Shown one piece after another: positions 1-64,000 of a stretch of 64,000 nucleotides of DNA. The notes below the pieces were generated by a model, which searched no databases, was not told the origin of the DNA, and worked only from the letters and a program-made list of their open reading frames with translations. The stretch's first letter is position 1. The number at the start of each line of letters is the position of its first letter. The position numbers and the translations under genes were made by a program. The DNA is from Rhodobacteraceae bacterium DSL-40 (GTDB lineage: Bacteria > Pseudomonadota > Alphaproteobacteria > Rhodobacterales > Rhodobacteraceae). The stretch is from NCBI GenBank assembly GCA_003258405.1, contig QKPN01000019.1, positions 1 through 64,000 of the forward strand, written 5' to 3'.

Positions 1-15
1 TGACTGAGTTTTGAA

Positions 16-387
16 TCAGGCTCTGAGAAGATAAAGAGCACGGATACTGACTAAGAGCGCTGCGAACCCGGTAACCGCGCCGATCCAGTTCGCCCACGTG
101 TCCCCGAGGAAGGCGTAGTTCACGGATTCGCCCACTTCCACCGGATCAGTGGGCGTGCCGGATTCTTCAGCCGGACTTGCGGGTCCGTCTAGCTTTGGGG
201 TGTCGTGAGACACCGGGGTATCGGGCAATGAACTCCCATCGGTCTCGAATTGGGGTGTGATCGAGGAAGTTCCATTTAGGTTCGTTGTTTCGTCTTGGTC
301 GGGCAAGCCGGGGTGCTCCGCGGCGGCATGATCCGTCGCCAAGAAAAGGAAGATCACAAAGAGGCATGGCCAACCTCGAAAATGCAT
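16..387 (-). CDS. Small exported or membrane protein of unknown function
   Basis: A 123-residue open frame that I do not recognise. It begins with a typical signal peptide (hydrophobic residues about 7-18, then an Ala-rich cleavage region near AAAEH), continues with a Ser/Thr/Pro/Asp-rich low-complexity stretch of about 65 residues, and ends with a hydrophobic segment (about 95-120) that could anchor it in the inner membrane with only a few residues behind it. The base composition is clearly less GC-rich than the rest of the window and codon use is correspondingly mixed, which suggests a recently acquired or weakly constrained gene. It stands alone, opposite in direction to the ubiquinone hydroxylase gene that follows. 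It could be a spurious frame, but the signal peptide plus C-terminal membrane segment argue for a real protein. Confidence 0.5.
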   Translation of the reverse strand: MHFRGWPCLFVIFLFLATDHAAAEHPGLPDQDETTNLNGTSSITPQFETDGSSLPDTPVSHDTPKLDGPASPAEESGTPTDPVEVGESVNYAFLGDTWANWIGAVTGFAALLVSIRALYLLRA

Positions 388-800
388 TCTTCAAATGGTC
401 CTTGGCGCAATTCTTTTCTCTCTCACATATTACGCACGAAACTCGGGTTGCCGTCCATTTCAGTCGTGCCGAATTGAGTGAAGCATGTTGTGTCCCTGCT
501 CAAGATCTCACGGGGGCGGGTGTCGTTGAGATCGGGATAGACATCCCGCACCCTGCCACAGGTTTCATACTGGCAGAAACCCTATCGGGCAGACTCCGGG
601 CCCCGCCAACAGGCGGGGGAGAGTGCTGTCCGGCCAACGGGCCGGGCAATCGCCGCCGCGCATCCCGCGCGGCGCTCCCGCCCGGCCTCCAAAGACCCAT
701 CTCAGATATTTCAATAAGTTGCGCGGATTTTCACCGTGAAGGTTCTCCTGCCGGCGCTCGATGATGGACAAGCCCGCGGCAGCGGAGTAGGTCCGAAGAC
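388..800. other. Intergenic region without a supported gene
   Basis: About 410 bases between the small exported protein and the UbiH-type gene. The first 150 bases are AT-richer than the surroundings. Open frames here are short and have no recognisable domain. The right half holds a near-palindrome described separately and should carry the promoter of the hydroxylase gene. Confidence 0.6.
729..741. promoter_or_regulatory. Near-palindrome TTTCACCGTGAAG upstream of the UbiH-type gene
   Basis: The core TTCAC-C-GTGAA (730-740) is a perfect inverted repeat around one central base. The same core occurs inside both copies of the 66-bp repeat at 26129-26141 and 35456-35468. It resembles a dimer-binding operator, and lies 60 bases upstream of the start codon of the hydroxylase. 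The binding factor is unknown. Confidence 0.35.
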
Positions 801-2027
801 ATGAGAGACGATTGCGACGTTCTGATTGTGGGCGGCGGGCTGAACGGCCCCGCCCTGGCCATCGCGCTGGCCTCGGCAGGCCTCTCGAGCATCGTGCTCG
901 ACGCCCAGCCCCGGGCCCCGCGCGAGGCTTCCGATTTCGACGGCCGCGCCTACGCGCTGTCGCTCTCCTCGCGCCGCATGCTGGAGGCCCTCGGGATCTG
1001 GGCCACGGTCCGTGACGAGGCCCAGCCGATCGAGGAGATCAAGATCAGCGACGGCCGCGCGGGCGAGGGCGCCTCGCCCCTCTTCCTGCATTTCGACAGT
1101 GCCGAGATCGACGAGGGCCCGATGGGCCACATCCTCGAGGATCGCTACCTCCGCCGGGCCCTGATGGCGGCGATGGAGGCAAGCCCGCTGATCGAGGTCC
1201 GCGACGCCACCCGCGTCACCGGCCAGACACCCGCCGGCACGGGCGTCTCGGTCACGCTCGAGGACGGATCGAGCCTCTCCGCCCGCGTGCTCGCCGGTTG
1301 CGACGGCCGCCAGAGCCAGGTCGCCACCCGCGCGGGCATCGGGCGCATGGGCTGGGATTACCGCCAGACCGCGCTCGTCTGTGCCATCGAACACGAACGC
1401 CCGCACCACGGCATCGCCCACCAGTTCTTCATGCCGCCGGGCCCGCTCGCCATCCTGCCGCTGCCCGGCAACCGCTCCTCGATCGTCTGGAGCGAGAACC
1501 GCGCGGCCGCCGAGGCGATCTCCGCCCTCGATGCGCCGGGCTATCTCGCCGCGCTCCGCCCCCGCTTCGGCGATTTCCTCGGCGAGATCGCGCTGGCCGG
1601 TGCGAGGTTTTCCTACCCGCTCGGCCTCTCGCTCGCCGAAAGCTTCACCGCGCCGCGCATCGTGCTGGTGGGCGATGCGGCGCACGGCATCCACCCGCTC
1701 GCCGGGCAGGGGCTCAATCTGGGCCTCCGCGATGTCGCCGCCCTCGCCGAGGTTCTGGCCGAGGCCTTCCGCCGCGGCCAGGATATCGGTGCCGCCGACA
1801 CGCTCGAGACCTACCAGCGCTGGCGCCGTTTCGACACCGCGCTGCTCGTCGGCGCGACCGACGGCATCAACCGGCTTTTCTCCAACGACAACCCGCTCCT
1901 GCGCCTCGGCCGCGACCTCGGGCTCGGCCTCGTGAACCGGCTTCCGGCGCTGCGCCGCGGCCTCATTCGCGAGGCGGCGGGCATCGCGGGAGACCTCCCG
2001 CGCCTCCTGCGCGGCCAGCCGCTCTGA
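801..2027 (+). CDS. UbiH/UbiF/VisC/COQ6-family FAD-dependent hydroxylase
   Basis: A 408-residue flavoprotein monooxygenase of the family that hydroxylates the aromatic ring during ubiquinone synthesis, using FAD, NAD(P)H and oxygen, usually loosely attached to the inner membrane. Visible motifs are the N-terminal dinucleotide-binding loop (LIVGGGLNGPALA, residues 8-20), the central DG motif (CDGR, near residue 170) and the second FAD motif (GDAAHGIHPLAGQGLN, near residue 290). Length is normal for the family. The ATG start is followed directly by the Rossmann strand. Which ring position it acts on (UbiH, UbiF, UbiI or the broader UbiL/UbiM types of alphaproteobacteria) cannot be settled from the sequence alone. 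It is transcribed alone, ahead of tRNA-Phe. Confidence 0.85.
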   Translation: MRDDCDVLIVGGGLNGPALAIALASAGLSSIVLDAQPRAPREASDFDGRAYALSLSSRRMLEALGIWATVRDEAQPIEEIKISDGRAGEGASPLFLHFDSAEIDEGPMGHILEDRYLRRALMAAMEASPLIEVRDATRVTGQTPAGTGVSVTLEDGSSLSARVLAGCDGRQSQVATRAGIGRMGWDYRQTALVCAIEHERPHHGIAHQFFMPPGPLAILPLPGNRSSIVWSENRAAAEAISALDAPGYLAALRPRFGDFLGEIALAGARFSYPLGLSLAESFTAPRIVLVGDAAHGIHPLAGQGLNLGLRDVAALAEVLAEAFRRGQDIGAADTLETYQRWRRFDTALLVGATDGINRLFSNDNPLLRLGRDLGLGLVNRLPALRRGLIREAAGIAGDLPRLLRGQPL

Positions 2028-2123
2028 GTGCCGGATTTCTGCTTTTTTCCTCTGGACAGCACTGCGCATCTGTCTTACTCACGCCGCCAACGTGACGCAC
2101 CGGACAGACGCCGGGCGCCACGG

Positions 2124-2198
2124 GCCCGGGTAGCTCAGGGGTAGAGCAGCGGATTGAAAATCCGCGTGTCGGTGGTTCAAATCCGCCCCCGGGCACCA
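2124..2198 (+). tRNA. tRNA-Phe (GAA)
   Basis: A complete cloverleaf can be drawn: acceptor stem GCCCGGG/CCCGGGC, D arm GCTC...GAGC, anticodon stem GCGGA/TCCGC closing the loop TTGAAAA (anticodon GAA at 2156-2158), T arm GGTGG-TTCAAAT-CCGCC. Discriminator A and an encoded CCA end (2196-2198) are present. A weak promoter candidate (TGGACA at 2053, TACTCA at 2076) lies upstream. Confidence 0.96.
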
Positions 2199-2230
2199 CA
2201 ATATCAAGATCTTATCAGAGCATTGTGGTG
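2194..2230 (+). repeat. Inverted repeat overlapping the tRNA-Phe 3' end
   Basis: CACCACAAT (2194-2202), which includes the CCA end of the tRNA, is a perfect 9-base inverted match to ATTGTGGTG (2222-2230) with a 19-base AT-rich loop. There is no T-run after it, so it is not a classical intrinsic terminator. It could be a 3'-trailer hairpin in the tRNA precursor. Confidence 0.5.
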
Positions 2231-2609
2231 CAGCGCGACTGGTTCGCCTGCGGATCGCCCGTGCAAGGCCTTCCCTTGAACACACGGCCGTTCCGATGCT
2301 GCGGGCGCCAGGCTGAATGCCGCACACTCTCCCCCCGACAGGTCGCAGGAGACAAGGAGGGCAGGGCATCCGCCCCCGGATTTCCACCCTGCCGGTCTGG
2401 CCATTTCGCGGCCTGCTCACGCCGGTTCGGCCGGAGCGGCTCTTCCCTGGCCTTCTTGGTCAGCGCCTCCGAACCGGCAAGGCGCACCGTCGCGGGAAGC
2501 GCGGATAGATGGTCCATACCGACCTCGCTCGGCGTCCGCCCGTCACCTCGCCCCAGGAACTGCGGCGCCTCCGCCCGCGAGGACCGTGCCAGCTTGGCGC
2601 TCCGGCCGG
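2231..2609. other. Intergenic region without a supported gene
   Basis: Roughly 380 bases between the tRNA-Phe trailer and the stop codon of the minus-strand TonB-like gene. Open frames of 60-140 codons exist on both strands but show no domain, signal peptide or family resemblance. Nothing else is visible. Confidence 0.55.
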
Positions 2610-3356
2610 TCAGGGCGCGAAGCGGATCGGGAGGGCGAAGGTGAACTGGCTGCCGGCGAGCGCCGCGGGCGCGGGCGGAAAGCGTCCGGCGCGCTCGACC
2701 GAGGCAAGCGCCACCCGGTCGTAGGCGGCATTGCCCGAGGAGGTCTGCACCGCGTGCGCGAGCAGCGCGCCGGAGCGGGAGACCGTCAGGCGCACCCAGA
2801 CCGTGGCGGGGGCGCTCACCCGGCGCGGCACCATGCGCCGCGCCGCAACCCGCGCCCGGATCTCGCCGAACCAGATCTCCGCGGCCCGCGCCTGTTCCGT
2901 GGCCGAAGCCGGGGCGCCGTTGCCGGCGCGGCCGCCGGAGCCCTGCGCCGGGGCGGCGGCGGGCGCAGAGGCGGCGCGCGGCGGGGCGGGCTTGCGCGCG
3001 GTTTCCGGCGAGGGGGGCTCGGGTCGCGCCTCCGCCTCCGGAGCCTCGGGGCGGTCGGGGCGGCTTGATGGCAGCGGCGGTGCGGCGGGGAGATCCGGCA
3101 TGGGCTCCGCTGCTGCCGCCGCCGATGGAGCGGCAGGTTCGGCCGCCGGGCCCGTCTCGGGTGCGGGCGGCGTGTCCCAGGCCTCGACGAGCGCGGCGAT
3201 CTGCGGTGGCGCCGCCGCGAGCGCCACGGGTGCTGCCGCGCCGCCGGTGCCGGCCGCCGGGCTGCCGGGCCGGTCCTGCGTGAGGGCGAGCGCCAGCGCA
3301 AGGTGCAGGCCGAGCGCAAGGGCGGCGAAGACCGCCGCTTCCGCAAGACGGTTCAT
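2610..3356 (-). CDS. TonB-family energy transducer
   Basis: A 248-residue protein with the TonB layout: a short cytoplasmic start and one N-terminal membrane segment (about residues 8-26), a long Pro/Ala/Glu-rich periplasmic spacer (about 30-150), and a C-terminal TonB-like domain (about 160-248) with the typical pattern VWVRLTVSRSGAL and the final strand region FTFALPIRF. It should couple the proton-motive force harvested by ExbB/ExbD to an outer-membrane TonB-dependent receptor. The start codon overlaps the stop of the upstream exbD by ATGA, so translation is coupled. It is the last gene of a four-gene minus-strand operon. No receptor gene is in the window, so the substrate (iron chelate, haem, other) is unknown. 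Confidence 0.85.
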   Translation of the reverse strand: MNRLAEAAVFAALALGLHLALALALTQDRPGSPAAGTGGAAAPVALAAAPPQIAALVEAWDTPPAPETGPAAEPAAPSAAAAAEPMPDLPAAPPLPSSRPDRPEAPEAEARPEPPSPETARKPAPPRAASAPAAAPAQGSGGRAGNGAPASATEQARAAEIWFGEIRARVAARRMVPRRVSAPATVWVRLTVSRSGALLAHAVQTSSGNAAYDRVALASVERAGRFPPAPAALAGSQFTFALPIRFAP

Positions 3357-3730
3357 GGCCGGATCACCGTGAGCTCGGCCGGGCCGGCGCCGCGGGCCGC
3401 GATCTCGCGCAGGATCCGCGCGAGATCGGCCGCCGCGAGCCCGCCATCGGCGCGGACCCGCACCGGTTCGTCACCCGTCTCGGAAAGCGCGTCGAGCGCC
3501 GCCGCGCCGGTCAGCCCGCCAAGGGCCATCCGCCCGTCCTCGGCGATGTGGAGCACGCGCTGGCCCTGCGGCTCGCCGCCCTCCGCGGCCCGGGGCGGGT
3601 GGGCCCCGAACGGATCGGGCGGCGCGATCCGCGCCGTCATCAGGAAGAAGATCAGCAGCAGGAAGACGACGTTGATCATCGGCACGATCGCCTCGCGGGG
3701 CGTGCGCCGGGGGGGCGGGGAGAAGTTCAT
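3353..3730 (-). CDS. ExbD/TolR-family biopolymer transport protein (second copy)
   Basis: A 125-residue ExbD-type protein. It has the short basic N terminus, a single membrane segment (about residues 14-34, IVPMINVVFLLLIFFLM) carrying the family's proton-path position as Asn in INVVF where ExbD/TolR normally have Asp, and a periplasmic domain. The neighbouring ExbD copy keeps the usual Asp (IDVVF). The start ATG at 3730 overlaps the stop of the preceding exbD (ATGA), and its own stop overlaps the tonB start. Much longer open frames run through this region in the same phase, but the family begins at this methionine. Two unequal ExbD proteins, one with and one without the Asp, suggest a mixed stator complex. 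Confidence 0.85.
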   Translation of the reverse strand: MNFSPPPRRTPREAIVPMINVVFLLLIFFLMTARIAPPDPFGAHPPRAAEGGEPQGQRVLHIAEDGRMALGGLTGAAALDALSETGDEPVRVRADGGLAAADLARILREIAARGAGPAELTVIRP

Positions 3731-4122
3731 TGCGGCGCAGCCTCCACGACGAGCAGCGTGCCGATCCCCGCGGCGCGCAGCGCCCCGGCCACATCCACCA
3801 GCCGCTGCACGTCCGCGCCATCGCGCGGCCGCAGCACCACCGGATCGCCGGGGTCCGCCATGAGCGGCGCGAGCCGCCCGGGCAGCGCCGCGAGATCGGT
3901 CTCGGCCCCGTTGAGCGCGAGCCCGCCGGGCCGGATGTCGACAAGCCGCGGCGGCCCGGACCAGCCCGCGCCCGCCGCCGTTCCGCCCGGCATCAGCGGC
4001 AGCACCGCCTCGGCCCCGAAACGCGCGGCCAGCATGAAGAAGACCATGAGCAGGAACACCACGTCGATCATCGGCGCGAGCGCGAGGCGCCGGTGGCGGC
4101 GGGCGGGCGCGGCGATCTTCAT
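3727..4122 (-). CDS. ExbD/TolR-family biopolymer transport protein (first copy)
   Basis: A 131-residue protein of the ExbD/TolR family: basic N terminus (residues 1-14), one membrane segment (about 15-34) with the conserved Asp in APMIDVVFLLMVFFM that is thought to carry protons, and a periplasmic domain of about 95 residues. It pairs with the ExbB-like channel encoded 12 bases upstream and with the second ExbD that follows with an ATGA overlap. Family knowledge places ExbD inside the pore of the ExbB pentamer, transmitting force to TonB. Confidence 0.88.
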   Translation of the reverse strand: MKIAAPARRHRRLALAPMIDVVFLLMVFFMLAARFGAEAVLPLMPGGTAAGAGWSGPPRLVDIRPGGLALNGAETDLAALPGRLAPLMADPGDPVVLRPRDGADVQRLVDVAGALRAAGIGTLLVVEAAPQ

Positions 4123-4134
4123 CCCGCCCGGCCC

Positions 4135-4812
4135 CTACTGCGCGGCGTAGGGCCGGTGGATCGGATGGGCCGGCGCGAGGAAGACCTGGGTGGCCGCGTC
4201 CTCCATGTCCTGCCGCAGCCGGTCGATCACGCTCTCGAACCAGACGAGCGCGGCCTGGGCGGGGATCGCCACCGTCATGCCCGCCGCGGTGGTCAGCAGC
4301 GCCTCCCAGATGCCCCCCGCCAGCACCGCCGGATCGGCGCTCGCCCCGCTTGCCTCGAGCGCACGGAAGGCGGCGATCATGCCGAGAACGGTGCCGAGAA
4401 GCCCCAGAAGCGGCGCGACCGTCGCGATGAGCTCGAGCGCGCGCAGGCCCTGCGCCGCGCCTGCGAGCTCGGCCTTGGCGACGCGCTCGGTCTCCTCGCG
4501 TGCCGCGGCGTCGCCGAAGCCCTTGCGGGCGCGGAGCGCCGCACAGACCACGCGCGAGCGCAGCCCGCGGCGCCCCGCCACCATCCGCTCGGCCTCGTCG
4601 AGCCGCCCGGCGCGGGCGGCATAGACCGCCCGCCGGGCCACGCCCTTCGACCAAGCGCCGACCAGCGCGAGCCGCCAGACCTTCCAGAGAACGAGGGCGA
4701 GGGTCACGACGGAAAGCGCCGCGATCGCCCACATCACCGGCCCGCCCGCCGCGATGAAGGCCGCGGCGCGCCCGAGACCGGCAGGGCCGAAACCCGTCAG
4801 GCTCTCCTCCAT
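4135..4812 (-). CDS. exbB: MotA/TolQ/ExbB-family proton channel
   Basis: A 225-residue inner-membrane proton channel subunit, first gene of the exbB-exbD-exbD-tonB operon. Three membrane segments are visible: about residues 15-35, then after a long cytoplasmic loop 130-150 (IATVAPLLGLLGTVLGMIAA), and about 170-190. The TVAPLLGLLGTV and TTAAGMTVAIPA blocks are the hallmark of the family. I chose the ATG at 4812 because it has a good ribosome-binding site (GGGAGG six bases upstream), whereas an in-frame ATG 18 bases earlier has none. Assignment to ExbB rather than TolQ rests on the linked tonB-like gene and the lack of tolA/tolB/pal. Confidence 0.85.
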   Translation of the reverse strand: MEESLTGFGPAGLGRAAAFIAAGGPVMWAIAALSVVTLALVLWKVWRLALVGAWSKGVARRAVYAARAGRLDEAERMVAGRRGLRSRVVCAALRARKGFGDAAAREETERVAKAELAGAAQGLRALELIATVAPLLGLLGTVLGMIAAFRALEASGASADPAVLAGGIWEALLTTAAGMTVAIPAQAALVWFESVIDRLRQDMEDAATQVFLAPAHPIHRPYAAQ

Positions 4813-4896
4813 CAGGAACCTCCCCCGCATGACCGGACGGGGCGCCCGCCGGCCCCGCCATTCCGGGCCTTCCTCTGACCGCTCATCGGCCGCGCG

Positions 4897-5295
4897 TCAA
4901 TGCCGCGTCGGCCGCCGCGCCGGCATGGCGTGCTGCTCGAGCACATCGAGTGGCACGATGCGCAGCGCCGAAAGATGCGTGCTCGCGAGGATCACCTTCG
5001 GCGCGGCCCCCGCCTCCCAGGCCTCCTTCCAGCGCTCGGCGCAGAGGCACCAGCGGTCGCCCTCGCGCAGGCCCTCGAAGCCGAACTCGGGCCGCGGCGT
5101 GCTGAGATCGTTGCCGCGGGCGCGCGAGAAGGCGAGGAACTCCGCCGTTATCCGCACGCAGATCACATGCCGCCCGCGATCCTCCGGCCCGGTGTTGCAG
5201 CATCCGTCGCGGTAGAAACCCGTCATCGGGTCGAAGGCGCAGGGCTTCAGCCGTTCGCCATAGACGTTGAGGCTTGCCTCCTGGTCGTCTCGCAT
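4897..5295 (-). CDS. DUF2237-family protein
   Basis: A 132-residue protein matching the conserved DUF2237 family. Recognisable blocks are NVYGERLKPCAFDPMTGFYR, the double cysteine motif DGCCNTGPEDRGRH followed by VICVRIT, and RWCLCAERWKEA. Members are small cytoplasmic proteins of unknown function, common in proteobacteria. Length is typical. It lies between the exb operon and the lipocalin gene, on the same strand as both, but 84 bases separate it from exbB, so it probably belongs with the downstream block or stands alone. Confidence 0.85.
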   Translation of the reverse strand: MRDDQEASLNVYGERLKPCAFDPMTGFYRDGCCNTGPEDRGRHVICVRITAEFLAFSRARGNDLSTPRPEFGFEGLREGDRWCLCAERWKEAWEAGAAPKVILASTHLSALRIVPLDVLEQHAMPARRPTRH

Positions 5296-5310
5296 CGGCC
5301 CATCCCCCTC

Positions 5311-6375
5311 TTAGTCGTAGCCGGTCATCTCCAGATAGCCCCGTCCCGCATGGCTGCCGGAAAGGCGGATCGGGCCCTCCCAGTAGGCGAAGCTCGTGTC
5401 CATCCAGCTATGCGCATTGAGGGGCTCCGTGTCCACCGCGAGCTCGAAGCGCGGCACCTCGAGATGCCAGGCGGTGGGGATCTCGCGGCCCGCAACCTGG
5501 CTGTATCCCACGGGGCGCATCGAGATGTCGCCGGGCGCGAGCGGGTGCGGCCTGCTCTCCGCGTCGATCCAGGTGCCGGAGACATGCGCGCTGCCGTCGG
5601 CATTGCGCATGGCATAGAGCATCACCCGGGCGCCGCTGTCGAGGGCGAGCGAGAACCAGTCCCAGCCCTCCTGCCCGGCGGCGAGCGGCTGGCTCGACCA
5701 TTCGCGATCGAGCCAGCCGCGGCCGGTGACCGGGATCCTGCGCCCGTCGATCTCGAGCGTGCCCGCAACGCGGTAGAAGGGCTGGCTGTAGTAGTAGGAG
5801 GCCTGGCCGACGTCCGACTTCACCGAAAAGCCGTCCTCGCCCTGCGGCACCGGCGGCGCCTCGGTGACGGCATGGAGGCTGTAGCCGAAATCCGCGCCCT
5901 GCGCCGTCACCGTGATGTCGGCGAGCGCATCGCCCGGCGCGGGGGCGGCGGCCATCTCCCAGTCGTCGATCCAGGCGCGGAAGGGGCCGAGCGTCACGCC
6001 CGCCTGGCCGATGCCGCCGCGGGCATAGGTCTCGGCGGTGCGGTGGGTGTCCGCGCCGGTGACGGCGGCATGGGCGAGCCAGACCTGCGTGCTCTCCCAG
6101 CCGCCGGGATCGGGCCCCGGCGCGAGCGACTGGCGGAAGAGCGTCCATTGCGCGCCCCACTCCCGGCCCTCGGCATCCTCGAGCGTCGCGGTCAGATACC
6201 ACCACTCGATGCGGAAGGCGGGGTGCGGCCCGTGATCGCGCGGAAAGGCGAGCCGGGCCGGGGCGGTGACGGCGGCATAGCCCTCCGCATCGGTCGCAAG
6301 CCCGGCATAGCCCTGCGGCGCGGCGGGTGTTGCGGCGAGCAGGGCAAGGGCCGCGAGCCAGATCCTAGCGCTCAT
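5311..6375 (-). CDS. AttH-like lipocalin-domain exported protein
   Basis: A 354-residue exported protein with a signal peptide (residues 1-21, cleavage after an Ala-rich stretch). The mature part belongs to the AttH/CrtC-like lipocalin family: the N-terminal block with DHGPHPAFRIEWWYLTATLE and the later block GRGWLDREWSSQPLAAGQEG, containing the family's Trp-rich strands. In other bacteria such proteins are encoded with an FtsX-type permease and a LolD-type ATPase (AttEFGH), exactly the arrangement here: the start overlaps the permease stop by 11 bases. A role in handling a lipophilic compound or lipoprotein at the periplasmic side is a reasonable inference; no substrate is known. Confidence 0.8.
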   Translation of the reverse strand: MSARIWLAALALLAATPAAPQGYAGLATDAEGYAAVTAPARLAFPRDHGPHPAFRIEWWYLTATLEDAEGREWGAQWTLFRQSLAPGPDPGGWESTQVWLAHAAVTGADTHRTAETYARGGIGQAGVTLGPFRAWIDDWEMAAAPAPGDALADITVTAQGADFGYSLHAVTEAPPVPQGEDGFSVKSDVGQASYYYSQPFYRVAGTLEIDGRRIPVTGRGWLDREWSSQPLAAGQEGWDWFSLALDSGARVMLYAMRNADGSAHVSGTWIDAESRPHPLAPGDISMRPVGYSQVAGREIPTAWHLEVPRFELAVDTEPLNAHSWMDTSFAYWEGPIRLSGSHAGRGYLEMTGYD

Positions 6376-8803
6376 TGCTGAACCTCCGCATCAGCGCCAG
6401 CGGCGAGGAACGCGCCAGCCGCCAGGCGGGCCAGAGCGCGGCGAGGGCGGCGGTCGCGAGCGCGAGCCCCATGACGCTCGCCCACTGGCCCGGAAAGATC
6501 TCCACCGGCAGCCGCCAGCCGAAGGCGCGCACATTGACGACCGCCGTCAGCATCCAGGCCACCGCTTGGCCCAGCGGCAGCGCGGCAAGCGCCGTCAGCC
6601 CGCCGAGCGCCACGATCCGCACCGCCTCGATCCGGGCGAGCGCGGCCGGCGTCAGCCCCGCCGCCCAGACCGGCGCGAGCCGCCCGAGGCGGGCATTGGC
6701 AAGCGTCAGCAGGTTCGTCAGGAGCGCCACCCCCGCCACCGCCAGCGTGAGCCCGTTGAGCGCCACGGTGACCGCGAAGGTCTTGTCGAAGATCGCGAGC
6801 GAGGCGGCCTTCACCGCCGCCTGATCGTAGGCCTGCTCCGGCCCGAGCCCGAAGGTCCCGCGCAGCGCGGCGAGGATCTCCGGCACCGCGGCGGGATCGG
6901 CGCGCGCGCCCACCCGTGTGCGGTCCGCCTCCGCCCAGTGCCGCCCGACCTCTTCGCGCGCGGTGATGATCTGGCCTCCGGGATTGCCGTAATCGGGATG
7001 GATGCCCGCGACCGCCACCCGCCAGGGGCCGGCGGGCGTCGGGATGTCGATGGTCTCGCCGAGGCCGATGCCGCCGCGCCGGGCGAGCTGTTCGGAGACG
7101 AAGACCGCGCGGCCCGCCGCCACGTCGTCCCAGGCGCCCGGACGCGCTTCGAGAAGCGGCCAGTTCTCCCGGTAGGTCGCGTGAGCGTCATAGCCGTTCA
7201 CCTCCGCGGGCCGCCCTGCCATCCGGGTCTCGGCCTGCCAGAAGGGCAGCACGGCGGTGACGCCGGGCCGCGCCGCGAGCCAGTCCGCCACCGCCTCGGC
7301 CTGCGCACCATCCGCGGCGCGGACATAGATCTCCTGCGCCAGCCGCTGATCGAGATAGCGGGTGAAGGTCTCGCGGAAGCTCCCGACCATGGTGCCGACC
7401 CCGAGATTGACCGCGAGCGCAAGCAGCAGCGCCATGAGCGCGAGCGAGAGGCCGGGAAGCTCCTGGCGGCTGTCGGCCCAGGCCCATTGCACCACCGGAT
7501 GCCGCGCCCGCGCCGCGCCATGCCGCAGGATCGCGCCGAGGAGCGGCGGCAGCGCCAGGGCCGCGGCGAGCAGCAGCCCGGCCATCGCGGCGAAACCCGC
7601 CAGAAGCCCCGTGCCGAGGAGGAGGAGCCCGAGCGTGCCGAGCGCGAGGAGGGCGGCGGCGCCAAGCTGGAGCCGGTGCCGCCGCCGCTCCGCGCCGAGC
7701 CAGGCCTCCGGCCGCGCTGCGGCCAGCAGCGGCAGGCGCCAGGTCCGCCAGAGGCTTGCCGCCGAGGCGCCGAGCGCGCCGAGGACGCTCATGCCGAGCC
7801 CCGCGAGCCACCAGGAGGGCGAAAGGCTCAGGCTTCCCGCCACCTGCGCGCCGTAGAGCCCGCCAAGGCTCGCGGCCACATCCGGCAGCAGCGCCGCGGC
7901 GATGACATAGCCCACGACCGTTCCCGCAAGCCCCGCGGCGAGGGCGATGACGACGATCTCGGCGAGGAGCGCCGCGCCGAGCAGACGGGCCGGCACCCCG
8001 CAGGCCCGGAGCGTGCGGATCATCGGCCGGCGCTCCTCGAAGGCGAGCCCCGCGGCGGAATAGACGATGAAGAGCCCGACGATATAGCTCAGGAACCCGA
8101 AGGCGGTGAGGTTGAGATGAAAGCTCTCGGTCAGCCGCTCGGTCTCCGCCGCGCCCTCGCCGGGTGGCTCGACGCGCAGATGCCCCGCCAGATCCGGCGG
8201 CAGGCGCCGCCCGGCCGCCTCCGGCGCGAGCGTGAGGCGCGAGAGCGCGCCCTCCGTGCCGAGGAGCGCCTCCGCCGCGCCGATATCGACGAGCAGCGTG
8301 CCGGGGGGGAGTGTCGCCGAAACCTCGAGCGGCGGCAGCCCCTCGACACCCTCGAGCCGCGCGACCGTGCTCGCGGCGGCCAGAGCGCGCCAGGGCGGGC
8401 GCACGAAGGCCACGAAGTTCTCCGCGCCCTCGAACCCGCCGTCCGTGCCCGCGCTGGCCTGCCGGGGCAGGGTGAGCGGGTCGATCCCGACGATGCGGAG
8501 CCGCAGGTCGCCCCGCCGCCAGCTGCCCTCGAGCACCGGCGAGACATCCCAGCCCGCCCGGCGCAACGCGACGTAATCCGCGCGCGGGAAAAGCCCGCCG
8601 TCCTGCGCCCGGACCGCCGCCAGCCGGTCGGCGGCGAGCATCGCCCCGGCCTCGGCATAGCTCGCGCGCGCCTCCGCGTTCAGCGCCTGCACCCCGCTCC
8701 AGAGCGCGGTCGCCACCGCAAGCCCCACGAAAAGTGCCGCAAGCTCGAGCCGGTGCCGCCGCCAGTGCCCCGCCAGCGCGCCGAGAACCAGAAGCCCCGT
8801 CAC
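6365..8803 (-). CDS. FtsX-family ABC transporter permease
   Basis: An 812-residue permease of the MacB/LolC/FtsX superfamily with the long form layout: an N-terminal membrane helix (about 15-35), a large periplasmic domain (about 40-235), a block of helices (about 235-460), a second extracytoplasmic domain (about 480-670), and C-terminal helices (about 680-800). It forms a complex with the ATPase encoded just upstream (ATGA overlap at 8800-8803). Such transporters usually extract or present lipids or lipoproteins rather than move small solutes. With the downstream lipocalin it makes an AttEFGH-like unit. Confidence 0.85.
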   Translation of the reverse strand: MTGLLVLGALAGHWRRHRLELAALFVGLAVATALWSGVQALNAEARASYAEAGAMLAADRLAAVRAQDGGLFPRADYVALRRAGWDVSPVLEGSWRRGDLRLRIVGIDPLTLPRQASAGTDGGFEGAENFVAFVRPPWRALAAASTVARLEGVEGLPPLEVSATLPPGTLLVDIGAAEALLGTEGALSRLTLAPEAAGRRLPPDLAGHLRVEPPGEGAAETERLTESFHLNLTAFGFLSYIVGLFIVYSAAGLAFEERRPMIRTLRACGVPARLLGAALLAEIVVIALAAGLAGTVVGYVIAAALLPDVAASLGGLYGAQVAGSLSLSPSWWLAGLGMSVLGALGASAASLWRTWRLPLLAAARPEAWLGAERRRHRLQLGAAALLALGTLGLLLLGTGLLAGFAAMAGLLLAAALALPPLLGAILRHGAARARHPVVQWAWADSRQELPGLSLALMALLLALAVNLGVGTMVGSFRETFTRYLDQRLAQEIYVRAADGAQAEAVADWLAARPGVTAVLPFWQAETRMAGRPAEVNGYDAHATYRENWPLLEARPGAWDDVAAGRAVFVSEQLARRGGIGLGETIDIPTPAGPWRVAVAGIHPDYGNPGGQIITAREEVGRHWAEADRTRVGARADPAAVPEILAALRGTFGLGPEQAYDQAAVKAASLAIFDKTFAVTVALNGLTLAVAGVALLTNLLTLANARLGRLAPVWAAGLTPAALARIEAVRIVALGGLTALAALPLGQAVAWMLTAVVNVRAFGWRLPVEIFPGQWASVMGLALATAALAALWPAWRLARSSPLALMRRFSNER

Positions 8804-9453
8804 GCCGCCCGCCCGTGGCGCAGCACCAGATGCCGGTCGAGCAGGGCGGCGAGCCGCGTCTCGTGCGTCACCATCAGGAGCGCGGCACCGCTGGCCGCAA
8901 CGCAGTCGAGCAGCAGCGCCACCACCCGCTCGCTCGTCTCCTCGTCCAGATTGCCGGTGGGCTCGTCGGCCAGGATCAGCCCCGGCCGGGCCCCGAGCGC
9001 GCGGCCGATCGCCACCCGCTGCTGCTGCCCGCCCGAGAGCTGTTCGGGATAGCGCGAAAGCAGCGCCCCGAGCCCCAGCCGCTCGACGAGCTCCGCCTGC
9101 CAGGCCGGGTCGTGCCGCCCGGCAAGGCGGGCCTGAAAGGCAAGATTGGCCGCGACATCGAGGCTCGGGATGAGGTTGAACTGCTGGAAGACCAGCCCGA
9201 TCGTCTCGCGCCGCAACCGGGCCCGCGCGGCGTCGCCCGCGCCGGTAACCTCGGCGCCGCCCACCCGGATCGCGCCGCCATCGGCGCTGTCGAGACCTGC
9301 AACCAGATGGAGCAGCGTGCTCTTGCCCGAGCCCGATTCCCCGGTCAGCGCCAGCGAGCGCCCGGCCTCGAGCCTGAGCGAGACGCCGCGCAGCACCGGA
9401 AGGGAGCCCCCCGGTGCCGGATAGGATTTCGAGACATCGATGACTTCCAGCAT
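8800..9453 (-). CDS. LolD/MacB-type ABC transporter ATPase
   Basis: A 217-residue ATP-binding subunit. Motifs seen: Walker A GESGSGKST (about residues 34-42), Q-loop in VFQQFNLIPSL, signature LSGGQQQRVAIGRAL (about 127-141), Walker B LILADEPTGNLDE (about 149-161) and switch His in MVTHE. The DEPTGNLD block is typical of the LolD/MacB/FtsE group that works with FtsX-type permeases. I place the start at the ATG at 9453, directly before the first strand (MLEVIDVSKSY); a GTG nine codons upstream is an alternative. First gene of the three-gene transporter operon. Confidence 0.88.
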   Translation of the reverse strand: MLEVIDVSKSYPAPGGSLPVLRGVSLRLEAGRSLALTGESGSGKSTLLHLVAGLDSADGGAIRVGGAEVTGAGDAARARLRRETIGLVFQQFNLIPSLDVAANLAFQARLAGRHDPAWQAELVERLGLGALLSRYPEQLSGGQQQRVAIGRALGARPGLILADEPTGNLDEETSERVVALLLDCVAASGAALLMVTHETRLAALLDRHLVLRHGRAA

Positions 9454-9638
9454 GCGCCGCCCTGCCTGGTCCGGCTCCACATCTAGAGCAAAACCGCTGC
9501 GCGAAAAATCACGGTCGCATCAGGTGGTTTGTCGCGAAACGGCCGCTGGAGGCTGACCCGCGTCGCACCGCTCCCGCCGGGCCAAGGCCGCCGCCGGTGA
9601 GGGGGCGCCTCCGGGCGCCGCCCAAGGCTGCGGCCGGA

Positions 9639-9872
9639 TCAGGCGAGCATGCGCGCGATCTGGTCCTTGAGCGCGAGCCGCGTCTTGCGCAGCTCGGTCT
9701 CGTGCAGGTCGTCCGTCGGCCTGAGATTGGTCTCCGCGCGATGGATCGCGAGGTTCACCTCGTCGTAGTCTCCCATGAGCTTGCGGAAATGCGCGTCCTG
9801 CGCCTTGAGCTGCTGGATCCGGTCGGTCTTGTCCGGAAATTCCTCGGCGATCTCGTGCGGTGCGTGGGACAT
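9639..9872 (-). CDS. YdcH/DUF465-family small protein
   Basis: A 77-residue mostly helical protein of the DUF465 (YdcH) family: FPDKTDRIQQLKAQDAHFRK, then YDEVNLAIHRAE and the closing LRKTRLALKDQIARML. Length and pattern are typical. These proteins are soluble, of unknown function, and very common in alphaproteobacteria, often in several copies. A ribosome-binding site (AAGGAGG) stands just before the ATG. It appears to be transcribed alone. Confidence 0.85.
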   Translation of the reverse strand: MSHAPHEIAEEFPDKTDRIQQLKAQDAHFRKLMGDYDEVNLAIHRAETNLRPTDDLHETELRKTRLALKDQIARMLA

Positions 9873-9977
9873 TGTTTCCTCCTTGCTCCTTCTCGTCAGC
9901 CCCGAGGTTAGCGGTGTGCGCCGCGCCCTCCTTGATGCAGGTCAAGTTAACCTTCTGCCGCGTCGCGAAAATCCGCG

Positions 9978-10442
9978 TCACTCCTCCGTCACGACGCCCA
10001 TGGCGACGAAGGTGGAGGTGTGGGAGACATGCGGCAGCGCCGAGAGCTTCTCGCCCAGCACCTCGCGGAAGGCGGCGATGTCGCGGGTCCGGACCTTCAC
10101 GAGATAGTCGAAGGAGCTCGCGATCATGTGGCACTGCTCGACCTCCGGGATCTGGCGCACCGCACGGTCGAAGGCTGCGAGCGCGGCGAGCTTGGTGTCC
10201 GTGAGGCTCACCTGCACGAAAGCGATATGGCCGCGTCCAAGCCTTGCATGATCGAGCACGGGCCGGTACCCCTTGATGATGCCGGTTTCCTCGAGACGGC
10301 GGAGCCGCGCGGCGCAAGGCGTCTTGGAGAGCCCCACGCGCTCGCTGAGCTCGGTGACAGTCATGCGGGCGTTCTCGCTCAGCGCCTCGATGATCGCATG
10401 GTCGATTCTGTCAAGATTCACCTCTTGAGGCGCCGATGACAT
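9978..10442 (-). CDS. putR: Lrp/AsnC-family regulator of proline dehydrogenase
   Basis: A 154-residue feast/famine regulator. The N-terminal winged helix-turn-helix (about residues 10-60: AIIEALSENARMTVTELSER, then VGLSKTPCAARLRRLEETG) is followed by the ligand-binding RAM domain (about 70-145). It is encoded divergently from putA with 148 bases between the start codons. In Rhodobacter capsulatus and Agrobacterium the Lrp-type PutR activates putA in response to proline, and the same arrangement here supports that role. The intergenic region contains AT-rich patches suited to Lrp binding, but I cannot mark a defined operator. Confidence 0.85.
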   Translation of the reverse strand: MSSAPQEVNLDRIDHAIIEALSENARMTVTELSERVGLSKTPCAARLRRLEETGIIKGYRPVLDHARLGRGHIAFVQVSLTDTKLAALAAFDRAVRQIPEVEQCHMIASSFDYLVKVRTRDIAAFREVLGEKLSALPHVSHTSTFVAMGVVTEE

Positions 10443-10590
10443 GCCAAATCTCCATCCTGACCCACAAGATCGGAGGATAATGCCGCGAAAATGACATGAA
10501 CAGCGAAATTCGCCGTGACGTTTGCGCTAGCTTTCACCGCGTGACGAGCCCCGCCTGACGAACCCGCCGCATCCAGCCCGAGAGCCCCAG

Positions 10591-13500
10591 ATGACCCTGA
10601 CAGACGACGCCCCCGCCGTGACTGCCCCCGACGTCCGCGCCGCCATCCGCGCCGCAACCTTCACCGATGAAGCCGCACTCGTGGAGCGCCTGATGGCACA
10701 GACGCGCCTCGATCCCTCGGCGCGCAAGGCGATCGTCAGCGAAGCTGCGGGTCTCGTCGAGAAGGTCCGCGCCAGCTCGTCGCCGACGATGATGGAGGCC
10801 TTCCTCGCCGAATACGGCCTCTCGACCGACGAGGGCGTCGGCCTCATGTGCCTCGCCGAGGCGCTGCTGCGCGTGCCCGATGCCGAGACCATCGACGAGC
10901 TCATCGCCGACAAGATCGAGCCCTCGAACTGGGGCCTGCACCTCGGCAAGTCCTCCTCCTCGCTGGTCAATGCCGCGACCTGGGGCCTCATGCTCACCGG
11001 CCGTGTGCTCGATGACGACCCGAGCCGTCCGGCGGCGGCCCTGCGCGGCATGATCCGCCGCCTCGGCGAGCCGGTGGTGCGCACGGCCGTCGGCCAGGCG
11101 ATGAAGCTCATGGGCCGCCAGTTCGTGCTCGGCCAGTCGATGGCCGATGCGATGGAGCGTGCCGCGGGCATGGAGGCCAAGGGCTACACCTATTCCTACG
11201 ACATGCTGGGCGAGGCGGCCCGCACCGATGCGGACGCGCTGCGCTACACCGAGGCCTATGCCCAGGCGATCGCCGCGATCGCTAGGCGCGCCACCGGCGA
11301 TGTGCGCACCAGCCCCGGCATCTCGGTCAAGCTCTCCGCGCTCCACCCGCGCTACGAATGGACCCACCGCGAAACGGTGATGGCCGAGCTGCTGCCGCGC
11401 GCCCGCGAGCTCGCCCGCGCCGCCGCCCGCGCCGGCATCGGCTTCAACATCGACGCCGAGGAGGCCGACCGGCTCGACATCTCGCTCGACGTGATCGAGG
11501 CGCTGCTCTCCGATCCGGCGCTGGCCGGCTGGGACGGCTTCGGCGTCGTGGTGCAGGCCTTCGGCCGCCGCGCCGGCGCCGTGCTCGACTGGCTCCATGC
11601 GCTCGCAACCCGGCTCGACCGCCGCATCATGGTCCGGCTCGTGAAGGGCGCCTACTGGGATACCGAGATCAAGCGCGCGCAGGAAATGGGCCTGCCGGGC
11701 TTCCCGGTCTTCACCCGCAAGGCCAATACCGACGTGAGCTATCTCGCCAACGCCCGCAAGCTCCTCGACATGCGCGACCGGATCTATCCGCAGTTCGCCA
11801 CGCACAACGCCCATTCCGTCGCCGCGATCCGTCAGATGGCGGGCGACGACGTCGCCTCCTACGAGTTCCAGCGCCTGCACGGCATGGGCGAGGCGCTGCA
11901 TGACACCTTCCGCGCCTCCGCCGGCACCGCCTGCCGCATCTATGCCCCGGTCGGCGCGCACAAGGATCTGCTGGCCTATCTCGTCCGCCGTCTGCTCGAG
12001 AACGGCGCCAACTCCTCCTTCGTGAACCAGATCGTCGACAAGTCCCTCGCCGCCGAAACCGTCGCCGCCGATCCGATGGCCGAGGTCGAGGCGCTGGGCG
12101 GCGATGTCGCCAACCCCGCCATCACGCTGCCCGCCGATGTCTTCGCCCCGCGCCGGAACGCGCGCGGCTGGAACGTCAACGAGCCCGCCTCGATCGAGGC
12201 GGTGATCGAGCGCCGCGCCCACTGGAAGACCAAGCGCTGGGCGGCCGGCCCGATGATCGCCGGGCATGACGTCAATGGCGGCGGCAGCATCGAGGTGGCC
12301 AACCCCGGCCGGCTCTCCGACATCGTCGGCACCGTGCGCGAGGCGACCCGCGAGGATGTCGCCGCGGCGCTCTCCGCCGCGCCCGGCGGCTTCGCCGACT
12401 GGTCCGCCCGCCCGGCCGCCGAGCGCGCCGAAATCCTGCGCACCATCGCCCGTCTCTACGAGGAGAACGGCGCCGAGCTCATGGCGCTCGCCACCCGCGA
12501 GGCCGGCAAGACGCTCGCCGATTCCATCGCAGAGCTGCGCGAGGCGGTCGACTTCCTGCGCTACTACGCCGATGGCGCGGAGACCCTGGTGGGAACCCCG
12601 CGCGGCGTGATGGTCTGCATCTCGCCCTGGAACTTCCCGCTCGCGATCTTCACCGGCCAGGTCGCGGCCTGCCTTGCCGCGGGCAACGCCGTGATCGCGA
12701 AACCGGCCGAACAGACCCCGCTCATCGCCGCGCGCGCCGTCGATATCTTCCGCGAGGCGGGCGTGCCCGAGGCCGCGCTCCAGTTCCTGCCGGGCGACGG
12801 CGCCGCGGTCGGCGCGCCGCTCACCGAGGCTTCGGGCCTTGCGGGCGTCTGCTTCACCGGCTCGACCGAGGTCGCCCAGATCATCAACCGCGCGCTGGCG
12901 AAGGGGGCATCGCCCGATGCCGTGCTGATCGCCGAAACCGGCGGCATCAATGCGATGATCGCGGATTCCACCGCGCTCACCGAGCAGGTCGTGCGCGACG
13001 TGCTCGCCTCCGCCTTCCAGTCCGCGGGCCAGCGCTGCTCGGCGCTCCGCGTGCTCTACGTGCAGGACGAGGCCTACGAGCGGATCCGGCACATGCTCTT
13101 CGGGGCGATGGAAGCGCTGGTGATCGGCGATCCCTGGGACGGCGCCACCGATGTCGGCCCGGTGATCGACGCCGAGGCGCAGTCGGGCATTGCCTCCTAT
13201 CTCGCCGACCTGCCCTCGGGCAGCGTGCTCAAGACCCTGCCGCTGCCGCGCGGCGGCCGCTTCGTCTCGCCCGCCGTCGTCGAGGTGAGCGGCATCGCCG
13301 CCATCGAGCGCGAGGTCTTCGGCCCGGTGCTGCATCTCGCCCGCTTCAAGGCCCGCGATCTCGACAAGGTCGTCGCGGCGATCAACGCCCGCGGCTTCGG
13401 CCTCACCTTCGGCCTCCACAGCCGCATCGACGACCGCGTCGAGCGCATCACCTCGCAGCTCCATGTCGGCAACGCCTATGTGAACCGCAACCAGATCGGC

Positions 13501-14226
13501 GCCATCGTGGGCTCGCAGCCCTTCGGCGGCGAGGGGCTGTCGGGCACCGGGCCCAAGGCGGGCGGCCCGCACTACCTCGCCCGGCTGGTGAAGCCGCTCA
13601 CCGCCGCGCCGGAAGGCGCCGAGCCCTCGGGCCGCGTGGTGCCGGAGGCCGAGATCGCCGAGGCCTTCGCGAAGCTCCGGGCCGTCGAGACCCCCGCCCG
13701 CGTGCTCGAGGCCGCCCTTCCCGGCGCCACCGGCCTCGTGGCCGAGGCGCTCGCCGCGGTGCGCGCCCATCCCGCAACGGTGCGCGAACTGCCGGGGCCC
13801 ACGGGCGAGAGCAACCTGCTGAGCAACCACCCCCGCGGCGCCGTGCTCTGCCTCGGCGCAACGCCCGAGCTGCTGCTCGCGCAGGCGGTGCAGGCGCTCG
13901 CGGCCGGCAACACCGTGGTCGCCGTCGCCCCCGGCGCAACCGCGACGCTCGCGCCCTTCGCCCGCACCGGCCTGCCGGTGGCGGCCCTCGACGGTCAGGT
14001 CGCGCCCGCGACGCTCACCCGCCTCAACCCGCTCGCGATGGTCTCGGCCTCCGGTCCCGGCGACTGGCTCTCCGAGCTGCGCGTGGCGCTTGCCGCCAGA
14101 AAAGGCGCAATCCTTCCCCTCGAGATTGCGCCCGTCGCCCCGGAACGCTACATGCTGGAGCGACATCTCTGCATCGACACCACCGCCGCGGGAGGCAATG
14201 CCAACCTCCTTGCCGCCAGCGCCTGA
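10591..14226 (+). CDS. putA: Bifunctional proline dehydrogenase / L-glutamate gamma-semialdehyde dehydrogenase
   Basis: A 1211-residue trifunctional-length PutA without an N-terminal ribbon-helix-helix DNA-binding domain, so it is an enzyme only. The FAD-dependent proline dehydrogenase barrel spans about residues 90-480 (LVKGAYWDTEIKRAQ; THNAHSVAAI; the end block RRLLENGANSSFVNQ). The NAD-dependent aldehyde dehydrogenase spans about 540-1010 (SPWNFPLAIFTGQ; FTGSTEVA; the catalytic Cys in SAGQRCSALRVLY). A C-terminal region of about 200 residues resembles the conserved tail of long PutA proteins, which helps close the substrate channel. It oxidises proline to glutamate. Regulation by the divergent putR is likely. 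Confidence 0.95.
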   Translation: MTLTDDAPAVTAPDVRAAIRAATFTDEAALVERLMAQTRLDPSARKAIVSEAAGLVEKVRASSSPTMMEAFLAEYGLSTDEGVGLMCLAEALLRVPDAETIDELIADKIEPSNWGLHLGKSSSSLVNAATWGLMLTGRVLDDDPSRPAAALRGMIRRLGEPVVRTAVGQAMKLMGRQFVLGQSMADAMERAAGMEAKGYTYSYDMLGEAARTDADALRYTEAYAQAIAAIARRATGDVRTSPGISVKLSALHPRYEWTHRETVMAELLPRARELARAAARAGIGFNIDAEEADRLDISLDVIEALLSDPALAGWDGFGVVVQAFGRRAGAVLDWLHALATRLDRRIMVRLVKGAYWDTEIKRAQEMGLPGFPVFTRKANTDVSYLANARKLLDMRDRIYPQFATHNAHSVAAIRQMAGDDVASYEFQRLHGMGEALHDTFRASAGTACRIYAPVGAHKDLLAYLVRRLLENGANSSFVNQIVDKSLAAETVAADPMAEVEALGGDVANPAITLPADVFAPRRNARGWNVNEPASIEAVIERRAHWKTKRWAAGPMIAGHDVNGGGSIEVANPGRLSDIVGTVREATREDVAAALSAAPGGFADWSARPAAERAEILRTIARLYEENGAELMALATREAGKTLADSIAELREAVDFLRYYADGAETLVGTPRGVMVCISPWNFPLAIFTGQVAACLAAGNAVIAKPAEQTPLIAARAVDIFREAGVPEAALQFLPGDGAAVGAPLTEASGLAGVCFTGSTEVAQIINRALAKGASPDAVLIAETGGINAMIADSTALTEQVVRDVLASAFQSAGQRCSALRVLYVQDEAYERIRHMLFGAMEALVIGDPWDGATDVGPVIDAEAQSGIASYLADLPSGSVLKTLPLPRGGRFVSPAVVEVSGIAAIEREVFGPVLHLARFKARDLDKVVAAINARGFGLTFGLHSRIDDRVERITSQLHVGNAYVNRNQIGAIVGSQPFGGEGLSGTGPKAGGPHYLARLVKPLTAAPEGAEPSGRVVPEAEIAEAFAKLRAVETPARVLEAALPGATGLVAEALAAVRAHPATVRELPGPTGESNLLSNHPRGAVLCLGATPELLLAQAVQALAAGNTVVAVAPGATATLAPFARTGLPVAALDGQVAPATLTRLNPLAMVSASGPGDWLSELRVALAARKGAILPLEIAPVAPERYMLERHLCIDTTAAGGNANLLAASA

Positions 14227-14235
14227 GAAGGTTTC

Positions 14236-14943
14236 TTGACACAGCGAGTTCCGGGCCAGGGGCCCTATACGCCACTTCCCCGGAGCCTCGTCGTCCTCGC
14301 GGCGGTGATCGCGCTCATCGAGATCCTCCTGTCCCTCTCGGACCGGGGGATCCTCCTGCCTCCGGGCCTGCGGATGCAGGCCTTCACCTATGGCGCGTTC
14401 TGGACCGGGCTGCTCCACGGCACCTACGCCCCGGCCTTCGGCGGCCAGTCGCTGACGATGTTCGTCACCCACGCCTTCCTCCACGGCGGCTTCCTGCACA
14501 TGGTGATGAACCTCGCGATCCTGCTCGCCATGGGCCGCTTCGTCGAGGGCGCCTACGGGCCCCGGATCATCCTGCCGCTCTTCGTCGCGGGCGCGATCGG
14601 CGGCGGCGCGGCCTACGGGCTGCTCACCACCGGGCCCTATCCGATGGTCGGCGCCTCGGGCGCGGTCTTCGCCTTCCTCGGCCTCTGGATCGTCTGGGAC
14701 TGGCGGCGCCACCGGCGCGCCGGGCTCTCCACCCGGCCGATCACCTCGCGCGTGCTCGTGCTGGCGGGCCTCAACGTGGTGTTCTTCTTCGGCCTCGGCG
14801 GCATGCTCGCCTGGCAGAGCCACCTCGGCGGCTTCATCGTCGGCACCCTCGCGGGCTGGTTCCTCGAACGCCGCCTCGATGCCCGCCGCCCCCCGATGCC
14901 GCCCTTCAGCCGCCCCCGCCAGGCCCCGCGCGACGGCGAGTAG
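14236..14943 (+). CDS. Rhomboid-family intramembrane serine protease
   Basis: A 235-residue membrane protein with about six helices. The rhomboid catalytic features are present: the nucleophile Ser141 in GASGA, the His196 in the last helix (QSHLGGFIVG), and the N-terminal-side HAFLHGGFLHMVMN block with the family's His/Asn. It should cleave membrane-spanning substrates within the bilayer; the target is unknown. The frame opens with TTG at 14236, nine bases after the putA stop and four bases after a GAGAAGG ribosome-binding site; no ATG lies near. It may be co-transcribed with putA. Confidence 0.82.
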   Translation: MTQRVPGQGPYTPLPRSLVVLAAVIALIEILLSLSDRGILLPPGLRMQAFTYGAFWTGLLHGTYAPAFGGQSLTMFVTHAFLHGGFLHMVMNLAILLAMGRFVEGAYGPRIILPLFVAGAIGGGAAYGLLTTGPYPMVGASGAVFAFLGLWIVWDWRRHRRAGLSTRPITSRVLVLAGLNVVFFFGLGGMLAWQSHLGGFIVGTLAGWFLERRLDARRPPMPPFSRPRQAPRDGE

Positions 14944-14991
14944 CCCCGCCGCCTCCGTTCCGCGCCCGGCGGGTCGTCCCGGTGTCGTCCG

Positions 14992-15906
14992 TTATCGCAT
15001 TCCGTCTTGTTTCGCCTGCCGCGCCGCGGCCTCGCGGACCATGGAAAGAAAGGCGCTGAACCCCGCGGAGGGGTTTCGCCGGCCGGGGTAATAGAGGCTG
15101 AAACCGGGGCGGGGCGGCGTCCAGTCCTCCAGCAGGCGGACCATTCGGCCGGCGGCGATATCCTCGGCAACGTCCTGTTCGATGAAGAAGCCGATGCCGG
15201 CGCCGTCGAGGACGGCGGCGCGCGCGATGGCGGCCTCGTCCAGCGTCAGGCGGCCCCTGGCCTCGATCTGGACGGTCTCGCCGTCGCGTTCGAAATGCCA
15301 GCGAAACAGCGCGCCGTTGGGCAGGCGGACGCGAAGGCACGCCTCCAGGGGAAGGTCGGCCGGGGTGCGCGGCCGGGGATGGGCCGCGATCCAGCCCGGC
15401 GCGGCCACGACGGCATGGCGCTGCGGCCTGCCCAGCGGGAGGGCGATCATGTCGCGCGGCACCAGATCGGCGGGCCGGATCCCGAGGTCGAACCCCTCGG
15501 CCACGATGTCGACCAGCCGTCCCTCGGTGACCAGATCGATCCGCATGTCGGGGAAGCGGCGCAGGAAATCCAGCACGAGCGGGGCAATCGCGCGCCCCGC
15601 CTGCACCGAGGCGTTGATCCGCAGCAGGCCCGAGGGCGTGCTGCGCTGGGAGTGCGCGGTCTCCATCGCCATGCGGATCTCGGACACCGCCGGGCCGATG
15701 CGTTCGACGAACGTGCGGCCGGCATCGCTCAGCGAGACGCTGCGCGTCGTGCGGTTGAAGAGCCGCACGCCGAGATCGGCCTCCAGACGCGCGACGGCAT
15801 GTGAGAGCGCCGTGGTCGACATGCCGAGATCGAGCGCCGCCGCCCGGAACGATCCGAGCCGCGCAACGGCCAACACGGCCTCAAACCTCTTCAGCTCGGC
15901 GTCCAT
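14992..15906 (-). CDS. LysR-family transcriptional regulator
   Basis: A 304-residue regulator with the N-terminal winged helix-turn-helix (residues 4-60, [20 protein letters not shown] and [20 protein letters not shown]) and the LysR substrate-binding domain (about 90-295). It is encoded divergently from an NTF2-like gene and an SDR gene with 101 bases between start codons, so these are its probable targets. The effector is unknown. A direct repeat in the intergenic region, described separately, is a candidate binding site and overlaps its own start codon, which would fit autoregulation. Confidence 0.9.
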
Positions 15907-15947
15907 TATCCCGATCTTGTCATCACCAGATGCCGATTTATCCCGAT
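15906..15947. promoter_or_regulatory. Direct repeat TTATCCCGAT, candidate LysR site
   Basis: The ten bases TTATCCCGAT occur at 15906-15915 and again at 15938-15947, spaced by 32 bases, about three helical turns, between the divergent LysR gene and the NTF2-like/SDR pair. The spacing puts both copies on the same face of the DNA. Confidence 0.4.
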
Positions 15948-16007
15948 TATCTGCACGGCCGTCCAGCCTTACGTTGTCCCTGAACCCGCAGCGAAAGGAT
16001 CAGCGCC

Positions 16008-16328
16008 ATGCATCTCCCGTCTCCAATCCACACCTATTTCACCGCCCGCGCGCCGCAGGACCGCGCCGCGTTTGCCGCAGCCTTCGCCGACGATGCCATT
16101 GTCCGCGACGAGGCCCGCACCCACCGTGGCCCGCAGGCGATCAGCGACTGGTGGCTCGCGGCAAAGGCGAAGTATCACCATCACGCGGAGCCGATGGACA
16201 CCACCGAGGTGGCCGGAAAGACCCGGGTCCGGGCGAAGGTGACCGGCGATTTCCCCGGAAGCCCGGCGCTCCTGACCTTCACCTTCGGATTGAACGGCGA
16301 CCGCATCTCCGACCTGGAGATCGGATGA
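16008..16328 (+). CDS. SnoaL/NTF2-like small protein
   Basis: A 106-residue protein of the NTF2-like fold. The pattern fits SnoaL-type proteins: an N-terminal helix ([20 protein letters not shown]), [19 protein letters not shown], then beta strands to [19 protein letters not shown]. Members can be enzymes or only bind small molecules; no catalytic role can be stated. It overlaps the following SDR gene by ATGA, and the pair is divergent from the LysR gene, which suggests a small regulated operon for conversion of one compound. Confidence 0.8.
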
Positions 16329-17107
16329 TGCCGGATTTCATGACGCTGGAGGGCAAGCGCGCGCTGATCACCGGCGGAACGCAGGGCGCGGGCGCGGCGA
16401 CCGTGGCGCTGTTCCGCACGCTGGGGGCAGAGGTCATGACGACGGCGCGCACGCGGCCTGCCGACCTGCCGGAGGATCGCTTCGTTGCCGCCGACCTGAC
16501 CACGCCGGAGGGCTGCGAAACCGTGGCCACGGCGGTGCAGAGCCGGATGGGTGGCGCCGACATCGTCGTTCACATGCTGGGGGGCTCCTCGGCCCCCGGC
16601 GGCGGCTTCGCAGCCCTGGGCGAGGCGGAATGGCAAGCCGAACTGGCGCTGAACCTCCTGCCGGCCGTGCGCCTTGATCGCGCCCTCGTGCCGGGCCTGA
16701 TCGCACAGGGCGCCGGGGTGGTGATCCACGTCACCTCGATCCAGCGCCTGCTGCCGCTGCCCGAGGCGACCACCGCCTATGCCGCCGCCAAGGCCGCGCT
16801 CTCGGTCTACAGCAAGAGCCTCTCCCGGGAGGTCTCGCCGAAGGGCGTCCGCGTGGTCCGCGTCGCCCCCGGCTGGATCGAGACCGAGGCCTCGATCCGC
16901 TTCGTCGAACGCGTGGCCGCGGACGCGGGCACCGACCTCGACGGAGGGCGCCGCCTCATCATGCAGAGCCTCGGTGGCATCCCGATCGGGCGCCCGTCGA
17001 CACCCGGCGAAATCGCGAACCTGATCGCATTCCTAGCCTCGGACCGCGCGGCCTCCATCACCGGCACCGAATACGTCATCGATGGCGGCACGGTGCCGAC
17101 CGCGTAG
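16325..17107 (+). CDS. Short-chain dehydrogenase/reductase
   Basis: A 260-residue classical SDR. The cofactor loop is [13 protein letters not shown] (about residues 15-27), the active-site Ser lies in [10 protein letters not shown], the catalytic YAAAK (Tyr-x3-Lys) near residue 157, and the C-terminal end has the usual [15 protein letters not shown]. It should oxidise or reduce an alcohol/ketone pair with NAD(P)(H); the substrate is unknown. The start ATG at 16325 overlaps the stop of the NTF2-like gene (ATGATG, so the next codon is an equal alternative). Much longer frames open upstream in the same phase but belong to the antisense of the LysR gene. Confidence 0.9.
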
Positions 17108-17194
17108 GCCCTCGGTGCGCGGGAACGCCGCGCCACCGGAGCCGCGCTACGGCGGAGCCAGCCGAACGCAGGCTTTCCGGTCGTGTCCGGTCCG

Positions 17195-17613
17195 TCACGC
17201 CCCGGCCCCTCGCGCTCGAACCGGCAGCGCGACCGACCGGGCGCGCTCGGGGTCGAGGTCCAGCGCCGAGAGCACCTGCGCCAGAACCCGTTTCGGGTCT
17301 TCCGACAGCGCCTCACAGGTGAGGCGCAGGGGCGTCAGCCCCTCCGCCTGAAACCACCGCTCCCAGGCCGCATCGAGGGCCTCCTGCGCTGCCATGTGGC
17401 GGCGTCGAAGACGGCGCGAACGGCGTCCCCCTCCGAAGCGTGATCCGTCCGTTTCAGGGCGTAGCCGTTCAGCCAGCCCTTGAGCGACGGTTCGTGAAAA
17501 TGCGAATCCGGATTGCCCGCACCATCTGTCGCGGCCAGCAACCCGCAGAGCAGCGTGCTGCCGCTGCGCGGGACGGTGCAGATCCTGCAGGATCGAAACG
17601 GCTTGCGCGTCAT
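17195..17613 (-). pseudogene. Decayed Stf0-type sulfotransferase
   Basis: Two pieces of one family are found in different frames on the minus strand. From the ATG at 17613 the first frame reads CTVPRSGSTLLCGLLAATD then NPDSHFHEPSLKGW and AVRAVFDAA, the PAPS-binding N terminus of Stf0 (trehalose 2-sulfotransferase-like) proteins. At about 17400 homology switches to another frame with EALDAAWERWFQAEGLTPLR then LTCEALSEDPKRVLAQVLSA, the family's C-terminal part, ending at the stop at 17195. The central third (over 100 residues in intact members) is missing and the tail is shortened. An internal deletion that also changed the frame explains this. The product cannot be active. Confidence 0.75.
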
Positions 17614-17740
17614 GCCCCGTTGGCCCATGCAGTTCGGCCGTTCCATGGCAGCCTTCCAAGGCGGCGCACCCCGGTTGATCCCGCGGGCGGCGGAATGCCA
17701 GACTGCCCGGCGCCAGATGACTTGAAGAAAGGGGAAACCC

Positions 17741-18163
17741 ATGACCGGCACGACACCCGTGCGGATCCTCGAGACCGCGGTCTATGTCGATGATCTCGAC
17801 GCCGCCGAAAGCTTCTACGGCGGCCTGCTCGGCCTCGAGAAGGTCGGCCGCGTTGGCAACCGCCACATCTTCTACCGCTGCGGGCCGGGCATGCTCCTCG
17901 TCTTCAACCCGGAGGAAACCCGCGGGCCGGCCGGCAATCCCGAGCTCCCCGTCCCGCCCCATGGCACCGTCGGCGAGGGCCACATGTGCTTCGCCGCCGA
18001 CGCCGCCCGCCTCGAGGCGCTGGCCGGGCTCTTCACCGGCGCGGGCATCGCCATCGAGGCCGACTTCCGGTGGCCCAATGGCGCCCGCTCGGTCTATGTC
18101 CGCGATCCGGCGGGCAATTCCATCGAGTTCGCCGAACCGGGCCTCTGGGAGTTCGAGAGCTGA
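17741..18163 (+). CDS. VOC-superfamily (glyoxalase/dioxygenase-like) protein
   Basis: A 140-residue protein with the two beta-alpha-beta-beta-beta modules of the vicinal oxygen chelate fold: TAVYVDDLDAAESFYGGLLG in the first half and HMCFAADAARLEALAGLF then VYVRDPAGNSIEFAEPGLW in the second. The ending DPAGNSIEFAEP with its Glu is the usual metal-ligand region. Such proteins include glyoxalase I, fosfomycin-resistance enzymes and ring-cleaving dioxygenases; the exact reaction is unknown. A clear ribosome-binding site (AAAGGGG) precedes the ATG. It lies between the decayed sulfotransferase and purD. Confidence 0.85.
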   Translation: MTGTTPVRILETAVYVDDLDAAESFYGGLLGLEKVGRVGNRHIFYRCGPGMLLVFNPEETRGPAGNPELPVPPHGTVGEGHMCFAADAARLEALAGLFTGAGIAIEADFRWPNGARSVYVRDPAGNSIEFAEPGLWEFES

Positions 18164-18185
18164 GGCCGGGCGCGGGCGGCGCGGC

Positions 18186-19433
18186 TCAGAGCGCGCGCCA
18201 GCCGATGTCCCGGCGCAGGAAGCCGCCCGGCCAGTCGATCCGGTCGGCCGCCTCATAGGCGAGATCGCGCGCCTCGCGCAGCGTCGCGGCGCGCGCGGTC
18301 ACGTTGAGCACCCGCCCGCCGTTCGAGACGATGCCACCTTCCGCGGCCTTCGTGCCGGCATGGAAGATCTTCAGCCGCGGATCGTCGATGACCGGCAGGC
18401 CGATCGGCTCGCCCTTGGCATAGCTGCCGGGATAGCCCTGCGCCGCCATCACCACGGTGATCGCGTGATCCTCGGCAAAGGTCACCTTCGCCTGGCTGAA
18501 ATCGCCCTCGGCGCAGGCCAGACAGATGTCGAGAAGCTGCCCGCCGAGCCGCATCGCCAGCACCTGCGCTTCCGGATCGCCGAGCCTCACATTGTATTCC
18601 ACCAGCCGCGGCGCGCCCGCCTCGATCATCAGCCCGACATAGAGCACCCCCTGGAAGGGCGTGCCGCGCCGCGCCATCTCCGCAAGCGTCGGGCGCACGA
18701 TCTCGGCCAGCGCCCGCTCCGTCACCTCCGGCGTCATCACCGGGGCAGGGGAATAGGCCCCCATCCCGCCGGTATTCGGGCCGGTGTCGCCATCAAAGGC
18801 GCGCTTGTGATCCTGAGCGGTGCCGAGGGTGACGAATTCCTCGCCATTGGCAAGCACGAAGAGGCTCGCCTCCTCGCCGGTCATGAACTCCTCGATCACC
18901 ACGCGCGCGCCCGCGCCCTCGTCGAAGATCGCCTCGAGCGCCGCCTCGGCCGCCTCGAGGGTCTCGGCCACCGTCACACCCTTGCCCGCCGCAAGCCCGT
19001 CGGCCTTCACCACGATCGGCGCGCCCTCGGTCCGCACATAGGCCCGCGCGGCCTCGGGGTCGGTGAAGGTCTGGCTCGCCGCCGTCGGCGCGCCGCAGGC
19101 CTCGCAGATCTCCTTGGTGAAGGCCTTGGAGGCCTCGAGCTGCGCCGCCGCGCGCCCCGGCCCGAGCGTCAGCATGCCGCCCGCGCGCAGCGCATCGGCC
19201 ACGCCCTCGGCCAGCGGCGCCTCGGGGCCGATCATCACGAAGCCCACATCGTTCTCGCGGCAGAAGGCGAGGATCCTCTCGCCGCTCAGCACGTCGAGCG
19301 AGAGCGTCTCGACATCCTCCGCGATCCCGGCATTGCCGGGGGCGCAGAACACCCGCTCCGCCTTCGGGTTCTGGGCAAAGGCCCAGGCTATGGCGTGCTC
19401 GCGTCCGCCGCCGCCGAGGATGAGGATGTTCAT
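18186..19433 (-). CDS. purD: Phosphoribosylamine-glycine ligase
   Basis: A 415-residue enzyme that joins glycine to 5-phosphoribosylamine with ATP in the second step of purine synthesis. The N-terminal domain starts MNILILGGGGREHAIAW, the ATP-grasp region includes ADGLAAGKGVTVAET and EEFMTGEEASLFVL, and the metal-binding end is RLVEYNVRLGDPEAQVLAMR. Length is normal (about 420). Together with xseA on the other strand about 790 bases away, with only an FKBP gene between, this is a layout familiar from Rhodobacteraceae. Confidence 0.96.
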   Translation of the reverse strand: MNILILGGGGREHAIAWAFAQNPKAERVFCAPGNAGIAEDVETLSLDVLSGERILAFCRENDVGFVMIGPEAPLAEGVADALRAGGMLTLGPGRAAAQLEASKAFTKEICEACGAPTAASQTFTDPEAARAYVRTEGAPIVVKADGLAAGKGVTVAETLEAAEAALEAIFDEGAGARVVIEEFMTGEEASLFVLANGEEFVTLGTAQDHKRAFDGDTGPNTGGMGAYSPAPVMTPEVTERALAEIVRPTLAEMARRGTPFQGVLYVGLMIEAGAPRLVEYNVRLGDPEAQVLAMRLGGQLLDICLACAEGDFSQAKVTFAEDHAITVVMAAQGYPGSYAKGEPIGLPVIDDPRLKIFHAGTKAAEGGIVSNGGRVLNVTARAATLREARDLAYEAADRIDWPGGFLRRDIGWRAL

Positions 19434-19564
19434 TGCTGTCGTCTTTCCGCCTTGGACTCGCCCGCGGCGGGTTCTAGTTCAATCGCGCCCGGGATTGAAA
19501 TGCAAAGTGACGCCGGCGGCGGGGCGCGGCGAACGCCAGTTGCGCGCGCGCGCCCCGCCCGCCC

Positions 19565-19996
19565 TCAGGCGATCTCGACGAGGGTGACGTCGAAGGTCAG
19601 CGTCTTTCCGGCAAGCGGATGGTTCGCATCGAGCTCGACATGGGTGTCGGTCCGGTCGCTCACCACGACGCCGATGGTCTGGCCGTCCTGGGTCTGCACG
19701 CTCAGCGGCGTGCCGGGCTCGGTCGGGATGTCGTCGGGGATCGTCTCGCGCGCGACACTCTGGATCCGCGCCAGATCGCGCGGCCCGTAGGCGTCCTCCG
19801 GCGGGATGGTGACCTCGCGCGTCTCGCCCACTTCCATGCCGACGACGCCGCGGTCGAGCCCCGGGATGATCTGGCCGCTCCCGATGGTGAACTCGAGCGG
19901 ATCCCGTCCTTCGGACTTGTCGAAGACGGTGCCGTCATCCAGTCGGCCCGTATAATGAATACGCAGTGTGTCTCCGGCCTTGGCGCCTTGGGTCAT
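19565..19996 (-). CDS. FKBP-type (SlyD-like) peptidyl-prolyl isomerase
   Basis: A 143-residue FKBP-type isomerase/chaperone. The FKBP part is visible as LRIHYTGRLDDGTVFDKSEG and the end HPLAGKTLTFDVTLVEIA; between them lies the SlyD-type insert-in-flap region (PPEDAYGPRDLARIQSVARE). The His-rich metal-binding tail of E. coli SlyD is absent. I chose the ATG at 19996, which has AGGA eight bases upstream and starts directly before the domain; an in-frame extension of 37 codons upstream has no support. Encoded divergently from xseA. Confidence 0.88.
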   Translation of the reverse strand: MTQGAKAGDTLRIHYTGRLDDGTVFDKSEGRDPLEFTIGSGQIIPGLDRGVVGMEVGETREVTIPPEDAYGPRDLARIQSVARETIPDDIPTEPGTPLSVQTQDGQTIGVVVSDRTDTHVELDANHPLAGKTLTFDVTLVEIA

Positions 19997-20218
19997 GCTG
20001 TCATCCTGTAAGGTTGGTTGGTTTTCCGGGGCCGCCGCACCGCGGGTACCCGAAGCATCGGCCGAGACGCGGATCGCAACGGCCGGGAGATGCGGCGTAC
20101 CGCTCACCCGAGGCTAGCAGACTCCCGCCCGCATCGCAAATCGCGCCGCCCGCCGCATCTTGGCCCCCGCCGCCCGGGGCTCTATGGTGGCGCGCGCCGG
20201 AGCGCAGGCGAGAGGATC

Positions 20219-21742
20219 ATGGAACTCTTCGAGGACAGCGAGACGGGCAGCAACGCCCCCGAATTCACCGTCTCCGAGCTTTCGGGCGCGATCAAGCGGG
20301 TGATCGAGGGCGAATTTGCCCATGTCCGGGTGCGCGGCGAGGTCGGCCGGGTCTCGCGCCCCGCCTCGGGCCACATCTATCTCGATCTCAAGGACGACCG
20401 CGCCGTGCTGGCGGGCGTGATCTGGAAGGGTGCTGCGCGCAGCCTCGAGATCCGCCCCGAGGAGGGCATGGAGGTGATCGCCACCGGCCGGCTCACCACC
20501 TTCCCGGGCAGCTCGCGCTACCAGATCATCATCGAGTCCATCGCACCCGCCGGCATGGGCGCGCTGATGGCCATGCTCGAGAAGCGCAAGGCCGCGCTCG
20601 CCGCCGAAGGGCTCTTCGCGCCCGAGCGCAAGCGCCCGCTGCCATTCCTGCCCGAGGTGATCGGCGTCGTCACCTCGCCCTCGGGCGCCGTGATCCGCGA
20701 CATCCTCCACCGCCTCGCCGACCGCTTCCCGCGCCGCGTGCTGCTCTGGCCGGTGCCGGTGCAGGGCGAGAAATGCGCCGCCTCCGTCGCCGCCGCGATC
20801 CGCGGCTTCAACGCGCTTCCCGCGGGCGGCGCGCTGCCCCGGCCCGATGTGCTGATCGTCGCGCGTGGCGGCGGCAGCGTCGAGGATCTCTGGGGCTTCA
20901 ACGAGGAGATCGTCGTGCGCGCCGCGGCCGAGAGCGCCATCCCGCTCATCTCCGCCGTCGGCCACGAAACCGACACCACGCTGATCGACCTCGCCGCCGA
21001 CCGCCGCGCGCCGACGCCCACCGCCGCCGCCGAGATCGCCGTGCCGGTCCGCCTCGAGCTTCTGGCCGCCGTCGCGGGCCTCGAGGAGCGGCGGCGCGCG
21101 GCGCTCGCCCGCGGCCTCGACCTGCGCCGCCAGCGGCTGCGCGATCTGGCCCGCGCCCTGCCGCGCCCCGAGGCGCTGGTGGCCGAACGCGCCCAGCGCC
21201 TCGACGGGCTCGGCCTGCGCCTGCCGCGCGCGCTGGTGGCCTTCACCCGCGACCGCCACCTCGAGCTCAGCCGCGGCGCCGCGGGCCGCTTCGGGCCGGC
21301 GCTCCTCGCCCGGAGCCTCGAGCGCCGCCGCGAACAGCTCCTGCGCGCGGGCCTCGGCCTCCGCCCGCAGACGATGGCGCTGCCGATCCGCCACCGGGGC
21401 GAACGGCTCGCCGCGCTGGGCGACCGCCTCGCCCGCGCCGGCGCCCAGCGCCTCCAGGCCGGCCGCGGCCGCTTCGAGATCCTCGCCCGCACCCTCGGAA
21501 GCCTCGGCCCCGAGGCCGTGCTCGCCCGCGGCTTTGCCATCGTGCGCGACGGGGCAGGGGCGGTGCTCCAGCGCGCCGAACGCGCCCGCGCCGCCACCAG
21601 CCTCGAGATCGAATTCGCCGACGGCCGCCTCACCGCCACCCCGGCCGACGCCCCGCCGCCGTCAGAGCCGCCCGCGGCCCCGAAAGCCAAACCCCGACGC
21701 CCCCGCAAACCCAAGCCCCCCGAACAGGGCTCGCTCTTCTGA
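20219..21742 (+). CDS. xseA: Exodeoxyribonuclease VII large subunit
   Basis: A 507-residue nuclease subunit that degrades single-stranded DNA together with the small subunit XseB (not in this window). It has the N-terminal OB-fold (about residues 15-115, EFAHVRVRGEVGRVSRPASG), the catalytic domain with GVVTSPSGAVIRDI, LIVARGGGSVEDLWGFNEE and VGHETDTTLIDLAADRRAPT, a long coiled-coil region (about 280-440), and a basic, Pro-rich C terminus. The ATG at 20219 follows a GAGAGGATC ribosome-binding site; the frame is open 67 codons further upstream but the family starts here. Confidence 0.94.
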   Translation: MELFEDSETGSNAPEFTVSELSGAIKRVIEGEFAHVRVRGEVGRVSRPASGHIYLDLKDDRAVLAGVIWKGAARSLEIRPEEGMEVIATGRLTTFPGSSRYQIIIESIAPAGMGALMAMLEKRKAALAAEGLFAPERKRPLPFLPEVIGVVTSPSGAVIRDILHRLADRFPRRVLLWPVPVQGEKCAASVAAAIRGFNALPAGGALPRPDVLIVARGGGSVEDLWGFNEEIVVRAAAESAIPLISAVGHETDTTLIDLAADRRAPTPTAAAEIAVPVRLELLAAVAGLEERRRAALARGLDLRRQRLRDLARALPRPEALVAERAQRLDGLGLRLPRALVAFTRDRHLELSRGAAGRFGPALLARSLERRREQLLRAGLGLRPQTMALPIRHRGERLAALGDRLARAGAQRLQAGRGRFEILARTLGSLGPEAVLARGFAIVRDGAGAVLQRAERARAATSLEIEFADGRLTATPADAPPPSEPPAAPKAKPRRPRKPKPPEQGSLF

Positions 21743-21898
21743 CCTCTGCCGGTGGCGCGCGCAGGGCCGCGCGAAAAGCCCGGCCCGCCGCTTGGCTTCG
21801 GAAGCGCCCGGATCGTCCCGCCCCGCCCCGCGCAGCGCCAGACGGGACGCGTGGCCCCCTCAGGGGCCCGCTTGCGCGAAGCAGACCCCCCGCGGGCC

Positions 21899-22420
21899 TC
21901 AGGCCCCGGCGGCTTCCTCGGCCCAGACCTCGCCCGCCTCGGTGAGGGTGAGCTTCGAGCCCAGCGAGGTCAGCGCAATCCGATGCACCATCTCGGTCGG
22001 TGCGGCGCAGAGATCGGCGATCACCCGGACCCGGAACGGCCGCGCATCCTCCGACATCGCGCTGAAGATGATGCAGTTCTGCGTCATCATGCCCGCAACC
22101 AGCAGCTCCCGCGTGCCCGCGAGATGGTCGAGCAGCCCCGTGTCCTGAAACGCATCCGCATTGCGCTTGGTGACGACCGGTGCATCGCCCGCCGCCTCGC
22201 GGATCGCCGGGCGGATCTCCGCGCCCTCGCTGCCCTCGGCGAGAAAGCCCGAGCCCGCCGGCGTCACATGGCGCACCAGGATCACCCGGTCGCCGCTCCG
22301 CCGCGCCGCGCCGATCGCCGCCACGAGACGCGCCTCGGTCTCCTCCGCCTGCCAGAGCGGCAGCGCCCCGCCGGGGAAATAGTCGTTCTGGATGTCGATC
22401 ACGAGCAGGCAGCGTGCCAT
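21899..22420 (-). CDS. Isochorismatase-like cysteine hydrolase
   Basis: A 173-residue alpha/beta hydrolase of the isochorismatase-like group. The catalytic triad positions are visible: Asp in LLVIDIQNDYF (near residue 9), Lys in VVTKRNADAF (near 85), and Cys in AGMMTQNCIIFSAM (near 118). Such enzymes hydrolyse amide or ester-like bonds in small molecules (nicotinamide, biuret, N-carbamoyl compounds); the substrate here is unknown. The ATG at 22420 has TTGTTTCTCC-type spacing with an AAGGAG box upstream on this strand. It is divergent from the GlxA-type regulator gene, a common pairing in which the regulator controls the hydrolase. Confidence 0.85.
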   Translation of the reverse strand: MARCLLVIDIQNDYFPGGALPLWQAEETEARLVAAIGAARRSGDRVILVRHVTPAGSGFLAEGSEGAEIRPAIREAAGDAPVVTKRNADAFQDTGLLDHLAGTRELLVAGMMTQNCIIFSAMSEDARPFRVRVIADLCAAPTEMVHRIALTSLGSKLTLTEAGEVWAEEAAGA

Positions 22421-22530
22421 GGGTGTTTCTCCTTGCCGTAGTGAAGCTTGTCTTGTCGAGATCCCCTGATAGCCGCCTGCACCCGCAGGTTGCACTGGCC
22501 GGATGGACAAGTTTCCCCTATATCGGGCCA

Positions 22531-23466
22531 ATGCGCCTCGCCGTCCTCGCCTACGACCAGATCAGCCCCTTCATGCTCTCGACGCCGCTCGCGGTCTTCG
22601 GCGAGCCGTTCCTCGACTGCGGCCACGAGGTCGATGTCTGCGCCGCGGTGCCGCGGATCTCCGCGCCGGGCGGGCTCGTCATCGAGGTGCCCCATCCGCT
22701 CGAGGCGGCGCGCAAGGCCGATGTGGTGATCCTGCCCGGCTGGCGCGATCCCGAGGAGCCGGTGGGGGCGGCGATCACCGCCGAGCTGCGCGCCGCGGCG
22801 GAGCGGGGCGCCATCGTCGCGGGCCTCTGCCTCGGCGCCTTCGGCCTCGCCGAGGCCGGGCTGCTCGACGGCCGCCGCGCCACCACCCACTGGTCCCATG
22901 CCGCGCGGTTCGCCGAGCTCTATCCGCAGGTCGCGGTGGATCCGGGCGCGATCTTCATCGACGAGGGCCCGGTGCTCACCTCCGCCGGCATCGCCTCGGG
23001 GCTCGATTGCTGCCTCCACGTGCTCGCCCGGCTCTCCGGGGCGGGGGAGGCCAACCGCATCGCCCGCCAGCTCGTCGTCGCCCCGCAGCGCTCGGGCGCG
23101 CAGCCCCAGCTCATCGAACGCCCCGCGCTCCACAGCTCGGCCGATCTCCGGCTCGAGGGCATCCTCGATGGCCTCCGCGCCGATCCGGGCCAGACCCCCT
23201 CGCTCGAGGATCTCGCCCGCCGCGCCGGGATGAGCCGCCGCAGCCTCACGCGGCACATCCGGGCGCGGACCGGCGGCAGCCTGGGCGAATGGCTGCGCCG
23301 CCTGCGGCTCGCCCGCGCGCAGGATCTCCTCGCCGCCGGCGCCCAGGGCCTCGAGGATGTCGCCGCGCGCAGCGGCTTCCCCGACAGCCAGGCGCTGCGC
23401 AGCGCCTTCCGCGCCGAGCTCGGCCTCACGCCGCGCCAGTGGCTCGCCCGCCAGCGCCTCGACTAG
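22531..23466 (+). CDS. GlxA-type AraC-family transcriptional regulator
   Basis: A 311-residue regulator with an N-terminal DJ-1/PfpI-like domain (about residues 1-185; nucleophile-elbow-like AGLCLGAFGLAEAGLLDGRR) and two C-terminal AraC helix-turn-helix motifs (about 210-305; SLEDLARRAGMSRRSLTRHI and GLEDVAARSGFPDSQALRSA). The DJ-1-like domain probably senses a small molecule rather than acting as an enzyme. It is divergent from the cysteine hydrolase with 110 bases between starts, so that gene is the likely target. The ATG at 22531 fits the family start; the frame is open further upstream. Confidence 0.88.
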   Translation: MRLAVLAYDQISPFMLSTPLAVFGEPFLDCGHEVDVCAAVPRISAPGGLVIEVPHPLEAARKADVVILPGWRDPEEPVGAAITAELRAAAERGAIVAGLCLGAFGLAEAGLLDGRRATTHWSHAARFAELYPQVAVDPGAIFIDEGPVLTSAGIASGLDCCLHVLARLSGAGEANRIARQLVVAPQRSGAQPQLIERPALHSSADLRLEGILDGLRADPGQTPSLEDLARRAGMSRRSLTRHIRARTGGSLGEWLRRLRLARAQDLLAAGAQGLEDVAARSGFPDSQALRSAFRAELGLTPRQWLARQRLD

Positions 23467-23604
23467 CCCCCGACCCGGCCGATCCCCTGTCGCTCCGGCG
23501 GATGTGAAGGCCACGCGCGCGGGAATCGTTCGGTCGAACCGCGCGTGCGTGTTCTCCTTCGGGACGGGGTCATTTCACGTCGAGCGAAACCACAGGGAGC
23601 TTCG

Positions 23605-25989
23605 ATGATGGTCACGCGCCGATCTCTGGCAGGCCTCTGTGCCGTCCCGCTCCTCACGGCCGGCCTCGCGCTGCCCGCGCTCTCCCAGCAACCGGCCCCC
23701 ACGCCGCGCGCCGCCGCGGACGGCCAGCCCGTGCTGCCCTAGGCCGAACAGAAGTTCCGCGGCTCTGTCGGCACGACCTATCTCGATTCCGACCCGCCAG
23801 AGTTCCCGGCCCCGATCACCGCCCCCGAAGGCGCGCCGAACGTGCTCCTCGTGCTGCTCGACGACGTGGGCTTCGGCCAGTTCGACGTGACCGGCGGCGG
23901 CGTGCCCTCGCCCGCGATGGACGCGCTCGCCCGCGAAGGCCTCACCTTCACCCGCTTTCACACCACGGCGCTCTGCTCGCCGACCCGGGCGGCGCTGCTG
24001 ACCGGGCGCAACCACAATGTCGTGGGCACCGGCGTCATCACCGAGCTCGCCACCGGCTAGGACGGCTACACCGGCATCATCCCGAAGGACACGGCAACGG
24101 TCGCCGAGATCCTGCGCCAGAACGGCTACGTCACCGCCTGGATCGGCAAGAACCACAACACGCCGATCTACGAGACGAGCGCGGTGGGGCCCTTCGATCA
24201 CTGGCCGAACGGCCTCGGCTTCGACTATTTCTACGGCTTCATGGCGGGCGACACCAACCAGATCCGCCCCTATCTCTTCGAGAACCAGACCCCCGTCGGC
24301 ACGCCCGGGGCGGAGGGCTACTACCTCAGCACCGACCTCGCCGATCACACCATCGAGTGGCTGGAAAGCCTCGAGGCGATCCAGCCCGAGAAGCCATGGT
24401 TTGCCTATCTCGCGCCCGCCGCCACCCATGCGCCGCATCAGGCGCCGAAGGAGCTCATCGAGAGCTTCAAGGGCCAGTTCGACATGGGCTGGGACGCCTA
24501 TCGCGAGCAGACCTTCGCGCGCCAGAAGGAGCGGGGCATCATCCCGACGGAAACCAGGCTCACCGAACGGCCCGCGAGCCTCGCCGCCTGGGAGAGCCTC
24601 GACGAGGACCAGAAGCGGCTCCATGCCCGGATGATGGAGGTCTTCGCCGCCTATGGCGCGCAGGTCGATCAGGAAGTCGGCCGCGTGCTCGACCATGTCG
24701 CGGGCCTGCCCGATGCCGCGAACACGCTGATCCTCTACATCGTCGGCGACAACGGCGCCTCGGCCGAGGGCGGCTTCGACGGCACGCTCAACGAGAACGC
24801 CTTCTTCAACGCCTATCTCATGACGCCCGAGGACATGCTCGCGCGCATCGACGAGATCGGCACCGAGCGGCACTTCAACCATTTCCCCGCCGGCTGGGCC
24901 TGGGCCATGGACACGCCCTTCCAGTGGACGAAACAGGTCGCAAGCCATCTCGGCGGCGTGCGCAACCCGATGATCGTGAAATGGCCCGCCCGCTTCGATG
25001 CGGCGGGCGAGGTCCGCACCCAGTTCCTGCACGTGATCGACATCGCGCCGACGATCCTCGCGGCCGCCGGCATCGCCGAGCCGCGCAGCGTCAACGGCAC
25101 CGCCCAGACCCCGATCCAGGGCCGGAGCTTCCTCGCCGCCCTCGACGAGGCCGAGGCGCCCGAGATCCGCACCAGCCAGTATTTCGAGATGTTCGTGAAC
25201 CGCGCGATCTATCAGGACGGCTGGTGGGCGGGCTCGCTCGCCTTCGAACCCTGGGATCCGGTCCGCGGCGCCTTCGACCCGCTGAGCGCCGAATGGGAGC
25301 TCTACAATCTCGACGAGGATTTCAGCCAGGCCGAGGATCTCGCCGCCGAGCATCCGGAACGGCTCGAGGCGCTGAAGGCGCTCTGGTGGGCGCAGGCCGC
25401 GGCCAACAACGCCCTGCCGCTCGACTGGCGCGGGGCCGAGCGCTTCAGCGCCGAGGCGACCGGCAAGCCCAATCTCGCCGGCAGCCGCACCCGCTTCGTC
25501 TACGCGGGCGCGCTCGCCGGCCTGCCGGAATCCTCGGCGCCGGATCTCAAGAACAAGTCCTTCACGGTCTCGGCGCGCGTGGACATCCCGGAAAACGCCA
25601 GCGGCATGATCTTCACCCAGGGCGGCAACACCGGCGGCTGGGCCTTCTATCTCAAGGACGGCAGGCTCAAGGCCGCGCACAACTACATCGACGTGGAGGT
25701 CTACACGGTGGAAAGCGCCGAGGCGCTGCCGGCGGGCGAGCATGAGGTGATGATGGCCTTCGCCTATGACGGCGGCGAGCAGATGGGCCAGAGCGGCACC
25801 GTGACGCTCTCCGTCGGCGGCGCGGAGGCCGGAACCGGCCGGATCGAGCGGACCACCCCCTTCAAGTATTCCCTGTCGGAAAACCAGGACATCGGCACCG
25901 ACACCGGCACCCCGGTCACCTACGACTACCAGGCGCCCTTCGACTTCGAGGGCAGTCTCGAGGAAGTGGTGGTCGATCTCGCGCCCTGA
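23605..25989 (+). pseudogene. Arylsulfatase frame interrupted by two in-frame amber codons
   Basis: One continuous 795-codon frame encodes a periplasmic arylsulfatase but is broken by TAG at 23740-23742 and TAG at 24058-24060. The start (ATGATG, with AGGGAG upstream) is followed by a signal peptide (MMVTRRSLAGLCAVPLLTAG). After the first TAG come APNVLLVLLDDVGFGQFD (metal-binding Asp pair) and the sulfatase signature TALCSPTRAALLTGRN with the Cys that becomes formylglycine; after the second come WIGKNHNTP and GPFDHWPNGLGFDYFYGF then the rest of the enzyme, fully open to the natural stop. The second TAG sits in ATG-stop-DGYTG, where relatives have an aromatic residue. No frameshift or deletion is seen. 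As read, no active enzyme is made unless the stops are suppressed; sequencing error, very recent inactivation or read-through are possible. Confidence 0.75.
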
Positions 25990-26075
25990 GCCTCGCGCGG
26001 CCTCCCGTGAGGGCCGGGCCGCGCGCCCGGCCACCCGGCAGGAGCGTGGCCCGCTCCTGCCCGCAAGGGAGCGCC

Positions 26076-26141
26076 ATTCATGATATGTTAACTACGAAAA
26101 TTCAATGAAATCAAAGGCGATTTTCGATTTTCACGGTGAAA
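26076..26141 (+). repeat. 66-bp AT-rich element, copy A
   Basis: This 66-base segment matches 35456-35521 in inverted orientation with only two or three mismatches. It begins ATTCATGATATGTTAACTAC and ends with the palindrome TTTCACGGTGAAA. It is far poorer in GC than its surroundings and lies between the convergent ends of the sulfatase and the small exported-protein gene. A further partial TTTCACGGTG follows at 26150. No open frame or known insertion-sequence end is recognised in it. Confidence 0.85.
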
Positions 26142-26171
26142 CGCCCGATTTCACGGTGTCGGGTCCGCCCT

Positions 26172-26597
26172 TCAGATCCCCGGAGACGGCGCCGGACAGG
26201 GCAGCGGAATGTCATCGGCGTGGCTCATTTCGAGCGTCATCCCCAGGGCGGTTCCGCCGCTCGACTGCTGGGCCCGGAGCTTCCCGCCCGCCTCCGTCAC
26301 CTTCCAGCACTGCTCGCCGGGGGCATTGTCATAGGCAAAGCAGATCAGCCCCTCCACCTCTCGCCACTGCCCCCAGCCACAGGTTTTCTCGCCTTCGAAA
26401 TGCCAGAGCGTCCGGTGGCCGTGCAGGAACTGCTCCGAGCCGTAGGGCAGGCCCTCGAAGGTGAAATGCACCGTCTTCCCGGCCGTGAAGGCCTCGAACT
26501 CCTCCGCCGAAAGCCCCGGCGAGGCCGCCATGCCGGGCGCACCCGCCGCCAGCAGCAGGGCAAGGCCCGCGACGGCGGCGGCGGCGGCCCGGCTCAC
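26172..26597 (-). CDS. Conserved exported protein of unknown function
   Basis: A 141-residue exported protein. It starts with GTG at 26597, overlapping the stop of the metallopeptidase gene (GTGA), then has a signal peptide (about residues 1-22, AAVAGLALLLAAGAPGMA) and a mature part with SAEEFEAFTAGKTVHF, then LWHFEGEKTCGWGQWREVEG and ICFAYDNAPGEQCWKV. The three cysteines and repeated Trp/Gly pattern resemble small secreted proteins widespread in Rhodobacteraceae, annotated only as hypothetical. A longer frame opens 40 codons upstream but runs through the protease gene without a signal peptide. Confidence 0.7.
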   Translation of the reverse strand: MSRAAAAAVAGLALLLAAGAPGMAASPGLSAEEFEAFTAGKTVHFTFEGLPYGSEQFLHGHRTLWHFEGEKTCGWGQWREVEGLICFAYDNAPGEQCWKVTEAGGKLRAQQSSGGTALGMTLEMSHADDIPLPCPAPSPGI

Positions 26598-27004
26598 TTC
26601 GTCCAGTCGTCGACGGCGCGGATCTCGTCGTCCGACCAGCCGAGGTGATGGGCAATCTCGTGGACAAGCACATGCGAGACGAGCCGGGCGAGCCCGACAT
26701 CGCCGCGCGCGATCCATTCCTCGAGGATCGGACGGCGGAACAGCCAGATCACATCCGGTTGGAGCGGCTGGTCCATCACCGATTTCGTGGTGATCGGCTC
26801 GCCTTCGTACAGCCCGGTAAGCTCAAAGGGGTCCTCGATGCCGAGATCGACCAGAAGCCCCTCTTCGGCAAAGTCCTCGACCCGGATCGCAAGCCCTTCG
26901 CAGGCTTTCCGGACATGGACGGGCAGGTTCAGGTAGGCCCATTCGGCGAGCGACTCGAAGTCCTCGATGCTGGGCGCGTCAACTGTCAATCGGTTCGGGA
27001 TCAT
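26594..27004 (-). CDS. Zincin-like metallopeptidase family protein
   Basis: A 136-residue protein of the minimal zincin family (PF06262 type). The zinc motif HEIAHHLGWSDDEI (HExxH plus the downstream Asp) is at about residues 115-128, near the C terminus as usual, preceded by the helix LARLVSHVLV. The N-terminal half contains VHVRKACEGLAIRVEDF. Members are small cytoplasmic proteins of uncertain proteolytic activity. Length is normal. It overlaps the exported-protein gene that follows by GTGA, so the two are translated together. Confidence 0.88.
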   Translation of the reverse strand: MIPNRLTVDAPSIEDFESLAEWAYLNLPVHVRKACEGLAIRVEDFAEEGLLVDLGIEDPFELTGLYEGEPITTKSVMDQPLQPDVIWLFRRPILEEWIARGDVGLARLVSHVLVHEIAHHLGWSDDEIRAVDDWTK

Positions 27005-27135
27005 GTTGCGGGTCTCCGCGGATCCACCTATGCGGGTTTAATGCGGTTGAAAAGGACTTCTTGCGCGAGAGGGCTTCAGGGCGCGCGACGGAGGCGTTAA
27101 GGACACAGCCGCGCCCGCCCGGAGGAGCCCTGTCC

Positions 27136-28452
27136 ATGACCATCACCCGTTTCGCCCCCTCGCCGACCGGATTCCTGCATGTCGGGAACCTGCGAACGGC
27201 GCTTCTGAACTGGCTCGTCGCGCACAAGGCGGGTGGCCGCTTCCTACTCCGCCTCGACGACACCGACCCCGATCGCTCCCGGCCCGAATGCGCCATCGCG
27301 ATCGAGGAGGATCTGGCCTGGCTCGGCCTCGTCTGGGACGGCTTCCTGCGCCAGTCCGACCGCATCGCGCGCTACGAGGCCGCGGCGGAACAGCTGCGGG
27401 TGGCGGGGCGGCTCTACGAGTGTTTCGAGACCCCCTCCGAGCTCGAGGTCAGGCGCCGCACCCAGCTCGCCGCGGGCCGCCCGCCGGTCTACGACCGCGC
27501 CGCGCTCAGGCTCACCGAGGCGGAAAAGGCCCGTCTCCGCGCCGAACGGCCCGGCCACTGGCGTTTCCGGCTCGATCACACCCGCATCTCCTGGGCTGAC
27601 GGCATTCTGGGCGAGGTCTCGATCGATGCGGCGAGCGTCTCCGACCCGGTTCTGATTCGCGGTGACGGACAGATGCTCTACACGCTCGCAAGTGTGGTGG
27701 ACGATCTCGAAACCGGTGTGACCGACATCGTCCGCGGCGCCGATCACGTCACCAACACCGCGACGCAGATCCAGATCTTCGAGGCCCTCGGCGGCAGGAG
27801 CCCCCGCTTCGCCCATCACTCGCTCCTGACCGGCGCCGGCGGCGAGGCGCTCTCGAAGCGGCTCGGAACCCTCTCGCTCCGCGACCTGCGCGCCCAGGGC
27901 ACCGAACCCATGGCGCTCCTGTCGCTGCTCGCAAGGCTCGGTTCGAGCGCGCCGGTCGAGCTCTGCCGCACGCTCGGGGAGATCACCGAAGGTTTCGACC
28001 TTGCAAGCTTCGGCGCCGCCCCGACCCGCCTCGATCCAGCCGATCTCGTCCCTCTCGGCGCCAGATACCTCCACGGCATGCCCTACGAGGAGATCCGCGA
28101 GGATCTCGCCGCGCTGGGCGTGCCGGGCGAGATCGCACCACGTTTCTGGGCCGCCGTGGCCGGCAATCTCGAGACGCGGAGGGACATCGCGGCCTGGTGG
28201 GCGATATGCCGCGGCGAGGTCGCGCCGGTCATCACCCCCGAAGATGCCGCCTTCGTGGCCGAGGCCATCTCGATGCTGCCGCCGCGCCCCTGGGACGAGA
28301 GCACCTGGAAAGCCTGGACCGGCGCGGTGAAGGACGCGACCGGCCGCAAGGGCAAGGCGCTCTTCCTGCCGCTCCGCCGCGCACTCACCGGCCGCGATGC
28401 CGGCCCCGACATGAGTGCGCTCCTGCCGCTCCTTGACGCCGCAGGGCGTTGA
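27136..28452 (+). CDS. gltX: Glutamyl-tRNA synthetase (short alphaproteobacterial type)
   Basis: A 438-residue class I aminoacyl-tRNA synthetase that charges tRNA with glutamate. The HIGH-type motif is in FAPSPTGFLHVGNLRTAL (residues 5-22) and the KMSKS-type motif is EALSKRLGTLS (about 238-248). The body of the Rossmann domain and the C-terminal anticodon-binding helices are present. Many alphaproteobacteria have two GltX proteins, one of which may charge tRNA-Gln for later amidation; this shorter form could be that second enzyme, and without the rest of the genome this cannot be settled. The ATG at 27136 begins at the family start, although the frame is open 25 codons earlier. Confidence 0.9.
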   Translation: MTITRFAPSPTGFLHVGNLRTALLNWLVAHKAGGRFLLRLDDTDPDRSRPECAIAIEEDLAWLGLVWDGFLRQSDRIARYEAAAEQLRVAGRLYECFETPSELEVRRRTQLAAGRPPVYDRAALRLTEAEKARLRAERPGHWRFRLDHTRISWADGILGEVSIDAASVSDPVLIRGDGQMLYTLASVVDDLETGVTDIVRGADHVTNTATQIQIFEALGGRSPRFAHHSLLTGAGGEALSKRLGTLSLRDLRAQGTEPMALLSLLARLGSSAPVELCRTLGEITEGFDLASFGAAPTRLDPADLVPLGARYLHGMPYEEIREDLAALGVPGEIAPRFWAAVAGNLETRRDIAAWWAICRGEVAPVITPEDAAFVAEAISMLPPRPWDESTWKAWTGAVKDATGRKGKALFLPLRRALTGRDAGPDMSALLPLLDAAGR

Positions 28453-28509
28453 ACGCGCGCGGCGGCTCCTTATATTCGCCTCGTGGAATGTAATGCTCCG
28501 GGGGAAACG

Positions 28510-28962
28510 ATGGGCAAGGTGAAGATGGTCTGCCACGCCTGCGGCGCCGCGAACCGGCTGCCGGAGGAAAAGCTGGCCGACGGGCCGAAATGCGGTGTCT
28601 GTGGCGCAGCACTTGTCGGCCCCAGGGTCCATGATCTGGATCTCGCAACGCTCGAGAAGAGCGCGCGGACCGACGAGGTGCCGCTCGTGGTGGATTTCTG
28701 GGCCTCGTGGTGCGGGCCCTGCCGGATGATGGCGCCCGAATTCGCCAAGGCCGCACAGGCAATGGCCCCGGACGTGCGCTTTGCCAAGATCAACACTGAG
28801 AGCCACCCGGATGCCTCGATCCGCTACCAGATCCGCGGCATTCCGGCCCTCATCCTGTTTCATCGCGGCCGGGAAGTCGCACGCCATGCCGGCGCCATGC
28901 GCGCCGGACAGATCGAGGCCTGGATCCGCTCCAGTGTCGCTCCGGCCCGCCGGACGGGCTGA
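28510..28962 (+). CDS. trxC: Thioredoxin 2-type zinc thioredoxin
   Basis: A 150-residue thioredoxin of the TrxC type. An N-terminal zinc ribbon has two Cys pairs (VCHACGAAN and KCGVCGAAL, residues 5-40), followed by the thioredoxin fold with the active site WASWCGPCRMM (about residues 65-75) and the cis-Pro loop IRGIPALILF. It reduces disulfides in cytoplasmic proteins, and TrxC proteins are often induced by oxidative stress. The start at 28510 has GGGGGAAACG directly before it; an ATG nine codons upstream lacks a site. It follows gltX by 57 bases on the same strand. Confidence 0.92.
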   Translation: MGKVKMVCHACGAANRLPEEKLADGPKCGVCGAALVGPRVHDLDLATLEKSARTDEVPLVVDFWASWCGPCRMMAPEFAKAAQAMAPDVRFAKINTESHPDASIRYQIRGIPALILFHRGREVARHAGAMRAGQIEAWIRSSVAPARRTG

Positions 28963-28987
28963 CGGCCGGCGGCGATCCGGCCGGCGG

Positions 28988-29512
28988 CTAGCGGCGGCTT
29001 TCTTCCCGGGCGTTGCCGAGCGCGCTCGACCAGCCGTTGGCCCAGGCGACGTGATCGGCGCTGTCGGGCGGGAAGGGGTTCTCGCTCTGCGCGATCGCCA
29101 TCCGGAAAGCATCCGCCCCGAGATCGAAGGCCGAGGCATGGGGATCTGACGTCGCGTGGCTGCGGCCTTCTTCCCGCACGAATACGGCGTATTCCGGGTA
29201 GACCATGAGATCGGCGGTGGCGAAGCCCTCGGGGGATTTCTCGAGCGCCGCGCGTCCGCGGTCGGTCAGCGTGTATCTCTCGCTGCTGCCTTCGATGAGC
29301 TTCGCCTTCGAGAGATGCAGGACGAGGCGCTCGAAGCGCTCGCGGATTTCCTCGCGCGGCAGGCTGGCCGACTGGTCCGAGCGTTCGAGCAGCGCGTCAA
29401 GCCGGGCCATGCCGCTGTCCACACTGCCCTCACCACTGCGCGCGCCGCGCAGGATGAGGCCGACCAGATGCGGCGAGTTCAGCAGAGGGTGCTCGACAAA
29501 GACCGATTCCAT
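28988..29512 (-). CDS. Winged-helix-like protein with Rmf/CrpP-like C-terminal segment
   Basis: A 174-residue cytoplasmic protein that I do not recognise as a characterised family. The middle (about residues 60-100: LVLHLSKAKLIEGSSERYTL then TDRGRAALEKSPEGF) looks like a winged helix ending in the wing. The last 45 residues (AFRMAIAQSENPFPPDSADH then VAWANGWSSAL) resemble the ribosome modulation factor/CrpP fold, which binds ribosomal RNA or modifies small molecules. A link between a nucleic-acid-binding domain and an Rmf-like tail is an inference. It is convergent with trxC and followed by the DsbA-like gene on the same strand upstream. Confidence 0.6.
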   Translation of the reverse strand: MESVFVEHPLLNSPHLVGLILRGARSGEGSVDSGMARLDALLERSDQSASLPREEIRERFERLVLHLSKAKLIEGSSERYTLTDRGRAALEKSPEGFATADLMVYPEYAVFVREEGRSHATSDPHASAFDLGADAFRMAIAQSENPFPPDSADHVAWANGWSSALGNAREESRR

Positions 29513-29618
29513 CGTGCGGGGATCTCCTGGCTGCTAGCTGGGCGGGCCCGATTAGAGGCCCATCCGGCGCGGCCGTAAAGCACGAGATTGCGCGATGGCG
29601 GGAATTTCTGCCGCTGCC

Positions 29619-30239
29619 TCAGCCGCCGAGCGCGGCGTCGAGCTTCTGGGCAAATTCGGCATAGCCCATGTTGCTTTCCTTCTGGCCGTTGATGAAGAAG
29701 GTGGGCGTTGCTTCGACCTCATCGGCGGCGATGTTCTTCTGGAACGTCTCGACGAGCTCCTTGGCATACGCCTCGTCGGACATGCAGGATTCCATCTCCG
29801 CGTCGGTCAGGCCGGCCTGCCGTCCGATGCCGAAGAGCTTCTGCATCATCTCCTCGGGCGTCGAGGCCACGGCCCAGTCGCGCTGGCGCTGGAAGAGCAG
29901 GTCGGAGATGCCGAAGTAGCGGTCTTCCGGGGCGCAGCGGGCGATCATGCTGGCCCAGAGACCGGCACGGTCGAAGTAGACTTCGCGGAACACCAGCCGG
30001 ACCTTGCCGGTGTCGATGTAGTTTTCCTTGATCTGCGGCATCACGTCCGCGGCGAAAGCGGCGCAATGCGGGCAGGTGAAGGAGGCGTATTCAACCAGCG
30101 TGACCGGGGCGTCGGGGCTGCCAAGGCTCATCTCGTTCACGTCGTGGACCTCCTGAGCGAAGGAGATCGCCGGCGCGAGGGACGCGGCAAGGGCGAGGCC
30201 GAGGCCGAGGGTCCGGCGGCGGGTGAGCGAAAGGGTCAT
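29619..30239 (-). CDS. DsbA-family thiol-disulfide oxidoreductase
   Basis: A 206-residue exported oxidoreductase. The leader is twin-arginine-like (LTRRRTLGLGLALAASL), followed by the thioredoxin-like fold of the DsbA group: VTLVEYASFTCPHCAAFA with the CPHC active site near residue 57, the helical insert (about 75-165) and the cis-Pro region EATPTFFINGQKESNMGY. It should form or isomerise disulfides in periplasmic proteins. In Rhodobacteraceae this gene commonly sits beside DUF721 and mutY, as here, three bases after the DUF721 stop. Confidence 0.88.
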   Translation of the reverse strand: MTLSLTRRRTLGLGLALAASLAPAISFAQEVHDVNEMSLGSPDAPVTLVEYASFTCPHCAAFAADVMPQIKENYIDTGKVRLVFREVYFDRAGLWASMIARCAPEDRYFGISDLLFQRQRDWAVASTPEEMMQKLFGIGRQAGLTDAEMESCMSDEAYAKELVETFQKNIAADEVEATPTFFINGQKESNMGYAEFAQKLDAALGG

Positions 30240-30242
30240 GCG

Positions 30243-30788
30243 TCAATCTTCCGGAGTTCTGGAACGTCGGGAGCGAGATAGCACATTCTCGGCGAGAGTC
30301 TGCAAGGCATCGCGCAATTCCAGGTCACCAATGCTTGAGAGGTTTTCCTGCATCGGCTCGGGGATCGGCTCGACCGGGCGGGTCCGGGTCGCCGCCCCGC
30401 CGCGGCCGCTGCCGCGCTGGACGACGGGAAGGGCAGCCTGGACGAGCTGGATGCGCCCCACGGTGCCGGGACCGAGGGCCGCGTTGATGCGGTCGGAGAT
30501 CGTCGGCACCATCATCTGGATCTGCGGCGCATGGGGGCCCGAGACCGCTAGCTTGAGCAGCCCGCCCGCGGGGCCGCGTGTCGGGGTGAGCTTGAGGGGG
30601 GCGCAGAGGGCGGCGAGATCGGCGCCGACGATGTCGGGCCAGAGCGACTGGAGCCGGGCCTGGGCGAAACCGCGCCGGGCCTGGGCCGTGCGCATCTGCT
30701 GGCCGATCAGGCCGCCGGCCTGCAGGAAGCCGCGCGCCTTCCGCTTCGGCAAGGCTTGCTTGTTGCGTGTGCGCGTGTCCTGGGCCAT
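30243..30788 (-). CDS. DUF721 (DciA-like) protein
   Basis: A 181-residue protein with the DUF721 domain in its N-terminal half (about residues 20-110: LIGQQMRTAQARRGFAQARL, then WPDIVGADLAALCAPLKLTP and LKLAVSGPHAPQIQMMVP). DUF721 members related to DciA are implicated in loading or operating the replicative helicase, but function in alphaproteobacteria has been shown for few members. The C terminus is a Gly/Arg-rich and helical tail. It is divergent from mutY with 46 bases between start codons. Confidence 0.82.
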   Translation of the reverse strand: MAQDTRTRNKQALPKRKARGFLQAGGLIGQQMRTAQARRGFAQARLQSLWPDIVGADLAALCAPLKLTPTRGPAGGLLKLAVSGPHAPQIQMMVPTISDRINAALGPGTVGRIQLVQAALPVVQRGSGRGGAATRTRPVEPIPEPMQENLSSIGDLELRDALQTLAENVLSRSRRSRTPED

Positions 30789-30834
30789 GGCTTGCGTTCC
30801 GGAATTGGGCGAGCGCGGAGGCTAGCGGGTCGGC

Positions 30835-31914
30835 ATGGGGATGTCATCGGAAAAGCGGCGGGAGCCGGCTGCGGCCTGCCCTGAGACGCTGCTCGCCTGG
30901 TATGACCGCATGGCCCGGCGGCTGCCCTGGCGCGTGCCGCCGGGATCGGGGGGCGTGGCCGATCCCTACCGGATCTGGCTCTCCGAGGTCATGTTGCAGC
31001 AGACCACCGTCGCGGCGGTGAAGACCTATTTCGAGACCTTCACCACACGGTGGCCGCGGGTGGAGGATCTGGCCGCTGCCCCGGATGCCGAGGTCATGGC
31101 CGCCTGGGCAGGGCTCGGCTACTACGCCCGCGCCCGGAACCTGCTCAAGTGTGCCCGGGTTGTCGCGGGCGAGCTCGGCGGGCGGTTTCCGGAGACGGAG
31201 GAGGGGCTGCGCGCGCTGCCGGGCATCGGCCCCTATACCGCCGCGGCGATTGCCGCGATCGCCTTCGACCGGCCCGCGGTGGTGATGGATGGCAATGTCG
31301 AGCGTGTCGTGGCGCGGATCTTTGCGGTGGAGGCGCCGCTGCCCGGGGTGAAGGAGCATCTGCGCGGGCTTGCGGCCGAGCTCACACCCGCGCATCGGCC
31401 CGGCGATTATGCGCAGGCGATGATGGATCTCGGCGCGACGGTCTGCACGCCGCGCTCGCCGGCCTGTGGCATCTGTCCCTGGCGCGAGGCCTGTCTCGGC
31501 CGCCGGGAGGGGATCGCCGCCGAGCTGCCGCGCAAGAGCCCGAAGGCGGCAAAGCCGGTGCGCCGCGGCATCGCCTATCTCGCCATGCGGCCGGATGGCA
31601 CGGTGCTGCTGGAACGGCGGCCGGGCAAGGGGCTTCTGGGCGGCATGCTCGGGCTGCCGGGGACGGACTGGGCCGAGGAACTGCCGCCGCCGCGCCCGCC
31701 GCTCGCCGCCGACTGGCGCGATGCGGGCGCCGAGGTGCGCCACACCTTCACCCATTTCCACCTGCTGCTCCGCGTCGAGACCGCGCGGCTCGCGCCCGGC
31801 GCCCCGGCACCCGAAGGTCTTCTCTTCGAGCCGGCATCGGAGGCCGGGGCCGCGCTTCCCACGGTCATGCGCAAGGCTTTCCGGCTCGGGCTCTCCGCAC
31901 TGGAGGAGGGCTGA
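30835..31914 (+). CDS. mutY: A/G-specific adenine glycosylase
   Basis: A 359-residue DNA repair enzyme that removes adenine mispaired with 8-oxoguanine. The N-terminal glycosylase domain has the catalytic region PYRIWLSEVMLQQTTV (Glu in SEVMLQQTT, about residue 48), the helix-hairpin-helix RALPGIGPYTAAAIAAIAF (about 125-143), and the 4Fe-4S loop with four Cys spaced 6-2-5 in CTPRSPACGICPWREACLG (about 203-221). The C-terminal Nudix-like domain (about 240-355) recognises 8-oxoguanine. Length matches the family. The start ATG GGG ATG allows either first or third codon. Confidence 0.94.
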   Translation: MGMSSEKRREPAAACPETLLAWYDRMARRLPWRVPPGSGGVADPYRIWLSEVMLQQTTVAAVKTYFETFTTRWPRVEDLAAAPDAEVMAAWAGLGYYARARNLLKCARVVAGELGGRFPETEEGLRALPGIGPYTAAAIAAIAFDRPAVVMDGNVERVVARIFAVEAPLPGVKEHLRGLAAELTPAHRPGDYAQAMMDLGATVCTPRSPACGICPWREACLGRREGIAAELPRKSPKAAKPVRRGIAYLAMRPDGTVLLERRPGKGLLGGMLGLPGTDWAEELPPPRPPLAADWRDAGAEVRHTFTHFHLLLRVETARLAPGAPAPEGLLFEPASEAGAALPTVMRKAFRLGLSALEEG

Positions 31915-31920
31915 GCCGGT

Positions 31921-32892
31921 TCAGAGATCGCGCGACCAGATCTGGCCCACGAGTTCGGGGCCGAAGGTCCGGTGCCGTTCCTCCGAGACGAGCGTGAAGC
32001 CTGCCGCCTGATAGATCCGGCGTGCGGCCACGAGCACGTCGTTGGTCCAGAGCACCATGCGGCTGTAGCCACGGGCGCGGGCGAAGCGCAGCGCCTCGTC
32101 GACCAGCCGCCGGCCGATGCCCATGCCGCGGCAGGCCGGCTCGACATAGAGGAGGCGCAGCTTCGCCGTCGCCTCGTCCTCCTGCACGACGAAGACCGAG
32201 CCCGCGATCCGGCCATCCACCTCGGCAATCCAGCAGCGTTCGCGGCCGGGCCTGAAGGCCTCGACGAAGCGCGCGACGATGCGGGCGACCTCTGCCTCGA
32301 AGGCGCGTTCGAAGCCGTATTCCTCGGCGTAGAGCTTGCCGTGTCGGTGCACGATCCAGCCGAGATCGCCCGGCTCGGGATCGCGCAGCACGACGAGGCC
32401 CGTGTCCCCGCCACCATCCCCGAGAAGCTGCCGGATGCTCTCCATGCCGCCAACGAGCCGGGCGCGGGCGCGCGGGTCGAGAGGCCCGAGCAGGGACGCG
32501 ACTTCGGCACGGGCGGCGGCGGCGAGCGCATCGGCCGCTGCGCGACCCTTGTCCGTCAGCGCGAGCGTGAGCTTCTTGGCGTTCTCCGGTGCCGGTGTTC
32601 GGGCGATCACGCCGTCCTTCTCCAAGGCCGCAATCAGGCGGCTGAGATAGCCCGGATCCATGCCGAGCTCGCGGGCAAGCGCGGCGGCCGAGGGGGGCTT
32701 CTGCGGCGGGGAGTTCGCGATCTCGTAGAGGACGCGGGCCTGCGGCAGGGCGTAGTCGGTCGCATGCATTCGGTCGTTGAGCGCGCCGACCAGCCGGGTG
32801 TGGAAGCGGTTGAAGCGGCGGACCGCGTCGATCTCGTCCGGGGAGGCCGGGGGCAGGAGGGCGTCGGCGGGCTGCATGGGTGATCTCAGCAT
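31921..32892 (-). CDS. MarR-GNAT fusion: regulator with acetyltransferase domain
   Basis: A 323-residue fusion. Residues about 15-150 are a MarR-type winged helix-turn-helix (AAALARELGMDPGYLSRLIA with wing EKDGVIARTPAPEN), and residues about 165-320 are a GNAT N-acetyltransferase (LLYVEPACRGMGIGRRLVDE is the acetyl-CoA loop; YQAAGFTLVSEERHR the end). Such fusions are widespread; the acetyltransferase may modify a ligand or protein and the MarR part binds DNA. A perfect MarR-like palindrome lies directly upstream of the start, arguing for autoregulation. It converges on mutY with six bases between stop codons. Confidence 0.88.
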   Translation of the reverse strand: MLRSPMQPADALLPPASPDEIDAVRRFNRFHTRLVGALNDRMHATDYALPQARVLYEIANSPPQKPPSAAALARELGMDPGYLSRLIAALEKDGVIARTPAPENAKKLTLALTDKGRAAADALAAAARAEVASLLGPLDPRARARLVGGMESIRQLLGDGGGDTGLVVLRDPEPGDLGWIVHRHGKLYAEEYGFERAFEAEVARIVARFVEAFRPGRERCWIAEVDGRIAGSVFVVQEDEATAKLRLLYVEPACRGMGIGRRLVDEALRFARARGYSRMVLWTNDVLVAARRIYQAAGFTLVSEERHRTFGPELVGQIWSRDL

Positions 32893-32897
32893 CTATA

Positions 32898-32914
32898 TGT
32901 TGCTTTAGGCAACA
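32898..32914. promoter_or_regulatory. MarR-type operator upstream of the MarR-GNAT gene
   Basis: TGTTGC-TTTAG-GCAACA is a perfect 6+6 inverted repeat separated by five bases, six bases upstream of the MarR-GNAT start codon. The form TTGCNNNNNGCAA is common for MarR-family dimers. Autorepression is the simplest reading. Confidence 0.6.
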
Positions 32915-33401
32915 CATATCTCGAAATCTTTTCATCGGCAAGTGCTGGCCCGTGGGAGCATCCGCCTCCGGCAAGACGGTCCTGGTATCCGGGAGAGGGC
33001 TTCCCTCAGGGGCCGATCCAGCGCGGGGGCAGGTGGTCAATGATAAGCGGATGCCGGTGCGCGGCGCCGCGCCCGCCAAGATGCGGATGGCCCGGAGGGA
33101 GGTCCGGGTGCCGAAGCGCGACGGTATCCGGTCGACCGGGCGGCCAGAGCCCGAGCGCCACGGTCATGAGCCGGTGCTCACCAGCGCGATCACCGGGGCC
33201 GCGAAGAGATGGCGGCAGGTGCGGTTGCGGAGAATGTCGATCATGGCGGCGTCGCGGCGGCGTTGCCGTTGACGACATTCTCTCCGGGATGCCTGCGCCA
33301 TCCTGGTTCGGACTGTGATCGGTGTTACCGTCAAGGACGGCGCGCTTGCACGCCGCCGTCGATGTCGGACCGCCACCGACGGCTGGGCGGCGAGCGTGTT
33401 G
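32915..33401. other. Region without an intact gene
   Basis: About 490 bases between the MarR-GNAT operator and the ccrM stop codon. It contains the remnant of an MFS transporter gene (described separately). The remaining open frames are short, in GC-rich sequence, and without recognisable features. Confidence 0.6.
33144..33244 (-). pseudogene. Remnant of an MFS transporter gene
   Basis: From ATG at 33244 the minus strand reads MIDILRNRTCRHLFAAPVIA then LVSTGS-stop, which resembles the start of a major facilitator transporter (loop, then first membrane helix). The homology continues in the next frame as LMTVALGLW, so a single base is missing at about 33167. After about 33144 the resemblance ends. 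The gene has lost nearly all of its length. A close family resemblance is recalled from MFS proteins, not computed. Confidence 0.5.
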
Positions 33402-34605
<1,204 letters not shown>

Positions 34606-34616
34606 TCTCGACAACA

Positions 34617-35243
34617 TCATGCGTGTCGACGCAAGATGTTGTGGATGGGTCGGAATGTCGGGCGATGATGTGGGGTCACCCCGCGCTCGGCGAGGCCCGC
34701 GATATGGGCCTTTGTCCCGTATCCCATGTTCGTTTCCCAGCCGTAGCCCGGGAACTGTTGCGCCAGGGCCACCATGGTGCGGTCCCGCGTGACTTTCGCG
34801 ACGATCGAGGCGGCCGCGATCGAGAGGGAGCGGGCGTCGCCGCCGATGATGGCGCGGGCGTGGCAGGACAGGCCGGGGGGGAGGTGGCGGCCGTCGACCA
34901 GGGCGAGGTCGGGAGGGGCGGGGAGGAGGGCGAGGGCGCGGCGCATGGCGAGGAAGCCGGCCTGGCTGATGTTGAGGCGGGTGATCTCGTCGACGCTGGC
35001 CTCGCCGATGCCCACCAGGGCGGTCTCCATCAGGATTTCGTGGAGGGCCTCGCGGCGGCGGGCGGTCAGGAGCTTGCTGTCGTTCAGGCCCTCGGGGATG
35101 GCGTCGGGGTCGAGGATGACGGCGGCGGCGACGATGGGGCCGGCCCAGGGGCCGCGGCCGACCTCGTCGATGCCGCAGACGCGACGGGCGCCGTGGTCGA
35201 GGGCGGAGGCTTCGAGGGCGAAGTCGGGCTGCGAGGCGGGCAT
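34617..35243 (-). CDS. rnhB: Ribonuclease HII
   Basis: A 208-residue type 2 RNase H that cleaves the RNA strand of RNA-DNA hybrids, including single ribonucleotides built into DNA. Active-site residues are in CGIDEVGRGPWAGPIVAAAV (Asp-Glu, about residues 25-26), with the second Asp in ALVDGRHLP and the third in SIVAKVTRDRTMV. Length is normal. It precedes ccrM on the same strand, an arrangement conserved in alphaproteobacteria. The promoter region of ccrM lies directly behind its stop codon. Confidence 0.95.
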   Translation of the reverse strand: MPASQPDFALEASALDHGARRVCGIDEVGRGPWAGPIVAAAVILDPDAIPEGLNDSKLLTARRREALHEILMETALVGIGEASVDEITRLNISQAGFLAMRRALALLPAPPDLALVDGRHLPPGLSCHARAIIGGDARSLSIAAASIVAKVTRDRTMVALAQQFPGYGWETNMGYGTKAHIAGLAERGVTPHHRPTFRPIHNILRRHA

Positions 35244-35289
35244 GGGGTGGGGCGGTCGTCCGGCTGGAGCCGGAAAGGACCGGCTGTCA

Positions 35290-35365
35290 TGGTGACCCCG
35301 GATGGATTCGAACCATCGACCTACCGCTTAGGAGGCGGTCGCTCTATCCCCTGAGCTACGAGGCC
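35290..35365 (-). tRNA. tRNA-Arg (CCT)
   Basis: On the minus strand the sequence folds with acceptor stem GGCCTCG/CGGGGTC (one G-U pair), D arm GCTC...GAGC, anticodon stem ACCGC/GCGGT around the loop CTCCTAA (anticodon CCT at 35330-35332), and a T arm GATGG-TTCGAAT-CCATC. Discriminator A and an encoded CCA (35290-35292) are present. It reads the rare AGG codon. Confidence 0.95.
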
Positions 35366-35374
35366 ACGCGCCCC

Positions 35375-35404
35375 CTAGTAGCCTTCGGACGCTGGCAGGG
35401 TCAA
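35375..35404 (-). promoter_or_regulatory. Probable sigma-70 promoter of tRNA-Arg
   Basis: On the minus strand TTGACC (35404-35399) is separated by 18 bases from TACTAG (35380-35375), placing the transcription start a few bases before the tRNA 5' end at 35365. Both boxes are close to the consensus. Confidence 0.55.
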
Positions 35405-35455
35405 TCGCTTCGGCACGCCCGGCGGAGATGGCGCCCGGGCTGTGAAACGAGGGCT

Positions 35456-35521
35456 TTTCACCGTGAAAATCAAAAAACGCCTTTGATTTCATTGAATTTT
35501 CGTAGTTAACATATCATGAAT
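35456..35521 (-). repeat. 66-bp AT-rich element, copy B
   Basis: Inverted copy of 26076-26141: read on the minus strand it starts ATTCATGATATGTTAACTAC and ends in TTTCACGGTGAAA, with two or three mismatches in 66 bases. It lies about 90 bases upstream of the tRNA-Arg 5' end, beyond its promoter. Its GC content is far below the surroundings. Confidence 0.85.
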
Positions 35522-35672
35522 CGCCTCGTTGCACGCTGCGGCCCCGGCCGAGGGCGTGCCGATGTTTTCCGGCGGTGAAGCCATGTGCTGCGCCGCCATT
35601 GCGGATCAGCGGCGCGGTATCCGGATCTCCATGTCGCCATTGCCGCTTCCAGCCCGGCCCTGACGGGCGGGG

Positions 35673-36113
35673 TCATGCCGACGTCGCGTCGTTCCAGCGT
35701 CTTTGCATCTCCTCGGGAGACACCACTTCGATCGTCTGGGACAGCATCCAGCGATGACCGAAGGGATCGAGCAGGACGGCCGAGCGTTCGCCGAAGGACT
35801 GATCCGCAGGCCCGCGCAAAAGCAGGGCGCCCGCAGCGACGGCCCTTTCGACATCGGCATCGACCGTTCCGGTCGATAGGTGCTGGGTCACGGGCGTGCC
35901 CCCGAGCGTGTCGGGGCTGACGGCCCCGAAATCGGGATACTCATCGCTCAGCATGATCCGTGAGCCCCCGATCAGCAGTTCGGCGTGACCGATGCGCCCG
36001 TCGCCGGGATCGGTCATCCTGAAATCCTCGATTGCCGCGAAGGCCTTGACGTAAAAGGCGATCGCCTGTTCGGCACCCCTGGCAACCAGATACGGAGCGA
36101 TGGACTGAGGCAT
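35673..36113 (-). CDS. VOC-superfamily (PhnB-like) protein
   Basis: A 146-residue protein of the PhnB-like branch of the VOC superfamily: SIAPYLVARGAEQAIAFYVK, then IGHAELLIGGSRIMLSDEYP, VTQHLSTGTVDADVERAVAA and ERSAVLLDPFGHRWMLSQTI. The fold binds metal or small ligands; related proteins include bleomycin and other resistance proteins, but many have no known activity. The ATG at 36113 has AAGGAA upstream and fits the family start better than the ATG 21 codons earlier, which falls within the shared control region. It is divergent from a TetR gene with a palindrome between, so TetR control is likely. Confidence 0.85.
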   Translation of the reverse strand: MPQSIAPYLVARGAEQAIAFYVKAFAAIEDFRMTDPGDGRIGHAELLIGGSRIMLSDEYPDFGAVSPDTLGGTPVTQHLSTGTVDADVERAVAAGALLLRGPADQSFGERSAVLLDPFGHRWMLSQTIEVVSPEEMQRRWNDATSA

Positions 36114-36150
36114 CGGGACATTCCTTGCTTGCCTTGAGATTATAATTACG

Positions 36151-36163
36151 TTACGGACCGTAA
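36151..36163. promoter_or_regulatory. Palindrome TTACGG-A-CCGTAA, probable TetR operator
   Basis: A perfect 6+6 inverted repeat around one base lies between the divergent VOC and TetR genes, four bases before the TetR start codon. Its position would block both promoters. No ribosome-binding site is seen for the TetR gene, so its transcript may be leaderless. Confidence 0.6.
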
Positions 36164-36167
36164 ATAA

Positions 36168-36767
36168 ATGAGTCAAGATGCAAAGAAACCCCGGGGTCGC
36201 CCGCCCAGCCAGGCCGCCAGAAGCAAGGCGCTGGCTGCTGCTGCGGAAATACTGAAAACCGATGGCTTTGGCCGGCTGACGATCGAGGCGGTCTCGGCGA
36301 GATCAGGCGTCGGAAAGCCGACGATCTACCGGCACTGGGCGAACGCAAGCGAACTGGCCATGGCTGCGTTGATGGAGCGGCATCCCGAGAACGCTTCCGA
36401 ATTGACCGGAAGCCTGCATGAGCGTCTGGAGCAGCAGGTCAGCGCGATCGTCATGGCGTTCGCGACAACGCGCGGGCGGCAGATCGCATTGGCGCTCGCC
36501 GCCGCGGATCAAGAGAGCGAGATGACCAGGGCCTTCCGCAATCGGATCATCCTGTCCGGTCGAGAGGCCGGTCGGCGCATGATCGAGGATGCTGTCGAGA
36601 TGCGGGAAATTCCGGCGCCGGACCATATCGAGGTGTGCCTCGACATGATCTATGCGCCGATCTTCTATCGGGTGCTTCTGGGGCATATGCCGCTGGACGC
36701 ATCCTTTGCCGCGTCTCTCGTCTCCAAGGCCGTCATGCTCCTGAAAACACGGGAACAGTCGCGATGA
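36168..36767 (+). CDS. TetR-family transcriptional regulator
   Basis: A 199-residue repressor. It opens with a basic arm (KKPRGRPPS), then the TetR helix-turn-helix (about residues 20-60; LTIEAVSARSGVGKPTIYRH), followed by an all-helical ligand-binding domain (about 75-195; the C-terminal part resembles TetR_C_11 type proteins). The probable target is the divergent VOC gene and itself via the palindrome at its start. Base composition is lower in GC than most neighbours, and the pair may be a recent acquisition. The ligand is unknown. Confidence 0.88.
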   Translation: MSQDAKKPRGRPPSQAARSKALAAAAEILKTDGFGRLTIEAVSARSGVGKPTIYRHWANASELAMAALMERHPENASELTGSLHERLEQQVSAIVMAFATTRGRQIALALAAADQESEMTRAFRNRIILSGREAGRRMIEDAVEMREIPAPDHIEVCLDMIYAPIFYRVLLGHMPLDASFAASLVSKAVMLLKTREQSR

Positions 36768-36810
36768 AGCTGGTTTCCGGGCCGCTGGTATCGCGGCCGG
36801 GCCACGACAG

Positions 36811-37461
36811 CTAATAGAGCGTGCGGCGGTAGTCGGTTTCGAGGGCGTCGTCCAGTTTGCGGAGCTCGTCACGATCCTCGGGCGCGCCGGTGGTTTCATC
36901 GAGGATGATCTTCACGAGCGAGGGCATGTCGGCGCGGTTCTGGAAGCGGGACGGATCCCAGAGATGCGAGCGCCGGAAGGCCTTGGCGCAGTGTATGAAG
37001 ACCTCGGTGACCCGGACCACGATCGCGAGTTTCGGCGTGCGGTCGTTGACGCGCATCCCGGCGAGCAGATCGGGGTCGTTCACGAGCATGGCCCGCCCGT
37101 TCACCCGGAGGGTGTCGTCGAACCCCGGCACGATGAAGAGGAGCCCGACGGCCGGATCGGCGAGAATGTTGACCAGCGTGTCGAGCCGGTTGTTGCCCGG
37201 CCGGTCCGGTATGGCCAGCGTGCGGTCGTCGAGCACCCGGACGAAGCCGGGAGGGTCGCCGCGCGGGCTGACATCGGCCTTTCCCTCGGCGTTCCGGGTG
37301 CCGATGCAGAGAAACGGCGACCGGCCGATGAACTCCCGCGCGTGTTCGCCAAGGCTTTCCCGGCTTTTCAGCACCGCGAGATCATGCGGGGCGCCGAAGA
37401 GCTCCCGCAGGGCGGTCTCGCTTTCGATGACGAACTGCGGGTCGGGCTGGAATTCCTTCAT
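36811..37461 (-). CDS. FMN-dependent PPOX-type flavoprotein (MSMEG_1061-like)
   Basis: A 216-residue protein of the pyridoxamine-phosphate-oxidase-like split-barrel family, in the subgroup recalled as MSMEG_1061-like. Blocks seen: FLCIGTRNAEGKADVSPRGD then PPGFVRVLDD, IPDRPGNNRLDTLVNILADP, and VFIHCAKAFRRSHLWDPSRF. Such proteins bind FMN or F420 and may reduce small molecules; the substrate is unknown. The ATG at 37461 (GGAAGG upstream) is preferred over one 32 codons earlier without a site. It converges on the TetR gene. Confidence 0.82.
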   Translation of the reverse strand: MKEFQPDPQFVIESETALRELFGAPHDLAVLKSRESLGEHAREFIGRSPFLCIGTRNAEGKADVSPRGDPPGFVRVLDDRTLAIPDRPGNNRLDTLVNILADPAVGLLFIVPGFDDTLRVNGRAMLVNDPDLLAGMRVNDRTPKLAIVVRVTEVFIHCAKAFRRSHLWDPSRFQNRADMPSLVKIILDETTGAPEDRDELRKLDDALETDYRRTLY

Positions 37462-37725
37462 GGCGGGGCCTTCCGGTTTGCTGCGCGCAACAGTCGCCCG
37501 AGCCGGCAGAATGGCGCCTCCGCCGGACCGGGCCGGAAGATGATATACGTCTCTCAACGATGATTTGCCAGCACGACGACGCGCCGCCGCGCGGGGCGGG
37601 GCGGAGGGTGCAGGCCTATGGTGCGGGGGGAGATGCGTGCCTGCCGGGGCGGGCAGGCACGCTTTCCGGAGAGCGGCGGGGTGAGGCGAGGTGAACCGCG
37701 CGCCGTCCGAAACCGGGGGAAGAAT

Positions 37726-37938
37726 TCAGCAGACGTAGACGCCGACCGCGCAGCGCCGCACGGTGCGGCGGCCCACGCCGGCGATGCTGATCGGGGTCAG
37801 GGGCCGGCCGACGATGGCGAAGGCCTCGCCCGAGAAGCTGTGGACGCCGGGCACGCCGAGCTGGTCGCCGACTTCAAGGGCACCGAGGCCAAGGGCGAGC
37901 GCGAGCGCGCAGGCCGCGATCTGTTTTCCGAGGGTCAT
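37726..37938 (-). CDS. Small exported protein
   Basis: A 70-residue protein with an N-terminal signal peptide (about residues 1-23, KQIAACALALALGLGALE) and a short mature region with PLTPISIAGVGRRTVRRC and a final VYVC. Its ATG overlaps the stop of the DUF2092 gene (ATGA), which is good evidence for real translation. Similar short proteins that end in a basic, Cys-containing tail are seen in relatives, usually as hypothetical, from memory. Function is unknown; presumably it acts with the DUF2092 protein in the periplasm. Confidence 0.65.
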   Translation of the reverse strand: MTLGKQIAACALALALGLGALEVGDQLGVPGVHSFSGEAFAIVGRPLTPISIAGVGRRTVRRCAVGVYVC

Positions 37939-38723
37939 TGTGCCGCTCCTGTGTTGAAGGCTTCGGGCAGTTCCTGGGTGAGGCGGGTCAGGGCGCCGGC
38001 ATCGACCTTTTCGGCCCCGTCGGGAATGGTCACCGCGAGGGCTGCATCCGTGGCGCTGTCGGTCCAGTTGCGGACGACGACGGTGTATTCCGGCTGCTGC
38101 GCGACGGTGCGGGCGGCGATGCTGTAGCGGCAGGGATGGGGCGCGTCGCCCTGGGCGATCCAGAGCTGGATGTCGAGCTCGTCGCTGCGGAGCGCGATGT
38201 GATCGCATTCCTGCCCGCCGATCACCCCGGAGCCCAGATCCTTCACGTCCGTTACGCCTTCGAGGAGGATCGCGGCGGGGTCGGTTTCCAGCAGGTCGGC
38301 GGCGGGGAGCACCACGCCCTGGTCGCTGCGCAGGGTCTCGATCATCGCCTCGATCGCGCCCTCGGCCGGGATCTCGGTGTAGACGCCGGCATTGTGGCCG
38401 ATGAGGGTCACGGTCTGGCCGTCATAGCCCAGTTCGATGTCGGCGAACCCGCCCTTGCGGGTGGCGTGCAGCTTGTCCGGGCGGGCGACGGCGACGGTGC
38501 CGGAGCTCGCGAGGCCGATCTTCTGGTCCTCGGTGGTCACGACCTCGAGGATCGAGTCGAAGTCGAAGGCGAAGCTCTGCTGGGCGGTCATGTAGTCGGA
38601 CATCGCGGCGAGGATGTTGCGCGCATCCGTCTCGTCCGCCGCGCCGGGCCCGGCCATCACGCCCAGCGCAAGCGTGCCGGCGAGGGCTGTCAGGCTTTTG
38701 CGGTGCCAGGTGGTTTTCAGCAT
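37935..38723 (-). CDS. DUF2092-family exported protein
   Basis: A 262-residue exported protein: signal peptide (about residues 1-29, ALAGTLALGVMAGPGAA), then a DUF2092 domain (about 35-240) with ILAAMSDYMTAQQSFAFDFD, then YDGQTVTLIGHNAGVYTEIP and GVTDVKDLGSGVIGGQECDH. The domain resembles the LolA/LolB-like beta structure, which holds a lipid or hydrophobic ligand, but no function is known. It is the first of two overlapping genes. Confidence 0.85.
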   Translation of the reverse strand: MLKTTWHRKSLTALAGTLALGVMAGPGAADETDARNILAAMSDYMTAQQSFAFDFDSILEVVTTEDQKIGLASSGTVAVARPDKLHATRKGGFADIELGYDGQTVTLIGHNAGVYTEIPAEGAIEAMIETLRSDQGVVLPAADLLETDPAAILLEGVTDVKDLGSGVIGGQECDHIALRSDELDIQLWIAQGDAPHPCRYSIAARTVAQQPEYTVVVRNWTDSATDAALAVTIPDGAEKVDAGALTRLTQELPEAFNTGAAQ

Positions 38724-38919
38724 GTGACATCAGTCCTTTGGCTTGGGCCCCCAACCCTGTCAGGCGCGTCGGGGCTTATAGCGCTGCATAGACCAGCCAG
38801 AAAGCGACGGCTTACCTTTACGCGCCACTTTGTGCGGGCATTCTGCGCGCCGGCGCGTTTCGTGCGGATCCCGGGCCGGGGGAGGGGCGACGGGGGCGTC
38901 GCGGGGGGCGCGTGGCGGC

Positions 38920-40044
38920 TCAGCCCTCGAAGGCCAGCACGAGGAAGGCGAGGAAGATCAGGATGTGCACGACCCCCTGCAGCAGGTGCGTGCGCCCGCT
39001 CGAGAAGGTGATGACGCAGACCGCGAGCATGGTGCCGAGCAGCACCATGTCCTCGGCGGAGAGGCCGAGGGTGAGCTCGAGCCCGGCGACGGCGGAGAAG
39101 ATCAGCATCACCGGCACGGTGAGGCCGATGGTCGCCAGCACCGAGCCGAGGAAGATGTTGACCGATTGCTGGAGCCGGTTGCGCAGCGCGGCCTTCACGC
39201 CGCCGATCGCCTCCGGGGTGGCGACGAGCACGGCCATGACGATGCCGCCGACGATCTGCGGGCCGTTGAGGGTCTCGATGATGTAGTCGATCGGGCGGGC
39301 GAGCTGCTCGACGAGAAAGACCACCGGCGACATGAAGGCGAGCAGGAGGAGCAGGTGCGGGAGCAGCGGCGGCTTGTGGCCCTCGACCTCGGAGAGCAGG
39401 TCCTCGCTCTCGGGCTGGGCGAAATAGGCGCGGTGGCGGCTGGTCTGGATCAGCAGGAAGGTCGCGAAACAGGCCGCGGCCATGCCGCCCACCATGATCT
39501 GCTGGGTGAGCGAGAGCGTCGGGCCCGCGGTGCTTGTGGTGACGTTCGGCAGCACGAGGCTGAAGATCGCGAGCGGCACGATCACGCCGAGATAGGCGTT
39601 GGCGCCCTGGAGGTTGAAGGTCTGCTCGCGGTGGCGGATCGCGCCGAGGAGCAGGGAGGTGCCGACCATGCCGCCGAGCACGATCATCACCACGGAGAAC
39701 AGCGTGTCGCGCACCAGCGTCGGGTTGTTGTCGCTGTGGAGCATCACCGCGGAGATGCTCATGACCTCGATCGCGGTGATCGAGAGGGTGAGGACGAGGG
39801 TGCCGAAGGGCTCGCCCAGCCGTTCGGAGAGGCATTCGGCATGGCGGACGACGCCGAGCGCGCAGCCGAGCACGACGGCGAAGAGCCAGACGAGCAGGAC
39901 GGTGAGCCAGAGCGGATTCGCGATGCCGCGGAAGAGCGCCTCGGGCCAGATCTCGAAGATGACGGAGGTGGCGATGCCGACGGCGAGGAACCACTCGCGC
40001 CGCACGATCGCGAGGCGGCCCGGGGCGCTGTCGCGGGGGGTCAT
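38920..40044 (-). CDS. Calcium/proton antiporter (CaCA family, ChaA-like)
   Basis: A 374-residue inner-membrane cation antiporter with about 11 helices. The two alpha repeats with acidic residues are seen: TLSITAIEVMSISAVMLHSD (about residues 75-95) and MAVLVATPEAIGGVKAALRN (about 250-270), matching the ChaA/CAX family that exchanges Ca2+ or Na+ (K+) for protons. The ATG at 40044 (GGGAGGG upstream) fits the family; the frame is open 56 codons farther upstream in a basic stretch without membrane helices. It stands alone. Confidence 0.88.
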   Translation of the reverse strand: MTPRDSAPGRLAIVRREWFLAVGIATSVIFEIWPEALFRGIANPLWLTVLLVWLFAVVLGCALGVVRHAECLSERLGEPFGTLVLTLSITAIEVMSISAVMLHSDNNPTLVRDTLFSVVMIVLGGMVGTSLLLGAIRHREQTFNLQGANAYLGVIVPLAIFSLVLPNVTTSTAGPTLSLTQQIMVGGMAAACFATFLLIQTSRHRAYFAQPESEDLLSEVEGHKPPLLPHLLLLLAFMSPVVFLVEQLARPIDYIIETLNGPQIVGGIVMAVLVATPEAIGGVKAALRNRLQQSVNIFLGSVLATIGLTVPVMLIFSAVAGLELTLGLSAEDMVLLGTMLAVCVITFSSGRTHLLQGVVHILIFLAFLVLAFEG

Positions 40045-40462
40045 CGCGCGGCCCTCCCCGGTGCGGCCCGGAGGCGGGCGGAGATGGGCCTGGAGGGCGC
40101 GCGGCCCTGCGGCAGCGCGGCGGCGGTCGTTCCGGACATGGCGTCTTCCCTTGCGGTTTCGTTCCGGGCCGGATCCGGATGGCCCGCGACGGTCCCGACC
40201 GCTCTGGCGCAAAACAGTTTAGGATTACTTGCGGACGGGCGGAAGCCGCCCCGGCAGGCGGCTTGCCGGCCGGGGCGGCGGGAAGGGATTCGTTAAGACT
40301 TTTGGGTAAGTTCGCCTGATCGCGCGGAATCCTGCCGTAAACCCTGGTTTATGCGGGCCTGCATAAGCCTCCGGGCAATGGATGGGCCGGCATGCGGCGG
40401 GCTAGGCCGGCGACACGTTCCGGGCCGTTTGCCCCGGGCAAAACATACGGAGTCAGCACGAC

Positions 40463-40720
40463 ATGAAATCCTTTGCCTTTCTCGCCCTTCCCCTCGCCCT
40501 CGCCGCAGCGCCGGCCTTCGCGGGGCCGAAGTGCACGCTCGACGAGGGCCACATGCAGATGTGGCAGATCGCCAAGCCCTTCGAGGAAGCCGGCGGGGTC
40601 ATCCGCCAGATGAAGGTGAGCGACAACTGCTACGAGATCTACGGCACCGAAGGCGACAAGAAGGTCGAGATCTACTACGACCCCAACACCGGGGAAGTTC
40701 TCGAGCGCGAGGATGACTGA
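40463..40720 (+). CDS. PepSY-domain exported protein
   Basis: An 85-residue periplasmic protein: signal peptide (residues 1-20, AFLALPLALAAAPAFA), then one PepSY-like domain (VIRQMKVSDNCYEIYGTEGD then KKVEIYYDPNTGEVLERED). One Cys pair (C24 and C55) could form a disulfide. PepSY proteins are thought to inhibit or modulate proteins at the membrane, and single-domain forms occur next to cytochrome b-type genes and two-component systems. It overlaps the following cytochrome b gene by eight bases, so both are translated from one transcript. Confidence 0.88.
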   Translation: MKSFAFLALPLALAAAPAFAGPKCTLDEGHMQMWQIAKPFEEAGGVIRQMKVSDNCYEIYGTEGDKKVEIYYDPNTGEVLEREDD

Positions 40721-41261
40721 GGCAACGGGCCCCGTCGACGTGGACGGGGCGCAGGGCGTGCGGGTCTGGGACCCGCTCGTCCGGCTCTTCCACTGGGTGA
40801 CGGTGCTCTGTTTCACCGGCGCCTTCCTCTTCGAGAAGCCGCGCGATCTGCACGAGGCGCTGGGCTACACCGTCGCCGGCGCGCTCGCGATTCGGGTGAT
40901 CTGGGGCTTCATCGGCACCCGCCATGCCCGGTTCGGCGATTTCGTGCCGAAGCCCTCGACCTTCTTCGGCTATATCGGCGCAGCCCTTCGCGGCCGCGAA
41001 GGGCGCTATCTCGGGCACAATCCGGCGGGCGGCGCGATGGTCGTGGCCCTCATGGTGATGCTCGCGACGGTGACCCTCACCGGCTGGCTCCAGACCACGG
41101 ATGCCTTCTGGGGCGTCGACTGGGTCGAGGAGGTTCACGAGGCCGCGGCGAACCTGACCCTCGGGCTTGTCTGCCTCCACATTGCCGGCGTAGTCTTGGA
41201 AAGCCTGCGCCACGGGGAAAATCTCGTGAAGGCAATGATCACGGGCGTGAAGCGCAGCTGA
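40713..41261 (+). CDS. Cytochrome b561-like membrane protein
   Basis: A 182-residue four-helix membrane protein of the bacterial cytochrome b561/Ni-hydrogenase b-type family. Histidines suitable for haem b are in PLVRLFHWVTVLCF (residue 27), RDLHEALGY (46), VDWVEEVHEAA (near 144) and GLVCLHIAGVV (near 157). It passes electrons between quinol and a periplasmic acceptor such as the PepSY partner's target or a c-type cytochrome; the physiological acceptor is unknown. It overlaps the PepSY gene and is followed 22 bases later by the membrane-anchored regulator gene. Confidence 0.88.
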   Translation: MTEATGPVDVDGAQGVRVWDPLVRLFHWVTVLCFTGAFLFEKPRDLHEALGYTVAGALAIRVIWGFIGTRHARFGDFVPKPSTFFGYIGAALRGREGRYLGHNPAGGAMVVALMVMLATVTLTGWLQTTDAFWGVDWVEEVHEAAANLTLGLVCLHIAGVVLESLRHGENLVKAMITGVKRS

Positions 41262-41283
41262 CTCCCGCCCGGCGGGAGACCAG

Positions 41284-41805
41284 ATGCCGCGCATCGCCCC
41301 TGACTTCCTGCTCCGTCATCGCGGCCTTGTGGCGGTGACGGCGATACAGGCGTTCTGTACGCTCTATTTCGCCATCGATGTGGCGTTCGAGCTGCCCGAG
41401 CTCTCGACCGAGCCGATGCATCCGCTGATCGAACTTCTCGTGGTGCTGGCCCTGCTGGGCGGCACCTGGCTCGGGCTGCGCGAGATCCGGCGCTTCCTGA
41501 GCGAGGCCGAGCGGCTCGAGCACAGCCTCATGGCGGCGCGGGGCGCCTTTCTCGATCTGCTCGACGAGCATTTCACGCGCTGGGCGCTGACGCCGGCCGA
41601 GCGCGATGTCGCGCTCCTCGCCATCAAGGGGCTCTCGATCGCCGAGATCGCGGCACTGCGAAACACCCGCGAGGGCACGGTCAAGGCGCAGTCGGCGGCG
41701 GTCTACCGCAAGGCCGGCGTGAGCGGGCGCGCCCAGCTTCTCAGCCTGTTTGTCGAGGACCTGATGGCCGGGCCGGTCGGCGGCGCGACGCGGAGTTCCG
41801 CGTAA
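41284..41805 (+). CDS. Membrane-anchored LuxR-type regulator
   Basis: A 173-residue protein with two N-terminal membrane helices (about 14-34 and 47-65), a short coiled-coil-like helix (about 70-100), and a C-terminal LuxR-type helix-turn-helix (about 98-160; LTPAERDVALLAIKGLSIAE, IAALRNTREGTVKAQSAAVY, RKAGVSGRAQL). There is no periplasmic domain to speak of, so a signal would be sensed within the membrane or by a partner such as the cytochrome b. It closes the PepSY-cytochrome b cluster. Its stop codon lies in the loop of a TTCCGC-GTAAA-GCGGAA hairpin (41796-41812) without a T-run. Confidence 0.82.
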   Translation: MPRIAPDFLLRHRGLVAVTAIQAFCTLYFAIDVAFELPELSTEPMHPLIELLVVLALLGGTWLGLREIRRFLSEAERLEHSLMAARGAFLDLLDEHFTRWALTPAERDVALLAIKGLSIAEIAALRNTREGTVKAQSAAVYRKAGVSGRAQLLSLFVEDLMAGPVGGATRSSA

Positions 41806-41897
41806 AGCGGAATATGAAATGAGACAAATTTTCTTTGTGTGTTGCACTGCGGTGGTCTAGGAAAACGCGATGCGCAGGTGAGAGGGAACTGGGGCCC

Positions 41898-44800
41898 ATG
41901 CAAGAATTCAAGAAGATCCTCATCGCAAACCGCGGGGAGATTGCCATTCGTGTCATGCGGGCGGCAAACGAGATGGGCAAGAAGACTGTCGCGGTCTTTG
42001 CAGAAGAGGACAAGCTGTGTCTCCACCGGTTCAAGGCTGACGAAGCCTACCGGATCGGCGAGGGGATGGGGCCGGTTGCCGCCTATCTCTCGATCCCCGA
42101 GATCATCCGCGTGGCGAAGATGTCGGGCGCGGACGCGATCCATCCGGGCTACGGGCTCCTGAGCGAGAACCCGGACCTGGTGGATGCCTGCACCGAGGCG
42201 GGGATCACCTTCATCGGGCCCAAGGCCGACACGATGCGGATGCTCGGCGACAAGGCGAGCGCGCGGCGCGTGGCGATCAAGGCGGGTGTGCCGGTGGTGC
42301 CGGCGACGGAAGTGCTGCCCAACGACATGGCCGAGGTGCGCCGCATGGCGGACGAGGTCGGCTATCCCTTCATGCTCAAGGCCTCCTGGGGCGGCGGCGG
42401 CAGGGGCATGCGGCCGATCATGGGCCCCGACGAGCTCGAGGAGAAGGTGAAGGAAGGCCGGCGCGAGGCGCAGGCGGCCTTCGGCAACGGCGAGGGCTAT
42501 CTCGAGAAGCTGATTCTCAATGCGCGCCATGTCGAGGTGCAGATCCTCGGCGACAAGTTCGGCCAGCTCTACCATCTCTGGGAGCGTGACTGCTCGGTGC
42601 AGCGCCGCAACCAGAAGGTCGTGGAGCGCGCGCCCGCGCCCTATCTCAGCCAGGAGCAGCGGGAATACGTCTGTGCGCTGGCGCTCAAGATCTGCCAGGC
42701 GGCGAACTACGAATGCGCCGGCACGGTCGAGTTCCTCATGGACCGGGACTCGGGCAATTTCTACTTCATCGAGGTGAACCCGCGGGTGCAGGTCGAGCAC
42801 ACGGTGACCGAAGAGATCACCGGGATCGACATCGTGCGGGCGCAGATCATGCTCGCCGAGGGCGCGACGATCGCCGAGGCGACGGGCGCGCCGAGCCAGG
42901 CCGACGTGACCTTCTCGGGCCATGCGCTCCAGTGCCGCATCACCACCGAGGACCCGCAGAACAACTTCATCCCCGACTACGGCCGCATCACCGCCTATCG
43001 GGGTGCCACCGGCATGGGGATCCGGCTCGACGGCGGCACGGCCTATTCCGGCGCGGTCATCACCCGCTACTACGACAGCCTGCTCGAGAAGGTGACGGCC
43101 TGGGCGCCGACGCCCGAGGCGGCGATCGCGCGCATGGACCGCGCGCTCCGCGAGTTCCGCATCCGCGGCGTCTCGACGAACATCGCCTTCGTCGAGAACC
43201 TGCTGAAGCACCCGACCTTCCTCGACAACACCTACACCACGAAGTTCATCGACACGACGCCGGAGCTCTTCCACTTCTCCGCGCGGCGTGACCGGGCGAC
43301 GAAGATCCTCACCTATGTCGCCGACATCACGGTGAACGGGCATCCCGAGACCGCGGGCCGGGCGAAGCCGCCGGCCGCGCCGCGTCTGCCGCGCCCGCCG
43401 GTGGTGGGCCTCGATGCGGTGCCGGACGGCACGCGCCAGCTGCTGGAGCGGGACGGCGCCAAGGCGGTGGCCGACTGGATGCTCGAGCAGAAGCGCGTGC
43501 TCATCACCGACACGACGATGCGCGACGGGCACCAGAGCCTGCTTGCCACGCGCATGCGCTCCTTCGACATGATCAAGGCGGCGCCGGCCTATGCCACCAA
43601 GCTGCCGCAGCTCTTCTCGGTCGAGTGCTGGGGCGGTGCGACCTTTGACGTGGCCTACCGCTTCCTGCAGGAATGCCCCTGGCAGCGGCTGCGCGACCTG
43701 CGCAAGGCGATGCCGAACCTGATGACCCAGATGCTGCTCCGCGCCTCGAACGGGGTGGGTTACACCAACTATCCCGACAATGTGGTCGAGGCCTTCGTCG
43801 GTCAGGCGGCGTCCTCGGGGGTCGATGTCTTCCGCGTCTTCGACAGCCTCAACTGGGTCGAGAACATGCGGGTCGCGATGGATGCGGTGATCGCGAGCGG
43901 CAAGATCTGCGAGGGGACGATCTGCTACACCGGCGATCTCTTCGATCCGGACCGGGCGAAATACGACCTCAAGTATTATGTCGCGATGGGCAAGGAGCTG
44001 CGCGACGCCGGGGCGCATGTGCTGGGCCTGAAGGACATGGCCGGGCTGCTCAAGCCCGCCGCGGCGCGGGTGCTGGTCAAGACGCTCAAGGAGGAGATCG
44101 GGCTGCCGGTCCATCTCCACACCCATGACACCAGCGGGATCGCGGGCGCCACGCTCCTCGCGGCGGCCGAGGCGGGTGTCGATGCGGTGGATGCCGCGAT
44201 GGACAGCTTCTCGGGCAACACCTCGCAGCCGACGCTCGGCTCCATCGTCGAGGCGCTGCGCTTCACCGAGCGCGACACCGGGCTCGACATCGCCGCGATC
44301 CGCGAGATCTCGGACTATTTCGAGGCGGTGCGCGGCCAGTATGCCGCCTTCGAGGCGGGGCTGCAGGCGCCGGCCTCCGAGGTCTATCTCCACGAGATGC
44401 CGGGCGGGCAGTTCACCAACCTCAAGGCGCAGGCCCGGTCCATGGGGCTGGAGGAGCGCTGGCACGAGGTTGCCGAGATGTATGCCGAGGTGAACCAGAT
44501 GTTCGGCGACATCGTGAAGGTGACGCCCTCCTCCAAGGTCGTGGGCGACATGGCGCTGATGATGGTGGCCCAGGGGCTCACCCGCGCGCAGGTCGAGGAT
44601 CCGGCCGTCGACGTGGCCTTCCCCGACAGCGTCGTGGACATGATGCGCGGCAATCTCGGCCAGCCGCCGGGCGGGTGGCCGAAGGCGCTGCAGGCCAAGA
44701 TCCTGAAGGGCGAGACGCCGCTCACCGTGCGGCCGGGCGCTGTGATGAAGCCCGCCGATCTCGACGCGCTCAAGGCCAAGCTCCGCGAGGAAGCGGGCGA

Positions 44801-45347
44801 TGTGGAGATCGACAACGAGGATTTCTGCGGATACCTGATGTATCCCAAGGTCTTCACCGATTACCTGCACCGCCACCAGGACTACGGCCCCGTCCGCACC
44901 CTGCCGACGCCGGTCTTCTTCTACGGCATGGAGCCGGGGCAGCAGATCTCGGCCGAGATCGATCCGGGCAAGACGCTCGAGGTGCGGCTCTCGGCGGTGG
45001 GCGAGACCAACGAGGAGGGCGATGTGCGCGTCTTCTTCGAGCTCAACGGCCAGCCGCGCACCATCCGCGTGCCGAACCGCAAGGCCCAGGCCGCGGCGCC
45101 GAAGCGGCCGAAGGCCGATGTGGGCAATCCGGGCCATGTGGCCGCGCCGATGCCGGGGGTTGTCGCGAGCATCGCGGTCGAGCCGGGGCAGGCGGTGAAG
45201 CCGGGCGATCTCATCCTCGCCATCGAGGCGATGAAGATGGAGACCGGGCTCTATGCCGATCGCAAGGGCGTGGTGAAGGCGGTGCATGTCACGCCCGGCG
45301 CACAGGTCGAGGCGAAGGATCTGCTCGTCGAGCTTGCGGACGGCTAG
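41898..45347 (+). CDS. pyc: Pyruvate carboxylase
   Basis: A 1149-residue single-chain enzyme that makes oxaloacetate from pyruvate, ATP and bicarbonate. The biotin carboxylase domain (about residues 5-450) starts KKILIANRGEIAIRVMRAAN and has LKASWGGGGRGMRPIMG (ATP-grasp) and EVNPRVQVEHTVTEEITGID. The carboxyltransferase domain (about 530-1000) has LITDTTMRDGHQSLLATRMR and VHLHTHDTSGIAGA. The biotin carrier domain (about 1075-1149) has the biotinyl Lys in AIEAMKMETG. Length is as expected. An ATG at 41898 with a GGGGCCC spacer and AGAGGGAA upstream begins the family sequence. A strong terminator follows. Confidence 0.96.
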   Translation: MQEFKKILIANRGEIAIRVMRAANEMGKKTVAVFAEEDKLCLHRFKADEAYRIGEGMGPVAAYLSIPEIIRVAKMSGADAIHPGYGLLSENPDLVDACTEAGITFIGPKADTMRMLGDKASARRVAIKAGVPVVPATEVLPNDMAEVRRMADEVGYPFMLKASWGGGGRGMRPIMGPDELEEKVKEGRREAQAAFGNGEGYLEKLILNARHVEVQILGDKFGQLYHLWERDCSVQRRNQKVVERAPAPYLSQEQREYVCALALKICQAANYECAGTVEFLMDRDSGNFYFIEVNPRVQVEHTVTEEITGIDIVRAQIMLAEGATIAEATGAPSQADVTFSGHALQCRITTEDPQNNFIPDYGRITAYRGATGMGIRLDGGTAYSGAVITRYYDSLLEKVTAWAPTPEAAIARMDRALREFRIRGVSTNIAFVENLLKHPTFLDNTYTTKFIDTTPELFHFSARRDRATKILTYVADITVNGHPETAGRAKPPAAPRLPRPPVVGLDAVPDGTRQLLERDGAKAVADWMLEQKRVLITDTTMRDGHQSLLATRMRSFDMIKAAPAYATKLPQLFSVECWGGATFDVAYRFLQECPWQRLRDLRKAMPNLMTQMLLRASNGVGYTNYPDNVVEAFVGQAASSGVDVFRVFDSLNWVENMRVAMDAVIASGKICEGTICYTGDLFDPDRAKYDLKYYVAMGKELRDAGAHVLGLKDMAGLLKPAAARVLVKTLKEEIGLPVHLHTHDTSGIAGATLLAAAEAGVDAVDAAMDSFSGNTSQPTLGSIVEALRFTERDTGLDIAAIREISDYFEAVRGQYAAFEAGLQAPASEVYLHEMPGGQFTNLKAQARSMGLEERWHEVAEMYAEVNQMFGDIVKVTPSSKVVGDMALMMVAQGLTRAQVEDPAVDVAFPDSVVDMMRGNLGQPPGGWPKALQAKILKGETPLTVRPGAVMKPADLDALKAKLREEAGDVEIDNEDFCGYLMYPKVFTDYLHRHQDYGPVRTLPTPVFFYGMEPGQQISAEIDPGKTLEVRLSAVGETNEEGDVRVFFELNGQPRTIRVPNRKAQAAAPKRPKADVGNPGHVAAPMPGVVASIAVEPGQAVKPGDLILAIEAMKMETGLYADRKGVVKAVHVTPGAQVEAKDLLVELADG

Positions 45348-45393
45348 ACCGGACCGGGCGGCTGACCCGCTCAGGGCGCCGAAGTGACATCGC

Positions 45394-45425
45394 GGGTTCG
45401 GACCGTTTCGGTCCGGACCCGTTTT
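45394..45425 (+). terminator. Intrinsic terminator of pyc
   Basis: An 11-base stem (GGGTTCGGACC paired with GGTCCGGACCC, one G-U pair) with a five-base loop is followed by GTTTTCG. It lies 46 bases after the pyc stop codon and just before the end of the convergent nuclease gene. Confidence 0.85.
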
Positions 45426-45447
45426 CGTTCCGGGACGGGGGGATGGC

Positions 45448-46053
45448 TCAGGCCGGCCCCCCGCCCGGGCCGCCGCTCTGCCGCTGGCGCTGCCGCGCCT
45501 GCCAGCGGCGGTGGGCGGCGGGATCGCGGATGCCGTTGCGCGGATCGGCCTGCCAGAGGCCGCGGCGTTCGCGCCGGGCCGCCTCTTCGTCGGGAACATA
45601 GTCGAGATCCCAGCGCACGGTTGCTACCGCGTAGCCGTCGCGCACCATCCGGCGGGAGAGATCGGTCTCGCCCAGCCACACCCGCGCGACCGTTCGGCCG
45701 TGAATGTCGATGGTCACCGGCTCCACCCTGACCTGCCGGCCTCCGGCGAGGCGGATCAAGTGGCTTCTGGCAGGATAGCCGCCGCGCTGGCCGATTTCCG
45801 GGGCATCCATGCCGAAAAGGCGCACGCGGGCGCGGTTGACGCGGAGGGTGTCGCCATCGACGACCCAGGCCTTGCCGGAAAATGGCGCGGGACAGGGCGG
45901 CGGCGGGGCGGGGGCCTTCGGCTGCGCGGGCGTCTCGTGGATCTCAGCCCGCGGGCCCCTGCGGCGGCCGGGCCGGAGACGCCGGTGAAGAAGGACGGCG
46001 AGAGCCGCCGCCACGAGGATGAGCGTCAGAAGCAACTCGGGATCGTTGGACAT
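45448..46053 (-). CDS. Thermonuclease (SNase)-family protein
   Basis: A 201-residue protein: an N-terminal membrane helix (about residues 8-24), a Pro-rich linker (about 35-55), and a staphylococcal-nuclease-like OB-fold domain (about 58-165) with WVVDGDTLRVNRARVRLFGM, DAPEIGQRGGYPARSHL and AVATVRWDLDYVPDEEAARR. Catalytic positions (Asp-Gly-Asp and the Arg/Asp/Glu region) are present. The protein is probably anchored on the periplasmic side and cleaves nucleic acids. The ATG at 46053 is preferred over a TTG six bases upstream. A Gln/Arg/Gly tail follows the domain. Confidence 0.85.
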   Translation of the reverse strand: MSNDPELLLTLILVAAALAVLLHRRLRPGRRRGPRAEIHETPAQPKAPAPPPPCPAPFSGKAWVVDGDTLRVNRARVRLFGMDAPEIGQRGGYPARSHLIRLAGGRQVRVEPVTIDIHGRTVARVWLGETDLSRRMVRDGYAVATVRWDLDYVPDEEAARRERRGLWQADPRNGIRDPAAHRRWQARQRQRQSGGPGGGPA

Positions 46054-46236
46054 GATCAAGGGCCCCCCAGCCCCTTGAGCCGGGAGCTTCGCGCCGATGT
46101 CTTGAGATTCGGTTGCGGCGGCGAAGCGGGAGGGACGATCTCCGCGTATCCCGCAGTTGTGATGTGCATCCGGCCATGTTGCGGTGCAGCATACGCGAGC
46201 CCCGCCGCATGCGGGGCGTTGGATTCAGGAGTGATC

Positions 46237-47364
46237 ATGGCCACCGAAATGGATGTGGACACAGTCACGAACCCCCGACCCCTGCGCCTTGCACTGCAGG
46301 GCGGCGGGGCGCACGGGGCCTTTACCTGGGGGGTGCTCGACCGGCTGCTCGAGGAACCCGGCCTGCCGATCGAGGCGGTGAGCGGGACGAGTGCGGGTGC
46401 GATGAACGCGGTCGTTCTGGCCGACGGGCTGCTGCGCGGCGGGCGGCAGGGGGCGCGGGATGCGCTCGCCGCCTTCTGGCAGGGGGTGGGCAAGGCCGCG
46501 GCGCTCTCGCCCTTCCGCCGCGGGGTCGTCGACCGGCTGAGTGGGCGGGCGAGCCTCGACCGTTCGCCGGGGTTTCTCTTCTTCGACGGGCTGTCGCGCT
46601 ATGTCTCGCCCTATGATCTCAACCCGCTCGGGCTCAATCCGCTGCGCAATCTCGTGGAGCAGCAGGTCGATTTCGAGGCGCTGAACGGAAGCGAGGCGAT
46701 TGCGGTGCATGTGACGGCGACGCATGTGCACACCGGCCTGCCGCGGATCTTCTCCAACGGGGCGCTGAGCGTCGATGCGGTGATGGCCTCGGCCTGTCTG
46801 CCGCAGCTCTTTCCGGCGGTGGAAATCGAGGGCGAGGCCTACTGGGATGGCGGCTACACCGGCAACCCCTCGCTCTTTCCGCTGGTGGAGGGGGCCGAGG
46901 AGACCGATCTCTTCATCGTGCAGATCAATCCGATCCGGCGCGACGGCGTGCCGCATTCCGCGCGCGACATCATCAACCGGGTGAACGAGATCACCTTCAA
47001 CGCGAGCCTCGTGAAGGAGCTTGCGGCGATCCAGGGCGCGCGCCGGAAGGATTGCGACGCGGCGGGGGCGGGGGTCCGGCTCCACCGTATCCATGGCGGC
47101 CCGGCGGCGGAGGCGCAGAGCGCGTCGAGCAAGCTCGATGCCGACGAGCGCCAGCTTGCCCGGCTCTGCGAGCTGGGGCGCGGGCGGACGGAGATGTGGC
47201 TTCGCGACCATCGCGACCAGATCGGGGCCGCCTCGACGCTCGATCTCGACCGGCTCTTCGGGGTGCGCCCCGCGGCGGGCTTGCCCGCGCTCCGGCCGCA
47301 GCGGCCACGGCCCGGCCTCCTCGCCGGGTTCTTCCGGCGGATGCGGCGGGTGCACGGCGGCTGA
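46237..47364 (+). CDS. Patatin-like phospholipase
   Basis: A 375-residue lipid acyl hydrolase with the patatin Ser-Asp dyad. The oxyanion loop LQGGGAHGAFTWG is at residues 20-32, the nucleophile Ser52 in VSGTSAGAMNAV, and the Asp204 in YWDGGYTGN. The region after about 225 includes the family's extended part and a basic, Pro/Arg-rich C terminus. Without a signal peptide it is likely cytoplasmic or associated with the inner membrane, acting on phospholipids or polyhydroxyalkanoate-related lipids. AGGAG stands eight bases before the ATG. Confidence 0.9.
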   Translation: MATEMDVDTVTNPRPLRLALQGGGAHGAFTWGVLDRLLEEPGLPIEAVSGTSAGAMNAVVLADGLLRGGRQGARDALAAFWQGVGKAAALSPFRRGVVDRLSGRASLDRSPGFLFFDGLSRYVSPYDLNPLGLNPLRNLVEQQVDFEALNGSEAIAVHVTATHVHTGLPRIFSNGALSVDAVMASACLPQLFPAVEIEGEAYWDGGYTGNPSLFPLVEGAEETDLFIVQINPIRRDGVPHSARDIINRVNEITFNASLVKELAAIQGARRKDCDAAGAGVRLHRIHGGPAAEAQSASSKLDADERQLARLCELGRGRTEMWLRDHRDQIGAASTLDLDRLFGVRPAAGLPALRPQRPRPGLLAGFFRRMRRVHGG

Positions 47365-47390
47365 GCCGGCGCGCGCCCGCTCCGGCGGCC

Positions 47391-48866
47391 TCAGGCGAGC
47401 AGGCGGGCGAGGGGCCGGCGGAGTGCGGGGGCGAGGTCTTCGGCGATGAGGCCGGGGCCGGCCTCCGTGCCGGCCGCGCCATGGAGCCAGACGGCGGCGG
47501 CGGCCGCCTCGAACCCCGGCATGCCCTGGGCGGCAAGGCCGGTGGCGATGCCGGTGAGCACGTCGCCCGAGCCCGCGGTTGCGAGCCAGGGCGGAGCGTT
47601 GGCGTTGATCGCGGCGCGGCCGTCGGGGGCGGCAATGACGGTGTCGGAGCCCTTCAGCACCAGTGTGGCGCCGCTCCGGGCGCTGGCCCGCCGCGCCTGT
47701 TCGGTTTTCGGCGTATCGCGTTCGGCGGCGATGTCGGGAAAGAGGCGGGCGAATTCGCCGCCATGGGGGGTGAGGATCACCGGGGCCTCGCGGGCGGCGA
47801 TCGCGGCGAAGAGCCGGGCGGGGTCGTCGGCGAAGGCGGTGAGCGCGTCGGCATCCAGCACGGCGGCGGGCGGGGCGGCGAGGGCGGCCTGGACCAGCGC
47901 CCGTTCGCGCGCGTCGGTGCCGAGCGCCGGGCCGAGACCGATCGCCGTGAAGCGGCGGTCGGCGAGCAGGCCCGAGAGGGCGGCGGCATCGTCGGTGCGG
48001 CGGAGCATGACGGCGGTGAGATGGGCGGCGTTGACGGCGAGCGCATCGCCGGGGCTTGCAAGCGTGACGAGGCCCGCGCCGGCGCGGAGGGCCGCGCCCG
48101 CGGCGAGGCGGGCGGCCCCGGTGCGGGTCATCGGCCCGGAGAGGATGACGGCATGGCCGCGGGCGTATTTGTGTGCGCTGCGGCCGGGACGCGGCAGGGC
48201 GGCGCCCCAGAGCGCCGGGCCATTCTCGAAGAGGCGCGGGGCGATGTCGGCGATCACGCTGGCGGGGATGCCGATCTGGGCCAGGGTGACGGGGCCGCAG
48301 AGGCCGCGGCCGGGTTCGAGCAGGTGGCCGGGCTTCAGGCGGAAGAAGGTCGTGGTGGCGGCCGCCTCGACCGCGGTGCCGAGCACGCGGCCCGAGGCGC
48401 CGTCGAGGCCGCTCGGCACGTCGACGGCAAGGACCGGGGCGGGGCTCGCGTTCATCGCGCGGACGAGGTCTGCCGGCGTGCCGGTGATGGCGCGGTCGAG
48501 GCCTGCGCCGAAGAGCGCGTCGATGATGAGGGCGGCGGCGGGCAGAGGTGCGGCGGCGGCGCTCTCCGGCCCCTCCCAGCGGGCGCGCGCGAGGGCCGCG
48601 TCGCCGCGGATCCGGGCCGGATCGCCCCAGAGGGCGAGGCGCACCTCGCGGCCTCGTGCGCGCAGGAGACGGGCGGCGACATAGCCGTCGCCGCCGTTGT
48701 TGCCGGGGCCCGCGACGACGAGCACCGGCCCTTCGGGCACGAGCGCCATGGCGGTCTCGGCGACGGCGCGGCCTGCGGCCTCCATCAGGTCGATGCCGGG
48801 AATGCCGCCCGCGATGGCGGCGGCATCGGCCCGGCCCATCTCGGCGGGGGTCAGCAGCTCGTGCAT
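47391..48866 (-). CDS. nnr: Bifunctional NAD(P)HX epimerase/dehydratase
   Basis: A 491-residue repair enzyme that rescues hydrated NAD(P)H. The N-terminal YjeF_N epimerase domain (about residues 1-210) has ELLTPAEMGRADAAAIAGGI and VVAGPGNNGGDGYVAARLLR; the C-terminal ADP/ATP-dependent dehydratase domain (about 225-485) has KYARGHAVILSGPMTRTGAA, LTPHGGEFARLFPDIAAERD and WLATAGSGDVLTGIATGLAA. Fused forms of this length are common. The ATG at 48866 lies one base after the stop of the site-2 protease gene, so the two are an operon. Confidence 0.92.
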   Translation of the reverse strand: MHELLTPAEMGRADAAAIAGGIPGIDLMEAAGRAVAETAMALVPEGPVLVVAGPGNNGGDGYVAARLLRARGREVRLALWGDPARIRGDAALARARWEGPESAAAAPLPAAALIIDALFGAGLDRAITGTPADLVRAMNASPAPVLAVDVPSGLDGASGRVLGTAVEAAATTTFFRLKPGHLLEPGRGLCGPVTLAQIGIPASVIADIAPRLFENGPALWGAALPRPGRSAHKYARGHAVILSGPMTRTGAARLAAGAALRAGAGLVTLASPGDALAVNAAHLTAVMLRRTDDAAALSGLLADRRFTAIGLGPALGTDARERALVQAALAAPPAAVLDADALTAFADDPARLFAAIAAREAPVILTPHGGEFARLFPDIAAERDTPKTEQARRASARSGATLVLKGSDTVIAAPDGRAAINANAPPWLATAGSGDVLTGIATGLAAQGMPGFEAAAAAVWLHGAAGTEAGPGLIAEDLAPALRRPLARLLA

Positions 48867-48867
48867 C

Positions 48868-49944
48868 TCAGCCGCGCCCCAGGGCGGCCTGGATGCGGAG
48901 GTATTCGGCGATGTTCTCGAGATCGACGATGCCGGCGAGCGCGCCGGCGCGGGTGATGCAGACGATGCGCGCGCCCTCGGCCTGGAGTTCCTGGAGCAGG
49001 ACATCGAGCGCGGTGCCGACCTCGGCGGTGCGGACCGGCACCATCACCTCCGAGACACGGCCCTCCAGCCCGTGGTCGCGCAGGCCCCGGAGGATCCCCG
49101 CCTGGGTGAGCGCGCCGGCGATGCGCGGGCCGTCGAGGACGGGGAAATCCTTCTGGGTGCCGGAGAGCGTGAGTTCGACGGCATGGGAAAGCGGGTCGTC
49201 CGGCGCGACGGTGTGGAACTCTGTGATCATCGCGAGCCCGGCGGGCTTGCGGCTGAGCCGGGCGTCGAGCTCGGCTGATTCGGCCTCCGCGCCGGCACCG
49301 ATCCAGACGAAGACAGCGATGAGGATCAGGAACGGGTTGCCGATGAGGCCGAGGAAGCCGAAGACCAGTGCCAGCAGCCGCCCGACCGAAGCGGCGATCC
49401 GCGTGGCCTGCACCCGGTCGGTGCGCATGGCGAGCAGGGCGCGCAGCACCCGGCCGCCATCCATCGGAAAGGCCGGCACCAGGTTGAAGGCGGCGAGGAC
49501 GAGGTTCGTCGCGAGCAGCGTCGGCAGGATGCCGCCCTGGCCGATCCCGACATCAAGGAGCGTGCCGGTCTCGTGGAAAACCGCCATGACGAGCCAGAGC
49601 CCGGCGGCGATCACGAGGTTCACCGCCGGCCCGGCGAGCGCGACGACCACCTCCTGGCGGGGATCCTCGGGCATCTTCTCGAGCATGGCGACGCCGCCGA
49701 TCGGCAGCAGCGTGATGTGTTTGGTTGCAATGCCGTAGCGCCGCGCGGTGAGTGCATGGCCGTATTCGTGCAGCACGACGCAGAGGAAGAGCAGCAGGAT
49801 GAGGGTGAGCCCGGTGACGACGCCGGCAAGCGTGCCGGTCTGGGCCCAGTAGACATAGCCGAACCAGACGAGCAGCAGGAAGAACGTCGCGTGGACATAG
49901 ACGTCGATCCCGGCGAAACGCCCGAGCTTCATCGACCATTTCAT
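48868..49944 (-). CDS. Site-2 protease (M50) with CBS pair
   Basis: A 358-residue intramembrane metalloprotease. Six or so membrane helices span residues 12-225. The zinc motif HEYGH (FLCVVLHEYGHALTARRYGI, about residues 57-76) and the second metal-binding motif NLVPAFPMDGGRVLRALLAM (about 155-174) are intact. A CBS pair (about 240-355; DFPVLDGPRIAGALTQAGIL and GARIVCITRAGALAGIVDLE) would regulate it by nucleotide binding. The substrate, usually a membrane-bound regulator, is unknown. GGAGGGAGAG precedes the ATG. It is the first gene of a pair with nnr. Confidence 0.9.
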   Translation of the reverse strand: MKWSMKLGRFAGIDVYVHATFFLLLVWFGYVYWAQTGTLAGVVTGLTLILLLFLCVVLHEYGHALTARRYGIATKHITLLPIGGVAMLEKMPEDPRQEVVVALAGPAVNLVIAAGLWLVMAVFHETGTLLDVGIGQGGILPTLLATNLVLAAFNLVPAFPMDGGRVLRALLAMRTDRVQATRIAASVGRLLALVFGFLGLIGNPFLILIAVFVWIGAGAEAESAELDARLSRKPAGLAMITEFHTVAPDDPLSHAVELTLSGTQKDFPVLDGPRIAGALTQAGILRGLRDHGLEGRVSEVMVPVRTAEVGTALDVLLQELQAEGARIVCITRAGALAGIVDLENIAEYLRIQAALGRG

Positions 49945-50157
49945 CACCGCTCTCCCTCCGGTTTCCGGGGCCGCATCGTGCATCCGTTCGCGCGGGCGAT
50001 GCAAGCCCGCGGCGCCGGCCCGCCACTGCATCCCGCGGGTTGCACTGTTGCAGCGTTCTGCCAGAGCCCGCCCGCGAGCCCGTGACTTTAACGTCTTGCC
50101 CGCGTATGGGATGCGACTAGTGTTAGTGTGCAGTTGCGAAGAGTACCCGGAGGCACC

Positions 50158-52848
50158 ATGACGGTCCGCAATCTCGACAAGGTCCTGCATCCCGAATCCG
50201 TGGTCGTGGTCGGGTCCGGCGATATCGCAGACACCTATGGCGCCATGGTGATGGGCAACATCCTCGAGGGGGGCTTCGAGGGGCCGGTCTGGTCGGTCGA
50301 TCCGGGGCGCGCGACATTCGTTGGCAAGGACTGTTTCGCCCGCGTCGCGGATCTGCCCGCCGTGCCGGATCTCGCCGTGGTGGCGGTGGTGCCGGAGGAT
50401 GTGCCGGGCGTGATTGCCGATCTCGGGGCGAAGGGCTGCCGGATCGCGGTGGTCCTGACGCCGGGCGTGAAGGCGGAGGGCGGGCTGCGCCAGCGGATGC
50501 TCGATGCCGCGAAGCCCTATCTGCTGCGCATCATCGGGCCGGACACGCTCGGGGTGATCGCGCCCGCCGCGAAGCTCAACGCCAGTGTCGCGCATCGCGC
50601 GCCGCGCCCGGGCAAGCTCGCGCTGCTCTCGCAATCGGCGGCGATCGCGACGACGCTGATCGACTGGGCCGAGGATCGCGAGATCGGTTTCTCGCATATC
50701 GTCTCGATGGGCGACATGGCCGATGTCGACATGTCGGACTATCTCGACCTGCTGTCCTCGGACCGCGATACGCGCGCGGTGCTGATGTATCTCGCGCATG
50801 TGAAGAGCGCGCGGAAGTTCCTCTCCGCGGCGCGGGCGCTGGCGCGCATGAAGCCGGTGATCGCGATCAAGGCCGGCCGCACGCCGCAGGCGGCGCAGGC
50901 GGCGGCGACGCATACCGGGGCGATGGCGGCGGAGGATGCGGTGATGGACGCCGCCCTGCGCCGGGCCGGTGTGCTGCGCGTCAAGGGGCTCTCGGAGATG
51001 TTCGCGGCGGCCGAGACCGTGGCGCGCTTCCGCCCGCTCGACCGGGCGCGGCTCGCGATCGTGACCAACGGCGGCGGCGCCGGCGTGCTTGCGGTCGACC
51101 GGCTGATGGAGGGATCGGGCGTGCTCGCCGATCTCGCGCCCGAGACGCTGGAGCGGCTCGACGGCTTCCTGCCCGATGCCTGGAGCCATGCGAACCCGGT
51201 CGACATTCTCGGCGATGCCAACAGCGCGCGGTTCGAGGCGGCGATCGATGCGGTGGCGGCCGACCGCAATGTCGATGTGGTGATGGTGCTCAACTGTCCG
51301 AGCATCTTCGGCGGCTCGGATGAAATCGCCGAGGCGGTTGCGGGCAAGACGCGGCGGAGCATGATCGGCCGGAAGCCGGTGCTCACCTGCTGGCTTGGCG
51401 GCGCGACGGCGCGGTCGGGGTCGCGCATCCTGCGGCGCAACGAGATCGCGACCTACAACACACCGGCGAGCGCCGCGGCGGCGGTGGGGCATCTCACGGA
51501 CTGGGGCCGTGCGCAGGCCGCCCTGCTCCGTGTGCCGGACCGTGCCGTCGAGGAGGCGCTGCGCGCGACGCCGCATGACGCGGCGGCGAAGGCGCGGGCG
51601 ATCTTTGCCGCCGTTGCCGCCGAGGGGCGCTCGGTGCTGACGGAGCCGGAGGCCAAGGCCGCGATTGCGGCCTATGGCGTGCCGGTGCCGGATGTGCGCG
51701 TTGCGACCAGCGTCGAGGAGGCCGGCGTGCTCGCGGGCGAGCTGCTCGAGACGACGGAGCGCGTCGTCATCAAGCTCGTCTCGCGCCAGATCCTGCACAA
51801 GACGGATGTCGGCGGCGTGGTGCTCAACATCGAGACGGCCCGCCAGGCCGAGGAAGCGGCGCGCGCCATTGCCGAGCGGGTCCAGCATGCCGGGATCCGC
51901 GATCAGGTGATCGGCTTCTCGGTCGAGCCGATGATCTTCCGCCCCGGCGCCCAGGAGGTGATCCTCGGGGTGAGCATCGACCGGGTGTTCGGGCCGACCA
52001 TCCTTTTCGGCGCGGGCGGGATCGATGTCGAGGTGATGCGCGACACCGCCGTGGCGCTGCCGCCGCTCGATGCGAGCCTCGCCGCCGATCTGGTGAGCCG
52101 GACACGGATGGGCAAGGTGCTGAACGGCTACCGCGGCCGCCCGCCCGCCGATGCCGTGGCCCTGCAGGGCGCGATCGTCGCGCTGTCGCACATGGTCGAG
52201 GACTTTCCCTGCCTGCGGGCGGTCGACATCAACCCGATCCTCGCCGGCACCGACGGGGTGATCGCGCTCGACGCCGCGATCGAGATCGACCCGGCGCGTG
52301 TGGCCCAGACCGGGCCGAACCCCGCGCTCGCGATCCGGCCCTATCCTTTCGAATTGCGCCGGGAGGTCGTGCTCAAGGGCGAGACCTACGTGTTCCGGGC
52401 CGTGCGCCCGGCGGATGCGCTGCTCTATCCGGATTTTCTCGCCAATGTCTCGCCCGAAGACATCCGCATGCGCTTCATGGCGCCGCGGGCGCATTTTCCC
52501 GAGGAAATGGCGCTCAAGTTCACCCAGCTCGACTACGACCGCGACATGGCATTCGTCGCCATCGCGCCCGACGGGACGCTTGCGGGCGTCTCGCGGCTCG
52601 CTTCGGAGCCAGACCTGAAGCATGCGGAATACGCGCTGCTGGTGCGGAGCGATCTCAAGGGGCGGGGACTGGGCTCGACCCTGATGCGCCATCTCATCGA
52701 CTATGCGCGCAGTGCCGGTGTCGAGTCGCTCGACGGGGTGATCCTTGCGGAGAACCACGGCATGTTGCACCTGGTCGAACGGCTCGGCTTCGTGAACCGC
52801 CATGATCCCGATGAGGCCGGGGTCATGGTTTCCAGATTGAAACTCTGA
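50158..52848 (+). CDS. Acyl-CoA synthetase (NDP-forming)-GNAT fusion, Pat-type protein acyltransferase
   Basis: An 896-residue fusion. It starts with a CoA-binding Rossmann domain (about residues 10-130), followed by succinyl-CoA-synthetase-like domains (about 150-460), an ATP-grasp domain (about 490-710, VVIKLVSRQILHKTDVGGVV, RVFGPTILFGAGGIDVE), and a C-terminal GNAT domain (about 740-896; VRSDLKGRGLGSTLMRHLID). Such proteins (PatZ of enteric bacteria, Pat relatives) acetylate lysines on metabolic enzymes such as acetyl-CoA synthetase; whether the synthetase half still makes acyl-CoA is unknown. The ATG at 50158 follows GGAGG. It is a single gene, divergent from the site-2 protease. Confidence 0.9.
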   Translation: MTVRNLDKVLHPESVVVVGSGDIADTYGAMVMGNILEGGFEGPVWSVDPGRATFVGKDCFARVADLPAVPDLAVVAVVPEDVPGVIADLGAKGCRIAVVLTPGVKAEGGLRQRMLDAAKPYLLRIIGPDTLGVIAPAAKLNASVAHRAPRPGKLALLSQSAAIATTLIDWAEDREIGFSHIVSMGDMADVDMSDYLDLLSSDRDTRAVLMYLAHVKSARKFLSAARALARMKPVIAIKAGRTPQAAQAAATHTGAMAAEDAVMDAALRRAGVLRVKGLSEMFAAAETVARFRPLDRARLAIVTNGGGAGVLAVDRLMEGSGVLADLAPETLERLDGFLPDAWSHANPVDILGDANSARFEAAIDAVAADRNVDVVMVLNCPSIFGGSDEIAEAVAGKTRRSMIGRKPVLTCWLGGATARSGSRILRRNEIATYNTPASAAAAVGHLTDWGRAQAALLRVPDRAVEEALRATPHDAAAKARAIFAAVAAEGRSVLTEPEAKAAIAAYGVPVPDVRVATSVEEAGVLAGELLETTERVVIKLVSRQILHKTDVGGVVLNIETARQAEEAARAIAERVQHAGIRDQVIGFSVEPMIFRPGAQEVILGVSIDRVFGPTILFGAGGIDVEVMRDTAVALPPLDASLAADLVSRTRMGKVLNGYRGRPPADAVALQGAIVALSHMVEDFPCLRAVDINPILAGTDGVIALDAAIEIDPARVAQTGPNPALAIRPYPFELRREVVLKGETYVFRAVRPADALLYPDFLANVSPEDIRMRFMAPRAHFPEEMALKFTQLDYDRDMAFVAIAPDGTLAGVSRLASEPDLKHAEYALLVRSDLKGRGLGSTLMRHLIDYARSAGVESLDGVILAENHGMLHLVERLGFVNRHDPDEAGVMVSRLKL

Positions 52849-52877
52849 GGCAGGCTCGGCCGTTTCATCGGGAGAGC

Positions 52878-53798
52878 ATGAACAAGGACGTGACCGGGGG
52901 AAACTATATGGATCGGTCCCAGAAGGCTGCGCTCGCGAGTGTCGGCGTCGGGCTTGTCGTGCTCGGGCTCAAGTTCTTGGCCTATTCCCTCACCGGCTCG
53001 GTGGCGCTCTTCTCGGATGCGCTGGAGAGCACGATCAATGTGGTGGCGGCGGGGGCGGCCTTCTTCGCGTTGCGTGTTTCGGCGCTGCCGCCGGATTCGA
53101 ACCATCCCTACGGCCATCACAAGGCGGAGTATTTCTCCGCGGTGTTCGAGGGCGTTCTGGTGGTGCTCGCGGCGGGGATGATCTTCCGCGAGGCCTATTA
53201 CGGCTTCGTCGACCCGCAGCCGCTCGATGCACCGGTCGCGGGCCTCGCGATCAACGGTGTGGCGACGGTCATCAACGCGGTCTGGGGCTGGACGCTGCTG
53301 CGCTGGGGGCGGACCTGGCGCTCGCCGGCGCTGGTGGCGGACGGGCGGCATGTGCTCACCGATGTCTGGACCTCCGGCGGGGTGATCGCGGGCGTCGCGA
53401 TCGTGGCGGTCACCGGGCAGTCCGTGCTCGACCCGCTGCTGGCGGGGTTCGTGGCGCTCAACATCCTCTGGAGCGGCTGGCAGATGGTGCGCGAGGCGAC
53501 CGGCGGGCTGATGGACGAGGCGCCGGGCGGCGATGTGGTCGATCGGCTCAAATCGGTGATCGCGGGCGAGGCCACCGGCGCGATCGAGGCCCATGACCTG
53601 CGGGTGCGCCATGCCGGGCGGATGAGCTTCGTCGAGTTTCACCTGATCGTCGATGGCGAGATGCGGGTGGCCGAGGCGCATGTCATCTGCGACCGGATCG
53701 AGGCGGGCCTCCGGCAGGAGCTCGGCGGGCACGCTGTCATCAACATTCATGTCGAGCCGGAAGAAAAGGCCAAGCTCGAGGGTATTCCGGTGCTCTGA
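52878..53798 (+). CDS. Cation diffusion facilitator metal exporter
   Basis: A 306-residue CDF exporter of divalent metals (Zn, Fe, Co or Mn) driven by proton exchange. Membrane helices cover about residues 18-220, with the metal-site residues in FSDALESTINVV and VADGRHVLTDVWTSGGVIAG (HxxxD) and the loop PDSNHPYGHHKAEYFSAVFE typical of the family. The cytoplasmic dimerisation domain is at about 225-300 (HDLRVRHAGRMSFVEFHLIV). Metal specificity is not clear. The start used has GGGAGAGC before ATG; an in-frame ATG ten codons later is possible. Confidence 0.92.
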   Translation: MNKDVTGGNYMDRSQKAALASVGVGLVVLGLKFLAYSLTGSVALFSDALESTINVVAAGAAFFALRVSALPPDSNHPYGHHKAEYFSAVFEGVLVVLAAGMIFREAYYGFVDPQPLDAPVAGLAINGVATVINAVWGWTLLRWGRTWRSPALVADGRHVLTDVWTSGGVIAGVAIVAVTGQSVLDPLLAGFVALNILWSGWQMVREATGGLMDEAPGGDVVDRLKSVIAGEATGAIEAHDLRVRHAGRMSFVEFHLIVDGEMRVAEAHVICDRIEAGLRQELGGHAVINIHVEPEEKAKLEGIPVL

Positions 53799-53901
53799 GC
53801 GCGCGTGACCCGGCGGGCGGCCGCGTGGCGGGCCAGGCGTTGCTCGACAGGGGGGCGATTGCCGCTATCTCTCCTCACAGCTTCGCGAACGGAGGGGGGA
53901 T

Positions 53902-55152
53902 ATGGGACGGCAGAAGGCCCCGGAGGTTCAGGACCCGTTGCGGTCGGCCCTGCTGGCCTGCCGGGCCGGCGAGCACGCCGGGATCGAGGCGATTCTCCAC
54001 AGCGAGGGCGCGCGCCTGTTCGGCGTGGTGTGCCGGATGTTCGGGCGGACGGCGATCGCGGAGGATGTGCTCGAGGACGCGGTGCTGCGGATCTGGCGGA
54101 CCTGCGGCCGGTTCCGCCCGGATGCCGGTTCGGCGCAGGGCTGGATCCATGCGGCACTTCACCGGAGCTGCGTCGAGATCCTGCGCGACGGGGCGCGGCT
54201 GGAAGGGCTTTCGCCCGAGGAACTTGCCGCATTGGAGGAGGCGCGCCGGCAGGCGGTGCCGCGCGAGGGCTGGGAGGATCTCCTGCCCGGAGAGTCGCGG
54301 GTGCGGGAGCGTCTCGCCGGGCTCGACGGGCCCGCGCGCCAGGCGATCCTGCTTGCCCAGGTGGCGGGCCGCGGCCTCGGCGAGATCGGGGCGGCGCAGA
54401 GCCTGCCGCCCGGCGTGGTGGCCGCCGCGCTCCGGCGCGGGCTGGCTGCCCTGCGGGACGGGGCTCTTCCCGACGCCAGGGGGCTGGATCTCGACGAGCG
54501 GGCGGATTTCTATGTGATCGGGTTGCTCGAGCCCGCCGAGGCGGCGGCGCTCGAGGCGAGGCTCGGCTGGGATGCCGGGCCGGACCATGCGGTGGCGGAG
54601 GCGGCCGACCGGATGCTGCCGCTCGATCTCGGCGCGCCGGAGGTGGCGCTTCCCGAGGGGTTCGCGGAACGGGGCACGGCGGCGATCGGCCGCACGCTCC
54701 CGTCCCCGGTGCTCAGGCCGCGCATCAAGCGGAACTGGACGCGGCCGCTGGTGGCGGGGCTCGTCGGCCTCGTCCTCGGCGTCGTGCTGGGCTGGCAGCG
54801 CCCCGACCCGGATCCGCTGGCCGTGGCGGTGCTGGTCAGCGCGGCAGGCGTGCCGCAGGCGGTGGTGGAGGCCTATGGCGGGGACCTGACCGAGGTGCGC
54901 TTCGTCACGCCGGTCGTTGTGCCCGAGGGGCAGGAGATGGTGCTCTGGACGCAGCCCCGGCCCGGGGCCGCGCCGGTTCCGATCGGGCAGATCGGACGGG
55001 TGCGGCCTGCGCACATCCGGGGGCCGGAGCTGCCGGCGCCGGGACGGGGCCAGCCCTACGAGATCACCTTCGAGCCGACGGAGCGCGGGGCGGAGGCGCG
55101 GCCGAGCGGGGATGTGCTGGCCAGCGGGGCCGCCGCGCCACAGGGCCGCTGA
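53902..55152 (+). CDS. ECF sigma factor fused to RskA-like anti-sigma factor
   Basis: A single 416-codon open frame with a perfect ribosome-binding site (GGAGGGGG). The first half is an ECF sigma factor: region 2 at about residues 15-98 (ARLFGVVCRMFGRTAIAEDV and RIWRTCGRFRPDAGSAQGWI) and region 4 at about 131-187 (LDGPARQAILLAQVAGRGLG). It continues without a break into an anti-sigma factor: a cytoplasmic binding segment at about 197-242 (ADFYVIGLLEPAEAAALEAR), a membrane helix at 281-298 (LVAGLVGLVLGVVLGW), and a periplasmic RskA-type domain at about 305-409. Such parts are normally two genes. The fusion would tether the sigma factor to the membrane until released, for instance by proteolysis. 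Region 4 is weakly conserved, so loss of DNA binding is also possible. Confidence 0.75.
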   Translation: MGRQKAPEVQDPLRSALLACRAGEHAGIEAILHSEGARLFGVVCRMFGRTAIAEDVLEDAVLRIWRTCGRFRPDAGSAQGWIHAALHRSCVEILRDGARLEGLSPEELAALEEARRQAVPREGWEDLLPGESRVRERLAGLDGPARQAILLAQVAGRGLGEIGAAQSLPPGVVAAALRRGLAALRDGALPDARGLDLDERADFYVIGLLEPAEAAALEARLGWDAGPDHAVAEAADRMLPLDLGAPEVALPEGFAERGTAAIGRTLPSPVLRPRIKRNWTRPLVAGLVGLVLGVVLGWQRPDPDPLAVAVLVSAAGVPQAVVEAYGGDLTEVRFVTPVVVPEGQEMVLWTQPRPGAAPVPIGQIGRVRPAHIRGPELPAPGRGQPYEITFEPTERGAEARPSGDVLASGAAAPQGR

Positions 55153-55210
55153 CGGCGCGGGCGCGATCGGCGCTTGCGGGTGGCGGAGCTTGCCCATAGG
55201 ATCGCGCGCG

Positions 55211-55362
55211 AAGGCCGGGAGAACGGGCGCAGCGCCCGTGCCGAAGGAGCAACCGCCCCGGAAACTCTCAGGCGAGTGGACCGGTCTTCGACAACGGACT
55301 CTGGAGAGAGGCGCATTGCGCCCGCCGAAGGGATAGCGATCTCAGGCAGAAGGACAGAGGGG
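55211..55362 (+). ncRNA. Tandem glycine riboswitch
   Basis: Two glycine aptamers stand in a row before gcvT. The first (about 55211-55285) has GCCGAAGGAGCAACCGCC and AAACTCTCAGGCGAG with the hairpin GGGCGC-AGC-GCCC inside. The second (about 55300-55362) has P1 CTCTG/CAGAG, the hairpin GGCGC-ATT-GCGCC, GCCGAAGGGATAGCGA and ATCTCAGGCAGAAGGACAGA. The linker is about a dozen bases. Glycine binding is known to switch on the cleavage genes in this class. No clear terminator was found between it and gcvT, so control may be at translation. Confidence 0.92.
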
Positions 55363-55454
55363 GCGCCGGGCCGTCGAGGCCGTTTGCGGAAGCGAGGGGG
55401 CTTTCGCGGACCGTGCGCTTGATGGCTCCACCGCTAGGACAAGGGAGTGGAGGC

Positions 55455-56585
55455 ATGACCGAGGACATCCTGCAGACGCCGCTGAGCGCGATGCACCGAT
55501 CGAAAGGCGCCCGAATGGTCGCCTTCGCGGGCTACGACATGCCGCTCAACTTTCCTCTCGGCATTCTCAAGGAGCACCTGCATACGCGCGAGGCCGCCGG
55601 GCTCTTCGACGTGAGCCACATGGGGCAGGTGGAGATCCGGCCGAAATCGGGCAATCTCGAGGACGCCGCGCGGGCGTTCGAGGCGCTGGTGCCCGTCGAT
55701 GTGGTGGGTCTGGCGGAGGGGCGTCAGCGCTATGCCTTCTTCACCAACGATGCGGGCGGCATTCTCGACGATCTCATGGTGGCAAACCGCGGCGATCATC
55801 TCTTCGTGGTGGTGAACGCGGCCTGCAAGGCGGCGGATCTCGCGCTGATGCGCGAGGCGCTGGGCGAGAGCTGCACGGTGGAGCCGCTCGAGCGCGCGCT
55901 CGTCGCGCTCCAGGGGCCGCGGTCCGAGGCCGTGCTGGCCGATCTTCACCCCGATGTCGCGCTGATGCGCTTCATGGAGGTGCGCGAGATCGACTTTCAC
56001 GGCATTCCGGGCGTGGTCTCGCGATCCGGCTACACCGGCGAGGACGGCTACGAGATCTCTCTTCCCGCAGGGTCGGCGGTGGATGTGGTGGAGCGCATCC
56101 TCGGGCATGAGGAGGTCGAGCCGATCGGGCTCGGGGCGCGCGACTCGCTGCGTCTGGAGGCGGGGCTCTGCCTCTATGGCCACGATATCGACGAGACGAC
56201 GACGCCGGTGGAGGCCGCGCTCGGCTGGGCGATCCAGGATGTCCGGCGCAATGGCGGGCGGCGCGCGGGCGGATTTCCGGGCGCGGGCGTGATCCTCTCG
56301 CAGCTTTCGGGCGGGGCGCCGCGGCGGCGCGTCGGGCTGCTGCCCGAGGGGCGGGCGCCGATGCGCGAGGGCACCGAGCTCTTCGCCGCAGAGGCGGGCG
56401 AGCCGGTGGGCCGGATCACTTCGGGCGGCTTCGGGCCGAGCGTCGGGGCGCCTGTCGCGATGGGATATGTGCCGAGCGAACTCGCGGCGCCGGGCACGCA
56501 ACTGCTTGCCAAGCTCCGTGGAAAAATGCTGCCTGTAACGGTGGCGAAACTGCCCTTCATTGAACCGGGCTACAAGCGCGGCTGA
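55455..56585 (+). CDS. gcvT: Aminomethyltransferase, glycine cleavage T protein
   Basis: A 376-residue folate-dependent enzyme that moves the aminomethyl group from H protein to tetrahydrofolate and releases ammonia. The family blocks are present: the N-terminal MVAFAGYDMPLNFPLGILKE and GLFDVSHMGQVEIR, the folate region RSGYTGEDGYEISLPAG (Asp in the tetrahydrofolate site nearby), GARDSLRLEAGLCLYGHDID and TSGGFGPSVGAPVAMGYV. The ATG at 55455 has GGAGG just before it. It is the first gene of gcvTHP and under riboswitch control. Confidence 0.96.
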   Translation: MTEDILQTPLSAMHRSKGARMVAFAGYDMPLNFPLGILKEHLHTREAAGLFDVSHMGQVEIRPKSGNLEDAARAFEALVPVDVVGLAEGRQRYAFFTNDAGGILDDLMVANRGDHLFVVVNAACKAADLALMREALGESCTVEPLERALVALQGPRSEAVLADLHPDVALMRFMEVREIDFHGIPGVVSRSGYTGEDGYEISLPAGSAVDVVERILGHEEVEPIGLGARDSLRLEAGLCLYGHDIDETTTPVEAALGWAIQDVRRNGGRRAGGFPGAGVILSQLSGGAPRRRVGLLPEGRAPMREGTELFAAEAGEPVGRITSGGFGPSVGAPVAMGYVPSELAAPGTQLLAKLRGKMLPVTVAKLPFIEPGYKRG

Positions 56586-56603
56586 GGCGTGGAGAAAGAG
56601 CGA

Positions 56604-56966
56604 ATGCTGAAATTTACCGAGGAACACGAGTGGCTGAGGCAGGATGGGGACGAGGTGATCGTCGGCATCACCGAGCATGCCGCCGAGCAGCTGGGGGACC
56701 TCGTCTTCGTGGAACTGCCCGAGGAGGGCGTCACGGTCGCCAAGGGTGACGAGATCGTCACCATCGAATCGGTGAAGGCCGCGAGCGACATCCTCGCGCC
56801 GCTCGACGGCACGATCACGGAAGTGAACACCGCGATCGTCGAGACGCCGGGCCTCGTGAACGAGGATCCGATGGAGGCGGGCTGGTTCTTCAAGATGACG
56901 CTCGCGAACCCCGCCGATCTCGACGAGCTGATGGACGAGACGGCCTACGCCGAGTTCATCGCCTGA
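56604..56966 (+). CDS. gcvH: Glycine cleavage H protein
   Basis: A 120-residue lipoate carrier that shuttles the aminomethyl intermediate between P, T and L proteins. The lipoyl Lys lies in [19 protein letters not shown] (about residue 60); flanking strands [20 protein letters not shown] and [17 protein letters not shown] are typical. The start is ATG at 56604 with GGAGAAAGAG before it; a GTG five codons earlier is less likely. It follows gcvT by 18 bases and precedes gcvP by 55. Confidence 0.96.
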
Positions 56967-57021
56967 GCCTGCGGGCCCGGTTCGACCGGGCCCGGCAGAA
57001 GATCCCGAACAAGGAAACGAC

Positions 57022-59859
57022 ATGGCCTTCGAGGAAACCGATTATCACCCCTATGACTTCGCCAACCGGCGCCATATCGGGCCGTCGCCGGCGGAGATGG
57101 AGCAGATGCTCGCGGTGGTGGGTGCCGAGAGCCTCGATGACCTGATCGACGAAACGGTGCCGAAGGCGATCCGTCAGGCCGAGCCGCTCGGCTGGGGGCT
57201 CGCGCTCTCCGAGCAGGCGGTGCTCCACCGCCTGCGTCAGGTCGCGGCGAAGAACCGCGTGATGACGAGCCTGATCGGGCAGGGCTACCACGGCACTGTG
57301 ACACCGCCCGTCATCCAGCGGAATATCCTGGAAAATCCGGCGTGGTACACGGCCTATACGCCCTATCAGCCGGAGATCAGCCAGGGCCGGCTCGAGGCGC
57401 TGCTGAATTTCCAGACCATGATCTGCGATCTCACCGGGCTCGACGTCGCCAATGCCTCGCTGCTCGACGAGGGCAGCGCGGCGGCGGAGGCGATGGCGCT
57501 GGCGCAGCGCGCGGCGAAATCGAAGGCCAAGGCCTTCTTTGTCGACCGGGGCTGTCATCCGCAGACCATCGCGGTGATCGAGACGCGGGCCGCCCCCCTC
57601 GGCTGGACGGTGATCGTGGGCGACCCCTTCACCGAGCTCGAACCGGAAGAGGTCTTCGGGGCGCTCTTCCAGTATCCCGGCACCCATGGCGAACTGCACG
57701 ATTTCTCCGGGCCGATCGCCGCACTCCACGGCGCGAAGGCGCTGGCCTGCATGGCGGCCGATCCGCTGGCGCTGACGTTGCTGACGCCGCCGGGCGAGAT
57801 GGGGGCCGACATCGCCATCGGCACGACCCAGCGCTTCGGGGTGCCCCTGGGCTTTGGCGGGCCGCATGCGGCCTACATGGCGGTGAAGGATCCGCTCAAG
57901 CGCTCGATGCCGGGGCGGATCGTCGGGGTCTCGATCGACGCGCGCGGCAACCGGGCCTACCGCCTCAGCCTGCAGACCCGCGAGCAGCACATCCGGCGCG
58001 AGAAGGCGACCTCGAACATCTGCACCGCGCAGGCGCTGCTCGCGGTCATGGCCTCGATGTATGCGGTCTTCCACGGGCCGATGGGGCTCAAGGCGATCGC
58101 GCAGCGCATTCACCGCAAGACGGTGCGGCTGGTGAAGGGGCTCGAGAGCCTCGGCTTCGAAGTGGAGACGAAGCACTTCTTCGACACGGTGCTGGTGAAG
58201 GTCGGCGCGGTGCAGGGCGTGATCCTGAAGGCGGCCGAGGCGGAGGGGATCAATCTCCGCAAGGTGGGGGCCACCCATATCGGCATCAGTCTCGACGAGA
58301 CCACCCGGCGCGAGCACACCCAGAAGGTCTGGCGCGCCTTTGGCGGCGACATGCTCGACCGCGATCTGGACCACGAATACCGGCTGCCGGAAAATCTTGT
58401 CCGCACAAGCACATATCTGACGCACCCGATCTTCCACATGAACCGGGCCGAGGCGGAGATGACCCGCTACATGCGGCGGCTGGCCGACCGCGATCTGGCG
58501 CTCGATCGGGCGATGATCCCGCTCGGCTCCTGCACCATGAAGCTCAACGCCACCGCCGAGATGATGGCGATCACCTGGCCCGAATTCGCCGACATCCATC
58601 CCTTTGCGCCGGACACGCAGACGGCGGGCTACCAGGAGCTCATCGGCGATTTCTCCGAGAAGCTCTGCGCCATCACCGGCTATGACGCGTTCTCGATGCA
58701 GCCGAACTCCGGCGCGCAGGGCGAGTTTGCCGGGCTGATGACGATCCGGGCCTATCACGCGAGCCGGGGCGAGGCGCATCGCGACGTCTGCCTGATCCCG
58801 GTTTCGGCGCACGGGACGAATCCGGCCAGCGCGCAGATGGCGGGCATGAAGGTCGTGGTGGTGAAGTCGGCCGAGAACGGCGACATCGACCTCGAGGATT
58901 TCCGCGCCAAGGCCGAGCAGCATTCGGACACGCTGTCGGCCTGCATGATCACCTATCCCTCGACGCATGGCGTCTTCGAGGAGACCGTGCGCGCGGTCTG
59001 CGACATCACCCATGCCCATGGCGGGCAGGTCTATCTCGACGGGGCGAACATGAACGCGCTGGTGGGGCTGGCGCGGCCCGGCGACATCGGCTCGGACGTG
59101 AGCCATCTGAACCTGCACAAGACCTTCTGCATCCCCCATGGCGGCGGCGGACCCGGCGTGGGGCCGATCGGGGTGAAGACCCATCTGGCGCCGTTCCTGC
59201 CCGGCATCGAGGGCGGTGCGGGAATGGTCGCGTCGGCGGGCTCGGCCTCGATCCTGCCGATCTCCTGGGCCTACTGCCTGCTGATGGGCGGCGCGGGGCT
59301 GACCCAGGCGACGAAGGTGGCGATTCTCAACGCCAACTACATCGCGGCGCGGCTGAAGCAGGCCTATCCGATCCTCTATGCCTCGAAGACCGGACGGGTG
59401 GCGCATGAGTGCATCGTGGATACGCGGGTGCTGAAGGAGAGCGCGGGGGTGACGGTCGATGACGTCGCCAAGCGGCTCATCGACTGCGGCTTTCACGCGC
59501 CGACCATGAGCTGGCCGGTGGCGGGCACGCTGATGATCGAGCCGACCGAGTCGGAGCCCAAGGCCGAGCTCGACCGCTTCTGCACCGCGATGCTCGCCAT
59601 CGCGGCAGAGGCGACGGCGATCGCCGAGGGCCTGATGGACCCGGAAAACAATCCGCTGAAGCGCGCACCGCATACGGTCGAGGATCTCGTGGGGGTCTGG
59701 GACCGGCCGTATGACCGCGAGGCCGCCTGCTATCCGCCCGGCGCCTTCCGGGTGGACAAGTACTGGCCGCCGGTCAACCGGGTGGACAATGTCTGGGGCG
59801 ACCGCAACCTCGTCTGCGCCTGCCCGCCGCTCGAAAGCTACGCCGCGGCGGCGGAGTAG
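57022..59859 (+). CDS. gcvP: Glycine dehydrogenase (decarboxylating), P protein
   Basis: A 945-residue PLP enzyme in one chain (both halves fused), which decarboxylates glycine and loads H protein. The N-terminal half begins [20 protein letters not shown] and includes [20 protein letters not shown]; the C-terminal half carries the PLP-binding Lys in [20 protein letters not shown] (about residue 695) and the motif [14 protein letters not shown]. Length is normal for the fused type. It is the last gene of the operon; the lipoamide dehydrogenase (L protein) is not encoded nearby. A strong terminator lies 100 bases after its stop. Confidence 0.97.
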
Positions 59860-59959
59860 GGGCGAAACCCCGATGCCGCTTGCTGGCAGGCGGCGGCAGA
59901 AGGGCGGGTGATCGGCTTCCGGCGAGATTTCACAACTGTGGGTGTAGTATCTTTCAGGT

Positions 59960-59995
59960 GCTGTCGCGTGCTGCGCCGCACGCGGCAGCTTTCTT
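59960..59995 (+). terminator. Intrinsic terminator of the gcv operon
   Basis: A 12-base stem without mismatch except one G-U pair (GCTGTCGCGTGC paired with GCACGCGGCAGC, loop TGCGCC) is followed by TTTCTT. It lies 100 bases downstream of gcvP and separates the operon from nuo. Confidence 0.88.
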
Positions 59996-60120
59996 GACCA
60001 ATCCGCAGGAATGACCCGTGCGGGCTCAGTTGACCTCCGCTCCGGGCGTCGTTATGCCAGCGTATAGCGAGGGTGCGCCGCGGTGCACCGAAGTTAACTG
60101 ACATTGGTCGGAGGTGAGAA

Positions 60121-60486
60121 ATGGATGATCTCTTGCGCGAGTATCTTCCGATCCTGATCTTCCTCGGACTGGCGGTCGCCCTGGGCCTTGTGCTTCTGCT
60201 CTCGGCCGTGATCGTCGCGATCAGCAATCCCGATCCCGAGAAGGTTTCCGCGTATGAATGCGGGTTCAACGCATTCGACGACGCGCGCATGAAGTTCGAC
60301 GTCCGGTTCTATCTGGTCTCGATCCTGTTCATCATCTTCGACCTCGAGGTCGCCTTCCTGTTCCCCTGGGCGGTGAGTTTCCAGAACCTCGGCGATCTCG
60401 GGTTCTGGTCGATGATGGTCTTCCTCGCCGTGCTGACGATCGGCTTTGCCTACGAATGGAAGAAGGGAGCCCTGGAATGGGAGTGA
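60121..60486 (+). CDS. nuoA: NADH-quinone oxidoreductase subunit A
   Basis: A 121-residue membrane subunit of respiratory complex I, with three helices (about residues 8-32, 62-84, 90-112) and the conserved loop [20 protein letters not shown] with its Cys, which lies at the quinone-site junction. The family pattern [20 protein letters not shown] then PWAVSF is intact. It begins the nuo operon with a ribosome-binding site GGAGGTGAG. Its end overlaps the nuoB start by ten bases. Confidence 0.95.
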
Positions 60487-61091
60487 CACCGACCGGACAG
60501 GCCACCGAGTCGAAGACCGACACCGGCTCCGGCGCGTTCGTCCCGGCTGCGGGGTCCGGCACCTATGCCGCCGGGCTCAACGCGGCGGGTGCCGACAAGG
60601 AAGTCGCGGCGCGCGCGCTTTCCGACGAGCTTGCCGACAAGGGCTTCCTGGTGACCTCGACCGCGGGCATGATCAACTGGGCCCGCACCGGTTCGCTGCA
60701 CTGGATGACCTTCGGGCTTGCCTGCTGCGCCGTCGAGATGATGCAGACATCGATGCCGCGCTACGACCTCGAGCGCTTCGGCACCGCCCCGCGCGCCTCG
60801 CCGCGCCAGTCGGACCTGATGATCGTCGCGGGCACGCTCACCAACAAGATGGCGCCGGCGCTCCGCAAGGTCTACGACCAGATGCCCGAGCCGCGCTACG
60901 TGATCTCGATGGGGTCCTGCGCCAACGGCGGCGGCTACTATCACTACAGCTATTCGGTGGTGCGCGGCTGTGACCGGGTGGTGCCGGTCGATGTCTATGT
61001 GCCGGGCTGCCCGCCGACCGCGGAGGCGCTGCTCTACGGGATCCTGCAGCTTCAGCGCAAGATCCGCCGCACCGGCACGATCGTGCGCTGA
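60477..61091 (+). CDS. nuoB: NADH-quinone oxidoreductase subunit B
   Basis: A 204-residue subunit that carries the N2 4Fe-4S cluster, the last centre before quinone. The cluster ligands are the adjacent Cys pair in [11 protein letters not shown], the Cys in [17 protein letters not shown] and that in [16 protein letters not shown]. The N-terminal extension of about 50 residues (Ser/Thr/Ala-rich) is longer than in E. coli. The ATG at 60477 lies within the nuoA end (overlap of ten bases). The family start and cluster residues are complete. Confidence 0.95.
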
Positions 61092-61108
61092 GGACGGGGG
61101 AGAACGCC

Positions 61109-61717
61109 ATGGAACTTGCCGCCTTCCAGGATCTTCAGGAGACGATCACCGCCCGCCAGGAGGCTGCGGTCGTCGGTTCGGAGATCCGTCACGGGGAGCT
61201 GACCATCACCGTCACGCCCGCCTCGCTCGTCGATTTCATCTCCTACCTCAAGATGGACGGGGCCTGCCGCTTCACCACGCTCATCGACATCACGGCGGTG
61301 GACTGGCCGGAGCGCGAGAAGCGTTTCGAGCTGGTCTATCACTTCCTGTCGATGCACCTGAACCAGCGCATCCGGATCAAGGCCGACGTGCGCGAGGACG
61401 AGCTCGTGCCCTCGATCGTCGAGGTGCATCCCGGTGCGAACTGGTATGAGCGCGAAGTCTTCGACATGTACGGGATCCTGTTCTCGGGCCATCCCGACCT
61501 GCGCCGGATCCTCACCGACTACGGGTTCCGCGGCTATCCGCTCCGCAAGGATTTCCCGACCACGGGCTATGTCGAGGTCCGCTACGACGAGGAACAGAAG
61601 CGCGTGGTCTACGAGCCGGTCCAGCTCGTGCAGGAATACCGGCAGTTCGACTTCATGAGCCCGTGGGAGGGCGCGGAATACATCCTTCCCGGCGACGAAA
61701 AGAAGGGCGGGGCGTGA
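61109..61717 (+). CDS. nuoC: NADH-quinone oxidoreductase subunit C
   Basis: A 202-residue peripheral subunit (30 kDa type) of complex I. The typical blocks are [20 protein letters not shown], then [40 protein letters not shown] with the invariant ERE, and [20 protein letters not shown]. As in most alphaproteobacteria, it is separate from NuoD rather than fused. The start ATG at 61109 has GGGGGAGAA upstream; the stop overlaps a GTG start of the small gene that follows. Confidence 0.95.
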
Positions 61718-61902
61718 CGGGACTGCTGATCTGGGCCATCGGTACGGCGCTGGTGATCCTTCCGCTCTGGAAGCTCTGCGCCCGCGCCGGTCTTCCGCCG
61801 GCCCTGTCTCTGATCAGTGTGATGCCGGTGTTCGGCGTCATCCTTCTTTGGATTCTCGCGCTCAGGCCATGGCCCGGAGATCCCGGCTACGAGGGGAACT
61901 AG
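61714..61902 (+). CDS. Small membrane protein between nuoC and nuoD
   Basis: A 62-residue frame that starts with GTG at 61714, overlapping the nuoC stop (GTGA), and ends three bases before nuoD. It has two hydrophobic segments (about residues 3-18 and 27-47; [17 protein letters not shown] and [18 protein letters not shown]). Extra small open frames inside the nuo operon are known from Rhodobacter capsulatus, as I recall, and are called URFs. Whether the product is a complex I accessory subunit or assembly factor is unknown. Confidence 0.75.
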
Positions 61903-61905
61903 ACG

Positions 61906-63117
61906 ATGGACGGAAACGTGACCGACGTCATGACCGGAGAGCAGAGCATCCGGAATTTCAACATCAACTTCGGCCCGCAGCATCCGGCTGCGCACGGGGT
62001 GCTGCGGCTGGTGCTCGAGCTCGACGGTGAGGTTGTTGAGCGGGTCGACCCGCATATCGGGCTCCTGCACCGCGGCACCGAGAAGCTGATGGAGAGCCGC
62101 ACCTATCTCCAGAACCTGCCCTATCTCGACCGGCTCGACTACGTGGCGCCGATGAACCAGGAGCATGCCTGGTGCCTTGCGATCGAGCGGATGACGGGCA
62201 CCGAGATCTCCCGGCGCGCCTCTCTCATCCGCGTGCTCTATTCCGAGATCGGGCGGATCCTGAACCACCTCCTCAACGTCACCACGCAGGCGATGGACGT
62301 GGGCGCGCTCACCCCGCCACTCTGGGGCTTCGAGGAGCGCGAGAAGCTCATGGTCTTCTACGAGCGGGCCTGCGGCGCGCGGCTCCACTCGGCCTATTTC
62401 CGGCCCGGCGGCGTGCATCAGGACCTGCCGCAGGATCTGCTCGACGACATCGCCACCTGGGCGGGCGAATTCCCGGAGATCATCGACGATATCGAGGGGC
62501 TTCTCACCGAGAACCGGATCTTCAAGCAGCGCAACGTCGACATCGGCATCGTGAGCCAGCAGGACTGCCAGGACTGGGGCATGTCGGGCGTCATGGTGCG
62601 CGGCTCGGGGCTCAAGTGGGACCTGCGCCGTTCGCAGCCCTACGAGTGCTATGACGAGTTCGACTTCCTGATCCCGGTCGGCAGGAACGGCGACTGCTAT
62701 GACCGCTATCTCTGCCGCATGCACGAGATGCGCGAGAGCACGAAGATCATCAACCAGGCGATCGCCAAGCTCGAGAAGTGCAAGGGCGAGGATGTGCTGG
62801 TGCGCGGCAAGCTCTCGCCGCCGAGCCGGGCGACGATGAAGAGCTCGATGGAAGCGCTGATCCATCACTTCAAGCTCTACACCGAGGGCTTCCACGTGCC
62901 GGCGGGCGAGATCTATGCCGCGGTCGAGGCGCCGAAGGGCGAGTTCGGCGTCTATCTCGTGTCCGATGGCACCAACAAGCCCTGGAAGGTCAAGCTTCGC
63001 GCGCCGGGCTATCCGCATCTGCAGGCGATGGATCACATCTGCCGCGGCCACATGCTCGCGGATGTCTCCGCCGCCCTCGGCTCGCTCGATATCGTGTTCG
63101 GGGAGGTGGACCGGTGA
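61906..63117 (+). CDS. nuoD: NADH-quinone oxidoreductase subunit D
   Basis: A 403-residue subunit (49 kDa type) which with NuoB forms the quinone-binding cavity of complex I. Recognised blocks: [20 protein letters not shown] (about residues 19-38), [37 protein letters not shown], and the C-terminal [20 protein letters not shown] then [19 protein letters not shown]. Length is normal. AGGGGAACTAGACG precedes the ATG. The stop overlaps the GTG start of the next small gene. Confidence 0.96.
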
Positions 63118-63401
63118 GGATTTCCCGCTCCGCAGCCCTGTTTTCGGGCGGGGTGGCTGCGGCTCTTGCCGCGGCCCCTGTGCTTGCCGAAGAGGCTGTC
63201 GATCCGGCGCCGCTGGCCGAGGCTTTCGTGAAGATCGGCTGTCACGGCACGGAAAAGGATATCTTTCCCTATGTCGGGAGCAATGGGCTGGAGGCGTCGA
63301 GTTTCGGGGCCCAGTTCAAGGCGCTCGCCGCATCCGGCCATCTGGTTTCGGATGACCATGGCGAGACGTTCCGACTGACCAACTGGGGGCCTTGCGAATA
63401 A
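63114..63401 (+). CDS. Small exported protein between nuoD and nuoE
   Basis: A 95-residue frame that starts with GTG at 63114, overlapping the nuoD stop (GTGA), and whose TAA overlaps the nuoE ATG by one base. The leader (about residues 1-25, [19 protein letters not shown]) looks like a signal peptide; the mature part has [37 protein letters not shown] and [10 protein letters not shown], with two Cys that could form a disulfide. Its place in a row of translationally coupled nuo genes argues strongly for expression. Function unknown. Confidence 0.75.
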
Positions 63402-64000
63402 TGCTGCGCAGACTTTACGACGAACAACCCGAGAGCTTCGCCTTTACCCCCGCCAATCTGGAGTGGGCGAAGGGGCAGATCGCGAAATACCCCGAGGGCC
63501 GTCAGGCGAGCGCGGTGATCCCGCTGCTCTGGCGGGCGCAGGAGCAGGAAGGCTGGGTGTCGAGGCCGGCGATCGAGGAGATCGCGAAGATGCTCGGCAT
63601 GGCCTCGATCCGCGTGCTCGAGGTCGCGACCTTCTATTTCATGTTCCAGCTCCGCCCGGTGGGCACGGTGGCGCATGTGCAGGTCTGCGGCACGACCTCC
63701 TGCATGATCTGCGGGGCGGAAGACCTCATGGCGGTCTGCAAGGAAAAGATCGCGGCGCATCCGCACGAGCTTTCCGCCGATGGCAAGTTCTCCTGGGAAG
63801 AGGTCGAATGCCTCGGGTCCTGCGCGAACGCGCCGATGGCGCAGATCGGCAAGGACTATTACGAGGATCTGACCGCCGAGAGCTTCGGGGCGCTGCTCGA
63901 TGCGCTGGCGCGCGGCGAGGTGCCGGTGCCCGGATCGCAGACCGGGCGGTTTTCCTCCGAGCCCGCCGGCGGGCGGACCTCGCTCAAGGACGGCGATCCG
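63401..64000 (+). CDS. nuoE: NADH-quinone oxidoreductase subunit E, partial
   Basis: A 24-kDa-type subunit of complex I, cut off by the window end after 200 codons. The 2Fe-2S cluster N1a ligands are present: Cys pair in [12 protein letters not shown] (about residues 95-100) and Cys pair in [11 protein letters not shown] (about 136-140). The N-terminal helical part ([20 protein letters not shown], then [20 protein letters not shown]) is typical. The frame is still open at 64000, beyond the E. coli length of 166 residues; in Rhodobacter relatives NuoE carries a C-terminal extension, from memory. Confidence 0.93.

Follow-up and report, generated by a model that had tools for sequence, protein, structure and literature searches.

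A one-piece gene resembling a SigK/RskA-type sigma/anti-sigma pair in a Rhodobacteraceae genome

As a rule a sigma factor and its anti-sigma factor are encoded by two genes, which often overlap, and this separation allows the sigma factor to be freed. Fused sigma/anti-sigma proteins are a kind already known. IutY of Pseudomonas putida (ECF243) has an N-terminal sigma part, one membrane helix and a C-terminal periplasmic domain, and N-terminal fusions are known in ECF36 (both in the accessible parts of PMC8999054 and PMC9249621). ECF48, ECF52 and ECF53 of Actinobacteria carry C-terminal fusions to a membrane part with an expected anti-sigma role (accessible part of PMC8999054).

The gene analysed here is closest to the SigK/RskA-type pairs (ECF18/ECF19; 4nqw), with which it shares the domains, their order and an RskA_C anti-sigma half, and from which it differs in being a single chain that lacks the SigK-type cysteines, the recognition-helix Lys and the GGSPT motif. 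Like IutY, it is a single polypeptide made up of a sigma part, a membrane helix and a periplasmic domain. IutY, however, works with an outer-membrane receptor in iron signalling of the FecI/FecR type, whereas our protein derives from SigK/RskA and its region 4 is degraded. Also unlike it are ECF48, ECF52 and ECF53, with their zinc-finger anti-sigma domains and other extensions. In the accessible text of the open-licence literature we found no report of a fusion derived from a SigK/RskA pair. A natural fusion that has split relatives shows how such a pair can merge and what then goes missing.

Layout of the fused gene

The window, a stretch of 64,000 nucleotides from Rhodobacteraceae bacterium DSL-40, contains an open reading frame of 416 codons (53902-55152, + strand) in which the sigma and anti-sigma parts share one frame, and whose ATG is directly preceded by a GGAGG-type Shine-Dalgarno sequence. 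The features are as follows.

53891..53899, + strand: GGAGGGGGG, Shine-Dalgarno-like stretch 5' of the fused gene (read in the sequence)
53902..55152, + strand: fused ECF sigma/RskA-type anti-sigma gene, 416 aa (open reading frame and profile searches)
54007..54198, + strand: Sigma-70 region 2, residues 36-99 (Pfam PF04542)
54298..54453, + strand: Sigma-70 region 4, residues 133-184, degraded (PF08281 below cut-off; substitutions)
54454..54489, + strand: junction, with CTGG at 54484 where relatives have ATGA, and a spacing 16 bases longer
54484..54696, + strand: anti-sigma cytoplasmic domain, about residues 195-265 (alignment of 13 relatives; NF052375 under its cut-off)
54739..54795, + strand: single transmembrane helix, residues 280-298 (AlphaFold helix; hydrophobic by eye)
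54766..55116, + strand: RskA_C periplasmic domain, residues 289-405 (PF10099)
55081..55110, + strand: site of the GGSPTxxPTG motif, here ERGAEARPSG, residues 394-403 (alignment)

The first-pass annotation had described a sigma/anti-sigma fusion in one 416-residue frame, with regions 2 and 4 in the first 190 residues (region 4 weakly conserved), then a single helix in the membrane and a periplasmic domain of RskA type, and the open reading frame, the Pfam searches and the AlphaFold model agree with this description. Sigma70_r2 (PF04542) recognises region 2 at residues 36-99 with 39 bits, above the cut-off of 24, and RskA_C (PF10099) marginally exceeds its own at residues 289-405 (29.6 bits, cut-off 29.4), whereas Sigma70_r4_2 (PF08281) reaches only 19.6 bits at residues 133-184, under the cut-off of 25.7. 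Among the best 25 of 52 NCBIfam families, ECF sigma models cover about residues 11-186, all under their curated cut-offs, and one anti-sigma model, NF052375, matches residues 204-403, also under its curated cut-off.

The AlphaFold model of the protein has a pLDDT of 76 and a pTM of 0.45, and because the latter is so low we make no claim that the anti-sigma domain packs on the sigma part. A Foldseek search of the model gave 14 matches with E <= 0.001, all of them sigma factors, alone or within complexes, and among these 4nqw had the top target-normalised score (0.61). Within the genome, the fused gene was the only match in a genome-wide RskA_C search, and the other sigma matches to the fused protein were two, both weak (26% identity). 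A single-protein scan of genome contigs with the fused protein found no relative.

Split relatives and the junction

We searched with the whole protein in overlapping samples of genomes: 149 and 394 from the family, 11 from the genus, 390 from the order and 385 from the class. Among the matches listed in the family, genus and order searches, no other gene gave a stop-free match from sigma through anti-sigma. We parsed 33 homologous loci (16 from family genomes with E <= 1e-14, two from genus mates and 15 from order genomes with E <= 1e-20), and none is fused. In 31 of the 33 the sigma stop lies in a 4-base overlap with a start codon, as ATGA or, once, GTGA (G508); the two loci without it, G101 and G004, are distant. 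Behind the sigma gene there is an anti-sigma match in 32 of the 33 loci, always in another frame; the exception is G156, where no such match was found although an open reading frame begins inside the overlap.

A second collection came from a scan with alignment A2, from which we took the best 80 of 92 confirmed loci. At the criteria used, 58 of these 80 have a sigma/anti-sigma pair and 22 do not; in the 58 pairs drawn from the best 80 of 92 loci the 4-base overlap is present every time (58/58) and fusion never occurs (0/58). The 33 loci and the 58 pairs are partly redundant, with species in common, and the counts are not additive. These split pairs (0/33 fused, and 0/58 from the best 80 of 92 loci) support the premise of the first-pass annotation that such parts are normally separate, neighbouring genes.

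The nearest relative, G091, is 56% (sigma) and 48% (anti-sigma) identical to the fused parts, which it encodes in different frames; Pfam finds Sigma70_r4_2 (44.3 bits) and RskA_C (71.3 bits) in G091, and RskA_C (71.8 bits) in a further split relative, G159. Two genomes picked for their long open frames, G046 and G126, gave no same-frame match across both parts. The class search matched 20 other genomes, of which G664 and G985, with matches running beyond the sigma end, were read; in G985 a stop separates the two parts.

The alignment also indicates how the two frames became one. In the relatives the sigma protein ends in ...CLS followed by a stop within the ATGA overlap (in G091, ctg agg gag tgt ctg tca TGA; there the ATG of ATGA is the anti-sigma start). 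In the fused gene this ATGA is gone, and a CTG at 54484 aligns with the relatives' anti-sigma ATG. From the matching Leu codon to the matching start position we read 33 bases here versus 17 in G091. With 16 bases more, the offset between the frames is 0 instead of 2, and both parts are read through. The fused frame holds GTG codons at 54415, 54418 and 54514 and a TTG at 54523, and initiation at such an in-frame codon may yield some free anti-sigma factor.

The first-pass annotation had named a frameshift or sequencing error at 54470-54500 as what would undo its reading, and an error that joins two genes has indeed one concrete form. Between 54371 and 54560 the two remaining frames contain a single ATG, GTG or TTG, namely the ATG at 54512, and a TGA (54515) comes immediately after it. 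In the erroneous case the sigma gene would end at TGA 54515, overlapping an anti-sigma start at GTG 54514. Given one miscalled base upstream, the GTGA at 54514-54517 sits in the right frames; one relative, G508, uses a GTGA overlap, and the junction contains a GGGGG run. However, a start at GTG 54514 would drop LDLDERADFY, which aligns with the relatives' anti-sigma start, and this GTG encodes a Val inside their VLGL-type segment. Further, the shifted frame lacks the CL-type sigma end, and the loss of the ATG together with 16 extra bases is beyond the reach of a single miscalled base. Since the GTGA reading removes aligned anti-sigma residues and leaves a sigma factor without its CL end, an assembly error at the junction is unlikely, and the objection is weakened to the point where only a slim chance is left to it.

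Many of the split loci belong to a recurring module, DUF4394 - SigK-type sigma - RskA-type anti-sigma, seen in Rhodobacteraceae- and Rhizobiales-type genomes (loci among L062-L120 and L136-L215), in which the ATGA overlap is nearly invariant. The sigma gene has a DUF4394 gene close by, either divergent or in line with it, at 22 of the 33 loci, and DUF4394 was found at 53 of the 58 pair loci (from the best 80 of 92). We found no open-licence paper combining DUF4394 with 'sigma factor'. In the draft genome that carries the fused gene DUF4394 (PF14339) has no match; given that it was not found at 11/33 and 5/58 loci either (the latter from the best 80 of 92), its absence alone is no sign of decay.

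Lost residues and remaining constraint

In ECF sigma factors, a Lys of the recognition helix and Arg residues of region 2 contact DNA. We aligned the fused protein with 13 split relatives and found these positions changed: the recognition-helix Lys, kept by 13/13 relatives, is replaced (K174A), and so are two region-2 arginines, each also kept by 13/13 (R87H, and Ser instead of Arg at 89). Region 2 further carries Q58E at a near-invariant column, and region 4 carries L170P and has GVVAAA at the place of the GTxKSW of several relatives. By profile and by residue, then, the fused protein has no region 4 with an intact recognition helix (PF08281, K174A, GVVAAA). In the periplasmic part GSPT is present in 13/13 relatives (GGSPT in 12/13), and every GSPT residue is changed.

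The two SigK-type cysteines are gone as well. The Cys of the LxxCL segment and a C-terminal Cys are each found in 13/13 relatives; the first is replaced here (C137R), and the fused protein has no Cys after residue 90. Both are kept in G159, whose best solved-structure match is SigK (4nqw), and both G159 columns align with the Cys residues of SigK in that structure. According to the accessible part of PMC7509140, Cys 133 and Cys 183 of SigK make a redox-sensitive disulfide and are found in 94% of ECF18 and 56% of ECF19. The same part of that article states that cysteine-less SigK proteins are accompanied by abnormal RskA, and it describes natural cysteine-less SigK proteins as highly active, which argues against a simple 'dead' reading of our gene.

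A leave-one-out control used 28 split relatives (the 33 loci without G241, G101, G004, G077 and G156, dropped as too distant). Of the near-invariant columns, 11 of 39 are broken in the sigma half of the fused protein and 12 of 35 in its anti-sigma half, versus 0-5 and 0-9 in the relatives, of which 19/28 and 18/28, respectively, break none. G091 breaks none in either half, and the highest breaker in both halves is an outlier, G364, whose count in the anti-sigma half (9/36) comes close to that of the fused protein.

The fused gene also sits on long branches (0.84 vs 0.15 for G091 in the sigma half, 0.97 vs 0.28 in the anti-sigma half). It pairs with G091 in the sigma tree (support 85), and its placement in the anti-sigma tree is weak (support 59). 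Relative-rate counts gave a faster fused gene in 12/12 comparisons, which are not independent (chi-square 9.3-33.4). Such branches, with many conserved positions lost in both halves, would be expected if the gene were decaying, with selection weak or absent and the frame remaining open since stops are rare at such G+C; that chance frames do stay open here is seen from a 440-residue minus-strand frame across this region. With synonymous sites saturated, NG86 gave dN/dS of 0.58 and 0.61 between the fused gene and G091 and 0.36 and 0.42 between G091 and G560, values that, like the absence of DUF4394 from the genome, point in the same direction.

Because of this saturation we used a codon model after NG86, with seven taxa. 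In the sigma half omega was 0.19 on the fused branch versus 0.05 elsewhere, a difference that is not significant (p = 0.077), and in the anti-sigma half it did not rise (0.088 vs 0.084). As foreground controls, G091 (both halves) and G159 (sigma half) did not differ significantly from background. With the same saturation of synonymous sites, omega = 1 on the fused branch was rejected for both halves (sigma p = 0.0058, anti-sigma p = 0.0012). Against decay stand also the GC3 of the fused gene (90.6%, versus 71-74% G+C in two flanking spacers), its 416 codons without any other frame break and the retained Shine-Dalgarno sequence. The gene has diverged, yet it does not look free of constraint, and we regard decay as doubtful.

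The rejection of neutrality would also suit a working membrane-tethered sigma factor. In this case, by analogy with IutY, an outside signal would set off cleavage by proteases, first in the periplasm or within the membrane, freeing the N-terminal sigma part to direct RNA polymerase to new promoters. The layout is that of IutY, from which Prc and RseP remove the fused anti-sigma part (PMC8999054 and PMC9249621), the Shine-Dalgarno sequence and frame are intact, and region 2 still scores 39 bits. However, the recognition-helix Lys and region-2 Arg that 13/13 relatives keep are lost, region 4 falls under the Pfam cut-off, the periplasmic motif is lost and the usual partner, DUF4394, has no match in the genome. 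We therefore think a working tethered sigma factor rather improbable.

The explanation we prefer, with a confidence that lies only modestly on the positive side, is a real, lineage-specific fusion derived from a SigK/RskA pair, constrained but no longer a normal releasable sigma factor, and either degenerate or repurposed. A SigK/RskA-type gene pair would have become one gene in this lineage when the ATGA stop/start overlap was lost and the junction gained a net 16 bases, which brought the two parts into a single frame. The product would be anchored in the membrane, its cytoplasmic sigma part presumably still folding and held by its own anti-sigma domain, with self-binding and permanent tethering as the expected consequences. 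Residues with an expected role in contacting the ancestral promoter are lost, as is the redox cysteine pair; it is on these losses that we base the view that this is not a normal releasable sigma factor. Judged from its sequence, the sigma half probably no longer recognises the ancestral promoter, and the outcome would be a degenerate or repurposed membrane protein under purifying selection, which may now have a new role or be on its way out.

The first-pass annotation had offered two options, a tethered sigma factor freed by cleavage or one without activity, left with nothing but a sensor role. The evidence favours the loss of activity, since the recognition-helix Lys, the region-2 Arg and both Cys kept by 13/13 relatives are gone, and release by cleavage fares worse. 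That a sensor role was kept is less clear, since the GGSPT motif is lost and the genome gives no match to DUF4394.

Diverged sigma factors can gain new promoter specificities. The fused gene could encode a retargeted one-piece SigK/RskA switch, tethered to the membrane and working either after proteolytic release or in place, which would recognise new promoters or titrate another anti-sigma factor or RNA polymerase; this we consider possible, though on the unlikely side.

Other one-piece proteins and the neighbourhood

Other one-piece SigK-type proteins are found in G664, G1040, G1039, G1071, G1038 and G720 (L132, 3023-3904, - strand; L216-L220 and L247). Of 40 genomes in the G664 family, 5 have a match that runs from sigma through anti-sigma, and so has G720, from another family. 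All six proteins have the GTxKS motif and five the C-terminal Cys (not G1038). Five of the six end in a stretch that is hydrophobic by eye, with no periplasmic RskA_C seen; the G1038 sequence contains many unknown bases and shows no clear helix. A Pfam search of the G664 protein gave no RskA_C, and from its position and its partial match to the fused gene we call its second segment 'anti-sigma-like'. In the five loci of the G664 family similar ferritin-like proteins follow (by eye; checked with Pfam for G664).

These proteins share with our gene a sigma part and an anti-sigma-like segment in one frame, but they are found in other families, and their origin is therefore probably separate. With the sigma motif intact, they are better suited to testing whether a sigma factor of SigK type can work joined to its own lock. 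If the fused gene of the window were indeed a retargeted switch, it and the G664-type proteins would point to repeated fusion of SigK-type pairs among alphaproteobacteria.

Around the fused gene, the upstream open reading frame is presumably a cation diffusion transporter, and those downstream we take to be gcvT, gcvH and gcvP. A glycine riboswitch aptamer (55206-55293), the only one to reach the threshold, lies between the fused gene and the gcvT-like frame. No gcvT/gcvH was found beside the transporter match in 7 genus mates, within up to 1.5 kb on each side. A search for a two-part motif upstream of the gene in 25 relatives (23 counted) gave subset words above one shuffled control and nothing firm.

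Two long frames overlap the fused gene, 53875-55197 on the - strand (440 residues) and 53805-55199 on the + strand (464 residues). They are probably an effect of the high G+C, and they make the length of an open reading frame weak evidence by itself in this region.

Finally, M50-type site-2 proteases can cleave membrane anti-sigma factors. The window also contains an open frame of 1311 residues (48868-52803, - strand), with a true start probably much further downstream, whose last part presumably resembles, by eye, such an M50-type protease (HEYGH).
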